Positions 1-64,000 of a stretch of DNA of 64,000 nt are shown one piece after another (the first letter of the stretch is position 1; the number at the start of each line of letters is the position of its first letter). The stretch spans positions 62,001 to 126,000 of the forward strand of contig CAILEP010000020.1 in NCBI GenBank assembly GCA_903833275.1, written 5' to 3'. The DNA is from an uncultured Bdellovibrionales bacterium (GTDB lineage Bacteria > Bdellovibrionota > Bdellovibrionia > Bdellovibrionales > UBA1609). The position numbers and the translations under genes are program-made. The notes beneath the pieces were generated by a model, which made no database searches, was not told the origin of the DNA, and was given only the letters and a program-made list of their open reading frames with translations.

Positions 1-1079
1 GCTCGGGGTCATTTCAAAATATTGATAAAATTCTACGCGACCGCGAACAGGGCTCAAAAGAGAAAAAATTTTTTAATTTGCCGACGTACCTTCAAGAAGA
101 GTCGACCCCACGAATCAACTCGCAGCCAAAGCACCGCGCGTACTTAAAAATTTCAGAAGGTTGCAAAAAGCGTTGTGCCTTTTGTGCCATCCCGCTGATT
201 AGGGGCAATCTTCAGTCGAGAAAAATCACCGGTATTTTAGGCGAGGCAAAGTTGCTCGTCGCCGGCGGGGTCAAGGAGCTGTTGATTATTTCGCACGACT
301 TTACTGATTTCGGATGGGATTTGAAAAAAGCAGACGCGGGCGCAAAAGAGTCGCCGGTTGAGCTTTTAAGGGTGCTCTCGGAAGAGTCTGGGGCGCAGTG
401 GATTCGAGTTTTGTATTTGTATCCAGATGGGATCACCCCAGAAATGATTGAGCTAATTAAAACTCGCCAAAATTTGGTGAAATACTTCGATATGCCGCTT
501 CAGCACATTAACAATGAAATGCTGAAAAGCATGAACCGCCGAATGACTCACGAAGAAATATCGGTTGTACTGACGAACATTCGTCGCGAGATACCTGAAG
601 CCGTTATCCGAACGCAGTTTATCGTAGGCTTTCCGGGTGAAACAGAAGAGCAATTTCAAGAGCTTTTGGCCTTTGTAAAAGAGCAAGAATTTGATCGCGT
701 TGGTTGTTTTAAATACTCAATAGAAGAAGGCACGAAGGCGGGTTCGATGGCGGGTCAAATTTCGGAAGAAATCAAAGAGAGGCGCTTTCAGGCTTTGATG
801 GCGGCTCAACGAAAAATCAGTCGACGAAAACAGAAAGAATTAATTGGTCGCGTGTTGCCAGTTGTGGTTGAGGGTTTCAGCGATGAAACAGAACTTCTTT
901 TGCAGGGTCGAACTTCGCAACAGGCGCCTGAGATTGATGGAATGGTCTATATAAATGACGGTGTCGCAAAAACAGGTGAGATCGTTATGGTCGAAATTAC
1001 CGATGCGCACGATTACGATTTAGTGGGCAGAATATTGCCAACCCGAGCAAAAGAAATTACTCTTGAGGCAAGGGTTTAG
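1..1079 (+). CDS. rimO: Ribosomal protein S12 methylthiotransferase RimO (5' truncated)
   Basis: Radical-SAM enzyme that adds a methylthio group to an aspartate of ribosomal protein S12. The reading frame is open from base 3, so the TTG at 78 chosen in the ORF track is not the true start; most of the N-terminal UPF0004 iron-sulfur domain lies off the window. The radical-SAM cluster motif CKKRCAFC is at about residue 29-36 of the listed ORF, preceded by YLKISEG and followed by IPLIRG, the RimO-style context. A TRAM domain fills the last 65 or so residues and ends with YDLVGRI, typical of RimO rather than MiaB. No neighbour suggests an operon; the next gene on this strand is a tiny peptide 18 bases downstream. 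Confidence 0.92.
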   Translation, partial: SGSFQNIDKILRDREQGSKEKKFFNLPTYLQEESTPRINSQPKHRAYLKISEGCKKRCAFCAIPLIRGNLQSRKITGILGEAKLLVAGGVKELLIISHDFTDFGWDLKKADAGAKESPVELLRVLSEESGAQWIRVLYLYPDGITPEMIELIKTRQNLVKYFDMPLQHINNEMLKSMNRRMTHEEISVVLTNIRREIPEAVIRTQFIVGFPGETEEQFQELLAFVKEQEFDRVGCFKYSIEEGTKAGSMAGQISEEIKERRFQALMAAQRKISRRKQKELIGRVLPVVVEGFSDETELLLQGRTSQQAPEIDGMVYINDGVAKTGEIVMVEITDAHDYDLVGRILPTRAKEITLEARV

Positions 1080-1097
1080 CAGCATCGGGAGGTCATC

Positions 1098-1175
1098 GTG
1101 AAGGTCAGCCCACTTTTGGCGGCGTTTGTTTTTTCGGCAGTTATTTTTTTTGTAATCAACGTAATATCTAGTTAA
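1098..1175 (+). CDS. Putative 25-residue single-membrane-span peptide
   Basis: Too short for the ORF track. A GTG start at 1098 is preceded by GGGAGG with a 5-base spacer, a near-ideal ribosome binding site. The product has one N-terminal lysine and then an almost unbroken hydrophobic helix (PLLAAFVFSAVIFFVI) ending in polar residues before TAA. It lies 18 bases after rimO and converges on hpt, so it may be cotranslated with rimO. Single-span peptides of this size often act as regulators or subunits of membrane complexes, but nothing here says which. A chance ORF remains possible; the strong ribosome binding site and composition argue against it. Confidence 0.5.
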   Translation: MKVSPLLAAFVFSAVIFFVINVISS

Positions 1176-1192
1176 AAAAATAAAATTAACTA
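1169..1192. terminator. AT-rich inverted repeat between convergent genes
   Basis: TAGTTAA and TTAACTA flank a 10-base A-rich loop between the tiny peptide gene and hpt, and the stem includes the peptide's stop codon. It could end transcription from either side, but it has no GC stem and no proper U-run, so it is a weak call. Confidence 0.3.
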
Positions 1193-1193
1193 A

Positions 1194-1709
1194 TTAATTC
1201 GCGTAGTTATAAATATCTTTATAGTTGCGGCCGATTTCTTCTGAGTCGAGCCCATAACCAATTACGAAGCGGTCATCGATTGTTTTGCCAACATAATCCG
1301 GTTTTATCGGCAACTCTCGTCGCGCCGGCTTATCAAGTAGGGCAACGATTTTCAGACTTTTCGGGCCTCCGGCAAGTAAGCGACTTCGCAAAAAACTCAA
1401 CGTTCGTCCAGCATCGATAATTTCTTCGGCAATAATAATGTGCTTGTTGGTGATGTCGACGCTGATATCTTTCAGAATTCGAACGCCTTCACCTTTAGGT
1501 GATGTGAGGTGCACGAAATCAACAACGACCGGAAGGTGGATCTTGCGGACCAAGTCAGCCACGAAGAGGCAAGAGCCCTTTAATGGGCAAATTACTACGA
1601 TCTCTTGATTTGCATAATCTTTTTCAATTTTCTTCGCCAGAGATTGAACCATTTCTGCAATCTCATCAGCGGTAATGAACGGGACCATTTTGTCTTTCAT
1701 TTGTGCCAT
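1194..1709 (-). CDS. hpt: Hypoxanthine phosphoribosyltransferase
   Basis: Purine salvage enzyme that transfers phosphoribose from PRPP to hypoxanthine or guanine in the cytoplasm. At 171 residues it has the usual length. The PRPP-binding motif reads IIIAEEIIDAGRTL at about 91-104; the family usually has an aspartate where this copy has the second glutamate of AEE. The CPLKGSCLF loop near 41-49 and DRFVIGYGLD near 146-155 are also diagnostic. It sits 11 bases downstream of the TPR gene and is probably the last gene of a minus-strand operon with that gene and bamD. Confidence 0.95.
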   Translation of the reverse strand: MAQMKDKMVPFITADEIAEMVQSLAKKIEKDYANQEIVVICPLKGSCLFVADLVRKIHLPVVVDFVHLTSPKGEGVRILKDISVDITNKHIIIAEEIIDAGRTLSFLRSRLLAGGPKSLKIVALLDKPARRELPIKPDYVGKTIDDRFVIGYGLDSEEIGRNYKDIYNYAN

Positions 1710-1720
1710 AAGAAACTCCG

Positions 1721-2464
1721 TTAGAGATCGAGTTGGGGGTTGTTTAGTGAAGTGACTTGAATAGATTGGGCGAGGCGCAAATAGTCGCGAGCCGCTTGAT
1801 TCTGTGGTTCGTAACGAAGGGCGGCTTCCCAGTTCTCAATCGCCTCAGGGATTTGCTGCGAATCGAAGTAGCATTTGCCGAGCTTCAGTCGAGCTGGGAC
1901 GAAGTGTGGATGCTCGCGAACAATAAGGCGAAGTTCTCTTATTGCGAGATTTAAGTTTTGAAGAACAATATAACATTCGGCAATGCTGACCGATATTTCA
2001 GGTCGGCGCATCGTCGTGAGCGCCAAGGCTTTCTTGAACTGCTCGAGGCCTTCGTCAACACGGTTGTGATGTAAATACATTTCGCCGAGTTCATCGTGTT
2101 TAGTGGCAAATTTCTCATTAAGGCTCGCGTCGCTGGTTGGCGATTTGGTATTTAGCATTGCGCGAGCTTCGTCAAAAACCTTTTGGCCTTCGTCGTAGCG
2201 GCCAAGATCGTTAAGAATTACGCTGAGCCCGATTGAAGAATCGGTAAACCCGGGGTCGATCTCGAGTGCGCGCTTAAAGGATCGGATGGCTTTATTAAAT
2301 TTACCTTGGTCGTAATAAACGGTGCCGAGCATGTGAAAAACTTCAGGGCGGCGTGAACTTTTCAAAACAAGCTGGTTAAGAATGGGTTCGGCTTCGGAAT
2401 ATTGGTTCGCCTTGAAGTGCTCTTCGGCGATTGAGAACAGCTCCTGCTCAGCTTCAAAATCCAT
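1721..2464 (-). CDS. Tetratricopeptide repeat protein
   Basis: A 247-residue soluble protein built almost wholly of TPR helices; recurring features are an alanine-glycine position followed by AL...P at about 34-residue spacing (for example YYDQGKFNKAIRSFKRALEIDP). No signal peptide or catalytic domain is seen. Its start overlaps the end of bamD by 11 bases, so the two are translationally coupled, and hpt follows 11 bases later. TPR proteins are scaffolds; coupling to bamD hints at envelope assembly, but that is only context. Confidence 0.85.
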   Translation of the reverse strand: MDFEAEQELFSIAEEHFKANQYSEAEPILNQLVLKSSRRPEVFHMLGTVYYDQGKFNKAIRSFKRALEIDPGFTDSSIGLSVILNDLGRYDEGQKVFDEARAMLNTKSPTSDASLNEKFATKHDELGEMYLHHNRVDEGLEQFKKALALTTMRRPEISVSIAECYIVLQNLNLAIRELRLIVREHPHFVPARLKLGKCYFDSQQIPEAIENWEAALRYEPQNQAARDYLRLAQSIQVTSLNNPQLDL

Positions 2465-3197
2465 CAGACAACTCCGAACGGGCTTTGGCGAGCTCTTTTG
2501 AGTTTGGGTAATCAGCCAAAAGTTTTTTAAAATAGGTCTTGGCGCGATCTAAATCTTTCATTTTGTAGGCCGAAATGGTGGCCCGGTAAAGGGCCGGCAG
2601 ATCGTAACCAAGATTGGGGTAGTTGTGCATGAGGTCTTCGTAGCGCCCCAGAGCGCTCTGCCATTTTTCGCGAATGAAATAAAAGTCAGCTACGTAATTG
2701 GCTTTATCGGCCAACATTTTCTGGGCCTTTGCGCGATACTCCGTGGCCTTGGGTACAAATTCGCTCGAAGAATAGGAGTGTATGAGCTGGTCAAAATAAT
2801 CGATAGCCGTTGTGGCGAGTGCCAAATCACGATCGATCGTGGGCGGCAACTGATTAAAAACGCTGAGGCCAAGGCGGTAAGTGACGTAGTCGGCGCGGGC
2901 GTGGTTTGGGTGAAATTCTTTAAATAATTTATAGGCGCCTTCGGCCTCGGGATAGTTTTCGCGAGAGAATTCGATGTCGGCGATCTTCAATTGGGATTCT
3001 GTTGCGAACCGACTGTAGGGGAACTTGTTTTTTACTTCGGAGTAGTAGGTAATCGCTTCTTCGTAGCGTTCTTCTTTTTCAAATTTTTGACCAAGAGCAA
3101 AAGCGCCTTCGGCGGTGTTTTTATCGAGCTTTTCGGTTGATGCACAGCCGGTGAATAAAAATGAGAAAATGATGAGGCAAGATAGGGTTTTTGACAT
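2454..3197 (-). CDS. bamD: Outer membrane assembly lipoprotein BamD
   Basis: Component of the BAM complex that inserts beta-barrel proteins in the outer membrane. A lipoprotein signal peptide ends in the lipobox LFTGC (Cys18), and is followed by five TPR-like units, including the BamD-type opening AFALGQKFEKEERYEEAI and the FPYSRFATESQL segment. Length, 247 residues, matches the family. It overlaps the next TPR gene. The upstream permease gene ends 38 bases away on the same strand, so it may share that transcript. Confidence 0.88.
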   Translation of the reverse strand: MSKTLSCLIIFSFLFTGCASTEKLDKNTAEGAFALGQKFEKEERYEEAITYYSEVKNKFPYSRFATESQLKIADIEFSRENYPEAEGAYKLFKEFHPNHARADYVTYRLGLSVFNQLPPTIDRDLALATTAIDYFDQLIHSYSSSEFVPKATEYRAKAQKMLADKANYVADFYFIREKWQSALGRYEDLMHNYPNLGYDLPALYRATISAYKMKDLDRAKTYFKKLLADYPNSKELAKARSELSDGF

Positions 3198-3235
3198 AGG
3201 CGCAGTTTAAAATTCGCCCTACGACGATGTCAAAT

Positions 3236-4297
3236 TTAAACGGTGTAGTCGGTGAGATGCTTATAGATATTAACAAGGGTGACCTTTAGGGCTGCGGCCA
3301 CCGGAATCGAAATAATCATGCCGAGAACGCCCATAACCTCAGCACCAAGAATAACCACTAGAATCACTGATATAGGGTGAAGATTGACCACCCGCGCGAC
3401 AACGAGGGGGATGATGAAAAACACATCGATCAGTTGGGCCACCACGTAAACCAAAAGCACAAAAAGCAATTTGAGGCCGATGCCCGAATTAACAACGACG
3501 ATAAGGGCCGCCGGAGCTGCACCCACCAGTGGGCCGATATAGGGGATAAGATTAGTGATGGCAGCAAAGGCGGCGAGCAAAATGGCGAACGGAAAGCCGA
3601 TAGTCCACAGCCCGATAAGAACGACGGCACCAACGATGACAGACTCGAGAAGTCGCGCCCTTATAAAGTGTGCGATTTGATCGCTGATCTGGCTTTGAAG
3701 ACTCAAAATTAACTCAAAAATATTATTCGGTACAATTCTGAGAAGTTCGCGTGAAATTTGTCGGCCATCTTTAAGCATAAAAAAACCGAGAAGGGGCGAT
3801 AGCACAAGAACCGATGCTGAAGATGAGAGAAAACTGGGCAGGCCCTCAACAAGCTTTGTCGACTGTGAGGTGAGTAGCGTGCGCAGCTGCTCGCTGAGGT
3901 TAACGTGAAAAAGGCCGCTATCATTGGCATTGAGGGTCTGGGTGAGGCGGTCGGCAAGTTTTACGGCACCATCGACATAGCTCGGCAAACTTTGTTTCAG
4001 TGATTGAAACTGATCGATGAAAAAAGGCGAGATTGCCCAAATCGCAAGGCCGGCGCAGGTTGAGAATAAAACATAAACGATAAGTATAACGGCGAGACGA
4101 CTCAGGCCCGCGGACTCTAGGTAGGACACCGCCGGCGAAACAATATAAGTGCAAACAAGCGCAACGACGAAAGAGAGAAGTAAATTATTAATAACAAAGA
4201 GGCTGGTGAGGCCCAGAACGACGATCGAAATGAAAACGATAAGCTGAATCCAATGCTGACGACGTACGCGCGAATCGATATCAATTGCTTGAATCAT
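3236..4297 (-). CDS. AI-2E family (PerM/YdiK-type) membrane transporter
   Basis: A 353-residue integral membrane protein of the AI-2E exporter superfamily. It has the family layout: two or three N-terminal membrane segments, a central soluble region at about 90-210, then a cluster of helices containing the diagnostic PYIGPLVGA motif near 250. The substrate cannot be read from sequence; relatives carry autoinducer-2, sodium/protons or unknown solutes. Its ATG overlaps the end of the cyclic-nucleotide-binding gene by 17 bases, so the two are coupled and the upstream regulator-like protein may control it. Confidence 0.85.
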   Translation of the reverse strand: MIQAIDIDSRVRRQHWIQLIVFISIVVLGLTSLFVINNLLLSFVVALVCTYIVSPAVSYLESAGLSRLAVILIVYVLFSTCAGLAIWAISPFFIDQFQSLKQSLPSYVDGAVKLADRLTQTLNANDSGLFHVNLSEQLRTLLTSQSTKLVEGLPSFLSSSASVLVLSPLLGFFMLKDGRQISRELLRIVPNNIFELILSLQSQISDQIAHFIRARLLESVIVGAVVLIGLWTIGFPFAILLAAFAAITNLIPYIGPLVGAAPAALIVVVNSGIGLKLLFVLLVYVVAQLIDVFFIIPLVVARVVNLHPISVILVVILGAEVMGVLGMIISIPVAAALKVTLVNIYKHLTDYTV

Positions 4298-4832
4298 CTT
4301 GGGCCATTTCTTTGAGTTCTCGTTTTACTTCAGTAAAGCGCTCAGCTGTTTCTTTCAAGCGGCGGCCGAGAACTTCGCCTAAGCGAGTGAGAATCTTTAC
4401 GCCCGTTCGCGGGCTGCGCTCGATAATCTCAGCCAAATCAGGCTTGAAAAAACCCAAAAGGGCCACTTCATCAGTTGCGGTGGCGGTAGCTGTTCGGCGA
4501 CCGGTTTGCTCAACAAGCGCGATTTCGCCGAAAAAATCCCCTCGACCGAGGCGGGTGACAAAAACATTGCGCTGGCTTTCGTCCGCTGCGCGAAGGTCTT
4601 CAACGGTAATGTTTACGGTGCCCTTAACAATGATATACATGCCAACGCCGAGCTCGCCTTGGCGAAAAATAGATTCGCCTGGGCGATAGGCGCGGTAGTG
4701 CACAAGTGTTTTTATAAAAGCCATTTCGGCTTTGCTGAGCACTCGAAACAGATAGTTCTCATTTAGCACAAGATCAATTTCTGAGTCTTTTTGGCCGCGC
4801 CGAAAGAGGTTCTCCCAAAGATAATTTACCAT
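4281..4832 (-). CDS. Cyclic-nucleotide-binding domain protein
   Basis: A 183-residue cytoplasmic protein consisting of one CAP-type beta-roll. The phosphate-binding cassette reads GDFFGEIALVEQTGRRTAT, with the GE and RTA elements that contact cyclic nucleotide. After the roll there is only a charged C-terminal helix and no DNA-binding helix-turn-helix, so it is not a classical CRP factor; it more likely senses a ligand and acts on a partner protein. It overlaps the AI-2E permease downstream and the TPR/SH3 gene upstream (7 bases), making a three-gene coupled unit. Confidence 0.85.
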   Translation of the reverse strand: MVNYLWENLFRRGQKDSEIDLVLNENYLFRVLSKAEMAFIKTLVHYRAYRPGESIFRQGELGVGMYIIVKGTVNITVEDLRAADESQRNVFVTRLGRGDFFGEIALVEQTGRRTATATATDEVALLGFFKPDLAEIIERSPRTGVKILTRLGEVLGRRLKETAERFTEVKRELKEMAQDDSSN

Positions 4833-5677
4833 AGGCGCAACTTGCCAGTGTGTTGAAATAAAGCATCCGTCTTAACCCAGCCCGATTGGCCAGAGGTGAG
4901 GGTTACCTGAGCCCAGCCACTATGAACAGTTTCAATGATCACATCAAAGCCCTCCAAAATATCGAAAATGGCATTGTCCTCGAGGCTCGGGCCTGTTCGT
5001 AGCGAAGCCGTTGCGTCGATTACGGTGGCGTGAATTTCAAAAAGAGAAATGAATTTGCCGGCTGAAAGTGCGACAAAAATAAAAAGACCTGTGATGAGGG
5101 CAATGCCGACGGTCGGGGCGCGCGGCATTGGCAGCTCTTGGCGAAGTGAAACGCGCCGTGCAGCCAAATACCGAATCGTCAGAAAGCCACCGAGTGCCAA
5201 AAAAATCCAACTCAGTACGAGAAATTTATTAAGACTGGCGCGATCTAGAATGCGAGAGCGAAAAAGACTCCATGTTGAAAGGCTATCGGTCATATCGCGA
5301 GGCAGCTCTTGTGAAGAAAACTCGAGGGCTTGGGCCGCGGGGCGAAAATCAGGATCGATGAATAATGCCCTGCGCCAGAGGCCAACTGCTAAACCGCGTT
5401 TTTTTAACTTATACGATGCCAGCCCCCAGTTGTAATGAAGCGCGGCAAAGTCTTTACCATCAAGAAATTCTTTCTTAAATTTCTGGCCGGCCTCATCGTA
5501 TTTTTGTTCCTGGTAAAGTTTGATGCCTGACTGAAAGCCGTCTTCGCCAGAAGCAGAGACCGGGTCGCCGGCGAATGTAAAACTCTCGACCATAGCGCAC
5601 GGCAAGCCGAGTGAAAAAATCAAAAATGAAAAGTATAAAGCACGTTTCACAGAAAAGAATCTTAGCCTTGTTTTCAT
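4826..5677 (-). CDS. Membrane protein with TPR and SH3-like domains (BatE-like)
   Basis: 283 residues. An N-terminal signal or anchor segment is followed by a TPR pair (DEAGQKFKKEF... LHYNWGLASYKLKKRGLAV), two membrane helices at about 155-210, and a bacterial SH3 domain at the C-terminus (ASLRTGPSLEDNAIFDILEGFDVIIE... GWVKTDAL). This order matches BatE of aerotolerance operons, although no other bat genes are present. SH3 domains of this class often bind cell-wall material. It is the first gene of the coupled run with the cyclic-nucleotide protein and permease, and is divergent from the aminotransferase operon with a 44-base gap. Confidence 0.72.
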   Translation of the reverse strand: MKTRLRFFSVKRALYFSFLIFSLGLPCAMVESFTFAGDPVSASGEDGFQSGIKLYQEQKYDEAGQKFKKEFLDGKDFAALHYNWGLASYKLKKRGLAVGLWRRALFIDPDFRPAAQALEFSSQELPRDMTDSLSTWSLFRSRILDRASLNKFLVLSWIFLALGGFLTIRYLAARRVSLRQELPMPRAPTVGIALITGLFIFVALSAGKFISLFEIHATVIDATASLRTGPSLEDNAIFDILEGFDVIIETVHSGWAQVTLTSGQSGWVKTDALFQHTGKLRLW

Positions 5678-5721
5678 TCTAAGCGAAGAGTAAAATTTTT
5701 TAACAACACAAAGGGTAAATC

Positions 5722-7101
5722 ATGACAACGACCAAAGGCCAACAACTTGCCCAGTCGGCGAAACTTCGTTCGCATATCGACGAGGCAGTTAAAGAAGTAA
5801 TGTCTGCAGCGGCAAAAATTGAGGGCGTGCGCCCACCCGATCCAGACAAAATAGCAAAAGCGAAAGAATTGATGGATCAGATAGGGGTCGTACGTGGCCG
5901 CCCGCTTCATTATCCATACGTGGGCTCTGGGATTGGCCGGGGGGCATATGTTGAGCTTGAAGATGGCAGCGTCAAACTAGATTTAATAAACGGAATTGGC
6001 ATTCATATAATGGGACATAGTCATCCACGCGTGATGGCGGCTACGGCTAGAGGGGCTTTTTCTGATGTAGTTGTGCAGGGCAATCTTGAGCCCAACCGAG
6101 AGTACTTTGATTTTAGCAAAAAACTACTCGATATCGCCAGCCGGCAGAGCCGGCTGAAGCACGTATGGCTTTCAACTTGTGGCACGATGGCGAATGAAAA
6201 TGCGTTGAAAGCGTGTCGTCAAAAAAAATCTCCAGCGAGAATGATTATCGCAATGGATGCCGCATTTGCGGGCCGCTCGACATTAATGGCCGAACTCACA
6301 GATAATCCGAACTTTCGAGTAGGGCTGCCGCAGTATAACGAAGTGTTAAGGGTGCCGTGGTACGATCAGAAAACCAAAGGCAGTTCGGAAAGGTCTCTGG
6401 CGATTTTAAAAGAGCACGTGGCCAAACACGAGGGTAATATTTGCTGTTTTACTTTTGAGCCCATGCAGGGCGAGGGTGGCTACAATGTGGCCCCGCGCGA
6501 ATTTTTTATCCCGATGCTCGATTTTTGCAAAGAGAAGGGCATCCCGATTTGGGTAGATGAAGTTCAAACGTTTACTCGAACCGGCCAGTTTTTTGCCTAT
6601 GAGACGCTGGGTTTTGGCGATTACGTTGACGTCTGTACGATTGCGAAAACCGCCCAAAACGGCGCGACATTTTTCACTTCAGAATTTAATCCAAAGCCTG
6701 GTCTTATCGCTGGCACGTTCTCGGGGGCATCTGCCGCACTTTGTGCGGGCCTCGAAATTCTTGAGATGCTAGATAAAGAGAATTACATGGGCGACAGTGG
6801 CAAAATAATGAAAATACATCACGAGTTTATCGCCATGCTCAAGCGCCTAGGCCAAACAACTTGCAAGGGCCTTCTCGAAAGCCCAGAGGGGTTGGGGCTG
6901 ATGATTGCGGTGACCCCGTTTGGTGGCGTAAAAGAAAAGGTCGATAAGCTAACCCAGGTGCTTTTTAAGAATGGTTTAATTTGCTTCACTTGCGGCCGCG
7001 GCACCTATCGATTGCGTTTTTTGGTGCCAGCGGTAACCACAAGTGAGGACATTAAGGTTGCTGAGCAAATTCTTGAGAAATCAATTCTGGAGATGGCTTG
7101 A
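5722..7101 (+). CDS. Class III PLP-dependent aminotransferase
   Basis: Fold-type I aminotransferase of the AstC/ArgD/GabT/lysine-6-transaminase group, 459 residues. The cofactor aspartate is in WVDEVQTFTRTGQ (Asp279) and the Schiff-base lysine is in TIAKTAQNGA (Lys309), a spacing normal for the class; EPMQGEGGY and the glycine-rich STCGTMANENALKA are also seen. AAAGGG precedes the ATG by 6 bases. It is the first gene of an operon, overlapping the M20-fold gene and followed by an AstD-like dehydrogenase. Context suggests that it makes an amino-acid semialdehyde that the dehydrogenase oxidises, as in succinyl-arginine or lysine breakdown. The exact substrate cannot be called. Confidence 0.85.
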   Translation: MTTTKGQQLAQSAKLRSHIDEAVKEVMSAAAKIEGVRPPDPDKIAKAKELMDQIGVVRGRPLHYPYVGSGIGRGAYVELEDGSVKLDLINGIGIHIMGHSHPRVMAATARGAFSDVVVQGNLEPNREYFDFSKKLLDIASRQSRLKHVWLSTCGTMANENALKACRQKKSPARMIIAMDAAFAGRSTLMAELTDNPNFRVGLPQYNEVLRVPWYDQKTKGSSERSLAILKEHVAKHEGNICCFTFEPMQGEGGYNVAPREFFIPMLDFCKEKGIPIWVDEVQTFTRTGQFFAYETLGFGDYVDVCTIAKTAQNGATFFTSEFNPKPGLIAGTFSGASAALCAGLEILEMLDKENYMGDSGKIMKIHHEFIAMLKRLGQTTCKGLLESPEGLGLMIAVTPFGGVKEKVDKLTQVLFKNGLICFTCGRGTYRLRFLVPAVTTSEDIKVAEQILEKSILEMA

Positions 7102-8462
7102 GCCCCACGGAGCTGGCGCGGCAAATTATTGCCATCGATAGCTCTGTTTCTCATGGCACTCGCGATGTAGCTCAATTTGCATTGCAGGTTGCAAACAGTT
7201 GGGGCCTCGAAGCCGAAGTGATAGACGAGAATCTTTCGGGGGTTGCGCAGGCCACGATTTTAATTTCACCTAAGGGCCAAAATCGAAAAATTGAAAAGGT
7301 AAACTGCGGAGTGGCACTAACCTCGCGGCTCGATACCCCAGAGCCGGGCGACTACGGCCGTTGGATTAAGACCGGTGCTAACCCATTCAACGCAAGCATG
7401 TCGGGCGATGAAATTTTTGGCCTCGGCGCGGCTGACTGTAAGCTTGATTTTATTTGTAAATTAATTGCGCTCAAAGAGGCAGCACAGAACAAAACCGACC
7501 GCACAAAACCACTGGTCGTCGGCACTTTTGGTCGCGAAAGTGGGGCCGGGGCGATTCGTCTGTTGAGAAAAAAACAAATGAGCCCAAGGGCTGTTTTGGC
7601 CAGCGCCCCAACGAATTTGAGAATTGCCAATCGAGCCCCGGGTTTTGCAAAGGTTGAGATTTCGATTGCGCTCTCCGACGCCGAAAAAAAATATCTCGAG
7701 CAGCACAATCAGATTGAGGGCGGCCACTCGCAAAGCAAGATTTTTTCGCGGCAACGAGCAACCCTGGGGGCGTATTCAATTCATGATAATCCAATCATTA
7801 AAATGATTGATTACTTAAAGAACATGCCGAGTGGCATGGCTTTGCTTTCGGTAGATGGGGGCACGAGCGCCGAAGTCGCCCCCGAACTTGTAGAGCTCGA
7901 ACTCGATCTTCTTGATAGCATCGAGGGCGGGGTGACGACGAAGTTAATTCGAGTGAGCGAGGCCATTAAAAAAATGGCCACTGAATTAATGTCACTGCGT
8001 GATGACGGCTTTTCGCCGCCCCATTCGACGATAAATTTGGGTACGGTCAGAATGTTTTCTGAAGAAATAAAATTATCAGGAGTTTGCAGCCTTGTGCCGG
8101 CCGGAGATCGCGCGGTTTACGAGGGTTGGCTCGATCGGCTACGAAATGAGTGCGCGGGCGCTGGAGCTCAATTCAAGTTGCTCGATTTCAAACCGCCGAT
8201 GTTGGGCGCGGTTGACGGCGCGTTTATGAAGTTTTTAAAAGACAATGCTGGGCAAACGGGGTTGAGCGACGAACTCGTCGCGGCAAAGGTTTGCACAGAA
8301 GCTAACGTTTTTCATCGCCTCGGCATTGAAAGCGCTGTTTTTGGGCCGGGTCAGCCAGTTGAGCTAGACTCGAGTGCGCTCGAATGTGTGTCGGTATCGC
8401 AATTGACATTAGCAATCGAGTTTTATCGAAACGTAATTGAAAATTTTGAAAGACAATATTGA
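7098..8462 (+). CDS. M20-peptidase-fold protein lacking most metal ligands
   Basis: 454 residues with the overall pattern of the ArgE/DapE/M20 family: the strand before the HxD motif (GVALTSRLD, about 71-79), WIKTGANPF, FGLGAADCK (about 107-115), the lid domain with GGHSQ near 208, and CTEANVF...FGPGQ near 399-419. However, the usual metal-binding His of HxD is Arg77, the first Glu of the EE pair is replaced (GRES, 145-148), GEPT is SAPT (169-172) and the final His after FGPG is missing; the bridging Asp113 and one Glu remain. It is therefore probably not a normal dizinc hydrolase. TTG start overlaps the aminotransferase stop (TTGA) and has GGAG 5 bases upstream. Confidence 0.72.
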   Translation: MSPTELARQIIAIDSSVSHGTRDVAQFALQVANSWGLEAEVIDENLSGVAQATILISPKGQNRKIEKVNCGVALTSRLDTPEPGDYGRWIKTGANPFNASMSGDEIFGLGAADCKLDFICKLIALKEAAQNKTDRTKPLVVGTFGRESGAGAIRLLRKKQMSPRAVLASAPTNLRIANRAPGFAKVEISIALSDAEKKYLEQHNQIEGGHSQSKIFSRQRATLGAYSIHDNPIIKMIDYLKNMPSGMALLSVDGGTSAEVAPELVELELDLLDSIEGGVTTKLIRVSEAIKKMATELMSLRDDGFSPPHSTINLGTVRMFSEEIKLSGVCSLVPAGDRAVYEGWLDRLRNECAGAGAQFKLLDFKPPMLGAVDGAFMKFLKDNAGQTGLSDELVAAKVCTEANVFHRLGIESAVFGPGQPVELDSSALECVSVSQLTLAIEFYRNVIENFERQY

Positions 8463-8469
8463 GGTCCAA

Positions 8470-9990
8470 ATGAATTCGATGAAGAAAGAGCCACTAATCT
8501 ACAAGGGTAGTTATATTAATGGGGCCTTTGCGCCAGTTGAGGGTAGCGACGGCACCTGGCAAATTAAATCGCCGGCCGATTTAAAAGATACGGTTATTGA
8601 AATTAAATCCTCGTATCGACACGTGCCCGAGGCGTGTGCGGCGGCAAAAAAAGCATTCCCAAAATGGCGAGCGCTTTCGATTGATGCACGCAAAGAGTAT
8701 CTGCTTAAATTAAAAAAAGCGTTTCAAGACCGTGCTGAAGATATGGCGAAAGTCATTTCGCGCGAAACTGGTAAGCCACTTTGGGAGGCTAAGACTGAAG
8801 CCGCTGGTCTCGTTGGTAAAATTGATATCACGCTTGAACATTCGCTGAAGCGCATGGGCGAAGAGAAAGTATCGGGCGCCTTGCCGGGCGTTGACGGCTA
8901 CGTTCGATTCAAGCCCCGTGGGGTCATGGCCGTCATTGGGCCCTTTAACTTCCCGGCCCATTTGCCCAATGGTCATATCATCCCAGCGTTGGTCATGGGC
9001 AACACGATTGTTTTCAAGCCCTCAGATAAGACCCCGGCCGTGGGTCAGCTCTACGCAGAAATTGTTCATCAGGCGGGTCTGCCCGAAGGAGTTTTCAATT
9101 TGGTGCAGGGCCAGGGCGAAATCGGCCGAAGACTGGTTCAAAATGAAGATATCGATGGGGTTTTGTTTACGGGTTCTTACGAAGTCGGCTTAAAAATAAA
9201 ACAGGATACACTTGATCACTACTGGAAGATTTTGGCGCTCGAAATGGGCGGCAAGAATTCAACAGTGGTTTGGTCGGATGCCAATTTAGAGAAGGCCGTT
9301 TATGAAACTTTAATTGGCGCTTATATGACGACGGGCCAGCGCTGCAGCTGCACCAGCAAAGTTGTTTTGCATAAAAGCATCCGTGACAAATTTATCGAGA
9401 ACTTTCACGAAGCGGCAAAGAAGCTGACGATTGGACATTGGCAAGACAACCCATTTATGGGGCCGCTGATTGCGCAGGATTCGGTTGATAAATATTTAAG
9501 GTTTCAAGATATCGCAAAGCGCGAGGGCTCAGAGAGTCTTATGCGGGGTAAAGTGATGGAGCTTGCCCACGAGGGTTACTATGTGACCCCGTCGATCAAT
9601 ATTGTCGAAAAATTCAATCGCGATTCGGTTTATCAGAAAAGCGAAATTTTCGGCCCCAATGTTGCGATCTACACAGTTGATGATTTTGATGAGGCGCTTG
9701 ATATCGTGAATTCGGCGGGCTACGGCCTGGCAATGGCACTTTTTTCGAAAGATAGAAGTCTATTCGAGCGTTCGCTGCTTGAGGCAAAAGTGGGTTTACT
9801 TAACTATAATCGCACGACCAACGGGGCGAGTTCGAGGCTGCCGTTTGGCGGGATGGGCAAGTCAGGCAACGATCGGCCATCAGGCCATTTTGCAATTGAT
9901 TATTGTGGTATCCCGGTGGCGTCACTCGAAGACCCTACAGCATTTGATCAAAGTAAAATGCTTACGGGCATCACTTACAATTTTCGCTAA
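8470..9990 (+). CDS. astD: Succinylglutamate-semialdehyde dehydrogenase-like (AstD) aldehyde dehydrogenase
   Basis: NAD(P)-dependent aldehyde dehydrogenase closely resembling AstD, which oxidises N-succinylglutamate semialdehyde in arginine catabolism. Seen: GPFNFPAHLPNGHIIPAL, FKPSDKTP, catalytic Glu258 in LEMGGKN, catalytic Cys292 in TTGQRCSC, and the C-terminal PFGGMGKSGNDRPS and DYC. The ORF track starts inside the previous gene; I choose the ATG at 8470, with GAGG 5 bases upstream, giving 506 residues. With the upstream aminotransferase it forms the transaminase plus dehydrogenase pair of the AST pathway, but astA, astB and astE are not in view, so a related substrate is possible. Confidence 0.82.
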   Translation: MNSMKKEPLIYKGSYINGAFAPVEGSDGTWQIKSPADLKDTVIEIKSSYRHVPEACAAAKKAFPKWRALSIDARKEYLLKLKKAFQDRAEDMAKVISRETGKPLWEAKTEAAGLVGKIDITLEHSLKRMGEEKVSGALPGVDGYVRFKPRGVMAVIGPFNFPAHLPNGHIIPALVMGNTIVFKPSDKTPAVGQLYAEIVHQAGLPEGVFNLVQGQGEIGRRLVQNEDIDGVLFTGSYEVGLKIKQDTLDHYWKILALEMGGKNSTVVWSDANLEKAVYETLIGAYMTTGQRCSCTSKVVLHKSIRDKFIENFHEAAKKLTIGHWQDNPFMGPLIAQDSVDKYLRFQDIAKREGSESLMRGKVMELAHEGYYVTPSINIVEKFNRDSVYQKSEIFGPNVAIYTVDDFDEALDIVNSAGYGLAMALFSKDRSLFERSLLEAKVGLLNYNRTTNGASSRLPFGGMGKSGNDRPSGHFAIDYCGIPVASLEDPTAFDQSKMLTGITYNFR

Positions 9991-10013
9991 ACAGAGAACA
10001 TTTGGGGGCGGCA

Positions 10014-11111
10014 TTGAAAAAAACCATAGTGACTTTTATTCTCGTGCTGATTGGCCTTTCGGGTGCCGTGGCGGCATTTATGGTAATTGCATTTCTAACG
10101 AGTGCCCCAAGCGCCCAACATAAAGAAACTATTTTTGAAATACCGAATGGCGTGGCGTTTCACCACATTGCGCACGAGCTAGAGTCGCGCGGGCTTGTTA
10201 CAAGCGCCCTTAAAATGGGGTTGTTCGCGAAGTTTACTGGGCAAGCAACCCACGTCAAAGTCGGCGAATATTTACTTTATCAAGACATGACGCCGACTGA
10301 GATTTTGCAGATCTTAACTTCAGGTAAAAGCATTGCCTACACGCTCGTCGTGCCAGAGGGGCAAAATATTTACGAAATTCGTGATTCGCTTAATAGACTG
10401 TGGCCGGCTCGTGGCGAAGAGTTTTTAAAAGTTGTTACAAATTCGACATTTATTCGCGAGCTGACGGGCATGAATATGATTTCGCTCGAGGGCTATCTAT
10501 TTCCGGATACCTATTCGATTACGAAATACACAGCAGTCGAAACGTTAGCGCGCAGAATGTACGATAAGTTTCAAGAAACAATTAAAGAAACGAATCAGAA
10601 CCCCAAAGTGAAGATGCCGCTGGGTGAGCAAGTCATCATGGCCAGCATTATTGAAAAAGAAACGGGTGCGCCTGAAGAGCGGCCGATGATCTCCTCAGTT
10701 TTTCACAACCGCCGACATAAGAAGATGCGTCTTCAGTCCGACCCAACCATTATTTACGGTATGATCATCGAAAGCCGTGGGGTTATCCCGGCCAATATCA
10801 CTCGCAGTGATATCACTCACCCAACGCCATTTAATACTTACACCGTCGCTGATCTGCCAATGGGGGCCATCTCAAACCCTGGCAAAGACGCACTTCGGGC
10901 GGCGCTGAATCCGATTGATTCAAGCTATTTGTTTTTTGTAAGCCGAAATAACGGTACTCATGTTTTTTCTGAATCGCTTGAAAATCACAATAAAGCCGTT
11001 ACGAAATTTCAGCTTGATGCTAAAGAACGTGAGGGTAAATCTTGGCGCGACCTTAAAAAGAGCCGAGCCGCAGGTAAAGATCAGCAAAAAACAGGGGCAA
11101 CTGCGAAATAG
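10014..11111 (+). CDS. mltG: Endolytic murein transglycosylase MltG
   Basis: Inner-membrane lytic transglycosylase (YceG) that cuts nascent glycan strands and helps to set their length. An N-terminal membrane anchor is followed by a LysM-like region and the YceG domain with LEGYLFPDTY, ASIIEKETG (catalytic Glu), SSVFHNR, LQSDPTIIYG and the terminal GTHVFSESLENHN. The track uses TTG at 10002; TTG at 10014 with a GGGGG ribosome site 5 bases upstream gives a more normal start (MKKT). It lies 23 bases after astD on the same strand and may be read through from that operon. A lysine-rich tail ends the protein. Confidence 0.92.
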   Translation: MKKTIVTFILVLIGLSGAVAAFMVIAFLTSAPSAQHKETIFEIPNGVAFHHIAHELESRGLVTSALKMGLFAKFTGQATHVKVGEYLLYQDMTPTEILQILTSGKSIAYTLVVPEGQNIYEIRDSLNRLWPARGEEFLKVVTNSTFIRELTGMNMISLEGYLFPDTYSITKYTAVETLARRMYDKFQETIKETNQNPKVKMPLGEQVIMASIIEKETGAPEERPMISSVFHNRRHKKMRLQSDPTIIYGMIIESRGVIPANITRSDITHPTPFNTYTVADLPMGAISNPGKDALRAALNPIDSSYLFFVSRNNGTHVFSESLENHNKAVTKFQLDAKEREGKSWRDLKKSRAAGKDQQKTGATAK

Positions 11112-11131
11112 TTGGCCCTGCATTAAAACAA

Positions 11132-11917
11132 TTAAATTTTAGACGGACGAGGGTGCACGGGTGTCACTGGTGAGGCATCACGCTTTTGTCGATCTACAGT
11201 TGTGATGCCTTTAAGGACAACCCGAATTTTTACTTCAGCCGTGCCTTGGGCTTTTGTGGCGTTTACGGTTACGGGTTTATGCATAACAGCAAGCAACTGA
11301 TAATCTTTCGTATCAGGGGTTGTGTTGAGATCATTAATGAACTGAGCAGAGTCAGCGAAATCAGAGAACTCATCAGTGGGCGAACCAGGCACCCAGGTCT
11401 TGTCGATATCTTTTTCAGGGACTGTAGGGCCAACAAGCCACAGCGGCGACCCAGCTTCAGGGCGGCCAATGCGAAAGTTAAGCGTGCGATGGCGAACTGA
11501 TGTTTCGCCTGTCGGGGCAACCAAAATATCCGACACAAATTTTATTGATTCACGAACGGTTTGCATGTCGACGTTAAAGCCAAGGCCCGATAGGCAGACA
11601 AGGTTTGCACTAAAAGCCCCGTTCTTGTCTTGGGTCTCAGAAATATGAACGATCACATCGTTTTCAATTTCATGATAATAAATGTCCGTGCTGACATGGG
11701 CATAATTACCGTCGACGGGTAAGGGCAATGCTTGCCCTCGCTTAAGTGGCATTTGTTTGTTGCCGCTTGGTGGCGTCACCGAAACGGGGTCGTAATTCTT
11801 GGGGCAGCGGGCAATTCTCGCGTTTGGGCTTGAAGAGCTTCCGCAAGCGGCCAGACCGAGCATTAAAGCAGCGAGAGTAAGACCCCCGAGAAACTGTTGT
11901 GTTTTGATGTTAGCCAC
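11132..11917 (-). CDS. Lipoprotein of unknown function
   Basis: The ORF track begins at 11974, but a GTG at 11917 has GGAGG 6 bases upstream and starts directly at a lipoprotein signal peptide with lipobox LAAC, so it is the likely start (261 residues). After a serine-rich linker the mature protein has scattered beta-strand-like stretches and no motif that I recognise; only three or four cysteines are present and there are no membrane spans. It converges on mltG with a 20-base gap. I cannot assign a function. Confidence 0.72.
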   Translation of the reverse strand: MANIKTQQFLGGLTLAALMLGLAACGSSSSPNARIARCPKNYDPVSVTPPSGNKQMPLKRGQALPLPVDGNYAHVSTDIYYHEIENDVIVHISETQDKNGAFSANLVCLSGLGFNVDMQTVRESIKFVSDILVAPTGETSVRHRTLNFRIGRPEAGSPLWLVGPTVPEKDIDKTWVPGSPTDEFSDFADSAQFINDLNTTPDTKDYQLLAVMHKPVTVNATKAQGTAEVKIRVVLKGITTVDRQKRDASPVTPVHPRPSKI

Positions 11918-12006
11918 GTGAATCCTCCAGCAACGAAAAATTGGATTATTTCCAAGAATTCGGTAAGTTAGCAAACAATACGCAATGCGTCAAATAAATA
12001 GACCGT

Positions 12007-12462
12007 CTACTTTTCATAGGCCTCAAAATGCCCGCTGGCTCGATTGTAGTGATAGATATTGAGGTGGGGCACCAAAGAATCGTCATATGTAGGGGCAATT
12101 ATTTCAAAAATGTGGTCCCCGTCAAGGTCTTGAAGAGCCAAATTAGTCGCCCGGCCCTGAAACTGAAAAAAGGCGTCGCGCCGATCAGGCAGTCGAATTC
12201 GATCAACCAGGGGTTCGATGCCATTTTCTAAAGGGCCAAAAATCTCTAAAAAAATGCCCTCGTGAGTCAGTACTTTAGCAACGCGAACATCATAGTCGGG
12301 GGTCGCTCGGCCAAGAGCAACTGAAAGAATTTCTCTATCGGGGCCCGCAAAACTTTTGCGCCAACTCTTTCTTAGCGGCGAATAAAAGAACACCACCAGC
12401 GAAAAAATAAAAATCGCTAGAAAAATAAAACCGGAGATGCCGAAGCGGCGAAGTAAAGCCAT
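12007..12462 (-). CDS. Membrane-anchored protein with an FG-GAP-like segment
   Basis: 151 residues: one N-terminal membrane helix (about 8-27), then a periplasmic region. Near the C-terminus the sequence LALQDLDGDHIFEIIAP resembles a single FG-GAP/VCBS calcium-type blade, normally found in multiples. With one blade only it is unlikely to be a full propeller. It starts 16 bases after the pgeF stop on the same strand and is probably the last gene of the long rpsB-to-pgeF cluster. Function is unknown. Confidence 0.65.
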   Translation of the reverse strand: MALLRRFGISGFIFLAIFIFSLVVFFYSPLRKSWRKSFAGPDREILSVALGRATPDYDVRVAKVLTHEGIFLEIFGPLENGIEPLVDRIRLPDRRDAFFQFQGRATNLALQDLDGDHIFEIIAPTYDDSLVPHLNIYHYNRASGHFEAYEK

Positions 12463-12478
12463 ACAGTTCGCATCTTAA

Positions 12479-13231
12479 TCATTCTTTGCGGGGGCGTCGA
12501 GCGACAAAACTAAAGTTGCGCCCCACAGCCTTATCGCGGCGAAATGAGGAGTAGTCAGCCGAGGTGTAAGTATTAACTTTCACGTCAGCGATGTTCTGTC
12601 GTGGTATGCCGAAGGCCCCAAGTTGGGCTAACGCCACGGCCAATAGGTTAACGTAGGCCTTTTGATTGCTTGAATGCGGCAAAACAACGTCCGTTCGCAT
12701 CGCCGCGGTCAGATGTGAATATTGATCAAAATACGAATCATAAAGCTGCGAAAAATCTTGCGCCAGTTCGCGATCGACCTCAAAGTTTTCGGCGTGAATA
12801 TGGGGCCCAATGCAGACAGTGAGTTCGTCGCCGCGAAATGAATATTTTTTTTGAAGCTGCGTAAGCCCCTTCAATACAATCTCATTTTTGACTCCGCGCC
12901 AACCGGCGTGGACGGCGGCCACAAAGTTGGGTCCAGATATTAATATGGGTAGGCAGTCGGCGGTCGATACAATGAGCCCTAGGTTTTCGGACTGAGACCA
13001 TTGGGCATCGGCCTTTACGGATGGAGCCATTTGCCCAATGTGAACAGGCTTCGACTCAGCCCAATCGCTGCCGTGAACTTGTTGAGTACGAGAAAACTCA
13101 AGACCTGAAAAAAGTTGTCTTAGCTCAGTCTCGCCGCAGTGGCGTGTTCCGAAAAAATAAATTGAGGTTTTGTCTTCGGCTACAAGGCCAAGCGGTTTCG
13201 CGGCGGGCCCGAGCGCGCTAAACGGTGTCAA
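12479..13231 (-). CDS. pgeF: Laccase-domain purine nucleoside hydrolase/phosphorylase PgeF (YfiH)
   Basis: Multicopper-oxidase-fold (DUF152) enzyme linked to purine nucleoside and peptidoglycan-precursor quality control. Zinc-site residues are seen in TQQVHGSDW, STADCLPI and AVHAGWRG, with IGPHIHAENFEV and the terminal FRRDKAVGR. The usual Cys of the late CTY motif is Asn here (NTYTS). The track extends the ORF far into rluD; a TTG at 13231 with GAGG 5 bases upstream gives 250 residues and a 14-base overlap with the rluD end, which fits translational coupling. Confidence 0.85.
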   Translation of the reverse strand: MTPFSALGPAAKPLGLVAEDKTSIYFFGTRHCGETELRQLFSGLEFSRTQQVHGSDWAESKPVHIGQMAPSVKADAQWSQSENLGLIVSTADCLPILISGPNFVAAVHAGWRGVKNEIVLKGLTQLQKKYSFRGDELTVCIGPHIHAENFEVDRELAQDFSQLYDSYFDQYSHLTAAMRTDVVLPHSSNQKAYVNLLAVALAQLGAFGIPRQNIADVKVNTYTSADYSSFRRDKAVGRNFSFVARRPRKE

Positions 13232-14213
13232 AGCCGACCTCGCGAATAAAATCGACGAACTCTGCTGGCCAGCCAGCTTTAAAATGATAGGTTTTTTTAT
13301 CAGCCGGGTGCGTGAACCCAAGCTCAGCTGCGTGAAGCATAAGATGCGGGATGGCTTTAACGAGCTCGCGAAGGTGTACAGACTTAATTGATTTACTGCG
13401 ATGCTCGGTACAGTAGAACGGGTCAGAAACAATGGGGTGTCCCAGCTCAGATAAGTGCACCCGAATTTGATGGGTGCGACCGGTTTCAAGTTTCAAGTGA
13501 ACGAGTGACAGCCCCGAGGGCAATTCTTTTACGACTTGGTAGTGGGTGATTGCTAGTTTGCCTTGGGGTTCGTTAGTCCCGGTGACAATTTCAGAGGCAA
13601 ATTTCTTTCGGTCAGTCGGGTGGCGTCGAATGTAGCTGGTGATCGTGCCGCGTTTTTTATGAAAAGTTCCGTAAACAACGGCCCAATAAACGCGGTGAAC
13701 AGTTTTGCGTTTGAATTGTTTTGCTAGTATTCGAAGTGCTGTATCTGTTTTTGCAACGACCACGAGGCCAGTCGTATCTTTGTCAATTCGGTGAACGAGG
13801 CCCGGTCGGCCGGCTTCAAAACCGGCCGCAAGTTCGTTCGTATGGTGCAGCAATGCATTCACAAGAGTGTCTTGCCGATGGCCCGCGGCGGGGTGAACCA
13901 CGAGGCCCGAAGGTTTATTGAGAACGATAACGGTTGAATCTTCGTGCACAATATCGAGTTTGAAATCGTAGGGCAAAAGTTCAGATGGCGCGTTGTCCGG
14001 CAAGACCACATGAAACACTTCACCCAAATTTGTCTTGTGTGAAGGTTTAATAATTTTTTCGTTTAAAGTAACAAACCCGCGGTCGATTAAGCTTGTGGCC
14101 TGCGATCGACTATCAATATCGGGGCTTGAGGCCAGAGCCTTATCGATTCTGATGCCAACAATTTCAGGTGAAATAGTGAAAGAAAATTCTTTCTTAATTT
14201 TTTCGAAAGTCAT
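13218..14213 (-). CDS. rluD: 23S rRNA pseudouridine synthase RluD family
   Basis: RluA/RluD-family pseudouridine synthase, 331 residues. An S4 RNA-binding domain occupies about 18-75, followed by the catalytic domain with HRIDKDTTGL (catalytic Asp144) and the conserved LETGRTHQIRVHLSELGHPIVSD. S4 plus length points to RluD (helix 69 modification), although RluC-like activity cannot be excluded. It is followed by pgeF with a 14-base overlap, the same pairing as rluD-yfiH in Escherichia coli, which supports both calls. Confidence 0.9.
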   Translation of the reverse strand: MTFEKIKKEFSFTISPEIVGIRIDKALASSPDIDSRSQATSLIDRGFVTLNEKIIKPSHKTNLGEVFHVVLPDNAPSELLPYDFKLDIVHEDSTVIVLNKPSGLVVHPAAGHRQDTLVNALLHHTNELAAGFEAGRPGLVHRIDKDTTGLVVVAKTDTALRILAKQFKRKTVHRVYWAVVYGTFHKKRGTITSYIRRHPTDRKKFASEIVTGTNEPQGKLAITHYQVVKELPSGLSLVHLKLETGRTHQIRVHLSELGHPIVSDPFYCTEHRSKSIKSVHLRELVKAIPHLMLHAAELGFTHPADKKTYHFKAGWPAEFVDFIREVGFDTV

Positions 14214-14230
14214 GACGGGCGCTTCACAGA

Positions 14231-14923
14231 TTACGATTCTTTCTTAAATCGGCTCATGTAGGATTGAGTAGCGGTGGTTTCGTTCAGGCCTAAAATACGG
14301 GCCATTTGCGCAACGAAACCGCGAACAAAAACGGCGGCAGGTAGAGCCTCATAATCATCGGCCTCAACTGCGGCCATATAACTGCGACTGATTCTGGTTT
14401 CTTTACTAAGCTGCTCAAGATTTATATTTTTATATTGTCGAACTTTTCTAATAAACGGCCCATCAATTACCGTTTGAGTTGAGATCTCTTGCTCAAGTTC
14501 GGGCTTCACTTCGTACACGCTCAAACGAGTCTTCGCGAAACCTTCGGGCACGCTTGAGGGTGTTGAATTTGATGTAAATGCTGGGGTCGAACTTGCCGGC
14601 GCTCGGCGTTCAGCTGCGACATTGTTTGAAGCGATCGGCCCTAGATCTGGCAAATTAACTTCAAGCGGTCGCTTGTCGCGATTGACGAGAAGCATGTCAT
14701 ATTCTTTACGTTTCGATTGATTGCCAAGAACCAAAAATGCCTCTTCAATTAATTTGCGCAACTCCGCCGCTTCTTCTTTTGAAAACATGGTGTAGAGCGC
14801 CGGGCTGTCAGAAGAATAAGCCTCTTTGGCGCGTTGATAGGCCACCACAATCTCGTGATGCTGCGCCGAGGTCGATACCTCGAGAACTTCATAATAGTTT
14901 TGTTCAGAAAGCCGTTGGTTCAT
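14231..14923 (-). CDS. J-domain-like protein fused to a RodZ-type helix-turn-helix
   Basis: 230 residues. Residues about 8-80 match a DnaJ J-domain outline (NYYEVLEVSTSAQHHEIVVAY... EAFLVLGNQSKRKEYD), but the HPD tripeptide that stimulates DnaK is absent. A proline/serine/alanine-rich linker follows, and residues about 160-215 form a RodZ/HTH_25-type helix-turn-helix (NLEQLSKETRISRSYMAAVEADDYEALPAAVFVRGFV). No membrane helix is present, unlike RodZ. It lies 7 bases after the MinD-like gene and 17 bases before rluD. It may be a cytoplasmic adaptor for the neighbouring ATPase or for the cytoskeleton; this is inference. Confidence 0.78.
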   Translation of the reverse strand: MNQRLSEQNYYEVLEVSTSAQHHEIVVAYQRAKEAYSSDSPALYTMFSKEEAAELRKLIEEAFLVLGNQSKRKEYDMLLVNRDKRPLEVNLPDLGPIASNNVAAERRAPASSTPAFTSNSTPSSVPEGFAKTRLSVYEVKPELEQEISTQTVIDGPFIRKVRQYKNINLEQLSKETRISRSYMAAVEADDYEALPAAVFVRGFVAQMARILGLNETTATQSYMSRFKKES

Positions 14924-14930
14924 GGAGCAA

Positions 14931-15917
14931 TTATATTACAGCTTTTTTTAAATGTGGACTAGCAAGGTCACGAGCAATCGACAAAATCTGCGAGTAAAGG
15001 TTGCTGTGGGGGAATTCAAGAATCAATGGTCGGCGCTTTCTGAGCGCATGCCACACGGCGTTGTCGTATTCAAGGTGGCCAAGAAAGTTCGTGTGTAGGC
15101 CAAAATACTTTTTGCTTACAGCGGCAATAGACTGGCCGAGCTGTACTTCTTTGGTTGATCGAGTCTGATTGATCACAATATCAAAGCTCAAGCGGCGCAT
15201 AATGTTTTTCAGCTCTTGGCCCTTGTTTGGCTCCAGGCGAATGATTTGATTGAAAAGATCTGACGGCACTCGAATTTCGTTCTCTTGAGCATTTTGCATA
15301 AGGCCCGCAACAACGGCATCAAGCTGAAGTTGGCGTTCGTAGCGCTTAATTTTTCTAAAAAAGGCCGCGCGCATAAAGCGATAGGCATTTTCAATACTTG
15401 TGGGGTCTGGGGTAAGGGCCACAATATGGCGTTCAGCCATTAAAAAGAGGTCAAGGGTTGAGGTGTGGGTGCCGGCGCTGAGATCCAAAATCGTAAAATC
15501 GGCTTCGAGGCCGTAGATGGCGCCCATCAGGCGACTCTGGTCGTAGACCGAAATATTGGCAAGCTCTTGGTGATCATTGCTGCCTGAAATAAACCTGAGT
15601 TTTGGAAACTGTGTGGCAACGGCGCAATCGACAAAGTTGTCCATTTTGCCAGTAAGAAAATTGTGAAAATTAACTTTTGGTGGCTCTTCACCAAGGCAGG
15701 TATGAAGATTTGGTGCGCCAAGATCGCAGTCGATGATGACGGTGTTGAAGCCCATGTTTGCCAAAAAAATACCGAGATTCGAGCTAAGAAAAGATTTTCC
15801 GATGCCACCTTTGCCGCCGCCAACAACAACAATAATAGACCCTGGTTGGGCCGAGCCACGAATTGGATTATTTAGCGTCGTTAGGTTCACAGCATCTCTT
15901 TCGAAAAACTTGCGCAA
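14931..15917 (-). CDS. MinD/FlhG-family P-loop ATPase
   Basis: 328 residues of the ParA/MinD superfamily. The deviant Walker A reads GGKGGIGKS at about 34-42, switch I has IDCDLGAPNLH, and Walker B is in FTILDLSAG. These ATPases place cell-division, flagellar or chromosome complexes by dimerising on membrane or DNA. No obvious C-terminal amphipathic MinD targeting helix is visible. TTG at 15917 follows the tsaB stop directly; a GTG ten codons later is an alternative start. Together with the J/HTH gene it forms a conserved-looking two-gene unit inside the translation cluster. Confidence 0.85.
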   Translation of the reverse strand: MRKFFERDAVNLTTLNNPIRGSAQPGSIIVVVGGGKGGIGKSFLSSNLGIFLANMGFNTVIIDCDLGAPNLHTCLGEEPPKVNFHNFLTGKMDNFVDCAVATQFPKLRFISGSNDHQELANISVYDQSRLMGAIYGLEADFTILDLSAGTHTSTLDLFLMAERHIVALTPDPTSIENAYRFMRAAFFRKIKRYERQLQLDAVVAGLMQNAQENEIRVPSDLFNQIIRLEPNKGQELKNIMRRLSFDIVINQTRSTKEVQLGQSIAAVSKKYFGLHTNFLGHLEYDNAVWHALRKRRPLILEFPHSNLYSQILSIARDLASPHLKKAVI

Positions 15918-16634
15918 TTACGAAGGCGTTAAGAGCCCTCTCTTGAGCTTCTCTTCGGCTTCGGACGCGCGAATATAAAGAGGAATTGTGTGAATCCAAT
16001 CAGTTAGGGTGGGATTGCTCATAAAAAATGCAGAATTGACAAAATCAGAGGCCATCGGAATATCGCGAACATTACTCTGCCGCAGGCATTTCGCCAAAAA
16101 TTCAGGCGAAAAGCGAGCCGAAAGTCGAGTCGTAGCATCGCCGATAACTAAGTGGGCATCGTTTAGCTTCAATTCAAGACTTTCGGCGGTGAGGGCTGCA
16201 GGTTTTTCGAGCTCGAAAACTTGGGCCCGACCTTCGACTAGTTTTTGCTCGTAAGTGGCGGCATAGACAATATCGCGAAATCCAAACTGAACAACCGAGA
16301 GGCGGCCGACATGGTTTTGTAAGCTTGGTTGAAGGGCTAACAGTTCGAGTGAGTTCAGGCAATAAACCTTAGCGCTGTTTGCAAAGGCGAGGGCTCGGGC
16401 GAAATTAACAGCTACGCGCACGCCAGTGAAGCTGCCGGGGCCAACTCCGACAGCAACGCGCTGAACGGCAGTGGCCAAGATCTTATGTTCGTTCAAAAGC
16501 TGACTGAAACAATCGGTGAGAAACTCGCTATGAGAGCCATCGCGTGACCAGGTCTTCTCGCCAAGTAATTTATTATTAGCAAAGAGGGCCACGCTGCCGG
16601 TGGCGGTTGAGGTCTCAACGGCCACCGAAATCAT
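15918..16634 (-). CDS. tsaB: tRNA threonylcarbamoyladenosine biosynthesis protein TsaB
   Basis: ASKHA-fold partner of TsaD (YeaZ) needed for t6A37 modification of tRNA. ETSTATGSVALF at the N-terminus and VGVGPGSFTGVRVAVNFARALAF at about 65-87 are the family signatures. Length 238 is normal. It lies three bases after rseP and abuts the MinD-like gene. tsaD, tsaE and tsaC are not in this window. Confidence 0.9.
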   Translation of the reverse strand: MISVAVETSTATGSVALFANNKLLGEKTWSRDGSHSEFLTDCFSQLLNEHKILATAVQRVAVGVGPGSFTGVRVAVNFARALAFANSAKVYCLNSLELLALQPSLQNHVGRLSVVQFGFRDIVYAATYEQKLVEGRAQVFELEKPAALTAESLELKLNDAHLVIGDATTRLSARFSPEFLAKCLRQSNVRDIPMASDFVNSAFFMSNPTLTDWIHTIPLYIRASEAEEKLKRGLLTPS

Positions 16635-16637
16635 AAT

Positions 16638-18392
16638 TTACCAAGACGAGATAAGATGTGTGATGTCATTAAACAGAGCAAATATCATAAGACTTAAAAG
16701 AAGAACAAGCCCAACCTGTTGAGCGATCTCCATTTTGCGAAAACTGATCGGGGCGCCTTTAATCGCTTCAATGGTAAAGAACAACAAGTGGCCTCCGTCT
16801 AGAACGGGGATCGGCAATAGATTGAGAATAAAAAGATTTATCGAAATAACGGCCATCATCTTTAAGAAAGACACAAGGCCGACCTCAAATGATTTGCTCG
16901 CGACGCGACCGATGGTGATAACGCCACCAATGTTTTTTGCCGAAACTTCATTTTGAATAAGCCGCAAAAAGCTGATGGCGATCAATTTCGTCCACTCGTA
17001 AGATTGGGCGATTCCATAAGAAAAAGCCACGAACGGGTTTGAAAATTTCTGAAGATAAACCGACTGTGGCGCCATTAAAATCGCTGGGCGTACGCCGATG
17101 GCAAATCGCTTCTCCATCGCGCCTTGATCAGTCGGTAGCTCAAAAAGCTCAGGGGTTACGTTTACATCTCTTTGAATGCCACCGTGCACGACGGTAAGAC
17201 TGATCTGCTTCTGCTCGGGTTGAAAAGATTTAACTTTATCGAGAACGTCCTGCCAGGTGACGATGTTCACGCCATTTATTTTCGTGACTTCATCGCCAGC
17301 GGCCATGCCTACGCGAGCGGCGGGCGAATTGGGGTTGACGCTAATTAAAAATAGATCTGAACGCACTAAACCAAAGCGCGAAAGCAAGCTAGAGGGTTGC
17401 GAGTCAGACTTTAAGTCCAGCTTAGGCTCAGCCGGCGCGATGGGCTCGAGTTGATTTGCCAGTGCGGCGCGATCGAGTTTAATTTCGCGTGTGGGCGTGT
17501 CTGTCAGGTGCTCGGTTTTTTCAGAAAAAGCACGCACGGTCAGCGTCCAAACTTTTTTATCGGAGCCAACAGAATCTGCAAATGCGCGTTCAACATCGCG
17601 CCAATAAGAAACAGTTTTGCCGTCAATCGCTTCGATAATATCAAGAGTTTGAAGGCCAGATTTAGCGGCGACGCTTTGCGGGTTTGGCACGCCGAGCATT
17701 GTTGAAACGGCGTCGAGAGTCAGGCCTTCAATTTTGCCGACTTGGCGGTTGGTCGAAAACAGAAACTCATTTCGTTTAAGCGCGGGTGTTGCGACCACCT
17801 CTTCAGTTTTGCCTGATGCCTCGCGCTGAACGGTGAAGTGCAAAGTTTTTGTCGGGTTGTCTTCGATTAGATCCTTTACTTCTTTCCATTGCGTAACAGG
17901 GGCGCCGTCCACTTTCAAAACGGTATCCCCCGAGCGAAAGCCGTCGGAGTAGGCCACGGTATCTGTAGTAATATCACCGATCTTTGTACCGGGCATTTCT
18001 TCGCCGAGCATTGCGATAGCGCCGAAAATAAATATAGCAAAAATTAAATTCATAAGAGGGCCGGCGACAACGATTGCGATTCGGGCACCGACGGGTTTGT
18101 GTAAAAAAGAATACGGTTGTTGATCGACAGGTATTGTGACCGTAGGGTCATCGCCGTACATTTTCACATAACCGCCCATCGGTATTAACGAAAGGCAATA
18201 GTTGGTGTCGCCGCGTTTTACGGTGAAAAGCTTCTTGCCGAAACCAAGGCTAAAGGTTTCAACGCGTACCCCGAAAAATATCGCGACTAAAAAATGGCCC
18301 ATTTCATGAACAAAAATGAGCAGACCCAAGAGTAGAAAAAACGGCCCAACCGACGATAGGGCCTTGTGCAACAACTGTATTAGAATATCCAT
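16638..18392 (-). CDS. rseP: Site-2 intramembrane metalloprotease RseP
   Basis: Inner-membrane zinc protease that cleaves anti-sigma factors and signal-peptide remnants. HEMGH (29-33) in the first membrane helix is the zinc motif; the third ligand is in PIPVLDGGH near the C-terminus. Two PDZ domains are visible in the periplasmic region, around DTVLKVDGAPVTQWKEV and DEVTKINGVNIVTWQDV, with a further PDZ-like stretch between them (TLDIIEAIDGKTVSYWRDV). At 584 residues it is longer than the usual 450, consistent with an extra PDZ. It follows cdsA after 121 bases with no dxr between. Confidence 0.9.
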   Translation of the reverse strand: MDILIQLLHKALSSVGPFFLLLGLLIFVHEMGHFLVAIFFGVRVETFSLGFGKKLFTVKRGDTNYCLSLIPMGGYVKMYGDDPTVTIPVDQQPYSFLHKPVGARIAIVVAGPLMNLIFAIFIFGAIAMLGEEMPGTKIGDITTDTVAYSDGFRSGDTVLKVDGAPVTQWKEVKDLIEDNPTKTLHFTVQREASGKTEEVVATPALKRNEFLFSTNRQVGKIEGLTLDAVSTMLGVPNPQSVAAKSGLQTLDIIEAIDGKTVSYWRDVERAFADSVGSDKKVWTLTVRAFSEKTEHLTDTPTREIKLDRAALANQLEPIAPAEPKLDLKSDSQPSSLLSRFGLVRSDLFLISVNPNSPAARVGMAAGDEVTKINGVNIVTWQDVLDKVKSFQPEQKQISLTVVHGGIQRDVNVTPELFELPTDQGAMEKRFAIGVRPAILMAPQSVYLQKFSNPFVAFSYGIAQSYEWTKLIAISFLRLIQNEVSAKNIGGVITIGRVASKSFEVGLVSFLKMMAVISINLFILNLLPIPVLDGGHLLFFTIEAIKGAPISFRKMEIAQQVGLVLLLSLMIFALFNDITHLISSW

Positions 18393-18513
18393 GGTGATTA
18401 CATCCTCGAATCTAGTTGTACTATTCTAAAGATCTTTCGAAAAGACCGCCAGTCAAAGAACGGTCGCGGTGTCATTTTGGTAGGGTCGAGTATTGTGATC
18501 TGCGAGTGTGCGT

Positions 18514-19338
18514 TTAGTGAGTATTCTGAAAATACTCGGCGACCGCGTATATAAGCGGGGCGGCGAAATAAACTCCGTCCAGTCGGTCGAGAACCCCACC
18601 ATGGCCTGGCATAATGCGCCCCGAGTCTTTTACATCTGCGACGCGTTTGATCAATGATTCGAACAGATCGCCATTTTGGGCGAGAACTCCGGCCAGGGCG
18701 CCAGCGACAATAAGCACGACCATCGGCGTATTTTGAAGTGAAAAATGTTGAACAAGAGCTGAGGCGGTAACAGACCCGAGAAGACCAGCTATTGCGCCGG
18801 CGCGAGTTTTGTTTGGCGACAAGGCGGGCATTAGTTTTTCGCGGCCGAACCAGCTGCCGCCAAAATAGGCGAAAATATCACCAGAGAAAACACAGGTGAC
18901 GAGCAATAGAAACCAAAGATGGCCGTTATCAAGACGCAAAATAGTTAGGGCAAATGATGGCAGCATTGCGCAGTAAACAAAGCCAAGTGCCGAAAGCGAA
19001 ATGGCGCGCAAAAGACCGTCGTTGTCTGTTCGGCTGCGCATGATCCAAAGAGTGCCGGCAAAATAAGCTGAAATTAGAATGCCCCAAGAGGCGGCGAGCA
19101 TCCAATTCGAAAAGACTGTTATAAAAAGCAAAAGCGAGCACACAAGTAAAAACCAAAACCGTAAAAGATAGGGCATTTGAAAGTGGCGAAATAATATTTT
19201 CTGGTATTCAAATGCGCCGATAATACAGAGAGTAAACCCCGCCCAGATCACGCCACTGCTTTTAAAGAAATAGGTGATCGCAAAAAATAACGCGAGTGCC
19301 ACGAGGGCCGAAATAATTCGTGTCGGTAGTGCCTTCAT
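18514..19338 (-). CDS. cdsA: Phosphatidate cytidylyltransferase
   Basis: Makes CDP-diacylglycerol from phosphatidic acid and CTP in the inner membrane. 274 residues with about eight membrane segments and the family signature in the C-terminal part: SLIKRVADVKDSGRIMPGHGG followed by DRLDG. Its ATG overlaps the uppS stop by 4 bases. The order uppS-cdsA is common across bacteria. Confidence 0.92.
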   Translation of the reverse strand: MKALPTRIISALVALALFFAITYFFKSSGVIWAGFTLCIIGAFEYQKILFRHFQMPYLLRFWFLLVCSLLLFITVFSNWMLAASWGILISAYFAGTLWIMRSRTDNDGLLRAISLSALGFVYCAMLPSFALTILRLDNGHLWFLLLVTCVFSGDIFAYFGGSWFGREKLMPALSPNKTRAGAIAGLLGSVTASALVQHFSLQNTPMVVLIVAGALAGVLAQNGDLFESLIKRVADVKDSGRIMPGHGGVLDRLDGVYFAAPLIYAVAEYFQNTH

Positions 19339-20078
19339 AGGGTGGCTACGGTATGGGCGGGCGTTAGTGGGGCTGCAACTGAAACTCGACCAAAGCGACG
19401 TTCGCGTTGTGAAAAAATATTCATCGCATATTTAAAATCATCTGAGGTAAATTCGGGCCAAAATTTATTAAAAACTAAAATTTCAGAATAGGCGGCTTGC
19501 CACAAAAAGAAATTTGAAAGCCGCTCTTCGCCGCTGGTTCGAATTATAAGATCGGGGTCGGGCAAAAACGAAGATTCTAGTTGGTTGGCAAAAAGGCTTT
19601 CGTCAATATTTTCAACCTTGAGCTCGCCGGCAGATACCTTTTCTGCCAACTCGCGGGCGGCTCGAATAATTTCTTGGCGCCCGCCGTAACTAAGCGCAAA
19701 AACCAGGTTGAGCCCATTGTTGCCTGCGGTCATCGCCACCGTCTGCTCGACAATATCACGAACCGGGGCGGGCATGCGCGAGAGTTCGCCGATGGTTCGA
19801 AAGCGGATATTGTTTTTCATAAGATTTTTTTGTTCGCGCAAAATTTGATGTGCGAGAAGGCGCATTAAAAAGCGAACCTCGGTCTCGGGGCGACTCCAAT
19901 TTTCGGTGCTAAATGCAAAAAGCGTAAGGTTTTTTAGGCCAGCGGTGGCAGCAGAGGTAATAATTTTTTTTGCGGCGCGGGCGCCAGCCAGATGCCCATA
20001 GGTTCTCGGGCGATTGCGCATCTGCGCCCAACGCCCGTTGCCATCCATAATAATTGCGACATGGCGTGGGGTATCCAT
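19335..20078 (-). CDS. uppS: Undecaprenyl diphosphate synthase
   Basis: Cis-prenyltransferase that builds the C55 lipid carrier for peptidoglycan. HVAIIMDGNGRWAQ holds the catalytic aspartate (Asp12), and FAFSTENWSRP and the closing RTSGEERLSNFFLWQAAYSE are typical. 247 residues is the standard length. It is separated from frr by a single base and overlaps cdsA. Confidence 0.94.
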   Translation of the reverse strand: MDTPRHVAIIMDGNGRWAQMRNRPRTYGHLAGARAAKKIITSAATAGLKNLTLFAFSTENWSRPETEVRFLMRLLAHQILREQKNLMKNNIRFRTIGELSRMPAPVRDIVEQTVAMTAGNNGLNLVFALSYGGRQEIIRAARELAEKVSAGELKVENIDESLFANQLESSFLPDPDLIIRTSGEERLSNFFLWQAAYSEILVFNKFWPEFTSDDFKYAMNIFSQRERRFGRVSVAAPLTPAHTVATL

Positions 20079-20079
20079 C

Positions 20080-20637
20080 TTACAGAGTCATCAACTCTTT
20101 TTCTTTGTCGGTGCCGATCTGGTCCACCTTCTTGATATAGTCGTCCGTCAGCTTCTGAACCTGTTCGTTCACTTTTTTATTTTCGTCTTCGCTGATCGCT
20201 TTGCCTTTAAGGGCGTCTTTTGTCGCATCGTTGGCTTCGCGACGGGCCATTCGAATGGCGACGCGAGCATCTTCAACAATTTTTTTAATATTTTTAACAA
20301 GATCTTTTCGGCGTTGCTCTGTGAGCTCGGGCAATTTCAGTCGAATCACTTTTCCGTCACTTTGTGGGGTCATGCCGATATCGCTCTTAATAATGCCCTG
20401 TTCAATTTCTTTTATCAGACCGATTTCCCATGGTGCGATCATAAAAGACCGCGCATCTGGGCAAGACACCGACGCCACCTGATTGATGGGCGCGGGCTGG
20501 CCATAATAGTTTACGCGAACGTTATCGAGCATGCTCACTTGCGCTCGCCCCGTACGAACTTTTTTAAGTTCGTTGGCAAGAGCCGTTACGGCCGCCTTCA
20601 TTGCGTTTTCAGTTTTTGCTTTAAGTTGTTCGGTCAT
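20080..20637 (-). CDS. frr: Ribosome recycling factor
   Basis: Acts with EF-G to split post-termination ribosomes. 185 residues, normal length, with LRTGRA-like VRTGRAQVSMLDN near the N-terminus, VNYYGQPAPINQVASVS, and the long C-terminal helices. Lies 17 bases after pyrH; the AGGCTC-type ribosome site upstream is visible as GGAGGCTCTCAA before the ATG. Confidence 0.95.
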   Translation of the reverse strand: MTEQLKAKTENAMKAAVTALANELKKVRTGRAQVSMLDNVRVNYYGQPAPINQVASVSCPDARSFMIAPWEIGLIKEIEQGIIKSDIGMTPQSDGKVIRLKLPELTEQRRKDLVKNIKKIVEDARVAIRMARREANDATKDALKGKAISEDENKKVNEQVQKLTDDYIKKVDQIGTDKEKELMTL

Positions 20638-20654
20638 TTGAGAGCCTCCGGGAT

Positions 20655-21371
<717 letters not shown>

Positions 21372-22022
21372 TTACCCCTTTAAAGTTTTGGCAACTTCGT
21401 CTGCAAAATTTTCTGAACGTTTTTCGAGGCCTTCGCCGAGCTCAAAGCGAACAAAGCGACGGATCACAATGTTTTCGCCGATTTTAGCGATCGTCTCTTT
21501 TAGGTATTGCTCAATAGTTTGATCAGAATTTTTCACAAACTTTTGGTCAAGAAGACAAATTTCAGCAGCCCATTTCTTGATTTGGCCATCGACAATTTTT
21601 TCAAGCATTTCAGGCTTCTTGCCTTCTTCTTTTGCTTTAGCCAAAAGGATGCGTTTTTCGTTTTCGCGAACTTCTGGGGTAATCTCGTCAATTTTTACAT
21701 ACTTTGGTGACATCGCTGCGATATGCATCGCGATATCCGCCACAAACTGCTGAAAGCCTTCATTGCGGGCGACAAAATCAGTCTCGGCGTTGATCTCTAC
21801 CAAAACGCCAACGCGGCCACCAGAATGAATGTAAGAATGCACCATACCTTCGGCGGCAAGACGACCGGCTTTTTTATCAGCCTTGGCGATGCCTTTTGTT
21901 CTGAGCCACTCAATGGCTTTATCAAAATCGCCTTTAGTTTCTTCAAGGGCCTTTTTGCAATCCATCATGCCTGCGCTTGTTCGGTCGCGAAGCTCGCGTA
22001 CTGCCGTTGCTGTAACTGTCAT
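21372..22022 (-). CDS. tsf: Elongation factor Ts (short form)
   Basis: Nucleotide exchange factor for EF-Tu. The UBA-like N-terminus ([19 protein letters not shown]) and the core motif [17 protein letters not shown] are clear. At 216 residues it is shorter than the E. coli protein (283), with a single core subdomain plus a C-terminal module, as found in many other lineages, so it is not a truncation. It follows rpsB after 107 bases that contain a hairpin. Confidence 0.95.
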
Positions 22023-22098
22023 AAAAAACCTTTCGATAAAAAAATAATTAATTTTAAAAGAATCATTTAGCGAAACATAAATAGAAACGTCTAAAGAG

Positions 22099-22120
22099 GC
22101 AGGCAGCCTAAGCTGCCCGC
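22099..22120 (-). terminator. Hairpin in the rpsB-tsf spacer (attenuator-like)
   Basis: A 9-base-pair stem with a four-base loop and one G-U pair lies just after the rpsB stop on the minus strand. The U-run after it is poor (CTCTTTAG), so it would only partly reduce transcription into tsf; it may instead protect the rpsB message. Confidence 0.45.
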
Positions 22121-22129
22121 AAAAAATTC

Positions 22130-23056
22130 TTAGCTTTCAGTTTCAGTGGTTTCAGGAGTTGTGTCGGTTGATTCAAGCTCCATTTCGATTTCAACTTCGT
22201 CGGCAGTACCAGCCGCAACAAGTTTACGGCCTTTTGCAACTTTGAATACGGCAGGGCCGGCTTCAGTTTGCTGTGCTCCGCGACTGCTGGGGCGCTCAGT
22301 GCGCTCTGGGCGTACTTCGCGTTCTACAACCGGCTCGCTGGCGCGTTTGTCGGCCATATTTTTCATCTCTTCTTGCCACATTTTTGCGCCTTCATTGTAG
22401 GCGTCGGCAACCATGTCAGAAAAAAGTTTGATCGAACGAATGGCATCATCATTGCCCGGGATCGGGTAATCAATTGCCTCGGGGTCTGTGTTAGTATCTG
22501 CGATGCCCACAACTTGAATGCCAAGGCGTTTTGCTTCAGCAACCGCGATGTGTTCTTTGTTAAGGTCGATTACAAACATTGCCGACGGCATGTCTTTCAT
22601 GTCGCGAATACCGCTAAGGTAATCGTTCAGTTTTACATATTCTTTTTCCATTTTTGAGCGTTCTTTTTTCGAAAAGAAATCAAGTTCGCCTTTTTCGCGC
22701 ATTTGATCAATTTTGCGAAGACGCAAAATGCTCGCCTGGATTGTTTGAAAGTTAGTCAACATGCCACCAAGCCAACGCTTAGTTACATGGTACTGACCAC
22801 ATTTTGCAGCGGCTTCGAGAATGGGCTCGACAGCTTGCTTTTTTGTTCCAACAAAAATCAGCTTGCCGCCTTTAGCTGCAACCGAACGAATAAAATCGGC
22901 GGCGTGCTTGGCGTGAACAACTGTTTTCTGTAGGTCGATGATGTGAATCCCGCCCCGTGACGTAAAAACGTACGGTTTCATTTTCGGGTTCCATCTTTGG
23001 GTTTGATGTCCGAAGTGAACTCCGGCATCAAGCATTTCTTTAATGGCTACTGCCAT
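22130..23056 (-). CDS. rpsB: 30S ribosomal protein S2
   Basis: The S2 core is complete: EMLDAGVHFGHQTQRWNPKM, FIRSVAAKGGKLIFVGTKKQA, RWLGGMLTNFQTI and NDDAIRSI. At 308 residues it carries a C-terminal extension of about 60 residues rich in Glu, Thr and Ser, longer than the E. coli protein. A GAGAGG ribosome site lies 6 bases before the ATG. It heads the long minus-strand cluster; the upstream 145 bases probably hold the promoter (a TAAAAT box is visible about 100 bases upstream). Confidence 0.96.
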   Translation of the reverse strand: MAVAIKEMLDAGVHFGHQTQRWNPKMKPYVFTSRGGIHIIDLQKTVVHAKHAADFIRSVAAKGGKLIFVGTKKQAVEPILEAAAKCGQYHVTKRWLGGMLTNFQTIQASILRLRKIDQMREKGELDFFSKKERSKMEKEYVKLNDYLSGIRDMKDMPSAMFVIDLNKEHIAVAEAKRLGIQVVGIADTNTDPEAIDYPIPGNDDAIRSIKLFSDMVADAYNEGAKMWQEEMKNMADKRASEPVVEREVRPERTERPSSRGAQQTEAGPAVFKVAKGRKLVAAGTADEVEIEMELESTDTTPETTETES

Positions 23057-23201
23057 AATATACCTCTCTGGTTATGCCACCTCTTTGCGGGAACCTCGAA
23101 AAACCGAAGCACCAGAAAGTCACAAAGAGTGCGAATTTTAGTGGTTTGTAGGTAACATGAAGCGTCTTACGCGGCAACAAAGATCTCGGCCGGGCGCGGG
23201 G

Positions 23202-24323
23202 TTAGCTCAAAAGTGACGGTTGGGTTTCGTCTGTATTTGAGGACGGCTTTTCAGCCAGTCTTGCCGAGTGGCCATCGAGCGCCCAAGAAGCCGCTTCGAC
23301 GCATTGCATAAATCCGAGTGAGTTCGCACCGAGCGATGGGTAAATCAGCAAATTGGAGGCGACTTCGTGCAGATCTTTTTGATCGAAAGTCCACTGCAAA
23401 TCTGAATGGGCAAAAGGCGAAATGGTGATGATCTCAAGTGGTTTTTCTTCGATATTCGGAAACGCTTTGCGCACTAATTTTCGAACATTCTTAATTTCGG
23501 CCGCTACGAATTCTGAGTCTTCGATCAGCTCGGACGAAATATAGGTCTCCCACATTGATTTGTACTGCACGCCAGTTGGTGAACTTTGCAAAAAGAACTG
23601 ACCGGCGCAGGGGCTATGATCCGCCTGATTTGGGGTCAAAATAAAAACATTTTCGTCAGTCGACACGGCTTGGGTGTGAGTGAACTCAAGCGAGATTCTT
23701 GAAAAATAATGGCACTTGGCCAGTCGCGTACGAGTTCGCGTGCCCAACACTTCGTGGGGCAAAACCGGCAACCATTCGTGGGGTGCGGTCAGAAAAATAA
23801 ATGAATCAGCAGCGAGATCTTGGTGGCCATTGATAGTGATTTTTTCGAGTGAGTTGTGATTAAAATGCAACCCCGTGACCTCGGCGTAAGAGATCCATTT
23901 AAATTGGATTTGTGACAGAAGCTTCGAAATAATTTCGCTTTCAGTCAGCGACAGGCGCAGGCGCGACGAGTGATTAAAATGGGTCAGCGAGTGTGTCGCG
24001 GTCGACTTGCTATCACCAAAGCCAACAAATGGGTGCAATTCGTGATCGATAAATGTCTGAGGTGCCAAATTAACTTCGCTCAATTCAATGCCCGAAAATT
24101 GGGGGTCTAAAGCGGCGATTGCTTCTGAAATTTCTCTGATGCCGTGGCGAAATTGCGAGGTGTCTCTGTAAAACGGGACTCCCAAGCGCTGAAAACGATC
24201 GGCCGCGCGCGGCTGATTGTCAGTATCAACGAGGGTGACCGCAAAGCCCTGTTTTTCGAGGGCATGGGCGACGATGAAGCCAGAAAGATTGTCGGTCACG
24301 ATGACCACTGATTTTTTTTGCAT
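23202..24323 (-). CDS. FAD/NAD-fold oxidoreductase-like protein
   Basis: About 373 residues. The N-terminus (KSVVIVTDNLSGFIVAHALEKQGFAVTLVDTD) has the Rossmann beta-alpha-beta pattern and the acidic residue for ribose binding, but the GxGxxG loop is missing. The C-terminus (LLIYPSLGANSLGFMQCVEAASWAL) resembles the last dinucleotide-binding strand and helix of amine-oxidase-type flavoproteins. A TTG at 24359 overlapping the previous stop is the track's start; I prefer the ATG at 24323, which starts right at the fold. Same operon as the S1/P1 nuclease. Cofactor binding is doubtful and no substrate can be named. Confidence 0.62.
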   Translation of the reverse strand: MQKKSVVIVTDNLSGFIVAHALEKQGFAVTLVDTDNQPRAADRFQRLGVPFYRDTSQFRHGIREISEAIAALDPQFSGIELSEVNLAPQTFIDHELHPFVGFGDSKSTATHSLTHFNHSSRLRLSLTESEIISKLLSQIQFKWISYAEVTGLHFNHNSLEKITINGHQDLAADSFIFLTAPHEWLPVLPHEVLGTRTRTRLAKCHYFSRISLEFTHTQAVSTDENVFILTPNQADHSPCAGQFFLQSSPTGVQYKSMWETYISSELIEDSEFVAAEIKNVRKLVRKAFPNIEEKPLEIITISPFAHSDLQWTFDQKDLHEVASNLLIYPSLGANSLGFMQCVEAASWALDGHSARLAEKPSSNTDETQPSLLS

Positions 24324-24355
24324 GGGGTATAGAATCGGCGAGCGAGCTAGACCTG

Positions 24356-25432
24356 TCAATTTTGATTTAAATAATTAAGCGGAACAAACGTTAAATCAAG
24401 CGGGTACGTGTAAGCCTTGTAGCTCTTGAGGTTGGGGCGGCCAGCCTCAATGTAGGCGCGATCTATTAGCTTAGACATTAACGCAACTGAGCGCGCCAAC
24501 TGCTGAACAATAAGCGGGCGAAATGCTGGGCAGGCGTCAGCATAAGGCTTTCTTTTGGCATAGTTCTTTACCGGCTTGCCTGATTTATCTGTTGAAATAG
24601 ACGATCTTTCGAGAACTTCATCGAGATCGGTAACCTGTGTTTTTTCGCCAAACGAAGCCACGCTCACGGCTTTGATAAGATCGACCATCGTGCCCATCTC
24701 GACCATTTTGATTTTATTGGGCAACTCAGTGGCCTCACGCTGTTCGCGAATCGTTTTTGCGGCGGTCGCGACATCTTGCGCGAGGCTCGAATCAAAAAAC
24801 GAAACACATTCGGTTTCGTAAAAAGAATGAATGCCGCCGTGGCCGGTCTGCCACCCATCGTAATCTGTTGTATTGTGAAAGGGCATGCTGGCGTCGCCAA
24901 CAAAGTGGCCCATTAAGCCTAAATTCGTTAAAAAGGTAAAAACGCTCTTATTATAGACGTCATTGGGGTCTTGGGCGTGGTCGCTATCTGGCGGGGCCGT
25001 GGTGGCTAAATTTTTGCCGGCCGTCACTGCTGAATTATAAAACTGCTGCGCGCGCCACCAGAGGGTGCCGAGTTGATCGGCTTTTTTACTTAAGGGGTCA
25101 GCGCTTTTTAGCAGCGACAAGTAGGCGCTGACATCGGTTGGGGCCTGATCGACCGTGATGCCGCCATCTTCGGAGTTCATAAAATGGGCGGCGTTGCCCG
25201 ATTCTGCGATGGGGCCGAGGCTCCTCCAGCTAATATCAGGTAAATTGCAAACGTGGCCAAGGGTGTCGCCGCGTTTTAATAGAAATTTTTGAAGTTCGGG
25301 TTCTGAAACAAGGCGGGTAGAGATTTCGCAAATCATGTGGTGGCCGCGTTCGCCCCAGGCCAATGCGACTGTCGAATGTAAAGCCGAAAACGTAAACGAT
25401 AGCAGCAGTGCGAGCGCTAATTTATTTTTCAT
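24356..25432 (-). CDS. Secreted S1/P1-family nuclease
   Basis: 358 residues with a Sec signal peptide ending ALA, so that the mature protein starts WGERGH; in S1/P1 enzymes this N-terminal Trp is itself a zinc ligand. Further trinuclear zinc ligands are visible in LPDISW, AAHFMN, LMGHFVGDASMPFH and GHGGIHSFYE (a Glu stands where Asp is usual in the last). These enzymes degrade single-stranded DNA and RNA and remove 3' phosphates. AAAGGGGG precedes the ATG. A predatory or scavenging lifestyle would fit, but that is inference. Confidence 0.85.
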   Translation of the reverse strand: MKNKLALALLLSFTFSALHSTVALAWGERGHHMICEISTRLVSEPELQKFLLKRGDTLGHVCNLPDISWRSLGPIAESGNAAHFMNSEDGGITVDQAPTDVSAYLSLLKSADPLSKKADQLGTLWWRAQQFYNSAVTAGKNLATTAPPDSDHAQDPNDVYNKSVFTFLTNLGLMGHFVGDASMPFHNTTDYDGWQTGHGGIHSFYETECVSFFDSSLAQDVATAAKTIREQREATELPNKIKMVEMGTMVDLIKAVSVASFGEKTQVTDLDEVLERSSISTDKSGKPVKNYAKRKPYADACPAFRPLIVQQLARSVALMSKLIDRAYIEAGRPNLKSYKAYTYPLDLTFVPLNYLNQN

Positions 25433-25522
25433 AAGCCAGACCCCCTTTGGTGGAGTGGGTATAGCACGCTCGAGCGAAAAAATTCAAATTTTTAGCGAGC
25501 GGAATCTAGCGTTGAATCAAAT

Positions 25523-26377
25523 TCAATCGGCGATAACCCTGGCGACCATAGTCAGGCAGGCGCGGGCGACGGGCTTTAAACTCGGGTGCCGATTGAGAAA
25601 TTGGGCAAGCGGGCGAGAATTTTTATAATAAAAAACAATAAAGGCGCGCCCAAGAGGGCGAGTGCGCAAATACGAATCGCGCCAAGTTCGTAGTGCACGC
25701 ACTTGCGGGTGTTCGGGGTAGTCGAAAGCGGCGGTGGCGATAAAGCATCGGCCGGCGCCCATTTTTGAAAGCCGCATAAACTCTTTTACAAGATCAGGAT
25801 TTTTAGCAGAAGCGGCGAAGGCCTGCGCCTTTTTTGCAAGGTCAGGCAAAATCGGAGAAAACGGAACGAACTCAGCAAGCTTGCGGGCGGCGAGGGCCAT
25901 TCGTTCGCGGTACTGGGGGTTGGTGTCGTAGATTCTAAGAAGATCCCAATAAGTAGTGGCGATGACGGTCAACTCTTTCGAGCGTGATGATTTACCAAAA
26001 ACCCCGGGGTTGAGTTGGCCAGGCTTAAGATCAAATGAAATTTCTAGAACGCGCAGATATTTTTCATAACTGATGGCGGCTTCTGAATAAGCTTTTTGGA
26101 TCATCATTTGTCGAGCATGTTTGACGAGATTGACTCGGCTCTTCCAGAGCATGTGGCGATTTTTTTCTTTGGCCTGTTGCTCGAGTCGAAGTTTTACGCC
26201 CTGAGATACGGCGCCAGTTAGCGCGGCGTAACAGCTTGAGCAAACCTGGCTTGGCAGCGGGCCGCCCTCTGTGTCTTTTTGCAAAGCGAGGCGCATGCCG
26301 GCGTCGACATTGATAAGACTGCCCGCCGGGCTACCGCAGCGGGGGCAGGTCGCCATATTCATGCTTTCATCGCTCAT
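25523..26377 (-). CDS. CFI-box protein with N-terminal zinc ribbon
   Basis: 284 residues. CPRCGS...CSSCY near the N-terminus forms a four-cysteine zinc ribbon; a helical region follows (YSEAAISYEKYLRVLEI resembles a TPR). The last 75 residues hold CFIATAAFDYPEHPQVRALRTWRDSYLRTRPLGR and YYKNSRPLAQFL, the pattern known as the CFI-box domain, often found as a C-terminal sorting or processing signal. There is no signal peptide, so this protein appears to be cytoplasmic, unlike secreted CFI-box proteins. It is 30 bases from priA, same strand. Role unknown. Confidence 0.72.
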   Translation of the reverse strand: MSDESMNMATCPRCGSPAGSLINVDAGMRLALQKDTEGGPLPSQVCSSCYAALTGAVSQGVKLRLEQQAKEKNRHMLWKSRVNLVKHARQMMIQKAYSEAAISYEKYLRVLEISFDLKPGQLNPGVFGKSSRSKELTVIATTYWDLLRIYDTNPQYRERMALAARKLAEFVPFSPILPDLAKKAQAFAASAKNPDLVKEFMRLSKMGAGRCFIATAAFDYPEHPQVRALRTWRDSYLRTRPLGRAFIVFYYKNSRPLAQFLNRHPSLKPVARACLTMVARVIAD

Positions 26378-26407
26378 GCTGTTAATTCTACTAAAAATTT
26401 TTTTGAG

Positions 26408-28447
26408 TTACAGCAAATTGATCGGATCAATATCGACCTGAACTTTGGTCGAAGACGGCATCCAGTCACCATCACCAATCAATTGGCGGCAAAAGGGGCT
26501 TAATATGGGCTGTGGGCCCGATTTTAAAAGTATATGAAATCGAAATTTACCTCGAACTTTGGCCAATGGCGCTTCAGCTGGCCCCAATATTTCGATCTGA
26601 CCATAGTGGGGGTTTTGCTTTTTTAACACTTCTGCGCGATGTGCAAGTTTGTCAGCGGTGTCGGAGGCCTTTGTTGAAGTCACATCGGTAATTCGAAGTG
26701 CAGCCAGTCGCCCATAGGGCGGATAGCGAAATTCTTTGCGCAAATTTAATTCAAATTCTGCAAACGCAGCAAAGTTGCCATTTCTTGCGAAATTTATGCT
26801 GGCAAATTCGGGATTATAAGTTTGCAGAATAACGCGGCCACCGATGAGGCTGTGCCGACCGGCGCGACCGCTGACTTGTGTGAGCAACTGAAAACTGCGC
26901 TCGACCGAACGAAAATCAGGCATATTAAAGCCGACATCTGCGAGCACGAGGCCGACCAGATTCAGTTTTGGAAAATCAAGCCCCTTCGCAATCATTTGAG
27001 TGCCAATTAAAATATCGATCTCGTGATTCTCCATTCGGTAAATTAAATCATCAAGAGACTCGCGCGAATGCACTTCGTCGCGATCGGCACGCGCCAAGCG
27101 CGCTTCGGGGTACATTTCGTGAATGTCGTTTTCAACTTGTTCGGTGCCGATACCAACGGAGCGAGGCTCGCCCTCTTTGCAGCTCGGGCAGGATTCAGAA
27201 ATAAGTTCGTGATAGTCGCAGTAGTGACAAACCAAATTGCGTTGCCCGTGAAGGGTTAGAGAAATCGAGCAATTGGGGCACCGAAAAACGTGACCGCAAT
27301 CGGGGCAAAGTGTCGTTTGGGCAATGCCTCGGCGATTTAAAAAAAGCGCGACCTGTTCGCGGTCGGCCAGAGATTTATCAATTTCTTCTTTTAGGCGGCT
27401 GGTCATCCAAAAGGGTAACACAGTGGAGCCGGTGATCGAACGATGGCGCTGTTCTTTTTGCAGTTGGCGCTCGTTGCGCAAATCGACCACTTCAATCTGA
27501 GGTAGAGGTCGTTCGGCAACGCGTTTGTGCAAAGTGTGAAACTTGTATTTACCAGTTTGGGCGTGCTGCCATGTCTCGAGGCTTGGCGTGGCCGAGCCCA
27601 AGACGATTGGGATGTTATACATTTTTGCTAGAACAATGGCGGCGTCGCGGGCGTTGTAGCGTAATTTTTCTTCTTGCTTGTAACTCGGCTCGTGCTCTTC
27701 GTCGACGACGATAATGCCCAGATTTGGTATCGGGCAAAAGAGTGCCGAGCGCGCCCCAATCAAAATCTTTTTTTCACCGTCAACAATCGACCACCACTGG
27801 CTGGTGCGTTCACGATCAGTGAGGTGTGAGTGCAAAACGGCGATTTGGCTGCCGAAGCGGGCTGAAAATCGTTGAAGCAATTGCGGTGTCAGAGAAATTT
27901 CAGGGACAAGCACAAGGCCGGTTTGGCCGCGTTCAAGAACCTTTTCGAGAAGGTGCAAGTAAACTTCGGTTTTGCCGGAGCCTGTGACCCCGTAAAGTAA
28001 GTGGGCGTGAAAGCCAATGTCGCGCGCGATGCTGTCGACCGCCGTTCTTTGTTCGTCGGTCAGCAGCGGTGGGCCGGCATAAGCGACTTCAGCAACGACC
28101 GGTGACTTTTTGCTTTTACGAGACGAAGTTTTGGTTTCGAGGGGTGGGAAGGCGAGCGCCGAAATTTGCCCAATTGGGTAAACGTAATAATCGGCAAGCC
28201 ACTCGAGCCAACGTAAAAACGTAAGGGGCAGCGTGGGGCGAAGTTCATTGCGCGAAGTGATCGGTTTAATCTCAAACTTTGCCGAACTGGCATCTTCGGC
28301 GTCTGACAATATAACGGCAGCGGCCTTGCGGCGACCAAGCGGCACCCAAACAGATTCGCCGCGCTCGAAGTTCTCGGTGGTCTTATAGGTGAGCGCCATT
28401 GGCAGCGGGGCCTCAACGGCGAGCTTTAGAAAACGCTCTACGCTCAC
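26408..28447 (-). CDS. priA: Primosomal protein N' (replication restart helicase PriA)
   Basis: 3'-5' DNA helicase that reloads the replisome at stalled forks. Walker A reads GVTGSGKTEVY, Walker B DEEHEPSYKQEE, and the paired zinc-binding knuckles CPDCGHVFRCPNC and CHYC...CPSC are intact, with GTEQVENDI next. 679 residues is close to the family norm. It starts close to the downstream gene, with the upstream hypothetical secreted gene ending three bases before it. Confidence 0.95.
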   Translation of the reverse strand: MSVERFLKLAVEAPLPMALTYKTTENFERGESVWVPLGRRKAAAVILSDAEDASSAKFEIKPITSRNELRPTLPLTFLRWLEWLADYYVYPIGQISALAFPPLETKTSSRKSKKSPVVAEVAYAGPPLLTDEQRTAVDSIARDIGFHAHLLYGVTGSGKTEVYLHLLEKVLERGQTGLVLVPEISLTPQLLQRFSARFGSQIAVLHSHLTDRERTSQWWSIVDGEKKILIGARSALFCPIPNLGIIVVDEEHEPSYKQEEKLRYNARDAAIVLAKMYNIPIVLGSATPSLETWQHAQTGKYKFHTLHKRVAERPLPQIEVVDLRNERQLQKEQRHRSITGSTVLPFWMTSRLKEEIDKSLADREQVALFLNRRGIAQTTLCPDCGHVFRCPNCSISLTLHGQRNLVCHYCDYHELISESCPSCKEGEPRSVGIGTEQVENDIHEMYPEARLARADRDEVHSRESLDDLIYRMENHEIDILIGTQMIAKGLDFPKLNLVGLVLADVGFNMPDFRSVERSFQLLTQVSGRAGRHSLIGGRVILQTYNPEFASINFARNGNFAAFAEFELNLRKEFRYPPYGRLAALRITDVTSTKASDTADKLAHRAEVLKKQNPHYGQIEILGPAEAPLAKVRGKFRFHILLKSGPQPILSPFCRQLIGDGDWMPSSTKVQVDIDPINLL

Positions 28448-28450
28448 GCG

Positions 28451-29317
28451 TTACCTCATGTGTGTATAAAAATCGCGAATGCTGGCTTCATCGGGCAACA
28501 GGCGGGCCAGGCCAGGGTCTTTGCCAAAGTTGAGTTCGGCCGGGTCAAAGTGTGATTTGTTTTTGTTATCGGGCCCGAGATTAACTACGTTGTTGACGGT
28601 CACCTTGGCCTGTCGGCCCGGCCAAGTAATTTGCAAATCACGCGCGAGCCAAAGATCATGAAAATTTTTGTAATTTTGCGCGCTAATCTCGGTCTGTGAT
28701 TTAAACCGAATTCTTCGTACGAAAAAATGATCTTGTTCGACCCATAGGCCGGGCAAGAGCTCGCTCGAGTTCGGCGGGGTCGGCGTGCCTAAGGCGTAAG
28801 AAACGGTGCCATCAACGCGCGAAAGGCGAACAAAGGGTTCAGGGTCTTGAGTTGGCTTTTTTTGGGTGTATTTAAAGGGCTCGCTTTTGAGCGAAATTGA
28901 GGGGGCAAGGCCACGGGCCACGGCTAAAGATTTCGCGTTTTTAGAAAGTCGAAAATGCAGAAATGGTTCAAACCAATCTTCGGGCGCGTGTTCTGATTTT
29001 TTGACACCATTTTCGTCGACAAAGTAACGATGACCATCGCGATAAATATAAGTGAGGTGAATTTGATTCTGTAATTGTTTGCGGCCGGTCACCACAAGCC
29101 GCATCGAGTTTTCGCCCATCACCGTCCACTTTTCGTTAACAATGTAGGGCTCGTCGCCATGTTGAAAAGCCACATCTTGGTCGATTTGATAAACCCCATG
29201 ACCGTGGCTATCGGCCGTGCGCGAGAGAATCATCCAGTAGGGCGGAATGTAGGCGTAGGCCATTGCGCTAACGAACAAAGGGCCTAGAAAAGAGAAGAGT
29301 ACAAATGAGTGCTTCAT
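28451..29317 (-). CDS. Secreted protein of unknown function
   Basis: 288 residues with a Sec signal peptide (MKHSFVLFSFLGPLFVSAMAYA). The mature part is rich in beta-strand-like stretches, with aromatic and charged alternation but no motif that I recognise and no cysteines. It overlaps the galU stop by 4 bases and precedes priA by 3 bases, so it is expressed with both. An outer-membrane lipoprotein-sorting-like (LolA/LolB) fold is conceivable from the pattern of strands, but I cannot support it. Confidence 0.7.
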   Translation of the reverse strand: MKHSFVLFSFLGPLFVSAMAYAYIPPYWMILSRTADSHGHGVYQIDQDVAFQHGDEPYIVNEKWTVMGENSMRLVVTGRKQLQNQIHLTYIYRDGHRYFVDENGVKKSEHAPEDWFEPFLHFRLSKNAKSLAVARGLAPSISLKSEPFKYTQKKPTQDPEPFVRLSRVDGTVSYALGTPTPPNSSELLPGLWVEQDHFFVRRIRFKSQTEISAQNYKNFHDLWLARDLQITWPGRQAKVTVNNVVNLGPDNKNKSHFDPAELNFGKDPGLARLLPDEASIRDFYTHMR

Positions 29318-30195
29318 AGTTTGGCCGCCAATTCTTTTAGATAAGCTTTAAGCTGAGGGCCGAGATCTTCGCGCATGAGGGCAAATTCGATGTTGGCCTG
29401 TAAATATCCGAGTTTGTCGCCGGCATCATAGCGATTGGCTTTAAAATAAGCGCCAATCATACCTTCAGATTTTGCAATTGCCGCCATAGCATCGGTCAGT
29501 TGAATTTCGCCATTTTTGCCGGGCTTTGCGTTTTTAAGTGAGTCGAAAATTTTCGAGGTAAAAACATAGCGCCCGGGTAGAGCGTTTCGACTTGGAGCTA
29601 AGTGGCGCGCAGGCTTTTCGACGACATCCGTGATTTTAAAATAGCCAGCTGCGGTTTTCTCGCCGGCGATGATGCCGTACTTTTCGACTTCGGCTGCCGC
29701 GACTTCCATTATGGCAACGGTCGAGAGGCCGGTTTCTGAAAATATTTGCGAAAGTTGGGCGATGACTGTGGGCTCATCTTTTTCGGTGTGCATAATTTCA
29801 TCGCCGAGTAAGACGGCGAAATCTTCGTCACCGATCACCGGGTGACCGCAATAAACGGCGTGACCGAGGCCAAGGGCCTCTTTTTGTCGAATGCTAATAA
29901 TATTGGCCATATCGCGAATGCGAACGATGCGCTCGAGAAGATCTTTTCGGCCCGATTTCAAAAGTTGGTCTTCAACTTCATAAGAGCGGTCAAAAAAGTC
30001 TTCGATGGCATGTTTGCCGCGCCCGGCGACAAGAATGATGTCTTCGATGCCTGCGCGAACCGCTTCTTCAATAACGTAAAGAAGGATTGGCTGATCGACA
30101 ACGGGCAGCATTTCTTTTGGAATCGTTTTTGTGGCTGGTAAAAACCGCGTGCCAAGCCCCGCGGCGGGTATCAGCGCCTTGCGTACTTTTCTCAT
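29314..30195 (-). CDS. galU: UTP-glucose-1-phosphate uridylyltransferase
   Basis: Makes UDP-glucose for surface polysaccharides. The nucleotide-binding signature GLGTRFLPATKTIPKEMLPV is at the N-terminus, followed by VIEEAVRAGIEDIILVAGRGK and the substrate segment VVEKPARHLAPSRNALPGRYVF. 293 residues is the usual length. First gene of the galU-secreted protein-priA group. Confidence 0.95.
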   Translation of the reverse strand: MRKVRKALIPAAGLGTRFLPATKTIPKEMLPVVDQPILLYVIEEAVRAGIEDIILVAGRGKHAIEDFFDRSYEVEDQLLKSGRKDLLERIVRIRDMANIISIRQKEALGLGHAVYCGHPVIGDEDFAVLLGDEIMHTEKDEPTVIAQLSQIFSETGLSTVAIMEVAAAEVEKYGIIAGEKTAAGYFKITDVVEKPARHLAPSRNALPGRYVFTSKIFDSLKNAKPGKNGEIQLTDAMAAIAKSEGMIGAYFKANRYDAGDKLGYLQANIEFALMREDLGPQLKAYLKELAAKL

Positions 30196-30216
30196 CAGGT
30201 AAAGGTTTAACGGTTT

Positions 30217-31413
30217 TTAATTGCGAGTGCAAATACTGACATAGTGCGGGCAATTATTTGGTTGGGCAGCGTTGCAGACGGCGCCGGTGTAATTAACCGC
30301 TCCGACCGCGCTAGAGCCATTACAATAGCCCACGACCGTGCTTGTGCTTAAGGGGTAAACGCATTTGTTGACATAATCGATGCCCCAGGTAGCGGCGGGT
30401 AAAATGGCGCGAATGCTGGCGGCTGCACTTATCTGGGCCGCCGTAACCGGATTGTTTGCGGTACAGGTGATGCCGTGCCCGAGGTCATTGAATCCGTTTA
30501 CCACAGTGAAAACAAGACTGGGGTCGCAAGCCCAAGTGTGGCCGTCAGCGGCTTGAGTCGAAAGATCGTATTCGCTAACGGCAGTCACTGCGCGTGCAAT
30601 GCCAGAGGTGTGGCCCGACGCAAGGCCAAAGGTGAATTTGTAGCCCGTGCCATAAATACTGTTGAGCGAACCTGCGGTTGGGGCCACGGCTGAATTAAAT
30701 GAGCCCACCGGAGCATAATTGAGAGACAAATAGCCAGGGCCGCCGGTGCCAACTTGCGCTCGAATATTGCTCGCCTCAAGTTCAGAGTCGGTAAATTGAA
30801 TTGATCCGAAAAAGTTTTGCTGAGTTCCGGCGACGGTAAAGTTGTTATGCCAATCGGTGCCAAAAGCTCCAGAAAAAAGTGTGTTGAGAATTTCAGTTTG
30901 GCTGAGGGAGCCAACAAACTGCGAAGCATAAAAAGTATTTATCGAACCACTTGGCGGGCCGTAAACCACTTGAAAGCCATAAACTTTGCCGGTCGAATCG
31001 GCGGCAGTGGGGCTGCGCACAGAAAGCTGGGCATAAATATTATTGTTCACGGTGCTTTGTTGAATGGCGGCGATTTTGTCAGAGACATTTAGGTTGCGGG
31101 CGGCATTTGCAAAGTTTTGATTGATCTGAACGCCCGAAGTGGTGCCGAGAGAGCCGGCCCTAAAGGTAAAATAGTTATTTGGGATTGCGGTGTCGACGTA
31201 ACCAGAGCACGACATGTAAGCAAGAGTATCAACGGCCGTGTTGTAGGCGAAGCCAGCTGTACTGGCCACAGAAGATACGCTGTCTGAGCCGCTGGGGGCT
31301 TGCGAGCAGTTTTCGAATAGAATTGGAACTGAAAAGGTCATGAGAACGATGGCCGACACGAGAGCCGCACGTTTTCGGCGCTCTTTTGAAAATTGGCTAA
31401 GTGAAAGTGCCAT
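30217..31413 (-). CDS. Large probable lipoprotein of unknown function
   Basis: 398 residues. A basic N-terminus (KERRKRAA) and hydrophobic helix end at LFENCSQ; the Cys is a plausible lipidation site although the lipobox is not canonical. The mature protein is low in charge and rich in Ser, Thr, Ala, Gly and Asn, with paired cysteines at the C-terminus, as in surface-exposed beta-rich proteins. No family is recognised. It lies 21 bases before galU on the same strand; a GGGGGG ribosome site sits 3 bases before the ATG. Confidence 0.7.
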   Translation of the reverse strand: MALSLSQFSKERRKRAALVSAIVLMTFSVPILFENCSQAPSGSDSVSSVASTAGFAYNTAVDTLAYMSCSGYVDTAIPNNYFTFRAGSLGTTSGVQINQNFANAARNLNVSDKIAAIQQSTVNNNIYAQLSVRSPTAADSTGKVYGFQVVYGPPSGSINTFYASQFVGSLSQTEILNTLFSGAFGTDWHNNFTVAGTQQNFFGSIQFTDSELEASNIRAQVGTGGPGYLSLNYAPVGSFNSAVAPTAGSLNSIYGTGYKFTFGLASGHTSGIARAVTAVSEYDLSTQAADGHTWACDPSLVFTVVNGFNDLGHGITCTANNPVTAAQISAAASIRAILPAATWGIDYVNKCVYPLSTSTVVGYCNGSSAVGAVNYTGAVCNAAQPNNCPHYVSICTRN

Positions 31414-31508
31414 TAACCCCCCTAATAGACCTGCGATAAGTCGAAAGACTCGCTCTGATACATATCGGCTGTTTCTTGCCTCAACTTGAGTCGAGTTAAA
31501 GGTAATTT

Positions 31509-32456
31509 TTAGCCCAATTTCAATAGCTTCGCGAGGGCCGTCACGACAGCGGGGTCGTGGCCTCTATCGAGGGTAAGAGAGTGCAGAGCCATAGCTGGGG
31601 GCAGGGCGATTGCGTTGCGACCGCCACTAATATGCGAAGCGAAGGCGTCGGCGACATGAAGGATTCTTGCGGGCAACACGATTTTGTCGCCCTTAAGATT
31701 GAGTGGGTAGCCAAGGCCATCGAAGCCTTCATGGTGCTGAAGGACTGTGGCAATAATTATGGGCGGCATGCCATTTATCTTGCGCAAAAAATCAGCGCCT
31801 TTGTTTGGGTGCATGCGGATTTTCTTAATCTCGTTTTTGTCGATATTCATCGCATGTTCGTCATGGTTGAGGCTAAGAAGAGAGATCCCGATGTCATGTA
31901 TTAAGGCTGCGTAGCCGGTGGCATAAATGAGATCTAAATTATTGGGGTCATAGGCTCGCGCGATTAGTGTCGAAAATATTGAAGTCGTCACTTGGTGGCG
32001 ATAGATGGCGTCTTGTTTGCGGGCTAACTTGAGCAGGTTCGGGAACACTGAGGGTTGCCGCTTTGCTAGGTCGACGTAAGACGAAATGACCGTCGAAAGT
32101 GTTTTGTGCGATTCGGTATTAAGAACGTTTTGTGAAAAAACATCGGTTAAAACTGAAGAGGTAACCTCATCCAGTACCTGTTCGGCATCGCTGTCATAGA
32201 CACCATTTGATTTGGCGATTTGATCAAGGACTCCACTAGCGGCGCCAATAAAGGCCCGCTGGTGTTCTTGGGGGATATAGAAATGTTCGGTGCCTTTTAG
32301 GATGTAAGCGCTCAACCGTTCAAGCTCGAGAATGTCGCCAGCGGCAAAGATTTTTGCGTATTTAGTCGCGCCCAGCTTTACATAAACATCGAAGCCAAGT
32401 GGGCCACTTAGTTTTTGAAAACTGAACGTTCGTGCTGGAAAGTACGGGCGGTCCAT
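31509..32456 (-). CDS. HD-GYP-type phosphodiesterase domain protein
   Basis: 315 residues. The N-terminal 130 residues resemble no known sensor. The C-terminal half is an HD-GYP domain: AALIHDIG (HD), MHPNKGADFL, VLQHHEGFDGLGYP (HHE and GYP) and ILHVADAFASH. HD-GYP enzymes degrade cyclic di-GMP or cGAMP. The lysine that normally follows HDIG is Ile here, so activity may be altered. It lies 101 bases after the M23 gene on the same strand. Confidence 0.85.
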   Translation of the reverse strand: MDRPYFPARTFSFQKLSGPLGFDVYVKLGATKYAKIFAAGDILELERLSAYILKGTEHFYIPQEHQRAFIGAASGVLDQIAKSNGVYDSDAEQVLDEVTSSVLTDVFSQNVLNTESHKTLSTVISSYVDLAKRQPSVFPNLLKLARKQDAIYRHQVTTSIFSTLIARAYDPNNLDLIYATGYAALIHDIGISLLSLNHDEHAMNIDKNEIKKIRMHPNKGADFLRKINGMPPIIIATVLQHHEGFDGLGYPLNLKGDKIVLPARILHVADAFASHISGGRNAIALPPAMALHSLTLDRGHDPAVVTALAKLLKLG

Positions 32457-32557
32457 CCTGGCTTATCGGACACAATTTGCAGTGTGTAGATGCCCTGATT
32501 TGAGATTCTTGTCGCGACGAGTTTGCGCGACTTGGGGTGTACGATAAAGAGACGAGC

Positions 32558-33745
32558 TCAGTCTTGGCGTGCCACTTCGAAGCGCTGATTGAAAGAGTAG
32601 CCGCGAATGAGATTGAGTGGGTTGAGGTACTCGCCCATTTTTTTAATCGCAAAATGCAGATGAGGGCGAGTGCAATAGCCGGTGCAGCCGATGCGCCCGA
32701 GCACAATGCCGGGCTCCACTTTTTCGCCCACTTTTAGCGAGCTTACCGAGCTGAGGTGATCGTAATAGGCCTCGTAATTATTGGCATGTCGAACGACGAT
32801 AAAATTGCCGGCGGCGCGATTGCGACCAAAGCGAATAATTTCGCCTGGGGCGACAGAATAAACGGGCTCACCTGACGTGAGTTCAAAATCGACCCCGAGA
32901 TGGGCCCGGCGAAATTTTTTAATTGGGTGAAAGCGGTGGGGCTGATAGAGGCTCGAAATTTTAATGTAATCAACCGGAGCAAAAAACATTCGATTCTTAT
33001 ATTCGGTCGAATCGGCAGTGTAGGTTCCACCATGTTTAAGGGGTCTGAAATCGCGAACGACACTATGACCCAGAATCTCGAGTTCGGCGTGCGTGACCTC
33101 GCCAAATTTCACAAATTGGCCTTGATCATAGAGCTTTTGCACGGTCAGAGAAAAAGCGGCATTTTTTTGCAAGACGCGAGCGAGATTGTAGTCGAGTAAA
33201 AAAGCATCCATAAAGCGATAGGCGACGAGCTCATCGCCAACGGCCTGTGAAATATTCTCAACAACCGAGCCGCGAACGTGCCCCGAAGCTGAGACCAACT
33301 TAACATCATATTTAATCGACTCTTGGCGGCCACCGACCTCTGTTTTAGTCCGCCAAAAGGAGTAGGCCTGTGGGTGATCACGATCGAAAAATTTGAGTTC
33401 GGTTCGGCCGGCTTTTGTGTCTTGGGTGACGCGGTAAAGCTCACCCGGGGTTAATACGAAATCGCGCGGCATTTTTGACTGAATAAAAACCTGATTGCGC
33501 TGCGAATCTGAATAACCATAATTTTTAAGCAATGAAAATACCGAATCGGCGGCGCCAATTTTAACTTGTGTTACGGTCACAGAAGAGATTGGCTTAGCCG
33601 CGGGGGCTTTCGGTGAAGCCTTGATCTTCGCGGCGGTCGATGCAACATTAGAGGCCAAGGCCGGCGTCGCAATTAATGCAGAAGCCAAAGCGGTCGAAGA
33701 GATTAAGGGCAGAAATTTGAAAACGAGACGTGCTGGTACAAACAT
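32558..33745 (-). CDS. M23 (LytM) family peptidase or cell-wall regulator
   Basis: 395 residues with a Sec signal peptide (ATPALA). The zinc motifs HLGVDF and HLHF of the lysostaphin/LytM fold are present, so it is probably an active endopeptidase on peptidoglycan cross-bridges. The region before the domain has an OapA/LysM-like stretch (DSVFSLLKNYGYSDSQRNQVF). The track starts with TTG one codon earlier; the ATG at 33745 is preferred. Its 5' end overlaps the 5' end of the divergent beta-barrel gene. Confidence 0.88.
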   Translation of the reverse strand: MFVPARLVFKFLPLISSTALASALIATPALASNVASTAAKIKASPKAPAAKPISSVTVTQVKIGAADSVFSLLKNYGYSDSQRNQVFIQSKMPRDFVLTPGELYRVTQDTKAGRTELKFFDRDHPQAYSFWRTKTEVGGRQESIKYDVKLVSASGHVRGSVVENISQAVGDELVAYRFMDAFLLDYNLARVLQKNAAFSLTVQKLYDQGQFVKFGEVTHAELEILGHSVVRDFRPLKHGGTYTADSTEYKNRMFFAPVDYIKISSLYQPHRFHPIKKFRRAHLGVDFELTSGEPVYSVAPGEIIRFGRNRAAGNFIVVRHANNYEAYYDHLSSVSSLKVGEKVEPGIVLGRIGCTGYCTRPHLHFAIKKMGEYLNPLNLIRGYSFNQRFEVARQD

Positions 33746-34628
33746 CAATAATTCTCTCTTTAAAATTTTATCAATCGCTGTATTTTTTAGCGTAAACTAC
33801 TTTTCTATCGATAGCCATGCTCAATATTTGACGGGGCCAGTGGCGCAGAGCCAGGGCGGGGCGGGGCGTGCAGCGGTTGAGGACGGCGAACAATTTATCC
33901 ACAATCCAGCGACGGTTGTTCAGAGCTCAGTGATGTCCTCATCGCTTCTCTATTATGACGGATATAACGCGCGAAACGAGCACGATAATGTTTATGGCAT
34001 TAGCGTCACCGACAACAGCGACGATCTTCTGCTTTCGGGTGCTTATATTTACGCCCATCAAACAAGATCATTCGCCACTCGCAATGATCTCGTCGAAGAG
34101 TATCACCAGCTGTCGATGGGCCAATTTCTATTTAAGCATTTTTCATTGGGCGCATCGCTGATCTACTTAACTTCAGAAATTAGCAGCGTGGGCAAATACG
34201 AACAGATCAACGGGCACCTTGGGGCATTTTATAATCCGGCGCCCGATATTGCTTTGGCCTTTGTGGCGTACAATGTGGCGGGGCGAACGAAAGGTGTGCC
34301 GGCTGAAGTTGAGCAGGGCAATAAACTAGCGCTGGGGGTCGTTTGGGTCGCTGACCCCCTTTTACGGGTGCGCTTTGATGTCAGCCAAATGCAGGTGCAA
34401 AACCCTGATCGTCAGTTTGAGTACCAATTGGGCCTTGAAAGCAAAACCTCAGACTATTTTCTGTTTCGGGGTGGGGTCGATCAAGACGACTGGGCGCAAC
34501 GAAAATATTGGTCAATGGGGGTCGGTTTTGACGGCCCTAGGGCCAAAATCGACTACTTTTATCGTAAGAACTTCGAGTTTGGGTCGGCCGCACTGCACGG
34601 CGTTGACATACGGGTGCCGTTTTGGTAA
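33717..34628 (+). CDS. Outer-membrane beta-barrel protein
   Basis: About 303 residues from a TTG at 33717 (AAGGG seven bases upstream), which gives a clean signal peptide: KTRR, a hydrophobic core, then SHA before QYLTGP. The track's start at 33621 lies deep in the divergent M23 gene and is unlikely. The mature protein begins with QSQGGAGRAAVEDGEQFIHNPAT, typical of FadL/PorV-like barrels that report a list of inner segments, alternates polar and non-polar residues, and ends in an aromatic (VPFW) as BAM substrates do. Cargo is unknown. Confidence 0.72.
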   Translation: MKTRRAGTNINNSLFKILSIAVFFSVNYFSIDSHAQYLTGPVAQSQGGAGRAAVEDGEQFIHNPATVVQSSVMSSSLLYYDGYNARNEHDNVYGISVTDNSDDLLLSGAYIYAHQTRSFATRNDLVEEYHQLSMGQFLFKHFSLGASLIYLTSEISSVGKYEQINGHLGAFYNPAPDIALAFVAYNVAGRTKGVPAEVEQGNKLALGVVWVADPLLRVRFDVSQMQVQNPDRQFEYQLGLESKTSDYFLFRGGVDQDDWAQRKYWSMGVGFDGPRAKIDYFYRKNFEFGSAALHGVDIRVPFW

Positions 34629-34677
34629 CCCAACCAGTTCAATTTCAGAGTTTTTAGCATTATTTAAGGAGCCTCTC

Positions 34678-34812
34678 ATGGCATCAAAAACACAAGTGAC
34701 CGAAAGAATTCGTCGCAGTAAACGGCCCCGCAAAGGTGTTGAGCGCAAGCGTAAGATCCGTGCGGCTGGTTCGACTCCGTCTTATGCGAAACTTTTCGGC
34801 GACAAAGAGTAG
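34678..34812 (+). CDS. Small very basic protein, 44 residues
   Basis: Hidden inside a larger out-of-frame ORF of the track. ATG at 34678 has AAGGAG with a 6-base spacer. The product has about 15 Arg/Lys in 44 residues (TERIRRSKRPRKGVERKRKIR) and a short acidic end (FGDKE), suggesting an RNA- or DNA-binding peptide, possibly ribosome-associated. It lies 49 bases after the barrel gene and stops 2 bases before the convergent TonB gene. No family is assigned with confidence. Confidence 0.7.
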   Translation: MASKTQVTERIRRSKRPRKGVERKRKIRAAGSTPSYAKLFGDKE

Positions 34813-34814
34813 TT

Positions 34815-35921
34815 CTACTTCATAGACGTTCTTAGGCGGCCATTATCTGAAATGGCCGGGCCCTTCAGACTAAATTCAAAGTTATGCACAGTGAAGCCTT
34901 CTTGGCCGGGCACAAATTTGTACTTCGAAAACGCATCGACCGCAGCTTTATCTAAAGAGGCGACTCCGGTTGATTTTGTTAACTTAATGTCTGAAATACT
35001 GCCATTTTTATTAACGAAATAAACTAACTGACCGGCGCCTTGAGCTTTTTGAAAGCGCATATCTCGCGTGTACGATGGCGGTTTGTTGCCAGGCACTTGC
35101 TTGAGGCCGGTGTAAGTCTGTACCACTTGAACTCCGCTGGCGGCGCTGGCGGCGGCGATAGTGCTCGCGGCATTGCCGTTTTGCGAGCCCGAGTTTGCTG
35201 CGGCCGTTTCGGCGCCCGAAGATTTTACGACTGGTGCCGGAAGTTGAGCCGGCTCAGCGGCCTTCGGGGCCTCTTCTTTGGCAGCGGCTTTTTCAACTTG
35301 AACTTGTTTTGCAGATTTATCGTCAGCAAAGGCCGCGTCGGTTGCGGCGACAGCGGGCACGTCATCTTCTGCCACGGCCTCTTCTTTTACCGGGGCTTCG
35401 TTTTTAGCTATAACTTGTTCTTGAGCGGCCACCGGCGCGGGCTTTTCTTGTGGAGCAGGGGCTTGGGCCACAGCAGGTGCTTCGGCTGTCGTTTGGGCCA
35501 CCGCAACTGGGCTCTCATTGGCGGTCAGGTCTTCGGATTTAACTGTTTTCTCGAGTGGAGTTTCGGTGTTTTCTGCAGGCATCGGCTGTTGCGGCTCAAG
35601 TGAAGTTTTTGCTGCGGGGGCCGTTTTCGCAACTCTATTTTTTTGCGAAGCTCGAGATTTTGCTGCTATCTTTTTTGTCACTGGGGCGGCTACGGGTTCG
35701 GCCTTTATCGGAGCAGCCGCTGGCTGCTCAAGCGCAGGGGTGATTGTCTTTGCGCTATTATCAACAGTGAAATCAACCGTTGTGCGTTTATCACCATTAA
35801 TGTCGCCGCCTTTAGTGCCGAGAAAGCTTGGGCCTAGTGCGATAAGCGCAATCACTGCGCCGTGTAGAATCATTGAAACGACAAAACTCAATTGTGAACG
35901 AAAACTGCTTTTGCTTTCCAT
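34815..35921 (-). CDS. TonB-family energy transducer
   Basis: 368 residues: a short cytoplasmic N-terminus, one membrane helix at about 8-34, a long alanine/proline/glutamate/lysine-rich spacer that would span the periplasm, and a C-terminal TonB domain (GNKPPSYTRDMRFQKAQGAGQLVYFVNKNGSISDIKLTKS... LDKAAVDAFSKYKF). No exbB or exbD is beside it. GGAG lies 9 bases before the ATG. Which receptor it serves is not shown. Confidence 0.82.
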   Translation of the reverse strand: MESKSSFRSQLSFVVSMILHGAVIALIALGPSFLGTKGGDINGDKRTTVDFTVDNSAKTITPALEQPAAAPIKAEPVAAPVTKKIAAKSRASQKNRVAKTAPAAKTSLEPQQPMPAENTETPLEKTVKSEDLTANESPVAVAQTTAEAPAVAQAPAPQEKPAPVAAQEQVIAKNEAPVKEEAVAEDDVPAVAATDAAFADDKSAKQVQVEKAAAKEEAPKAAEPAQLPAPVVKSSGAETAAANSGSQNGNAASTIAAASAASGVQVVQTYTGLKQVPGNKPPSYTRDMRFQKAQGAGQLVYFVNKNGSISDIKLTKSTGVASLDKAAVDAFSKYKFVPGQEGFTVHNFEFSLKGPAISDNGRLRTSMK

Positions 35922-36140
35922 TAAAGTAAGCTCCTTTATAAATTCGGGTCAGAACACAGGTCTTAACAGTACAATATCGAGGCCATTCAAGGGGGCCGGC
36001 GAGGGCCGCCCTATTGCTTCTCAGGGCAGGGGCCCCTTGGGCCACTTGAAAAAAAGAAAGTTAAGTGCCGAAAATAGGCGGTTTTCACTCGACGTAGTCG
36101 AAAACTTCAGCAAGAATTTTTGCTACCTGAGGGGGTAAAC

Positions 36141-37022
36141 ATGTTTAAAAAACTATTCGCAGTTTCGATTTTCTTGGCGGTGACAAGCGCCACAGTAACT
36201 AGCCAAGCGTTCGCGTTTCCGATGCCAGGGCACGGTAAATATTCAGCTCAAAAATTTCGTCCAGAGATGTTGTTACAGTTTTCAGAAAAACAATTCGACT
36301 TCGAAGGCATCGCAGAGCTTTCAGATTGCTCAGGCAGTTTATTTCGTTTCGAAAACAGCGTCGATTCTGATAGCGCGATGATTTTGACAAACGGCCATTG
36401 TTTCGAAGCCGGTATGCCAGCCCCGGGGCAATTTGTTTATCATCAACAGAGTGATCGTACGTTTAATTTGTTGAAGTCAAACCTCGAAGCGGCGGGTACG
36501 GTAACGGCCGTTGAAGCGACGTACTCAACAATGACCACAACCGATATTACGATCTACAAGTTGAGCCAAACCTATGCGCAGATTAAAGCTCAAATGGGCG
36601 TTTCGCCGCTGACTTTGGCCTCAAAACATCCATCAGAAAAAGACAGCATTGAAGTGCTTTCGGGCTACTGGCATCGCGGCTACGCTTGTGCCATCGACAC
36701 ATTTGTAAATGAGCTTCGTGAGGCCGGCTGGGTTATGAATGATTCGATGAGATATTCGCAGCCTGGTTGCGAAACCATCGGTGGCACTTCTGGCTCGCCT
36801 GTTGTTTTGAGTGGCACCCGCACGATAATCGGCGTCAATAACACCGGCAACGACAACGGCGAAAAATGCACCATGGATAACCCATGTGAAGTCGATCAGA
36901 AGGGCAACATTTTTTATAAACAGGGTCTTTCTTACGGCCAAGAGACATACGAAATTTACACTTGTCTAAATGCCAATCGCGAAATCGATTTATCAGTTAA
37001 AGGCTGCCAGCTACCACACTAG
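36141..37022 (+). CDS. Secreted trypsin-like serine protease
   Basis: 293 residues from the ATG at 36141, which follows a GAGGGGG ribosome site; the track's start is a few codons earlier. Signal peptide MFKKLFAVSIFLAVTSATVTSQAFA. The chymotrypsin-fold triad is visible: His86 in LTNGHCFE, Asp135 in TTDITIYKL and Ser219 in GGTSGSPVV. Cysteines at 63, 87, 183 and 210 could form the usual disulfides. Probably digests protein in the periplasm or outside the cell. Confidence 0.86.
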   Translation: MFKKLFAVSIFLAVTSATVTSQAFAFPMPGHGKYSAQKFRPEMLLQFSEKQFDFEGIAELSDCSGSLFRFENSVDSDSAMILTNGHCFEAGMPAPGQFVYHQQSDRTFNLLKSNLEAAGTVTAVEATYSTMTTTDITIYKLSQTYAQIKAQMGVSPLTLASKHPSEKDSIEVLSGYWHRGYACAIDTFVNELREAGWVMNDSMRYSQPGCETIGGTSGSPVVLSGTRTIIGVNNTGNDNGEKCTMDNPCEVDQKGNIFYKQGLSYGQETYEIYTCLNANREIDLSVKGCQLPH

Positions 37023-37036
37023 GTAGCGGCAAAGTG

Positions 37037-37091
37037 GCGCTACTGAATATTGGGTAGCGCTTTTAGAGCGCTACTGAATATTAGGTAGCGC
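37037..37091. repeat. Tandem pair of 24-nt palindromes between convergent genes
   Basis: Two copies of a 24-base unit (GCGCTACTGAATATTGGGTAGCGC and a one-base variant) lie 7 bases apart. Each unit is itself an inverted repeat (GCGCTAC...GTAGCGC), and the inner ends of the two units also pair. A partial third arm (GTAGCGGC) lies just upstream. The second copy contains the nagZ stop codon. It may end transcription from both sides or be a REP-like element. Confidence 0.75.
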
Positions 37092-38199
37092 GCAGATCCT
37101 GCGGCACTTCGCCTTCTTGAATGGCACGGGCCACGCGAAGGTGTTCAGGGTGCCCGATAATTTTGGTGGCCTCTGCAAACGGCAGGGGCGCCGCCTGGGC
37201 CAAAACTTCTTTTTTAAGAGCAGCAACGCGAGCAAGAGATTCGTCTACCTGAGTAGACGAAACTCTTTTTTCGGCAATGGCTTTATTGACCGCGTCGATC
37301 GCAATCGGGGGGCTAGTGAAGTCGTTGCAATAAAGAAGAATGTCGCAACCGGCCTGCAGCGCAAGAACCGGAATTTCGGCTTTCGGGTAATTGTTGGCCA
37401 AGGCCTTCATATCGAGATCATCGGTTATCACAAGCCCGCGATAGCGCAGGTCTTCGCGTAGAAGTTTTTTAATAAAAATAGGAGAAAGCGTCACCGGGTA
37501 GGTCGGGTCGATATTTTTAAATTTAATATGAGCGGTCATCACGAGATCCATGCGGGCCCGAAAGGCTTTTTTAAATGGTATCAACTCGCGGCCTTCGAGA
37601 GTCTTCATGTCGACTTCTTCGATCGGCAAATCTAAATGGCTATCGATAATCGTATTGCCATGCCCGGGGAAGTGCTTCGCGCACGGTAAAACCCCGGCCT
37701 TGATGTAGCCGCGCACAAGAGCAGAGGCAATTTTAGCAACGTATTCAGGGTCAGAGCCCAATGATCGATCGCCGATTAAAACATTTTTCGGGTTCGAGAG
37801 CACATCGATGCACGGGGCGAAATCAAGATTGATGCCCACGGCGCGAAGTTCAGCGCCCATCATATTTGCAAATTTAAAAGCCATGGCGGTTGAATCGAGG
37901 GCGGCCAATTTGCCGAGCGACGGCCACTGAGTGAACGGGGCTTTTAGGCGGTGAACGCGCCCGCCCTCCATATCGATGGCGATAAAAAGCGGCGCCTTTG
38001 ACGGCAGTTTTGTATGAAGGTTGTATATGTCTGAGCAGAGTTTGTGAAGCTCAGCCGGGGTTTTTAAATTGCGAGCGAAAAGCGTAACCCCGCCAATGTC
38101 ATTTTTGATTATAAAATCAGCTTCATGTTTCTTGAGTTCGGTGCCCTCAAGACCAATAAATAAAAGTTGGCCAATATGTTTACTCACGAGATACCTCAC
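37081..38199 (-). CDS. nagZ: Beta-N-acetylhexosaminidase NagZ
   Basis: Glycoside hydrolase family 3 enzyme that removes N-acetylglucosamine from anhydro-muropeptides during wall recycling. KHFPGHGNTIIDSHLDLP carries the binding residues and the catalytic histidine loop, and VITDDLDMKAL the nucleophile aspartate. No signal peptide, so cytoplasmic like E. coli NagZ; 372 residues is slightly long. The MurU/AmgK-like pair 8 kb away could act on later steps of the same recycling route. Confidence 0.9.
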   Translation of the reverse strand: MRYLVSKHIGQLLFIGLEGTELKKHEADFIIKNDIGGVTLFARNLKTPAELHKLCSDIYNLHTKLPSKAPLFIAIDMEGGRVHRLKAPFTQWPSLGKLAALDSTAMAFKFANMMGAELRAVGINLDFAPCIDVLSNPKNVLIGDRSLGSDPEYVAKIASALVRGYIKAGVLPCAKHFPGHGNTIIDSHLDLPIEEVDMKTLEGRELIPFKKAFRARMDLVMTAHIKFKNIDPTYPVTLSPIFIKKLLREDLRYRGLVITDDLDMKALANNYPKAEIPVLALQAGCDILLYCNDFTSPPIAIDAVNKAIAEKRVSSTQVDESLARVAALKKEVLAQAAPLPFAEATKIIGHPEHLRVARAIQEGEVPQDLRAT

Positions 38200-38262
38200 C
38201 CACAGACGTTCCGCATTGGTATTTTATCAACAAGCTATTTGATCACGATTTGTTAAAAGCTG

Positions 38263-39216
38263 TCACTGGCCTTTGGGCTTGGTTTTTGGCGGAGTCATCG
38301 GTGGCGAGATCATCGTTGGCATTTGGCCGGCATTTGCTGGTTTCGCGCTGTCGGTGGTGATCATTTGAGTCGGGGTCGCAACAGTCGAGCGCCCGGGTTC
38401 AGCCACTACGGTTGCGCGATTCATTTTATTATTTTTACCTTCAGGCAGGCCCTTAAATAAAGTCGAAATTTGCTTTTCGTTAAAAGGCAATGAGCCCACG
38501 GCTTCAGCGCGAGTCGCGACCATTTCGGTGCTGGCATTTTGCTCGGGCGAAAGCGTGCCAAGTGGCTCGCCATTGTTGGCAACTAGACCAACGAACGAGA
38601 CGCCTTTGTAGTTAAAATCAATTTTGAAGGCATCAATATTTTTTACTTTTTGTTCGGCGGCGATATTGGCGGTGCCTTCGTGAAAGGCGGGGTCTTCTTC
38701 TGACAGTGCAAAGAAATTATAGTTTTTGCCAGTAGATAAGCCATTCTTCAAGATCACGTAGTTTAGAAACGTCGAAAGAAAACCGTTGGGCTTTACCGCC
38801 AAGGTGACTTTTTTAGAGCGCCCGTTCTCGATGATGGTCGCGGTCATTTTTTTATTTTTAAAAACCGCATCAACGAGTTTTGGTTTGCCGTCGGCCAGCG
38901 CGGTGTATTGATAAGAAATCGGTTCGAAGTTGAGGTCAGAATAAGCCAGAAGACTTTCGGTGGTCGAGCCGCTGGGCGTTTTCACAAAGCAGTAATAGGT
39001 CGAGATCATTTCTTTTTTGGTGTCGTGAACCTCGAAGCGTTGAATGACGAAGCCGCTATGTTTGTTACCTAAGAAAAATTTGTAGTAAGCCTCAAAGGCG
39101 GGGCCGTCGGCGTGGGCGGAAGTCGGGAGTGTCAGGATCGAAAGGGCGAGGCTCATAAAAATGACCGACGAAGCTGCCCAAAGGGCTGTGAGTTTCGAGC
39201 CAAATTGTATATTCAT
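38263..39216 (-). CDS. Secreted protein, possibly DUF3108-like
   Basis: 317 residues with a signal peptide ending SAHA. The region to about 230 has a repeated beta pattern (AYYKFFLGNKHSGFVIQRFEV, STYYCFVKTPSG, EPISYQYTALADGKP) similar to lipid-binding-like DUF3108 proteins, and the last 80 residues are a low-complexity Pro/Thr/Ala tail. Divergent from the TadG-like gene by 87 bases. Function is unknown. Confidence 0.6.
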   Translation of the reverse strand: MNIQFGSKLTALWAASSVIFMSLALSILTLPTSAHADGPAFEAYYKFFLGNKHSGFVIQRFEVHDTKKEMISTYYCFVKTPSGSTTESLLAYSDLNFEPISYQYTALADGKPKLVDAVFKNKKMTATIIENGRSKKVTLAVKPNGFLSTFLNYVILKNGLSTGKNYNFFALSEEDPAFHEGTANIAAEQKVKNIDAFKIDFNYKGVSFVGLVANNGEPLGTLSPEQNASTEMVATRAEAVGSLPFNEKQISTLFKGLPEGKNNKMNRATVVAEPGRSTVATPTQMITTDSAKPANAGQMPTMISPPMTPPKTKPKGQ

Positions 39217-39303
39217 CGCGCACCCTTTGGTAAAATCGTGACAAGAGTTATGACAGTCAATCGGCCGCTTCGGCGACCGCTCATCAAAAGAGTTTGCGAC
39301 ACT

Positions 39304-41391
39304 ATGGCGAGCTTGTCAAAATTCAATCGGGCGTTAAAACGCGAAGGCGATCAGCGTGGGCGCCATAGCGTGCGCAATCAACGTGGCCAGATGGCGATCT
39401 TTGTCGCGCTCATCTTTCAAGTTCTATTTCTGTTTTTTGCCATGGCGATTAACATTGGGCTCGCGGTGCACGATAAAATTAATCTGCAGAACGCAACAGA
39501 TCTAGCGGCGTATTACGCGGCTGAGAAGCAAGCTGAAATGCTCAACGTAATCGCCCACACCAACTATCAAATTCGCCAGGCCTATAAATTATTAAATTTT
39601 CGATACTATTATCTCGGCACTATGGGTTACCAAGATCACCCGAGCGGGGCACCAACGGTTTATTCAGAAGGCTCAACTTACGGCGCCATCACCTCGAATG
39701 GGCCAGACCCGCTTTCGATCTGCATTGCGTACTCGCCAACTTGGGTCAATGTGCAAGGCGATAACCTTTGCAAAGGCCCACATACAAATGTACCGAACGT
39801 GCCGATACCGCCGGTGATCGCGCCGTTCATACCGGCCAATTTGATCTTTCAACAGATGGCGATCAAGGGGCAGGCCCATATTGCAAAGACATGCAATACC
39901 TTTGCGACGTTCAATTGGTGGTACGCTTCATCGATTTTGATGTCATATGCTCTCGATCAAGAAAATCGCAAAAAAGTGATACGTGCAATCGCCGCAAACC
40001 TGAGTCTGAAAATGGATGGCAACCAAGGCGACATGCTCGATCTCGATGGTTATAGCATTTATCAAGGTGCTAAAAAAACTTTTGAAAAAAACCTCACCGA
40101 TTCAAATTTGAGATCCCACCCCAAGTTTGAATTAAAAAATCCGCTTGAAGGCAAATCGCAAAAAGATTGGTTGCCCGAAATTGAAGTTTATTTTTCTGTT
40201 GTTTACGATGATGTCGTGGGTACAAGTAATAGCTGTACGGCCGTTGCAAGGCTCGTTTCTGATCAGCCACAGCATTACGACGTGGCCTTTTTGCAAGGGG
40301 TCTTTCCGGGCTCATTGCCAGCCGAGTGGGATCTGCTGCATAACTATGTCGTAGCCCTTCGATCTTTTGGCGTCGGCGACCCGCGACGTCTATCACTCGG
40401 GGTTGAGAAAAACCCTTGGTATTGGGTCTACGTTGCCGCGAAAGCGACTTCGACCCCCACTCAGATGTTTTCGCCAACTTCGCGCTCGACGCCATTTGTG
40501 GCGCGCGCCTACGCACAGCCGTTTGGTGGCCGCGTCGGGCCCTGGTACGGCAAACTTTGGCCCAATGGCAATTCAGAATCAAGCGGGCCGCAGTTGCAAG
40601 AAAGAGCACCACCAAGATTGGGCGCGGGTGGCGCGATAAGAGCTAGTCAGGTGCGCCAGATCTTGCCAGGGTATTCGCGCTATCCGGGCGACATTTACGG
40701 TGAGACCGCTTCAAACTATTTGCAGTCTTTAGCTAATTTATTTAACCCGGTCAGCAATCAGGGTGGGGTCGCTTCAAACTTTACCGATTACGCGAGTATA
40801 TTTAGTACGTTTTATGGTGGGCCGCACGATTCGTTGGCATATCGCAATCAGGTGACGGCACCGTTTCGACCGTTTGAGCTCGCGGCCGTAGCGCCCGATT
40901 TATTTGATATCACCTACTATTCGATTCAGCCAAATTTCGGTAAAAAATATTTGCCGGCACTTGAGTTTAACGCCGATCGTTTGGGCATTCCAAAGACTTC
41001 GATCTACGGCGATCTTGGCCAGCGAACTCACGACCCTTCGCTCTGGGATTTTTCGGTAAAAGATCAGATGAAAACGACAATCGATCTTTTGCACAAGGCC
41101 AACGAGTTTTGGTACGTACGAAAGCGCGAACACTTGCTGACCTCTTGGGTGGGTGGGCCGAACTACGCCGACTATTTTAGCTTTCCGGTTGATCGGTTCG
41201 GCCATTGCAATTCGACGGATGATAGCTTTCAGCCTTCGACCCCGGCGGCCCCGGGCGGTTGTGTTGATGGCGGCGGGCGAACTGGGTACTCAGTCAAAAT
41301 TATATCGCCAGAAATGCTCACTAAATCTTTGCCATTAGGCGGAGCTGGGCAAAACGGCACGATCGCAAATGCGATACCGGCCGATTGGTAA
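39304..41391 (+). CDS. TadG/TadE-like pilus-assembly-type membrane protein
   Basis: About 695 residues. The ATG at 39304 (or at 39250) is preferred over the track's start in the divergent gene. A basic N-terminus (RNQRGQMA) leads into one membrane helix and the segment NIGLAVHDKINLQNATDLAAYYAA, the Tad-type prepilin-like module (TadE/TadG) in which the first helix anchors the protein. The remaining 600 residues are extracytoplasmic, rich in Tyr, Pro, Ser and Asn, with several cysteines and no domain that I recognise. It is followed by a small lipoprotein gene. No other tad genes are near. Confidence 0.68.
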   Translation: MASLSKFNRALKREGDQRGRHSVRNQRGQMAIFVALIFQVLFLFFAMAINIGLAVHDKINLQNATDLAAYYAAEKQAEMLNVIAHTNYQIRQAYKLLNFRYYYLGTMGYQDHPSGAPTVYSEGSTYGAITSNGPDPLSICIAYSPTWVNVQGDNLCKGPHTNVPNVPIPPVIAPFIPANLIFQQMAIKGQAHIAKTCNTFATFNWWYASSILMSYALDQENRKKVIRAIAANLSLKMDGNQGDMLDLDGYSIYQGAKKTFEKNLTDSNLRSHPKFELKNPLEGKSQKDWLPEIEVYFSVVYDDVVGTSNSCTAVARLVSDQPQHYDVAFLQGVFPGSLPAEWDLLHNYVVALRSFGVGDPRRLSLGVEKNPWYWVYVAAKATSTPTQMFSPTSRSTPFVARAYAQPFGGRVGPWYGKLWPNGNSESSGPQLQERAPPRLGAGGAIRASQVRQILPGYSRYPGDIYGETASNYLQSLANLFNPVSNQGGVASNFTDYASIFSTFYGGPHDSLAYRNQVTAPFRPFELAAVAPDLFDITYYSIQPNFGKKYLPALEFNADRLGIPKTSIYGDLGQRTHDPSLWDFSVKDQMKTTIDLLHKANEFWYVRKREHLLTSWVGGPNYADYFSFPVDRFGHCNSTDDSFQPSTPAAPGGCVDGGGRTGYSVKIISPEMLTKSLPLGGAGQNGTIANAIPADW

Positions 41392-41675
41392 ATTTCAAAA
41401 TTTGCGTTAGCAATTGATTCGGCGAAGGCTTCGACCATCGTTTTGCCAGATGTCTCACCGGATGTTTTGCCCGACTTTTTGCTCGAATTTTTACCTAGAA
41501 CAAAGTCTAGTTTTACCCCCGCAGCCTTAAGAAATCTCGACCAAAGCCGATCTAGACCCAAGACGAAAGTCATTAATCGTGCGCGGCGCGGTGAGTGTCT
41601 TAGCTGTAGGTGCACCGAAGGTTTTCTGAGGGTTCACCGCCGGTTCGTTGAAGGTTCTCTAAACGGGGGGTTTGC
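41392..41675. other. Spacer after the TadG-like gene
   Basis: No convincing gene. A 78-residue plus-strand ORF (41443-41679) and a 128-residue minus-strand ORF (41229-41615) exist, but both are out of frame with plausible starts, and the minus one is antisense to the TadG-like 3' end. No hairpin with a U-run is seen. Confidence 0.5.
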
Positions 41676-41795
41676 ATGAAAAAACTATTTTTGGTCGGGG
41701 TCATCTTTTATCTACTCTCGCTCACGGCGTGCTCAGATCTTTGGATCAAGCCAAGCGATAGAGGCCCGGCAAATCACGTTTTCGAACGTCCGTAA
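41676..41795 (+). CDS. Small lipoprotein, 39 residues
   Basis: Below the ORF-track limit. ATG at 41676 has GGGGGG with a 5-base spacer. Basic MKK, a hydrophobic core and the lipobox LTAC (Cys19), then only 20 polar residues (SDLWIKPSDRG...). Very short mature lipoproteins of this kind can be structural or bacteriocin-release-like; nothing specific is visible. Probably follows the TadG-like gene in the same transcript. Confidence 0.68.
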   Translation: MKKLFLVGVIFYLLSLTACSDLWIKPSDRGPANHVFERP

Positions 41796-41891
41796 TTTTA
41801 GACTTATATATTCAGCTTTCGTTCGTCTCAGTTTTTTCTCGGACGATTTATTCCAAGTTATGAGATTTTGCTTTTTTAAAAAAACTAATGC

Positions 41892-41915
41892 GTACGCGGC
41901 TTGAGTGCAGCGTAC
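41892..41915. promoter_or_regulatory. Inverted repeat upstream of the sigma-54 promoter
   Basis: GTACGC and GCGTAC flank 12 bases, centred about 43 bases before the -24 box of the Nudix promoter. It could be an activator site; it is short and unproven. Confidence 0.35.
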
Positions 41916-41945
41916 TTATGCCGTCCGAATAAATTAAAAATACAG

Positions 41946-41961
41946 TGGCATGAGTCTTGCG
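41946..41961 (+). promoter_or_regulatory. Sigma-54 promoter for the Nudix-like gene
   Basis: TGGCATGAGTCTTGCG matches the sigma-54 consensus TGGCAC/T-G-N4-TTGC with exact GG-N10-GC spacing. It lies 50 bases before the ATG, so transcription should begin near 41972. An enhancer-binding protein of the sigma-54 class is encoded at 49.7-51.3 kb. Confidence 0.72.
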
Positions 41962-42011
41962 ATAACCCCTTCTGTGCGACCTCAATTTCGAGGCGGCAAA
42001 CGAAGGTGTTT

Positions 42012-42563
42012 ATGCGCGAGGGTGAGTTACTAGACATAATTGACGATCATAATCAGGTGATTGGCTATGCGCCGAAGGCCGACGTCTATCGCTTGAGGCT
42101 GTCGCATCGGGTGGTGCACACGTTGGTTGTCGACCCAAGCGGGCGTCTCTGCGTAATTAAGCGGGCACGTCAGACAAGCGATTCGCCGAGTGACTATTTT
42201 TATTCGTCACCGGCAGCGGGGCACGTACGGGCCGGTGAGCCCGTTGAGCAAGCGGCACTTCGCGAACTTGAACATCAAACGGGTCTCAAGGGCCCAATTG
42301 CTCATGTTGCTGGTTTTGATTTCAAACATAGTTTTACGATTCGCATCGAATTGTTTTTGAAAATACTCCGCCCCGCCGTCGACAAAATTAATCTAAATGT
42401 GTCGGAGTTTTCGCCTGGCCAATTCTATTCTTCGCAAGAGCTCTCGGCGCTAGCGGGGCCGATAATGTGCCCACAGCTTGAGCGATGCCTGTACGAGCTT
42501 CGTTGTGTCGAAAATCATGATACGGTAGAAGGGGGCCTTCGCCGCGCCCCCGGAGAGATTTAG
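42012..42563 (+). CDS. Nudix-fold protein with an altered Nudix box
   Basis: 183 residues; the ATG at 42012 has GAAGG 5 bases upstream. Residues 1-100 resemble the IPP-isomerase-like Nudix hydrolases (ELLDIIDDHNQVIGYAPKADVY, RVVHTLVVDPSGRLCVIKRA). The Nudix box at 70-92 is GHVRAGE...RELEHQTGL: glycine, first glutamate and RE are kept, but the two metal-binding glutamates of REUXEE are His88 and Gln89. Hydrolase activity is therefore doubtful; it may be a binding protein. Expressed from a sigma-54 promoter. Confidence 0.82.
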   Translation: MREGELLDIIDDHNQVIGYAPKADVYRLRLSHRVVHTLVVDPSGRLCVIKRARQTSDSPSDYFYSSPAAGHVRAGEPVEQAALRELEHQTGLKGPIAHVAGFDFKHSFTIRIELFLKILRPAVDKINLNVSEFSPGQFYSSQELSALAGPIMCPQLERCLYELRCVENHDTVEGGLRRAPGEI

Positions 42564-42703
42564 CCAATTTTGGGCCCAGTGTTGAACTCTTTGTCGGCAG
42601 GCAAATGGTTATTTAGATGTCGGCGTTCAGAAGTGGTTCGGTGGGCGCCTAACCACCTAGAACCTCGCATGATTTTGATGTAAAAAATAGTCAGACTCTT
42701 CGA

Positions 42704-42731
42704 AAAATTGAGTTCTATTGGCCTCAATTTT
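42704..42731. promoter_or_regulatory. Perfect 9-bp inverted repeat upstream of the matrixin gene
   Basis: AAAATTGAG and CTCAATTTT flank a 10-base spacer, ending 38 bases before the ATG at 42770. It could be an operator or a leader hairpin; it could also terminate upstream transcription weakly. On either strand it forms a 9-pair stem. Confidence 0.45.
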
Positions 42732-42769
42732 GCTCTTGTGGTAACTGATTTTCTTCACAGGAGCCCCCC

Positions 42770-43612
42770 ATGACGCCACAAAATTTTAAGCAGCAGAAAA
42801 CACGATCGCCATTTAGCTTATCGGCGATTGCCGCAGCCGTTCTTGTCGCCGCTCAAGTGCTGAGTTCAAGCGCGATGGCTTGGGGGATTATGGGTGATAG
42901 AGGGTTGGCTGGCCGTCGAGCTTCTTATTTTGGTCAATATTTGAAACTAAATAAACAAATAAATTTTTGTATCAATAATGAAGACCCAAAGGACTTCGAT
43001 TCAAATTCAATTGAATTGCAAGTTCGAATGGCACTTTCTCTTTGGCTTCAGGCCGCAAACTTTGGCAAAAGCGAAGTGAGGATTTCAAGAATTGGTTGTG
43101 GCGGCGACGACTTTAATTTGAAGATCGACATTTCGCCAGACTCGGGCTGCCCTAGCGGGGCATGTGAAAAAGCTTTGCAGTTTGAGACTGGTAAATTCTA
43201 TCAAAGAGTTAAGATAGATCCGAAATTTGAATTTGTTTCTACAAATGGCACCAACGCGTACACTTTGGATTTTAAAGAAGTGGTGACCGATCTTGGCAAA
43301 GCTCTGGGGCGTGTAAATTTCGGTCTTTTGCAGGCCGTTAGCTACGTGAGTTTTGAAAATCACTTAACATCGGCCGATGTTGCGCAGCTGGTGGATACGG
43401 CCCCAGATGTTATTTTTGCTTCGACTTACCCCACGTTAATTCACGAACTGGGACATGCCTTTGGCCTTTGCGACACCTACGCCGGGGCGACTAATTGTGA
43501 GCAGTTCTCTGTGCCATTGGCGAGTCAACCCCCAAGCGTGATGTCTAGCGACGGGTATTTCTATTTAACAACGGATGACATCGCGGGCATTCGTGCCTTT
43601 ATGGCGAAGTAA
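42770..43612 (+). CDS. Secreted matrixin-like zinc metalloprotease
   Basis: 280 residues with a signal peptide (SSSAMA), then a region with a cysteine-rich segment at 110-133, and the metzincin motif HELGHAFGLCDTY at 225-237: His225, Glu226, His229, with Asp235 in place of the third His (HExxHxxGxxD). The Met-turn is SVMSS (Met258). Asp as third ligand is known in snapalysin-type enzymes, so activity is plausible. AGGAG precedes the ATG by 6 bases. Probably a secreted protease acting on cell-surface proteins. Confidence 0.85.
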   Translation: MTPQNFKQQKTRSPFSLSAIAAAVLVAAQVLSSSAMAWGIMGDRGLAGRRASYFGQYLKLNKQINFCINNEDPKDFDSNSIELQVRMALSLWLQAANFGKSEVRISRIGCGGDDFNLKIDISPDSGCPSGACEKALQFETGKFYQRVKIDPKFEFVSTNGTNAYTLDFKEVVTDLGKALGRVNFGLLQAVSYVSFENHLTSADVAQLVDTAPDVIFASTYPTLIHELGHAFGLCDTYAGATNCEQFSVPLASQPPSVMSSDGYFYLTTDDIAGIRAFMAK

Positions 43613-43634
43613 AACGTTAAAATAAATTCTAAGT

Positions 43635-43695
43635 GTCTCATTTTGAGAAAGTCGGACAATAGTCGAATAATTACGACTTTGGTCTAAAGTGAGAC
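43635..43695 (+). promoter_or_regulatory. Long imperfect hairpin upstream of the glycine-rich genes
   Basis: GTCTCA...AAAGTC and GACTTT...TGAGAC pair across a 21-base loop in the spacer before the gene at 43720. It may be the terminator of the matrixin gene (no U-run, so doubtful) or a leader element that controls the glycine-rich operon. Confidence 0.4.
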
Positions 43696-43719
43696 TGTCA
43701 AAGTGCCGATTAGTCTTGC

Positions 43720-45327
43720 ATGGATAAAGATCAATTTCGATTAGGGTTTTTATTTGTTCTCGGATTAATAACGGTGGCGTTTATCACACCCGCTGAGGCG
43801 GCGTGCCCGAGCGGCTATCAGTCCGGCGTTGACATGGCGAACACCCCGATTTGTTGGGTGGCAGCGACCGACGGTAAATGCCCCTCGCCAGTTGACACAG
43901 TTGATTCTAAAGGTTTTTGTAATCATGCAGATCCCAGTGGCGGAACCACCAACAACTCCAATTTAAACTCGGCGTACGGTGCTTCGAACTCGGCGGGTCG
44001 TCTGCCAGCGGGCGCGTGTATTTCTAATTATATCGGCAGCGATCGTGCGGCATTTTATGGCAGCTTTCGATCTAAATCTGATGTTGAAATTTTAGCTGAA
44101 CTTAAAGCGCAAGATTGTGGGCAGGCTGCGACTTTGGCTGACAAATGTTGCGGCAACCCGGCGAGCTGTATTACCAGCGACCCGAGCACCGATGCTGAAG
44201 CACAAGACAGCACCTGGGCGGGGCAGGCATTTCAATTTTTAGCGTCAGCGGCGGTGTCTGTTCCGGCTGGTTCGATCACCGACGCTTGCGGCCGAATGAA
44301 AGATGCGGCTTATGCGATGACGGCTTTACAAACCTTTATGTCGGGCAAATGCAGTTTGAAGGTGAACGCCTGTAAGTCGGCTTGCACTTCGAAGCTGACC
44401 CAAGCGCGAAGTGATTATCAAAAACTTGATAAGGTCGAATTGCGCGGGCAATGCGCGGTTGATCTTGAAACCATCGGCAGCGTAAAAGACGCTCTCGATT
44501 CGTTAAATAATCTTTGTATTAGCTCGGCCAATGCCAACGTCGCGGTTCGACAGCAAGTGGTGGCGTCGCAAATGTCGGGTAAGTTCGCGGCCATGTGCCA
44601 AGATCAAGCGAACAATCAGCAGAATGCTTTTGCTAACCCTGATTGCACGCAGCCGGCGCAGGCGGTGACTCCGTTTTGCCAATATCAGTGCAATCGCCCA
44701 GGTGCGGCTCAAGACCCCAATTGTTCGGCGCTGTTGTCAGCAATGAGAAACAATCCAGGTTATGGGGCCGGCGGAGTGCCAGACGGGTCGAATTCAAATG
44801 CAAATTCTTTGTACGGCGGGTTGCCGACTTCGCCAGAAAACCCGCAGCTTGCGATACCGCCAACAACAGATGCTTCGTCGAAGGGTCTCGCTAAAACTGA
44901 AGGCGGCGGCGCGAGTGGCGGCCTTGGTGGAGGCGGTGGCGGTGGCGGCGGCAGTTCGGGCGGCCCAGCTGGTAAAGCGGGCGGCGGCTATGACACAAGT
45001 ATTTTACGCGGCATCGCCTCGGGCAATGGCTACTCGGCCGGCCCACACATGGCCTCGGGTTCAAACGGCGGTTTCAGCGGCTACGGCGGCGGCACCAACA
45101 ATGTTCTCGGTAAGCCACTCAATCTTAAAAATTATTTACCCGGCGGCAAAGACGGCGCGCCGAGAGGCCCCTTTCGCGGCCTCGCTTCGAAAGCCGCCGA
45201 CATCGGCCCAGCTCACGACGACATCTTCGAAAAAATCTCAAATCGCTTTTACGTCGTTTGTCTACGTGACGGATTATACGACTGCGACACCCTCAAGAAA
45301 ATGAAACGCGGAGTCGGAGGTAACTAA
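43720..45327 (+). CDS. Large secreted cysteine- and glycine-rich protein
   Basis: 535 residues with a signal peptide ending EAA. The first 330 residues hold about two dozen cysteines (CCGNPASC, CKSACTSK, CQYQCNRPG), suggesting several disulfides. A glycine-rich linker with GGLGGGGGGGGGSSGG follows at about 400-440, and the C-terminus contains IGPAHDDIFEKISNRF. The next gene has the same architecture and a related DDIFE motif. The stop overlaps that gene's ATG by 1 base (TAATG). No known family. Confidence 0.75.
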   Translation: MDKDQFRLGFLFVLGLITVAFITPAEAACPSGYQSGVDMANTPICWVAATDGKCPSPVDTVDSKGFCNHADPSGGTTNNSNLNSAYGASNSAGRLPAGACISNYIGSDRAAFYGSFRSKSDVEILAELKAQDCGQAATLADKCCGNPASCITSDPSTDAEAQDSTWAGQAFQFLASAAVSVPAGSITDACGRMKDAAYAMTALQTFMSGKCSLKVNACKSACTSKLTQARSDYQKLDKVELRGQCAVDLETIGSVKDALDSLNNLCISSANANVAVRQQVVASQMSGKFAAMCQDQANNQQNAFANPDCTQPAQAVTPFCQYQCNRPGAAQDPNCSALLSAMRNNPGYGAGGVPDGSNSNANSLYGGLPTSPENPQLAIPPTTDASSKGLAKTEGGGASGGLGGGGGGGGGSSGGPAGKAGGGYDTSILRGIASGNGYSAGPHMASGSNGGFSGYGGGTNNVLGKPLNLKNYLPGGKDGAPRGPFRGLASKAADIGPAHDDIFEKISNRFYVVCLRDGLYDCDTLKKMKRGVGGN

Positions 45328-46268
45328 TGAGCAGCTCGCAATTTTACCGCTCGGTGTTTGCCACCCGAATTTTATTGGCCATTTCAATTGTAGTTCTCAC
45401 TTCAAGCAACGGCTGGGCGCAGGGCGGATCAGCCTCTGCCGGCCTTACGCAAGTTGCAGGCGGTATTAGTGTCGTAGCAAGTGGCGCTGGGGCTTATTAT
45501 ACCTGTACGGCATGTCATACCTGCAAGGCGGCCGCGTGTACGATGACTTGCGTAATGTGCGCCAGCTTGGTGGCCAACACCGCAACTAGTGCGGCGGGCA
45601 TGGCAGGCGCCGGAAGTACCCAGGGAGATTTAAGTAACGGGGCAGGGCTATGTACACCAGGTGACACAAGTTGTGCTGGTGGTTATGGGCCAAATCCGAC
45701 GCCAAGCACACCAGGCGCTGGCGGTTTCGGCGGTGGGCCAAATGGCAATTGTGCTCCAGCCGACCTTGTTTGTTTGGGCAACATCGCCTCGTCAAATGGT
45801 TACAAATATAACCCAGCTGATAATTCAATTTCGACTCCGAAGGGTAAATTCCCGGCGAGTGCTTTGGCTTCTGGTCAATCGATGGCGGCGGCAGGGATTA
45901 TCGGAAAAGACGAAGTTGGTAAAGCCGATGCATTGATAAAGGCCATAAACGATAAAATGAAAGTCTCATCCGTCGGAGTTGCTGGCGGTGGTGGCGGCGG
46001 TGGTTCGGGTGGCGGCGTTAAATATGAATATACAAATGATACTCCGTTGGGCGGGATGCAAAAGCCGAAGGGCCCGACAACAGCGGGTTTGACTCGCACA
46101 CTTGCCAGTGGAGAATTAATCGGCTCGCAAGTTGATGATATTTTTGAAATGATCACGCGCAAGTATCAAGAAAAATCAAAAGAGAATATTTTTGTCGGCC
46201 AACAACCGGGGTCAGTGCCAGCGCCGGCCCCACGCGCGGGTCAGCAGCCGCCGTCGCCGCGTCGCTAG
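45327..46268 (+). CDS. Secreted glycine-rich protein with C-terminal DDIFE motif
   Basis: 313 residues. Signal peptide (SNGWAQ), then a compact cysteine cluster (TCTACHTCKAAACTMTCVMCAS), a long Gly/Pro/Ser linker including VAGGGGGGGSGGG, and near the C-terminus IGSQVDDIFEMITRKY, matching the DDIFEKISNRF of the upstream protein. The two are cotranslated. The shared tail after a flexible linker may be an anchor or docking helix at the cell surface. Confidence 0.75.
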   Translation: MSSSQFYRSVFATRILLAISIVVLTSSNGWAQGGSASAGLTQVAGGISVVASGAGAYYTCTACHTCKAAACTMTCVMCASLVANTATSAAGMAGAGSTQGDLSNGAGLCTPGDTSCAGGYGPNPTPSTPGAGGFGGGPNGNCAPADLVCLGNIASSNGYKYNPADNSISTPKGKFPASALASGQSMAAAGIIGKDEVGKADALIKAINDKMKVSSVGVAGGGGGGGSGGGVKYEYTNDTPLGGMQKPKGPTTAGLTRTLASGELIGSQVDDIFEMITRKYQEKSKENIFVGQQPGSVPAPAPRAGQQPPSPRR

Positions 46269-46298
46269 CTAAGAGCGCCTTTCCTAAAACTGAAAATA

Positions 46299-47336
46299 TT
46301 AAACAATTAATTGTCGGCGTAGCGAAGTCATCTCGTTGATGTGCACTCCTGGTGCGATGACGGATGATTCGATTAAGCCCTGCATAACACGCGAGTCGGC
46401 GCCGAGAACGGCGAAGTCGCGCACTTCAACATTGGCGTCGACGTAGCTTTCGGGGCCCATCAGTAAAAACGAACCCGGGTTGAGTGCGCCATTAAAGACC
46501 GAGCCTTTTGAAACCCATTGTGCTTCGCCGATGCGCTCATAGGTAAAGCCGAAGCGGGCGAAGACGTTATTGAGGCGACGGCCGAAAACAGAATCTTGGC
46601 CAAGCTCAATCAGCGCTCGTTGCGTCGACTCGAGATAGCTGTTGAGATCTGTGGTCTCAAGCCAGAGAAGGCTCGGGTCGTGATAGGCGAAAACCTTCTC
46701 GCCTCTGATCATGGCGGGCTCGAGGCAATGATTGAAAATATGAAACGGCAAGCTGTGGGCCGGCATGTATTTAAACACGCGCTCTGAGAAAATAAAAACG
46801 CCGGTAAAATGTTGGGCCTTTTCTTTGCGATTAGGGTCGGTGCCGCCAAGCTTTGTCACAAGCCCATCGGCGTTGGCCCAGACCCCGCCAAGCGTGAGGC
46901 CCGCGGCCGGGTGATCTGTGGTCAGTAAAGTTGCGAGCGCGCCCGATTGGCGATGAAAATCAATAAGCGGTTTCAGGCCGTAATCGTGATTGAATAGAAT
47001 AATTTCGTCGCCGTTAATAACTAGAAAATTTTCGCCAGTGAGTTGGGCGGCGTTATTTTTTATACCGCCGCCGCTTCCGAGAATTTTTGTTTCGTTCGAA
47101 AAATGCAGATTGTATTTGCCGCCCGAGGCTTTAGTAAGCCCGCGCACTGCCGACTCTACGGTCTGTGGCAAGTGATGCGTGTTAATAACTAAATTTTCGA
47201 GACCGAGGCTTTCGAGATAAACCAGCGAGTACGCCAATTGCGGTAGATTTAAAAAAGGCAACGCGGGTTTTGCGACCCTGTCGGTGGTGGGGCGAAAGCG
47301 GGTGCCGAGGCCAGCACAAAGCAGTTCAGCGTTCAT
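46299..47336 (-). CDS. Sugar-1-phosphate nucleotidyltransferase (MurU-like)
   Basis: 345 residues. GLGTRFRPTTDRVAKPALPF is the nucleotidyltransferase signature and FLVINGDEI the metal-binding strand. The C-terminal part (KGSVFNGALNPGSFLLMGPESYVDANVEVRDFAVLGADSRV) is a short left-handed beta-helix, so it is longer than MurU proper (about 223). Next to an AmgK-like kinase, it probably forms the second step of MurNAc or related sugar activation to UDP-MurNAc; mannose-1-phosphate guanylyltransferase remains possible. Confidence 0.72.
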   Translation of the reverse strand: MNAELLCAGLGTRFRPTTDRVAKPALPFLNLPQLAYSLVYLESLGLENLVINTHHLPQTVESAVRGLTKASGGKYNLHFSNETKILGSGGGIKNNAAQLTGENFLVINGDEIILFNHDYGLKPLIDFHRQSGALATLLTTDHPAAGLTLGGVWANADGLVTKLGGTDPNRKEKAQHFTGVFIFSERVFKYMPAHSLPFHIFNHCLEPAMIRGEKVFAYHDPSLLWLETTDLNSYLESTQRALIELGQDSVFGRRLNNVFARFGFTYERIGEAQWVSKGSVFNGALNPGSFLLMGPESYVDANVEVRDFAVLGADSRVMQGLIESSVIAPGVHINEMTSLRRQLIV

Positions 47337-47353
47337 TGCACTCTCGAAGCGTG

Positions 47354-48436
47354 TTAGCGCAAAGCGGTCGGGTTGAGATAATCGAGTTCAGTTAAACCAT
47401 GGTCTTTAATAATCGAAAGAAATATTTTGTACTTCGGGTAAGCCTCAAGGGTCGCCGCCACTTTTCGCACCGTCGGCTGCAAATATTTGAGGTAGCGCAA
47501 ATCTTCGCGCGTGTTATAGAAGCTTGCAAAACTGCCGCAGGCTTTAAAGCAACGCTGAATTGTTTGCACCCGCATAATTTCGTGAAAATGATCGCGCGAC
47601 ATTGGCTTCGCTCTGTATTGCTTCGATTGTTGCAAATAATAATCGAGTATTTCGCCTCTAACTACGTCGTTTAAGTCGACATACGAATCGTGCACAAGAG
47701 ACACCAGGTCATACTGCACCGAGCCCATGCGTGCGTCTTGAAAGTCGATAACGCGAATTTTATTATTCTTAAGCATTAGATTTCGCGAGTGATAATCACG
47801 ATGGCAGATAAATTTCTCTTCGCGATCAAGGGTTGAGCAAATATCAGTAAAAATATCATCGAGCTCTTTGCGCACGCCTGTGGCCAACTGAATTCGACTG
47901 AACTTTTCGATGAGGTGCTCGCGGCCGTAGTTCATCTCCCACAAAAGTTTTTCGGTGTTGAAGAAAACCTTAAAGGCGACGCACGGGGCATTCGAATCTT
48001 GGGTCGCGGGGTAATGGATCTTAATGATTTCGTCGATCGCAAGTTTGTAGTAGGGCAAGGCTTGGGTTTGGTTTTGATTCTCCCAAAACTTACGTTCGAG
48101 GGTAAGATCGCCTAAGTCTTCGAGAAGAACCAGGCCAAGCTCAGGGGCTTGGGCGACGACCTTCGGCACGTGCACGCCGTGTTTTTCAAAGTGAGCGCGC
48201 ACATTTAAGAACGGGTAATTGCCGTCGTCCGTGAAGGGCTCCCAGACCATGAGAACGTATGATTGCTCGCCTGAGGCGCTGTCGTGCACGGCGCGATAGT
48301 AGCGCCGCGAACTCGCATCACCTGCCAATTGCATGATCGAAATATTTTCGGCTGTCTTGCCCGGCAAATCGGTGCCTAAAGCTTTAGCGAGAAAAGTATG
48401 AGTGGCCGCGGGCAAGTCTTTATTTTGTGGTGCCAT
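47354..48436 (-). CDS. AmgK-like anomeric sugar kinase (phosphotransferase family)
   Basis: 360 residues of the APH/choline-kinase fold. GDASSRRYYR near the N-terminus matches the AmgK motif, followed by VLMVWEP, LVLLEDLGDLTLE, and the catalytic FICHRDYHSRNLM and VIDFQDARMGSVQYDLVSL. It should phosphorylate MurNAc or GlcNAc at the anomeric position. The nucleotidyltransferase follows after 17 bases, the usual order of amgK-murU. With NagZ in this window, a recycling route for wall sugars is likely. Confidence 0.72.
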   Translation of the reverse strand: MAPQNKDLPAATHTFLAKALGTDLPGKTAENISIMQLAGDASSRRYYRAVHDSASGEQSYVLMVWEPFTDDGNYPFLNVRAHFEKHGVHVPKVVAQAPELGLVLLEDLGDLTLERKFWENQNQTQALPYYKLAIDEIIKIHYPATQDSNAPCVAFKVFFNTEKLLWEMNYGREHLIEKFSRIQLATGVRKELDDIFTDICSTLDREEKFICHRDYHSRNLMLKNNKIRVIDFQDARMGSVQYDLVSLVHDSYVDLNDVVRGEILDYYLQQSKQYRAKPMSRDHFHEIMRVQTIQRCFKACGSFASFYNTREDLRYLKYLQPTVRKVAATLEAYPKYKIFLSIIKDHGLTELDYLNPTALR

Positions 48437-48525
48437 TCGTCAATGTTTACAGATTTTTAGCTACTTGTGAACTGGCTTTGAGTTTGGGTCTAGCTAGAAG
48501 TTAGCTAGGCCCCGTTCGCGGCTAT

Positions 48526-49479
48526 TTAGGTTAGGTTGCGGCCGGTGAGACTATCGTAGAAGAACTCGAGCAAGTTTTCTTTTTTGTAGATCTCGAAGGG
48601 CTGAGTCATGGCCAGAAACCCGACCGAAAGATAGGGCCAAAGTTCAGGTAAAATCTTATGCGTGCGCTTAAGTTCACTGACCGTCATCAGTGTGCCGGCC
48701 ACGATTTGTGGGCCGTCTTTGTCGCGAGCCGAGGTGTAAAACGTCACCAAAGCGCGCTGTTGGTCAAAGGTCAGCGTCGTAATGTCGGCGACAAAAACCG
48801 TAAGCGGGCCGAGGCTTTTGAAAGAGTCGGCTGAATCAAGTGCCGCGGGTGAAAGATCACGAAACGGCAAAAACGCAAAGCGACCTGAGCGACTGTGAAT
48901 TTCAAGCGCCATCTTAAAAATATCTTCTGAGCTTCGGCTCTCGATTAAAAACGAAAAATTAAGCGGCCGAGTGGTCGGTCTCTTCGGTAACGGAAAAGGG
49001 TTGTCTTGGTAGTCGCGAAAGCGAACCACATTGTCCGGTCGTATCGGCGTCGGGGCCGAGACAGCAGATTGGATACCGGCCGCCGCGCCTTTGTTTTCAG
49101 TTTGCTCCCGCAGATTTTGCTCGAGCTCTTGCAAAAGTTCGACGTGGTCGCTGTTAGTCAAGCGACTCTCGATCACCATTCTAATAACGGAGTGCAAATA
49201 GCTAAGAGTACGGTGGGTGATTTCGTCACGGTTCGGGATGCGAGCCGCTCCCGCCAAGTCGCCGCTAACAAAAACCGGAAAGAAAACCCAGTCGCCAGCC
49301 GAAACTGGTTCGCCTTTGCGAAGGTCGGTATAGAACGTCTCAGAGCTTGAGCCGTGGTCATGGGTGATAGCATCGATGGGCTCGTAGTCGAGCTTACAGC
49401 CGAACTGTTTTTCAACAACGCCTGAAAGGCGAGCGACTGTTTTTTCGACAGACTGAGTATTTTGTTCTCTCTGATTCAT
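48526..49479 (-). CDS. Divergent sigma-54 activator-like protein lacking ATPase motifs
   Basis: 317 residues. The N-terminus looks like a GAF-type sensor (WVFFPVFVSGDLAGAARI). The C-terminal half can be laid over the AAA+ core of the neighbouring sigma-54 activator: FSFLIESRSSEDIFKMALEIHSRSGRFAF for CLIQGENGTGKELIARAIHYNSPR, and VFVADITTLTFDQQRAL for TFFLDEIGDTSPTMQVK. The Walker A glycines and lysine are gone, Walker B reads VADI, and the GAFTGA loop is absent. No DNA-binding domain is seen. It may be a regulatory partner of the active protein upstream. This alignment is mine by eye. Confidence 0.62.
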   Translation of the reverse strand: MNQREQNTQSVEKTVARLSGVVEKQFGCKLDYEPIDAITHDHGSSSETFYTDLRKGEPVSAGDWVFFPVFVSGDLAGAARIPNRDEITHRTLSYLHSVIRMVIESRLTNSDHVELLQELEQNLREQTENKGAAAGIQSAVSAPTPIRPDNVVRFRDYQDNPFPLPKRPTTRPLNFSFLIESRSSEDIFKMALEIHSRSGRFAFLPFRDLSPAALDSADSFKSLGPLTVFVADITTLTFDQQRALVTFYTSARDKDGPQIVAGTLMTVSELKRTHKILPELWPYLSVGFLAMTQPFEIYKKENLLEFFYDSLTGRNLT

Positions 49480-49510
49480 GCTTTTGTTTCTCTCTTTCGA
49501 GAGCTCTTAA

Positions 49511-49526
49511 TACAAAAGCCGTGCCG
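49511..49526 (-). promoter_or_regulatory. Possible sigma-54 promoter for the pseudo-activator gene
   Basis: On the minus strand, CGGCACGGCTTTTGTA has GG-N10-GT in place of GG-N10-GC, about 32 bases before the ATG. The -12 element deviates, so this is a weak call. Confidence 0.3.
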
Positions 49527-49617
49527 AGTTTGCGAAAAATAATCGACTAAATTTCAGACAGAAATTATTTGCAAAAGACCAACGTAAGTAGCTGTAATTG
49601 CAATGGTATTTTAAAGC

Positions 49618-49642
49618 GAAAAAAGGGTAGAATTATCTACCC
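49618..49642 (-). terminator. Intrinsic terminator of the sigma-54 activator gene
   Basis: On the minus strand GGGTAGA-TAAT-TCTACCC is followed directly by six T. This is a perfect 7-bp stem with a U-run, 70 bases after the activator stop. Confidence 0.85.
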
Positions 49643-49660
49643 AAATTAATTTCACGGTTG

Positions 49661-49681
49661 CGCTAGGGCTGACCCCTAGCG
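49661..49681. repeat. Perfect 8-bp hairpin before the terminator
   Basis: CGCTAGGG-CTGAC-CCCTAGCG, between the activator stop and its terminator; no U-run. A possible mRNA-stabilising or pausing structure. Confidence 0.6.
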
Positions 49682-49712
49682 AACTCTTTGTCGTTCGCGA
49701 AAGAATTATAAT

Positions 49713-51263
49713 TTACTTCAGCATTTTGCGTTTATCGAGCCCATACTTTTCGACTTTCATAATCAAGCCCGCGCGGCTGATGCCCAGTTCTTTTGCGAGT
49801 TTTGATTTGTTCCAGCCAGTGCGGCGAAGGCCTTCGCGAATCAGATCGCGCTCGAGGTCTTCGAGGGCATCTTTTAGTTTGCCGTGAAGTCGGGCGCCCT
49901 GAACTTTATTCTTGTCAGAGAGCTCCATTATTTTTGGCGATAGCATTTCAGCTGTGATTTTGGTCTCTGTGCCGGCCAACACCACCACGCGCTCGATCTC
50001 GTTTTGCAATTCGCGCACGTTACCGGGCCAAGCGTAATCATAGAGTTTTTCTAGCGCACGCTTAGTCAAAACTTTCTTGCCGTGCTGTTCGCCTGTGCGG
50101 TTCAAAAAGAACTCTGTCAAAATTGGAATATCTTCTTTGCGCTCTCGTAAAGGCGGCACAAAAATATTAATAACGTTCAAACGATAGTATAAATCTTCAC
50201 GAAACAAACCTTGGTCAACCATCTCTTTCAAGTTTTTGTTGGTGGCGGCAACAACTCGTACATTCACTCGACGTGGTTCAACTGAACCCACCGGTATAAA
50301 CGTACCTTCTTGCAGCACGCGTAGAAGTTTTACCTGCATAGTCGGCGAAGTGTCGCCGATCTCGTCGAGAAAGAAAGTCCCTTTATCAGCCATTTCAAAA
50401 AGACCTTTTTTGTCTTTTACGGCGCCGGTAAATGAACCCTTCACGTGACCAAAGAGTTCTGATTCGAGAAGGTTGTCGTTAAAGGCCGAGCAGTTTTGAA
50501 TAATAAATGATTTGTCTTTTCGAGGAGAATTGTAATGGATCGCTCGGGCAATCAATTCTTTGCCCGTTCCGTTTTCACCCTGAATTAGGCAAGTTGATTC
50601 GGCCAGTTTGATTTTGTCGAGCATGCTATAGAGGTTCTGCATGGGCTTCGACTTACCAATCATGTTGTCATATTTGTAACGACTGCCGAGCTCTTTGTTC
50701 AGCTCGCGAATGCGATTCTCTCTCGAGGTTATTTCAAGGTGAAGAGTCACGATTTCTTGAGCCACGAGTTCTATCAATTCGATAAAATGTTCGCGATCTT
50801 GATCTTCGATGCCGGTAATTTTTGCGAGCGCGGCCTGAATGGCGTCGTTGTTGGCGCCAAAAGCGGCGAGACGTTCGCGAACTTCATTGATTCGCTGGGG
50901 GGCTTCAGAGTCTTTCAAGAAACCGAGAGCAACCACGTGGCCCATAAATTCATTTTCGATCACGATTGGTAAAATGGCAATATCGAAGCCAGACATATCC
51001 CACTTTTTAACGAGGTAGCGGCTGTTTGAGGCGCGAAGGGTTTCCATCGACTTGCTGACAACTTCAGAGAGATTCTCTGAGCCGGCTTCTTTACTTAGAA
51101 AAAGTTTAACGGCTGGGTTTACGAAGTGCGCCGCTTTCATTTCTGGGCCGCGAACAAAGCCGCGTTCGTCTGTGAAGATAATGTCGACATTCCACCAAGA
51201 GGCGAGAATCTGTTTTAACTTCTTAATGACATGTATGTGTTCGAATTCATCCCAATTAATCAT
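49713..51263 (-). CDS. Sigma-54-dependent enhancer-binding transcription activator
   Basis: 516 residues from the ATG at 51263; the track's start at 51338 has no better support. Order: GAF-like sensor (about 10-170), AAA+ ATPase with Walker A GENGTGKE (229-236), GSFTGA loop that contacts sigma-54 (276-281; Ser in place of the usual Ala), Walker B FFLDEI, and a Fis-type helix-turn-helix at the C-terminus (NKSKLAKELGISRAGLIMK). The gene at 48526-49479 appears to be a degenerate partner. Ligand unknown. Confidence 0.93.
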   Translation of the reverse strand: MINWDEFEHIHVIKKLKQILASWWNVDIIFTDERGFVRGPEMKAAHFVNPAVKLFLSKEAGSENLSEVVSKSMETLRASNSRYLVKKWDMSGFDIAILPIVIENEFMGHVVALGFLKDSEAPQRINEVRERLAAFGANNDAIQAALAKITGIEDQDREHFIELIELVAQEIVTLHLEITSRENRIRELNKELGSRYKYDNMIGKSKPMQNLYSMLDKIKLAESTCLIQGENGTGKELIARAIHYNSPRKDKSFIIQNCSAFNDNLLESELFGHVKGSFTGAVKDKKGLFEMADKGTFFLDEIGDTSPTMQVKLLRVLQEGTFIPVGSVEPRRVNVRVVAATNKNLKEMVDQGLFREDLYYRLNVINIFVPPLRERKEDIPILTEFFLNRTGEQHGKKVLTKRALEKLYDYAWPGNVRELQNEIERVVVLAGTETKITAEMLSPKIMELSDKNKVQGARLHGKLKDALEDLERDLIREGLRRTGWNKSKLAKELGISRAGLIMKVEKYGLDKRKMLK

Positions 51264-51339
51264 GCGCTTTAACCTCTGTCTAAAAATTCGTTGACAGTCC
51301 AATTGCCTTATTAGACTTATCGTCAAATTTCTAGACAAC

Positions 51340-54195
51340 TTAAGGCAGGTATTTTTTTAGATACTGCCCAGTTAAGCTCTTAGAGTTATTCATGATTTCT
51401 TCTGGAGTACCAGCCCCAACCACGACCCCACCGCGCTTACCAGCCTCTGGGCCAAGGTCTATAATGTAGTCAGAGGCGTGTATCAATTCGAGATTGTGCT
51501 CGATGAGCAACACACTTCCGCCCGCATCGACCAGGCGATTGAGAATTTTAATCAGCAGCTGAATTTCGCGAAAATGAAGACCGGTGCTAGGTTCGTCTAA
51601 TATATAGAGCGTCGAATTTTGCTGGCTCATCGAGATTTCACGCGCGACTTTTAGGCGCTGGCTCTCGCCGCCGCTGAGCGAGCGGGCACTTTGGCCCAGG
51701 GTGATGTATTCGAGGCCGACTTCTTTTAGCAGAGAGAGCGGGCGGCGAATGTTTGGGTAGTTGACGTAGAAGTCCATGGCCTCGACGACCGTCATGTTGA
51801 GAATCTCATGAATATTTTTATGGCGATAGGTGATTTCAAGAACTTCGGGGCGAAATTTTTTACCGTCGCAGGTGTCGCAAGGTATTTCGAGATCGTCCAT
51901 AAACATCATGTCGATAATTTCAATGCCGAGGCCTTTGCAAACCGGGCAGCGGCCGCCGTCGATATTGAGGCTGAATGTACTCGCGGTGTAGCCAAGTTGC
52001 TGCGCCTCGTTCGATGACGCCATCACGGTGCGAATGGCGTCGTAGATCTTCATGTAGGTGACGGGGTTGCTGCGGGCCGTGGTGCCGATCGGTGATTGAT
52101 CGATGAAGAGCACATTCTTTACGTGTTCGCCGCCTTTAAGTTCGTCGTGCTCGAGAGTTGGCAAAAATTCGAGGCCGAGTTGGCGCGCCAATATCGGATA
52201 GAGAGTATTTGAGATAAGGCTCGATTTGCCAGAGCCGCTGACGCCTGTAACAGTCACGATTCTATTCAGCGGGATTTTAACATCAATATCTTTGAGGTTG
52301 TGGCCGCGGCAGCCCTTGAGATCGAGAACATATTTGTATTTATTGATATCGACCGGCCGGGGGTCTCGCTGGGGCACCCATTTGCGACCCGGTTTTAAAT
52401 AAGGGGCCGTTGTTGACTTCGGGCTATCGTAAAAATCATTGCGAGTGCCGGCAAAAATAATTTCGCCGCCCAAATGCCCCGAGCCGGGGCCCATTTCGAG
52501 AACATGAGTCGCGTTGTTAATAACGTCGTGATCGTGCTCAACGACAACAAGAGTGTTGCCCAGTTGGTTGAGGCCATGAAGCACCTGAATCAAACGATCG
52601 TTGTCGCGCGGGTGCAACCCAATGGTCGGCTCGTCGAGAACATAGAGCGTTTGCGAAAGGCCGACACCGAGCTGATTAGATAAATTCATGCGCTGGTATT
52701 CGCCGCCAGAAAGAGTTTTGGTCGGCCGATCAAGGGTCAAATAACCGATGCCGACGTCGCCTAAAAATTTGAGGCGCGCGGCCACTTGGCGAAACGGTTC
52801 GGCACAGATTTCTTTTTCAGCCGGAGAAAGCTCGAGTTTATTAACAAACTTCAAAAGATCTTCAGCTGTCAGCGCGCAGAGGTCGGCGATTGTTTTGCCA
52901 CCGACAAAAACTTGCAAAGCTTCGGCCTTCAGGCGCGCGCCTTTGCAATCGGGGCAAAGAAAGGGGCTTTTGTGGCGGGCCAGAAAAACCCGCACATGCA
53001 TTTTGTATTTCTTGGTTTCGAGATATTCGAAAAGCCCCTCAACGCCCCAAAATTCGTCGCTCTTATGCCAAAGCATATCGCGCTCTTTTTTGCTAAGCTC
53101 GCGCCACGGCGTGTGAATATCGATGCCTTTTTTCTTACAGAAACTAATGAGGTGGCGTTTGTCGCGCGCCGCAGACGGCATTGCGAAGGGCTTGATGGCC
53201 CCTTCAGCAATTGAAATCGCCGGGTTCGGTATAACTTTCGCTTCGTCGATTAAAAGAATATTGCCGAAGCCTTTGCAAGTGGCGCAAGCCCCGACCGGAG
53301 AATTAAAACTAAAAAGACTCGAATGGATATCCGGAAACTGGTAGCCGCAAACGCTGCACGAAACTTCTTCGCTAATCAAAAGACGGTCACCGTCAGTGGT
53401 GAGGGCTTCGGCCCGACCGAAATTGAGATGAGAATTGTACTTGAGCGAAAGATGATAGGCCTGCGTGACCGAATCAGTGAGGCGCGAGCGCTCGGCGGCG
53501 TCAAAAACCACGCGATCGATAACAACGTAGAATTCGTCCTTCGGCAATTTTGTTTTTGCTGAAAGCTCAATGATCTCGCCGACCGGCACAATAGAATAGC
53601 TGCCGCTTTCTTCGCGCACGACCTTCGGTTTCTTTTTCGATTTTTTCGGGGCAACATAAATTCGCAAAACTCCGTCTTGCAGCAGGCTCGCGAGTAGTTT
53701 TTTGTCAGCCAGCGTTCGGTTTTTACCAGTGTAAATGGGCGCGAGTAAAAAGCCGCGCTTGCCGCCGAAATGTTTCAAAATTTTACCAATAGCATGCGAC
53801 GGAGAATCTTTTTCGAGAACAACATCGTGGGTCGGGCAAAAGGCGCGACCGACTTTCTCATATAGCAATCGCAAGAAATCGACAATCTCGGTCGAAGTGC
53901 CAACACTCGAACGTGACGACTTAACGCTATTTTTTTGTTCTAGCGAAATCGCCGGCGGGATATTCTCGATGCCTTCAATGTCGGGCTTCGGGGCTTTTGC
54001 TAAAAACTGTTTGGTGTAATTTGAAAGGCTCTCGATATAGCGTCGCTGGCCTTCGGCATAGAGGGTTTCAAAGGCGAGCGAACTTTTGCCCGAGCCACTT
54101 GGGCCACAGATCACAGTAAACGAGCCGATCGGGATTCTCACCTCGATCGACTTGAGATTGTTCTGTTTGACGCCCCAAAGGTGGATGTTTTTCAT
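51340..54195 (-). CDS. uvrA: Excinuclease ABC subunit A
   Basis: Damage-recognition ATPase of nucleotide excision repair. Walker A of the first ABC domain is CGPSGSGKSSLAFETLYAEGQRRY; the second is GVSGSGKSSLI. Zinc modules are CSVCGYQF...CATCKGFG and CPVCKGLG...CDTCDGKKF, and ABC signatures LSGGEYQR and LSGGESQR are present. 951 residues is standard. It lies 76 bases upstream of the sigma-54 activator on the same strand. Confidence 0.96.
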   Translation of the reverse strand: MKNIHLWGVKQNNLKSIEVRIPIGSFTVICGPSGSGKSSLAFETLYAEGQRRYIESLSNYTKQFLAKAPKPDIEGIENIPPAISLEQKNSVKSSRSSVGTSTEIVDFLRLLYEKVGRAFCPTHDVVLEKDSPSHAIGKILKHFGGKRGFLLAPIYTGKNRTLADKKLLASLLQDGVLRIYVAPKKSKKKPKVVREESGSYSIVPVGEIIELSAKTKLPKDEFYVVIDRVVFDAAERSRLTDSVTQAYHLSLKYNSHLNFGRAEALTTDGDRLLISEEVSCSVCGYQFPDIHSSLFSFNSPVGACATCKGFGNILLIDEAKVIPNPAISIAEGAIKPFAMPSAARDKRHLISFCKKKGIDIHTPWRELSKKERDMLWHKSDEFWGVEGLFEYLETKKYKMHVRVFLARHKSPFLCPDCKGARLKAEALQVFVGGKTIADLCALTAEDLLKFVNKLELSPAEKEICAEPFRQVAARLKFLGDVGIGYLTLDRPTKTLSGGEYQRMNLSNQLGVGLSQTLYVLDEPTIGLHPRDNDRLIQVLHGLNQLGNTLVVVEHDHDVINNATHVLEMGPGSGHLGGEIIFAGTRNDFYDSPKSTTAPYLKPGRKWVPQRDPRPVDINKYKYVLDLKGCRGHNLKDIDVKIPLNRIVTVTGVSGSGKSSLISNTLYPILARQLGLEFLPTLEHDELKGGEHVKNVLFIDQSPIGTTARSNPVTYMKIYDAIRTVMASSNEAQQLGYTASTFSLNIDGGRCPVCKGLGIEIIDMMFMDDLEIPCDTCDGKKFRPEVLEITYRHKNIHEILNMTVVEAMDFYVNYPNIRRPLSLLKEVGLEYITLGQSARSLSGGESQRLKVAREISMSQQNSTLYILDEPSTGLHFREIQLLIKILNRLVDAGGSVLLIEHNLELIHASDYIIDLGPEAGKRGGVVVGAGTPEEIMNNSKSLTGQYLKKYLP

Positions 54196-54210
54196 GATTC
54201 TAACGCCATA

Positions 54211-57081
54211 TTATTGAGACAAATCGTCTTTATAGAAATCTTGGCTTTCTTGCGCGCCGCTTGTTGGCTCATCTTGAGTGTCTTTTGGCTCGGTACCGTT
54301 AATAAAAGCCTGTTTGATGACAACCTTCGATGACGGCGAAGCTAATTTGCCCGAGTCGTTGTCGATGCTTGAAAAAGTGATACCGTCAGGCACCGGAAAG
54401 TTTTTTACCGGTACACCGTCGTGAGCAAATTTCATATACTCAACCCAAATTGGCAAAGCCGAGCGGCCGCCAACTTCGCCGCGGCCAAGGGTATTTTCTT
54501 GGTCGTAACCGACCCAAACGCCGGTCGCGATGTCGGTCGTATAGCCCAAAAACCAAGCGTCGTAATATTGATTGGTGGTGCCGGTTTTACCAGCCACGGG
54601 TCGGCCGAGAGATTTTGCCCCTGCGCCGGTGCCGCCGGGTTCGTCGACGACGCCTTGAAGCAGACTTGTCATAACGTAAGCGGTTTGAGGGCGAATCAGT
54701 TGATCGGGGTCTTTAAAATAAATCGGCGGCTCTTTCGAAGCATCGCGCGCAACGGGCACGGGCGAAGCTCCGGGTGAAGCTGCAGCTGTGGCGGCGGGGT
54801 CTGCATTCGGGTCAGCTTGGGTCGCGGCCTGAGCGGCGGCGGCATTTGCAGCGTTCGCCGTTGCAACAGCAGCCGCGGCGGCCTTTGGGTCGTAGACGTA
54901 GGGTTGGCCGGCTTCTATTAACTTTTGATAAGCGAGAACATTTTGGCGTCGGCGCTCGAACTCTTCTTCGTTTTTAGTGAGCTGATCGGTAAAGCGTTCG
55001 TCCATGTAGACGGTGCCAAGAATCTCTTTGCCCGAGGCGTCTTCAACTTTGTGCACAAGAACGGGGCGCGAACGATGGCCCAAGCGGCCGATTTGCGCAA
55101 ACATCTTGGTCATTTCGTAAAGCGTGATACTGCTTGAGCCAAGTGCCAAGGTAAAATCAAGATTGAGCGGGCTGAAAATGCCCATGCGACGAGCGTAATC
55201 AACGGCCGTGCTGACCCCGACTTTTTCGAGAACCTTAACACTCGGCACATTAAGTGAACGAATCAGGGCATTGCGAAATAAAATATCGCCGACAAATTTA
55301 TTCGAGTGGTTTGTGGGCTTCCATTTTTTAACGACGGTGTCTTCGTCATCTGCGTCGTCGCCTTTCGCCTCTTGCTCTTCTTCGTAGACAATCGGCGCAT
55401 CAAGAATCGGCGTAGCAGCGGTGTAGTCTTTATCAAGAGCCGCCGTGTAGACGATCGTTTTAAACGACGAGCCGGTTTGTCGAGCGGTTTGGATTGTGCG
55501 ATTTAATTTTGAGCGGTTGTAATCGTAACCACCGACCATCGCAATGATTTCATCGGTTTTTTGATCAACAGATAAAAGCGCGGCTTCAGTCTTTGGCTCT
55601 TGCTCTAGCTCAACCAGCGCAAAATCTTTGAACTCAGGCAAACCCTCGGGGCGCTTGTAATCTTTCTTTTGCTCTTTTTTGTTATCTTTCAAAATGTCGT
55701 TTATGCGCGACGAAGAAAACGCGCCGTCTACGACCTTCACCATAATGACGTCGCCTTTTTTTAAAACTTCGCTTGGTTTCTTAACATCGTCTTGAGCCCA
55801 GCGCGCATCTTTTGTCGGGTCAGGTTTACGCGCCCACTTCATCGATTGAAAATCAATTAAGCCCTTTGATTCGGCAAAGCGAACATAAGTCAGGCCCCAC
55901 TCGTCATCTACGCGCGTGACCACGGCCTTAACAATTTCACCATGCGGAATATAATCAGCCAGAGCCGGCAATGGTTTTTTAGTGGCGTCGACTCCGTTTA
56001 AATTGAGCGGGGCGAGTGGTGGGTATTTGCCGTCAGGCCCCATCACTTTAAAGGCCGCTTGCTTTTCAATAAGATCATTGCGGGTTTCGAGAAGAATCAT
56101 CGCAATTTTTTCGGCGTCGTCGATATTCTCGTCGGGCCCGCGATAGCCCTGGCGCTTGTCGAGATCGCGTAAGCCGGCTTGCACTTGCTTTTGGGCTTCA
56201 ACTTGCTTTGGTAAATCAAGACCCGTGTAGATTTTTAGGCCCTTATCGAGAACTTCTTCTTCGCCAATTTTGCCGATTAACATTTGGCGAACAGTTTCGA
56301 GATAGTACGGCGCGAGCTCCCAATAATTTTTACGAATATAAATTTTGATCGGGGTGGCCGCGGCCTTCTCGGCTTCTTGCGGGGTGATCAGTTTATCTTC
56401 TGACATTCGCCGCAGGACGTAGTGCTGACGCTCTTTAGCGCGCTCAGGGTTGCGAATCGGGTTTAATTCAGATGGCGCCTTCGGGATAACGGCCAAAAGT
56501 GCTGCCTCTGGTAAAGTGATATCTTTCAGGCTCTTATTAAAATAAGTTTCGCAGGCCACGGCGATACCGTAAGAGTTTTGGCCCAAAAATATTTGATTTA
56601 AATAGAGATAGAGAATCTCTTCTTTTGTAAGATGAGACTCCATACGATACGAAAGTAAAACCTCTTTGATTTTTCGAGAATAGGTTTTCTCGCGCGACAA
56701 CAAAAGTGAGCGCGCAACCTGCTGGGTGATAGTCGAGGCGCCCTGCACTTTTTCGCCGGCCTTAATATTGACCAAAAAAGCGCGCAAGGTTGCGAGATAG
56801 TTAATGCCACTGTGTTCGAAAAACGTTGAATCTTCAGCGGCCAGAAATGCGTTCACCACGACCTTGGGGATATCTTTAAACGGGGTCAGCACTCTTTTTT
56901 CGCGAGCAAATTCACCGATTTTGGCGCCTGAGCGGTCATAGACTTGGGTTACTAGCAGCGGCTCGTAATCTTTCACCGTGATTAAGTTCGGCAATTGCGA
57001 GTGCAAAAGCATTACATAGGCGGTGAGCGCGGCCGATATTAAGAAGACTGAGGCTAAGGAGATAATAATAATTTTTTTCAT
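54211..57081 (-). CDS. mrcA: Class A penicillin-binding protein 1A
   Basis: Bifunctional peptidoglycan synthase, 956 residues. One N-terminal membrane helix; GT51 domain with AAEDSTFFEHSG, GASTITQQVARSLLLS and KIKEVLLSYRME; an OB-like insertion near 350-450; transpeptidase with GSSFK (active-site Ser), SLN and KTGTT. An insertion with about 20 alanines (AAAAAVATANAANAAAAQAAT) lies between SLN and KTG, near 750-780. It follows 15 bases after uvrA's start region on the same strand. Confidence 0.94.
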   Translation of the reverse strand: MKKIIIISLASVFLISAALTAYVMLLHSQLPNLITVKDYEPLLVTQVYDRSGAKIGEFAREKRVLTPFKDIPKVVVNAFLAAEDSTFFEHSGINYLATLRAFLVNIKAGEKVQGASTITQQVARSLLLSREKTYSRKIKEVLLSYRMESHLTKEEILYLYLNQIFLGQNSYGIAVACETYFNKSLKDITLPEAALLAVIPKAPSELNPIRNPERAKERQHYVLRRMSEDKLITPQEAEKAAATPIKIYIRKNYWELAPYYLETVRQMLIGKIGEEEVLDKGLKIYTGLDLPKQVEAQKQVQAGLRDLDKRQGYRGPDENIDDAEKIAMILLETRNDLIEKQAAFKVMGPDGKYPPLAPLNLNGVDATKKPLPALADYIPHGEIVKAVVTRVDDEWGLTYVRFAESKGLIDFQSMKWARKPDPTKDARWAQDDVKKPSEVLKKGDVIMVKVVDGAFSSSRINDILKDNKKEQKKDYKRPEGLPEFKDFALVELEQEPKTEAALLSVDQKTDEIIAMVGGYDYNRSKLNRTIQTARQTGSSFKTIVYTAALDKDYTAATPILDAPIVYEEEQEAKGDDADDEDTVVKKWKPTNHSNKFVGDILFRNALIRSLNVPSVKVLEKVGVSTAVDYARRMGIFSPLNLDFTLALGSSSITLYEMTKMFAQIGRLGHRSRPVLVHKVEDASGKEILGTVYMDERFTDQLTKNEEEFERRRQNVLAYQKLIEAGQPYVYDPKAAAAAVATANAANAAAAQAATQADPNADPAATAAASPGASPVPVARDASKEPPIYFKDPDQLIRPQTAYVMTSLLQGVVDEPGGTGAGAKSLGRPVAGKTGTTNQYYDAWFLGYTTDIATGVWVGYDQENTLGRGEVGGRSALPIWVEYMKFAHDGVPVKNFPVPDGITFSSIDNDSGKLASPSSKVVIKQAFINGTEPKDTQDEPTSGAQESQDFYKDDLSQ

Positions 57082-57181
57082 ATGTTTGAACCCGACACAT
57101 TACCATATTGCGAGGGCCGATGTATGTGCCTACAAGCCGCGTCAAAGGCCGTGACAATTGTTTTAGGCTGGGCGACCGTAT

Positions 57182-57253
57182 GTTGAGGCGTCATTTGAGA
57201 CGTAGTTCGAGATATCGTTTGAGATATGGGTCGAGGCGAATATTGAGGTCGGG
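57182..57253 (+). repeat. Six degenerate tandem repeats of exactly 12 nt
   Basis: The motif TTYGAGRYRT recurs with its GAG at 57185, 57197, 57209, 57221, 57233 and 57245, an exact 12-base period. It ends at the GGGAGG ribosome site of the next gene. If translated upstream of the ATG, it would give Arg-rich tetrapeptides of the LRRx kind. Confidence 0.8.
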
Positions 57254-57260
57254 AGGCGTC

Positions 57261-57803
57261 ATGAAGTTACTTAATATACTCATCAGTTTTTGGTTGGCCG
57301 TGCCGGCGCAAGTCACACTTCTGCCACACGCAAGTGCGGCGACTTCAAGTGTCGCAGCACCAAGTGCCGCCGAGGCGGCCTCGAGCGCGCAAACCGCCGA
57401 GCGCACCATGGGTCTAATCGGCACTTATCATAACTTGTTGGGCCTTTTGCAAGTCGACGCGTCTCCAGAAGATCGCGCCTATATTGACGAGCTTTTAAAG
57501 ACCCCAGACGCGAAGTTACCCAAAACTCATTACGGGCCCACACAATTTACAATCGAAGGGCAAAAATACACAGTTGATTACTCTCAAATGCGCTCTCGCG
57601 GGGCACTCAAGATCGACGGCCACGAATTTCTTTTTGAACCAAACGCCGGCCTTAAGGGCAACATGAATCGTTTGGCTGAATTTTTTCAAAAAAATGGTCT
57701 GCGATTAAATGCCCAAGCCGAACCTAAAAAATCATCTGACCACGGGTTCAATGTGTTTCGGTCGCGTTTGTTGGGGGCGTCGGATTGGGGGGCGGATTAC
57801 TAG
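57261..57803 (+). CDS. Secreted protein of unknown function
   Basis: 180 residues from the ATG at 57261, which has GGGAGG 4 bases upstream; the track's start at 57108 covers the 12-nt repeats. Signal peptide ending ASA, an Ala/Ser-rich linker, then a compact domain of about 130 residues (ERTMGLIGTYHNLLGLLQVD, FTIEGQKYTVDYSQM). No cysteines and no recognised motif. Its 3' end overlaps the convergent coiled-coil gene by 56 bases. Confidence 0.68.
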   Translation: MKLLNILISFWLAVPAQVTLLPHASAATSSVAAPSAAEAASSAQTAERTMGLIGTYHNLLGLLQVDASPEDRAYIDELLKTPDAKLPKTHYGPTQFTIEGQKYTVDYSQMRSRGALKIDGHEFLFEPNAGLKGNMNRLAEFFQKNGLRLNAQAEPKKSSDHGFNVFRSRLLGASDWGADY

Positions 57804-59436
57804 TGTCTGTAATTTCGGCCTCGCGGCCTACTTTCTTCACGTCACCAAGTACAGTTCCACACGACGCACCCTGAGTCTTACTAGGTAGACAACACGTTTT
57901 CGCATAATTAATTTCAGAGTCGATATAGTTTTGCCAATTAGTCGAAAGGCTGGCGGCTTTGTCATTCGGGACACCGTTTGATAGGTCTTCAGCCGTTTTA
58001 AATAGCGTAAGATTCGAGGCCTCTTGTTTTTGTGCGGCCGCCAATTCAAGTTCAAGCTGTGCAATAAGCCCGTCGGCCCCAGCGGCATCAGCACCTTTCG
58101 ATGTTTTGCTATTGTCGCTAAACATTTGAGCCGCGCAGTTCATATTGTTCGAGACACTTTGAGAGCAAGGATTTTGGGCACTCTTGCCAAGAAGGGCATT
58201 CAGCTCTGGATATTTGGAGTTGATACTATTTTGCGTATCGGCCTGTGCTTTTGCGATACTTGTTTGGGCTTTCTTAATTATATTGGTCTGTTTTACTTGT
58301 TGGGCATTTTGAGCAGCCGCGCCAAAATTATCATCCATTAATTTCTTTTGATCGCGTTGAATCGCCTCGATTCTATGCTTTATATCCGAGTCGTGCTTTG
58401 CGAAGGCCCTATTAATACTATCCGTCGCGTTTTTGTGTGCAGTGTCCGTCATGCAGCCTTGATAGCCCGGATATTCAGGGTGCCCTGGCCAGCCGTAATA
58501 AGCAACGTTGGTATTTTTGTCTCGGCGAGCTGGCCCCACCGTGCCGAGCAACTGGCCAAAACTTCCGCCAGAAAGAGTAGATGTTGAGAGGTGTGCATTT
58601 CGATCCGCTAAATAAGCCTGAAGGCCGGCAAGGCCTTTTTGATAACAGTCGTTTTCTAAACTATGAAGTTGGTTGAGTTTGTCGTTGTTGGCTTGGCTAT
58701 CGTCTTCAATTTGTTTAGTGATAGCATCGTTCATTTGGTTGTATAAAGCGGTGGCCTTTTTTTGAGCATCTGCAAATTTGGCCTTTTCGTCATTGATGGC
58801 TTCTTCGGTGTTTTGATTTATTTCTTGGGTCTTTGATTCGAGCTCTTTTTTGGCGGTCTCTATTTCGGCTTGAATTTCTTTGGCTCGCTGTTTTTTATCA
58901 CTTAATTTTACTTTTAAAGCGTCGACTTTGTCTTTTGATTTTTCTTCTGACTCTTTAAGCTTATCAAGTTTGGCGCCGGCCAAATTCGGGCATATTGCAA
59001 GAGCGTCAGTTTTTTTCCGAGTTTCCTTGTCAGTTTTAATGGGCTTGCCATTTGAATCGAGGACTGAGGCCTCTGGAATGTCGTCTGTGATTTTGTTGCA
59101 ATAATTGGCGTCAGTATCAGCTTTGCCCTTGCACGCACAAGTCATGGCGACATTGAAGCAATCTGAAGTTATTGAGGTGCAACTTTCTTTGTAGTCTTTT
59201 TTAGCCGTATAAATTGCCGTTTGAAGGGTAGCGCATATGTCGTTTGAAGAATTTTTGGCGTCAGCACTGGTCAGCATTTTGATGCAATTTGCGATTTCTT
59301 CATCTGAGCCGCCCGAATGTATTCTGGCACATGTTTGCGCGGCACTTTCGCTATTGTTATCCGAGTTTGTGGCGTGCCCAATTCCTGCGCTAAAGCTGAA
59401 AACAAGCATCAGTAAAAGTTGAACTCTCTTCGACAT
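57748..59436 (-). CDS. Secreted coiled-coil protein
   Basis: 562 residues from the ATG at 59436, which has GGGGGAAG just upstream; the track's start is 23 codons earlier. Signal peptide MSKRVQLLLMLVFSFSAGIGHA. A cysteine-rich region at about 35-140 (CARI, CIKML, CTSITSDCF, CACKGK), then a long Lys/Glu/Asp-rich coiled coil around 160-270, a middle region with YYGWPGHPEYPGYQGC, another helical stretch, and a CC pair near the end. Function is unknown; it resembles in style the cysteine-rich secreted proteins at 43.7-46.3 kb. Confidence 0.7.
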   Translation of the reverse strand: MSKRVQLLLMLVFSFSAGIGHATNSDNNSESAAQTCARIHSGGSDEEIANCIKMLTSADAKNSSNDICATLQTAIYTAKKDYKESCTSITSDCFNVAMTCACKGKADTDANYCNKITDDIPEASVLDSNGKPIKTDKETRKKTDALAICPNLAGAKLDKLKESEEKSKDKVDALKVKLSDKKQRAKEIQAEIETAKKELESKTQEINQNTEEAINDEKAKFADAQKKATALYNQMNDAITKQIEDDSQANNDKLNQLHSLENDCYQKGLAGLQAYLADRNAHLSTSTLSGGSFGQLLGTVGPARRDKNTNVAYYGWPGHPEYPGYQGCMTDTAHKNATDSINRAFAKHDSDIKHRIEAIQRDQKKLMDDNFGAAAQNAQQVKQTNIIKKAQTSIAKAQADTQNSINSKYPELNALLGKSAQNPCSQSVSNNMNCAAQMFSDNSKTSKGADAAGADGLIAQLELELAAAQKQEASNLTLFKTAEDLSNGVPNDKAASLSTNWQNYIDSEINYAKTCCLPSKTQGASCGTVLGDVKKVGREAEITDTSNPPPNPTPPTNATETH

Positions 59437-59753
59437 AACTTCCCCCGCGAAAAGGGCGCAAAAGCCTTGGGCCTGCGCCACCTTGTACCACTTAATAAGC
59501 AACACCGGTGCCAGCCCAGGTTCACTTATAGCGTAGCTCTTAAATTATATCTGATCCGGGGCCTTAAGAAACGTACAACTGTCGAGAGACTGGGCGAAGG
59601 TTTGAGGTCCGGCCTCGCGGTGGCGAGTTGGCCGACGGGCTTTCGGTCGAGCGGCGACACCCGTTTGGGCCCTCCAGAACCTGTAAAGCTATAGCTTGGC
59701 AGATCCTGGAGGGGCTGAAGATGCCAAGAGCGCTTAGAAAGCGAGATCCGGGG

Positions 59754-59780
59754 TCGGACTTATCGGACTTATCGGACGTA
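59754..59780. repeat. Three tandem 9-nt repeats
   Basis: TCGGACTTA, TCGGACTTA, TCGGACGTA in direct succession. Confidence 0.7.
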
Positions 59781-59810
59781 TTGGCAAACGATTGGCCAAG
59801 GGTCAGGTGA

Positions 59811-59829
59811 CCGTCTCGATTTGAGACGG
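59811..59829. repeat. Hairpin upstream of vapB
   Basis: Perfect 7-bp inverted repeat CCGTCTC/GAGACGG with a 5-base loop and no U-run. Confidence 0.5.
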
Positions 59830-59844
59830 CCCGCCCTGGCCTTA

Positions 59845-59870
59845 GTTGAACGATATTGTTATCGATCAAC
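59845..59870. promoter_or_regulatory. Probable VapBC operator
   Basis: GTTGAACGATA-TTGT-TATCGATCAAC is an 11-bp inverted repeat with one mismatch, 20 bases before the vapB ATG. AbrB-type antitoxins bind such repeats to repress their own operon, so this is the natural autoregulatory site. It overlaps the likely promoter (TATAGT box just downstream). Confidence 0.65.
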
Positions 59871-59890
59871 ATATAGTTTAACATAACGAA

Positions 59891-60118
59891 ATGGGCGTAA
59901 AAGTTTCATCGAAATATCAAGTCGTAATCCCGGAAAGCGTACGGGCCTTGGTTGATTTAAAGCCGGGGCACGAAGTTGAGGTATTGGTAAAGGGTGGCAT
60001 TCTTTATTTAGTGCCAGTTTTGCCGCTGAAAGAGCTGCAAAAAAAATCTAAAATTGTTTTGGCGCAGGCGGATCTGAAAACGCTTCGAGAAAAAAAGGAT
60101 CGAACCGTTGGTAGTTGA
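59891..60118 (+). CDS. vapB: AbrB/MazE-fold antitoxin VapB
   Basis: 75 residues. The swapped-hairpin AbrB DNA-binding fold is seen in GVKVSSKYQVVIPESVRALVDLKPGHEVEV, and the charged C-terminal tail would bind the toxin. No strong ribosome site is seen before the ATG. It overlaps vapC by 11 bases, and the pair has a palindromic operator upstream. Confidence 0.85.
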   Translation: MGVKVSSKYQVVIPESVRALVDLKPGHEVEVLVKGGILYLVPVLPLKELQKKSKIVLAQADLKTLREKKDRTVGS

Positions 60119-60473
60119 CAGCTCGATTTGGGTAGAGTTTTTCTCAGACGGCCCGCTTGCCGAAACCTGCTTTAAGAAAATAAAGAATGGCGAGGTGTAT
60201 GTTCCGGCGATCGTCATTTATGAGGTCTATCGCAAATTTGTCGAAAAGGGCTTCACTGAGCTGGCGATGCAGATCGTGGCTTATTTGGCGAAAAGTAAAG
60301 TTATTGAGATTGACCAAGCGGTCGCTCTTGCGGCGGCCGATATCTCGATTGAGCATAAACTGCCTATGGCCGATAGTCTGGTTTATGCTTGCGCGCAATT
60401 AAACGGCCAGGTTCTGCTCACCCTAGATCATGATTTTTTGGGATTGCCACAGGTCGAACTTCTGCGAAAATAG
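60108..60473 (+). CDS. vapC: PIN-domain ribonuclease toxin VapC
   Basis: 121 residues of the PIN fold; the metal-binding acids are Asp4 (VVDSS), Glu39 (YEV), Asp89 (MADSLVYA) and Asp107 or Asp109 (TLDHDF). It starts at TTG 60108 inside the antitoxin stop region, as expected for a coupled toxin. VapC toxins cut tRNA or rRNA at specific sites; the target cannot be read. Confidence 0.88.
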   Translation: MVVDSSIWVEFFSDGPLAETCFKKIKNGEVYVPAIVIYEVYRKFVEKGFTELAMQIVAYLAKSKVIEIDQAVALAAADISIEHKLPMADSLVYACAQLNGQVLLTLDHDFLGLPQVELLRK

Positions 60474-60479
60474 AGAACC

Positions 60480-61484
60480 ATGAAAATACAAATTTTTCTG
60501 ACTTCAAAAACGGCAGCAACGGCAACATTAACGGCAACACTAATCTCAACATTGGTGGCGGCGGTAATTTCTCTTGGTGCGTGTAGTACGCTGAGCCCGA
60601 CCCCCTACACCGAGCGAGGCCCCGATGGTTTCGGGTTTAAAGTCGATAGTCTCGAGAGCGGGGTTATGGTTGCGAAATTTTCGGGCAATCGAGACACTTC
60701 AGCGACGAAGGCGTATGCCTTTGCGGCGCTAGGGGCCTACGACTATTGCGCGAAATCAAATCAACTGGCGCAGGTCAATGACCCGGTCGACGAATCGAAA
60801 GAAGTGAATTACACGCAAGTGTATTCGACGACAAATTACTATATGACCCCGCGGGGGCATTATGTGCCGTACACGACGACGGGGTCGTATCCGGCGACCG
60901 AGAAATTTCCGCGTTTTGCGGCGCCGTTTCGGTGTAAGGCTCAGCGCCACTCCTTGAGTGGTTCGCCGCGCGTGCAAGAGATTGGCCGCGAATTGGTAAG
61001 CCCAATCACCAAAGACTTCAAAGGCGGGGTGCTACTTGCGTTTGAAAAAACCGCTGACGCTCGGGGCCTTCAAGATGACGATCTGATTGTAAATGTCGCA
61101 GGCGTTCGAGTTGAAAAGGCGAGTGAACTTTTTGATGCGATTGATGCGGCCAAAGTGGGCGCGATAGAATTTCGAGTGATTCGCGCTGGCGGGCTCACGA
61201 CGGCAAAATCTGAAATTAGCGACATAACAAATCAGCTGCGTGAAACCGAGATGAAACAAATCAATCAGCTCTGTACCTCGATCGGCATTGAGATTGACAT
61301 GCTAGCCGGCAGTGCGGGTTACCAGCGCGCAAAAGAAGCGGTTGAAAAAGAGTCGGGGCAAAAGCCGACAGCCGCGGCAAAGGCCGAAAGCTCAATGTCA
61401 GAAATTGAAAAATTTGATCTTAAAACTTCGAAAGATTTGTGTCGGCGGCTAAGAGAATTGCCTATCTTACGAGCGCCCAAATAA
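60480..61484 (+). CDS. PDZ-domain lipoprotein
   Basis: 334 residues. The signal peptide is followed by lipobox LGAC (Cys at about 35). The region TERGPDGFGFKVDSLESGVMVAKFSGNRDTS resembles the N-terminal fold of CC0125/CC1285-type lipoproteins, and a PDZ domain follows (FKGGVLLAFEKTADARGLQDDDLIVNVAGVRVEKASELFDAI). A Lys/Glu-rich C-terminus ends the protein. It follows vapC by 6 bases but has no functional link to it. Probably an outer-membrane or periplasmic binding protein. Confidence 0.68.
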   Translation: MKIQIFLTSKTAATATLTATLISTLVAAVISLGACSTLSPTPYTERGPDGFGFKVDSLESGVMVAKFSGNRDTSATKAYAFAALGAYDYCAKSNQLAQVNDPVDESKEVNYTQVYSTTNYYMTPRGHYVPYTTTGSYPATEKFPRFAAPFRCKAQRHSLSGSPRVQEIGRELVSPITKDFKGGVLLAFEKTADARGLQDDDLIVNVAGVRVEKASELFDAIDAAKVGAIEFRVIRAGGLTTAKSEISDITNQLRETEMKQINQLCTSIGIEIDMLAGSAGYQRAKEAVEKESGQKPTAAAKAESSMSEIEKFDLKTSKDLCRRLRELPILRAPK

Positions 61485-61661
61485 AAAAACCTTCTGTGAT
61501 CAGCGATGACTCATGAACCCGTGGTCGCTAGGTGGTAGGCCATTTAACAACTTTAGGCTTCTCACTACGAGGTGAGCTTGCACACCATTGTCAGGGACAG
61601 CCCCCTAAATTACGTCTATAGGGTTCACATTTCATGTGATCACAGAAGCGTCATATTTATA
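61483..61661 (-). ncRNA. Candidate structured RNA with own promoter and terminator
   Basis: On the minus strand a 158-nt segment (61648 to 61491) is closed by a perfect 12-bp stem, CTTCTGTGATCA with TGATCACAGAAG. Inside it, TGAACCC pairs with GGGTTCA across unequal internal loops; further hairpins are possible (AGGG/CCCT and CTCAC/GTGAG). The closing stem is followed by seven U, so it ends as an intrinsic terminator, and a TATAAA box lies 7 bases before the 5' end (61661-61656). No ORF explains it. The architecture recalls 6S RNA but I cannot match its central bubble. An alternative is a MITE-like element with terminal inverted repeats; no target-site duplication is visible. Confidence 0.6.
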
Positions 61662-61752
61662 CTACACGCATTTTTGCTTCGCTAGATACAACGCAAATAA
61701 TGTGCCGAAAGGTTATTTTGAAAATCTAGACCGTCGCATAGCGTCTCTAAAC

Positions 61753-61770
61753 GGGGCGCGCAAGCGCCCC
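61753..61770 (-). terminator. Hairpin with GNRA-like tetraloop at the end of the coiled-coil gene
   Basis: GGGGCGC-GCAA-GCGCCCC, a perfect 7-bp stem that starts in the stop codon of the minus-strand gene. The U-run on that strand is short (GTTTAG), so termination may be partial. Confidence 0.55.
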
Positions 61771-62618
61771 TACTTTGACTGAGGCTGTGCGGGCGCCGCA
61801 GCGGGCGACTGGCTGTCACGTCGATCTTTTACGTGATCATAGGTTTCGCTTCTGATTGCAGAAGATGACGGAAAGAGCTCTTTTTGCACGAAATCAGGCG
61901 CTACTTTTTCTGTTTCGTTTTTCGAGCAGCGTTTCACGGCTTTACAGATTGTTAACGAATTAACAAGTTGGGTGACTTTATCCTGAACATAGGCGCCCAT
62001 TACGGTGCGGTCGTACTGCTTTTCGATTTCGTTCAAATTATCGTCATTGTTTTTGAAGCGATAGGGCAACTCGTCATATTTCTGGCCAAGCTTTGCCGTG
62101 ATAATGGCTCCGCGGAGCAAATCAAGGCGCGCATTCGCGGCGTCTTTTTTGCCAGCGACCGCGCGCTCGGCCGCGAGCAAGCCTTCGTGGGCTTTTTCAG
62201 CTTGGTCTTTGTGCGCTTGAACCCCGTCAAATAGGGCGCGGGCTTGATCACGTTTTTTTTCTGCAGCACTTAATTGGGCGCGAAGAGTCGAGTCGCCACT
62301 CCAGAAATTGTGATAATTGCTTGAGCCATCAACCGCAGACTGAAGGCCGGTCACCTCAGCTTGCGCTTTTTGCACGGCAATAGAGTATTCGTTTAGCAAT
62401 TTTGTAGCCTGTGCATCGTCTTTTTCATATTGGGTTTTCGCATCATTTGCATTTTTAAAAGCCAAATCAATTTGAGCCTGAGATTCGCTCAGCGAGGCGG
62501 GCAAGGCGGGCTGGCTCAGCCCGAGGGCGTTGTACCTTTTATTCATATCGTCGCGATCAGCGTGGGCTGAAAGACCAAATGAGAAAGTGAGAAGCGAAGT
62601 TAAGATAAGCGAGTTCAT
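61770..62618 (-). CDS. Secreted coiled-coil protein
   Basis: 282 residues from the ATG at 62618, which has AAAGGA 4 bases upstream; the track begins 14 codons earlier. Signal peptide MNSLILTSLLTFSFGLSAHA, then a helical region rich in Ala, Gln, Lys and Asp (KNANDAKTQYEKDDAQATKLLNEYSIAVQKAQAEV...), which suggests a coiled coil at about 45-180. Two cysteines (CKAVKRC) near 230 and a Pro/Ala/Gln tail. No family is recognised. Confidence 0.72.
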   Translation of the reverse strand: MNSLILTSLLTFSFGLSAHADRDDMNKRYNALGLSQPALPASLSESQAQIDLAFKNANDAKTQYEKDDAQATKLLNEYSIAVQKAQAEVTGLQSAVDGSSNYHNFWSGDSTLRAQLSAAEKKRDQARALFDGVQAHKDQAEKAHEGLLAAERAVAGKKDAANARLDLLRGAIITAKLGQKYDELPYRFKNNDDNLNEIEKQYDRTVMGAYVQDKVTQLVNSLTICKAVKRCSKNETEKVAPDFVQKELFPSSSAIRSETYDHVKDRRDSQSPAAAPAQPQSK

Positions 62619-62806
62619 AATATCCTTTCGATAAGTTACGCATCGGCGACAGTGAAACAAAGACTACCCATTTAGGTTACCGAAAGTTAGGCACAGGCCG
62701 CAACGGGCGCGCTGATAAAACTTCAAAAATTGCCCTTCTGGCAGGACATTCGTCTGGGTGTCATTTGCCCCCTAAGGGCCAGAGCTTGGGGTGCCGATAA
62801 ATAAAT

Positions 62807-63028
62807 ATGACCTATCAGCAAATTGATTTTATATTTCCGTTTATCGTCTTGGGTTACGGTTCGTTGATGACTTTTGTGCTCAATATTCGCCCGCTGGCGG
62901 AGCTGGCCGAGCGACGCCTGCCGCCGCAATTACTACAGCAAATGAACGTACATCGGACTTTTGCGGTCATTTCGCTCGTCATTGGCGCCTTATGGTCGCT
63001 GCAGAATATCTGGTTTAAGAATCTATAG
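62807..63028 (+). CDS. Small two-span membrane protein
   Basis: 73 residues with two predicted membrane helices (IFPFIVLGYGSLMTFVLNI, then FAVISLVIGALWSL) separated by a charged loop. ATG at 62807 has no strong ribosome site. It lies 73 bases before xseA on the same strand. Conserved-looking composition supports a real gene, but function is unknown. Confidence 0.5.
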   Translation: MTYQQIDFIFPFIVLGYGSLMTFVLNIRPLAELAERRLPPQLLQQMNVHRTFAVISLVIGALWSLQNIWFKNL

Positions 63029-63101
63029 CCTTTCGCGACCAAATGATTGACCGTATGCCTCTGCTCGCCTAGTTTTGCCGGCTGGAGCACAAAAACACCA
63101 A

Positions 63102-64000
63102 ATGAGCGACGATCAATCCCAATTTAGTTTTGACTCGGCCGTTGAGCGCGACGAAGTGGCCGAAGAGATTTTTGACGAGCCGACGGTTTATTCAGTTGGC
63201 GAGTTAAATTCGGTTATTCGCCAAATGCTTGAAGGTGAATTCGGCGAAGTTTGGGTGCGTGGTGAAATTTCGAATTTTAAGCCGCACACTTCGGGCCATT
63301 ATTATTTCAGTCTTAAAGACGACCGCGCCCAAGTAAGCGCCGTGATGTTTCGAGGGTTTAATTCTAAATTAAAATTTAAACCCGAGAACGGCCTCGAAGT
63401 TATTGTGCGCGGCAAAATTACGGTTTATGAACCGCGCGGCAATTATCAAGTCTATTGTGAATTTATGGAGCCCGTCGGCGCCGGGGCTTTGCAAAAAGCA
63501 TTCGAACAATTGAAAGCAAAGCTTCAGGCTGAAGGTTTATTTGAACAGGCTCGCAAGCGACCGTTGCCGCCTTACCCAAGACACATCGGGATTGTGACCT
63601 CGCCAACCGGTGCGGCCATTCAAGATATTTTAAATGTTTTGCGTCGGCGCTATCGATCGGCGCGGGTAACATTGGCGCCCGCTGTTGTTCAGGGTGATTC
63701 GGCCGCAGATTCGATTGTGGCGGCGATTCAATTGATAAATCGCGTGAAAGATATCGATGTGTTGATCGTCGGTCGCGGTGGTGGCTCTATCGAAGACATG
63801 TGGTGCTTTAACGAAGAGCGTGTGGCGCGCGCTATTGTGGCGTCGAGAATCCCGGTTGTGTCGGCGGTTGGGCATGAAATTGATTTCACCATCGCCGACT
63901 TCGTTGCCGATTTGCGAGCGCCGACCCCATCGGCTGCGGCTGAGCTTGTTGCAAAAAGTGCCGGAGAGTTGATTGATAAAATTCAATCGCAGAAGGCGCG
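63102..64000 (+). CDS. xseA: Exodeoxyribonuclease VII large subunit (3' truncated)
   Basis: Not in the ORF track because it runs off the window. ATG at 63102; about 299 residues are visible. The N-terminal OB-fold is seen in [45 protein letters not shown], followed by the catalytic-domain signature [25 protein letters not shown] and [14 protein letters not shown]. The complex with XseB degrades single-stranded DNA into oligonucleotides. The acidic stretch before the OB-fold (about 30 residues) is longer than usual. Confidence 0.93.

Follow-up and report, generated by a model that had tools for sequence, protein, structure and literature searches.

What kind of RNA, if any, is encoded in the spacer that separates two converging genes in the genome of an uncultured Bdellovibrionales bacterium? 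The stretch of DNA analysed here, 64,000 nucleotides long and hereafter called the window, carries in this spacer a minus-strand segment with the appearance of a structured RNA. The original prediction described it as reminiscent of 6S RNA, but possibly a new class, and raised the concern that it might be a MITE. A covariance search with Rfam and an alignment revealing compensatory changes were proposed as checks. 6S RNA is characterised by its binding to the housekeeping holoenzyme and by its accumulation in stationary phase. Its bubble mimics an open promoter and traps the sigma-70-type holoenzyme, which is released through transcription of a short product RNA (pRNA).

Identity and fold of the RNA

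The Rfam search with cmscan returned a 6S match. The segment aligns with RF00013 (6S/SsrS) along the entire model, from position 1 to position 187 of 187, with a score of 64.9 bits against a curated gathering score of 46.4 bits. No family other than 6S exceeded its gathering score in the window. The best 6S homologues of Bdellovibrionales reach 85.7 bits; the window copy scores lower, yet well over the cut-off. It is the only 6S match in the whole genome (3.08 Mb, 35 contigs). Of 60 near relatives, 56 also have a match, as do 41 of the 47 genomes of the family and 131 of the 141 genomes of the order, and it is single in each positive genome. We found no evidence against the 6S identity. Hence, the locus is almost certainly the single-copy 6S RNA gene of this bacterium.

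The RNA is a long rod: one stem closes it at the base, a large bubble occupies the centre and another stem forms the apex, an architecture that is backed by covariation. As originally described, a perfect 12-bp stem, formed by CTTCTGTGATCA and TGATCACAGAAG, closes a 158-nt minus-strand segment; both the stem and its coordinates proved exact. The nested stem TGAACCC/GGGTTCA was also found in the sequence. The minimum free energy is -61.2 kcal/mol (z = -4.6) and none of 200 dinucleotide shuffles was as stable.

Covariation was evaluated on 40 family sequences aligned with MAFFT without structural information. The consensus structure contains 33 pairs, 22 of which show double-sided (compensatory) changes. 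Paired cells amount to 97.0%, whereas the shuffles reach 86.4% and the slid controls 32-46%; because the structure was taken from the same alignment, this measure is biased upward, though not this far. Double-changed cells number 165, versus 39.9 in shuffles. On every covariation measure, the observed value was equalled by none of 500 shuffles. The closing stem was tallied apart from the alignment because its columns cannot be aligned between genera. In 69 of 103 genomes, the ends pair in an unbroken closing helix of 10 bp or more, versus about 6% of shuffled ends.

These results leave little room for other identities. A new class of structured RNA merely resembling 6S is very improbable: the length of 158-165 nt, a little under that of E. 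coli 6S, could speak for it, but the full-length match lies well over the gathering score and the scores of the relatives form a continuous series up to the best homologues, at the same locus. The Rfam match and the covariation refute it. The probability that the segment is a MITE, or a long intrinsic terminator acting between convergent genes without any trans-acting RNA, is next to nil. A perfect terminal inverted repeat and a site between convergent genes would agree with it, but each genome has a single match, the locus is shared across the order and compensatory changes occur throughout the internal helices; copy number and covariation refute this reading, and the single copy and shared locus exclude the MITE in particular.

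Table 1 Features of the 6S locus, numbered along the window
Feature	Position	Strand	Basis
6S RNA (SsrS) gene	61487..61651	-	full-length RF00013 match
Closing stem, 5' arm CTTCTGTGATCA	61637..61648	-	sequence, fold
Closing stem, 3' arm TGATCACAGAAG	61491..61502	-	sequence, fold
5' strand bordering the central bubble, with predicted pRNA start	61618..61628	-	alignment, column counts
U7 tract, putative intrinsic terminator together with the closing stem	61483..61489	-	sequence; T run in relatives
-10 element TAGTAT	61659..61664	-	genus upstream alignment, 5/6
Conserved upstream element CGGCACATTATTTGCG	61692..61707	-	6/6 genus members and three other genera, near-fixed spacing
Small hydrophobic, membrane-type protein of about 73 aa	62807..63028	+	usual divergent 6S neighbour

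Expression of the RNA, polymerase binding and pRNA synthesis are predicted from its membership of the 6S family. By analogy, the central bubble of the rod would imitate an open promoter. The window 6S would then occupy the housekeeping sigma-70-type holoenzyme under nutrient scarcity, and the holoenzyme would be freed once the bubble serves as a template for the short product RNA. The predicted pRNA is 5'-AUAGGGUUCAC. In 40/40 family sequences the template base that follows CCCTA (CCCUA in the RNA) is a pyrimidine, which is consistent with a purine-started pRNA.

Transcription signals and gene neighbourhood

The flanking genes, at 60480-61484 (+) and 61770-62660 (-), are convergent as originally stated, and no long ORF lies between them. 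The closing stem had been said to run straight into seven U. The seven U are present, but a single G (61490) separates them from the stem. The tract and the stop codon of the plus-strand gene share 2 nt. A T run of at least six is found at the end of the RNA in 89 of 103 relatives. With generic consensus scans, no sigma-70 promoter was called, and the terminator was missed because its loop is the entire RNA, far beyond the length allowed by the scan. On the plus strand, at 59891-60473, we also observed a gene pair encoding a MazE-type antitoxin and a PIN-domain protein, likely a toxin-antitoxin module.

The promoter had been assigned to a TATAAA box. This box does exist (61661-61656), but it is not what relatives have kept. 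The upstream alignment shows that the conserved hexamer is TAGTAT, which is offset by three bases from TATAAA and overlaps it. Of the six members of the genus, five have TAGTAT and the sixth has TATAAG or TAAGAT. The window copy of 6S lacks a good -35 element, and we infer the 6S promoter from the conserved -10.

The usual divergent neighbour of 6S in these bacteria is a gene for a protein of about 73 aa. Two hydrophobic stretches can be recognised in it by eye, and searches of Pfam and NCBIfam gave no confident family. Relatives of the protein are encoded in 44 of 60 genomes. According to a comparison of coordinates, the gene adjoins 6S in about 40 of these 44, nearly always divergently. In the window, the two are separated by the minus-strand flanking gene, which encodes a 296-aa protein and seems to be an insertion at this point. 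This protein has no match in Pfam or NCBIfam and no relative was found for it in a search of genome contigs.

The wider neighbourhood was compared in four genomes, including the window's own. It contains genes that we take to be xseA-xseB-ispA, named by eye from their sequence and not by family search. They directly follow the 73-aa gene in two of the four genomes, one being the window's own, and likewise in a third if a small ORF adjacent to 6S is discounted. In the fourth (G009), they are located some 2 kb beyond 6S, on the other side. The shared neighbour genes therefore make the window RNA the positional orthologue of the 6S of its relatives. In one family genome (G028), a small SRP RNA gene (L012:1322-1420, -) immediately follows 6S in the same orientation.

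The sequence, structure, copy number and locus of the window 6S are demonstrated by these comparisons. The resemblance to 6S RNA had thus been rightly perceived, given the full-model match, the covariation, the single copy and the conserved gene order, while the idea of a new class found no support.

A conserved element upstream of the 6S gene

The special point of this 6S gene lies upstream of it. All six genus members carry CGGCAY-N5-TTGC upstream of 6S, and GGCAY-N5-TTGC is also found there in three family genomes of other genera (G028, G010 and G012). About 41-42 nt separate the element from the downstream -10. Most relatives do not have the element. Within the genus, CGGCA, TTGC and the -10 are nearly the sole invariant blocks upstream of the RNA.

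The element was compared with the sigma-54 consensus TGGCAC-N5-TTGCW, with GG-N10-GC spacing. In the window, the core and the spacing fit, but the flanking T and W do not. A score of at least 9/12 with GG-N10-GC was reached in 9 of 103 upstream regions, versus a mean of 0.9 in shuffles and 4 on the opposite strand. These nine high scorers comprise eight of the nine element carriers and one sequence of another family (L130). Among the nine carriers, G or C follows TTGC in every case and the T before GG is missing in eight.

One explanation is that the element is a putative binding site for an activator or a repressor acting on the sigma-70-type promoter. We give this close to an even chance. 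The near-fixed distance to the -10 across four genera points to such a site, as does the GGCA-N7-TGCC half-symmetry seen in three of the nine carriers; full symmetry is missing in most genus members, however, and no regulator was identified.

Alternatively, the element could be a sigma-54 (RpoN) promoter that adds the drive of an enhancer-dependent activator to 6S in this clade. This is somewhat unlikely. The conservation of GG-N10-GC in the genus and in three other genera at a near-constant distance from the -10, together with the near-exclusive invariance of CGGCA and TTGC, would agree with it. The asymmetric GGCAY...TTGC also suits sigma-54 more than a palindrome, and RpoN is encoded (found in 18 of 19 genomes tested). 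The deviating flanks, on the other hand, argue against it, as does the absence of the element from most relatives. In addition, in a small hand-picked sample from this genome, TTGCW is the usual ending of candidate sites that shortly precede an ORF, whereas most CGGCA...TTGCS sites lie inside or opposite ORFs. Genome-wide motif counts separated neither sigma-54-like sites from the coding background nor the TTGCW type from the TTGCS type. Because the flanks deviate from what the genome seems to use, we leave the element between the two explanations: its sequence could be that of a weak sigma-54 promoter as well as that of a regulator's operator.

That the genus and some of its neighbours have gained a second, sigma-54-dependent 6S promoter is doubtful. 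If true, an RNA that restrains the sigma-70 polymerase would itself be turned on by an enhancer-dependent activator, and this control could possibly be connected with a change in the life cycle of bacteria of the predatory type. No connection between 6S RNA and a sigma-54 promoter emerged from the literature, which was accessible to us in part. In E. coli, one study reports that NtrC is enriched upstream of ssrS in ChIP-seq, yet does not bind in gel-shift assays (PMC4066584). The window also encodes a sigma-54-dependent activator at 49713-51338 (-). It has PF00158 and Fis-type HTH domains and a sensory region that weakly resembles PocR.

Apart from its clade-specific upstream element, the window RNA is a genuine and ordinary 6S gene of a known family. 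The find is ordinary because 6S is a well-known RNA polymerase-binding RNA, and its description amounts to routine annotation, for an uncultured lineage, of a regulator that is widespread. Almost all of the order has retained 6S, and predators that switch sharply between attack and growth are among its members. Two hints on how 6S may be controlled in this order come from the upstream element and from the small gene conserved beside 6S. A literature search found no study of 6S in Bdellovibrionales, and the term "6S RNA" is absent from a Bdellovibrio RNA-seq paper (PMC3627812).

Comparison with known 6S and 6S-like RNAs

The window RNA shares with 6S/SsrS (RF00013) the full-length covariance match, the closing stem, the central bubble, the apical stem, the intrinsic terminator and the single copy. 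It differs in its closing stem sequence and its gene neighbourhood, which are clade-specific. In the window clade, 6S is divergent from the 73-aa gene and xseA-xseB-ispA, in contrast with the neighbourhood in E. coli, which we take to be that of ygfA.

With other 6S RNAs of Bdellovibrionales (for example L004 and L013), the window copy has in common the locus, the core motifs GGTGNGCANGCTCA and GAAGCCTAAAG and the covarying helices. Most of these relatives have a TTGAC/TTGCG -35-like element and a -10, without GGCAY-N5-TTGC. The window copy is also set apart by the additional gene that separates it from its small divergent neighbour.

Finally, Ms1 RNA of Actinobacteria has a 6S-like structure and binds RNA polymerase (PMC9130861). 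Ms1 differs from the window RNA in that it binds the core enzyme and belongs to another phylum, whereas the only Rfam match of the window RNA is 6S.
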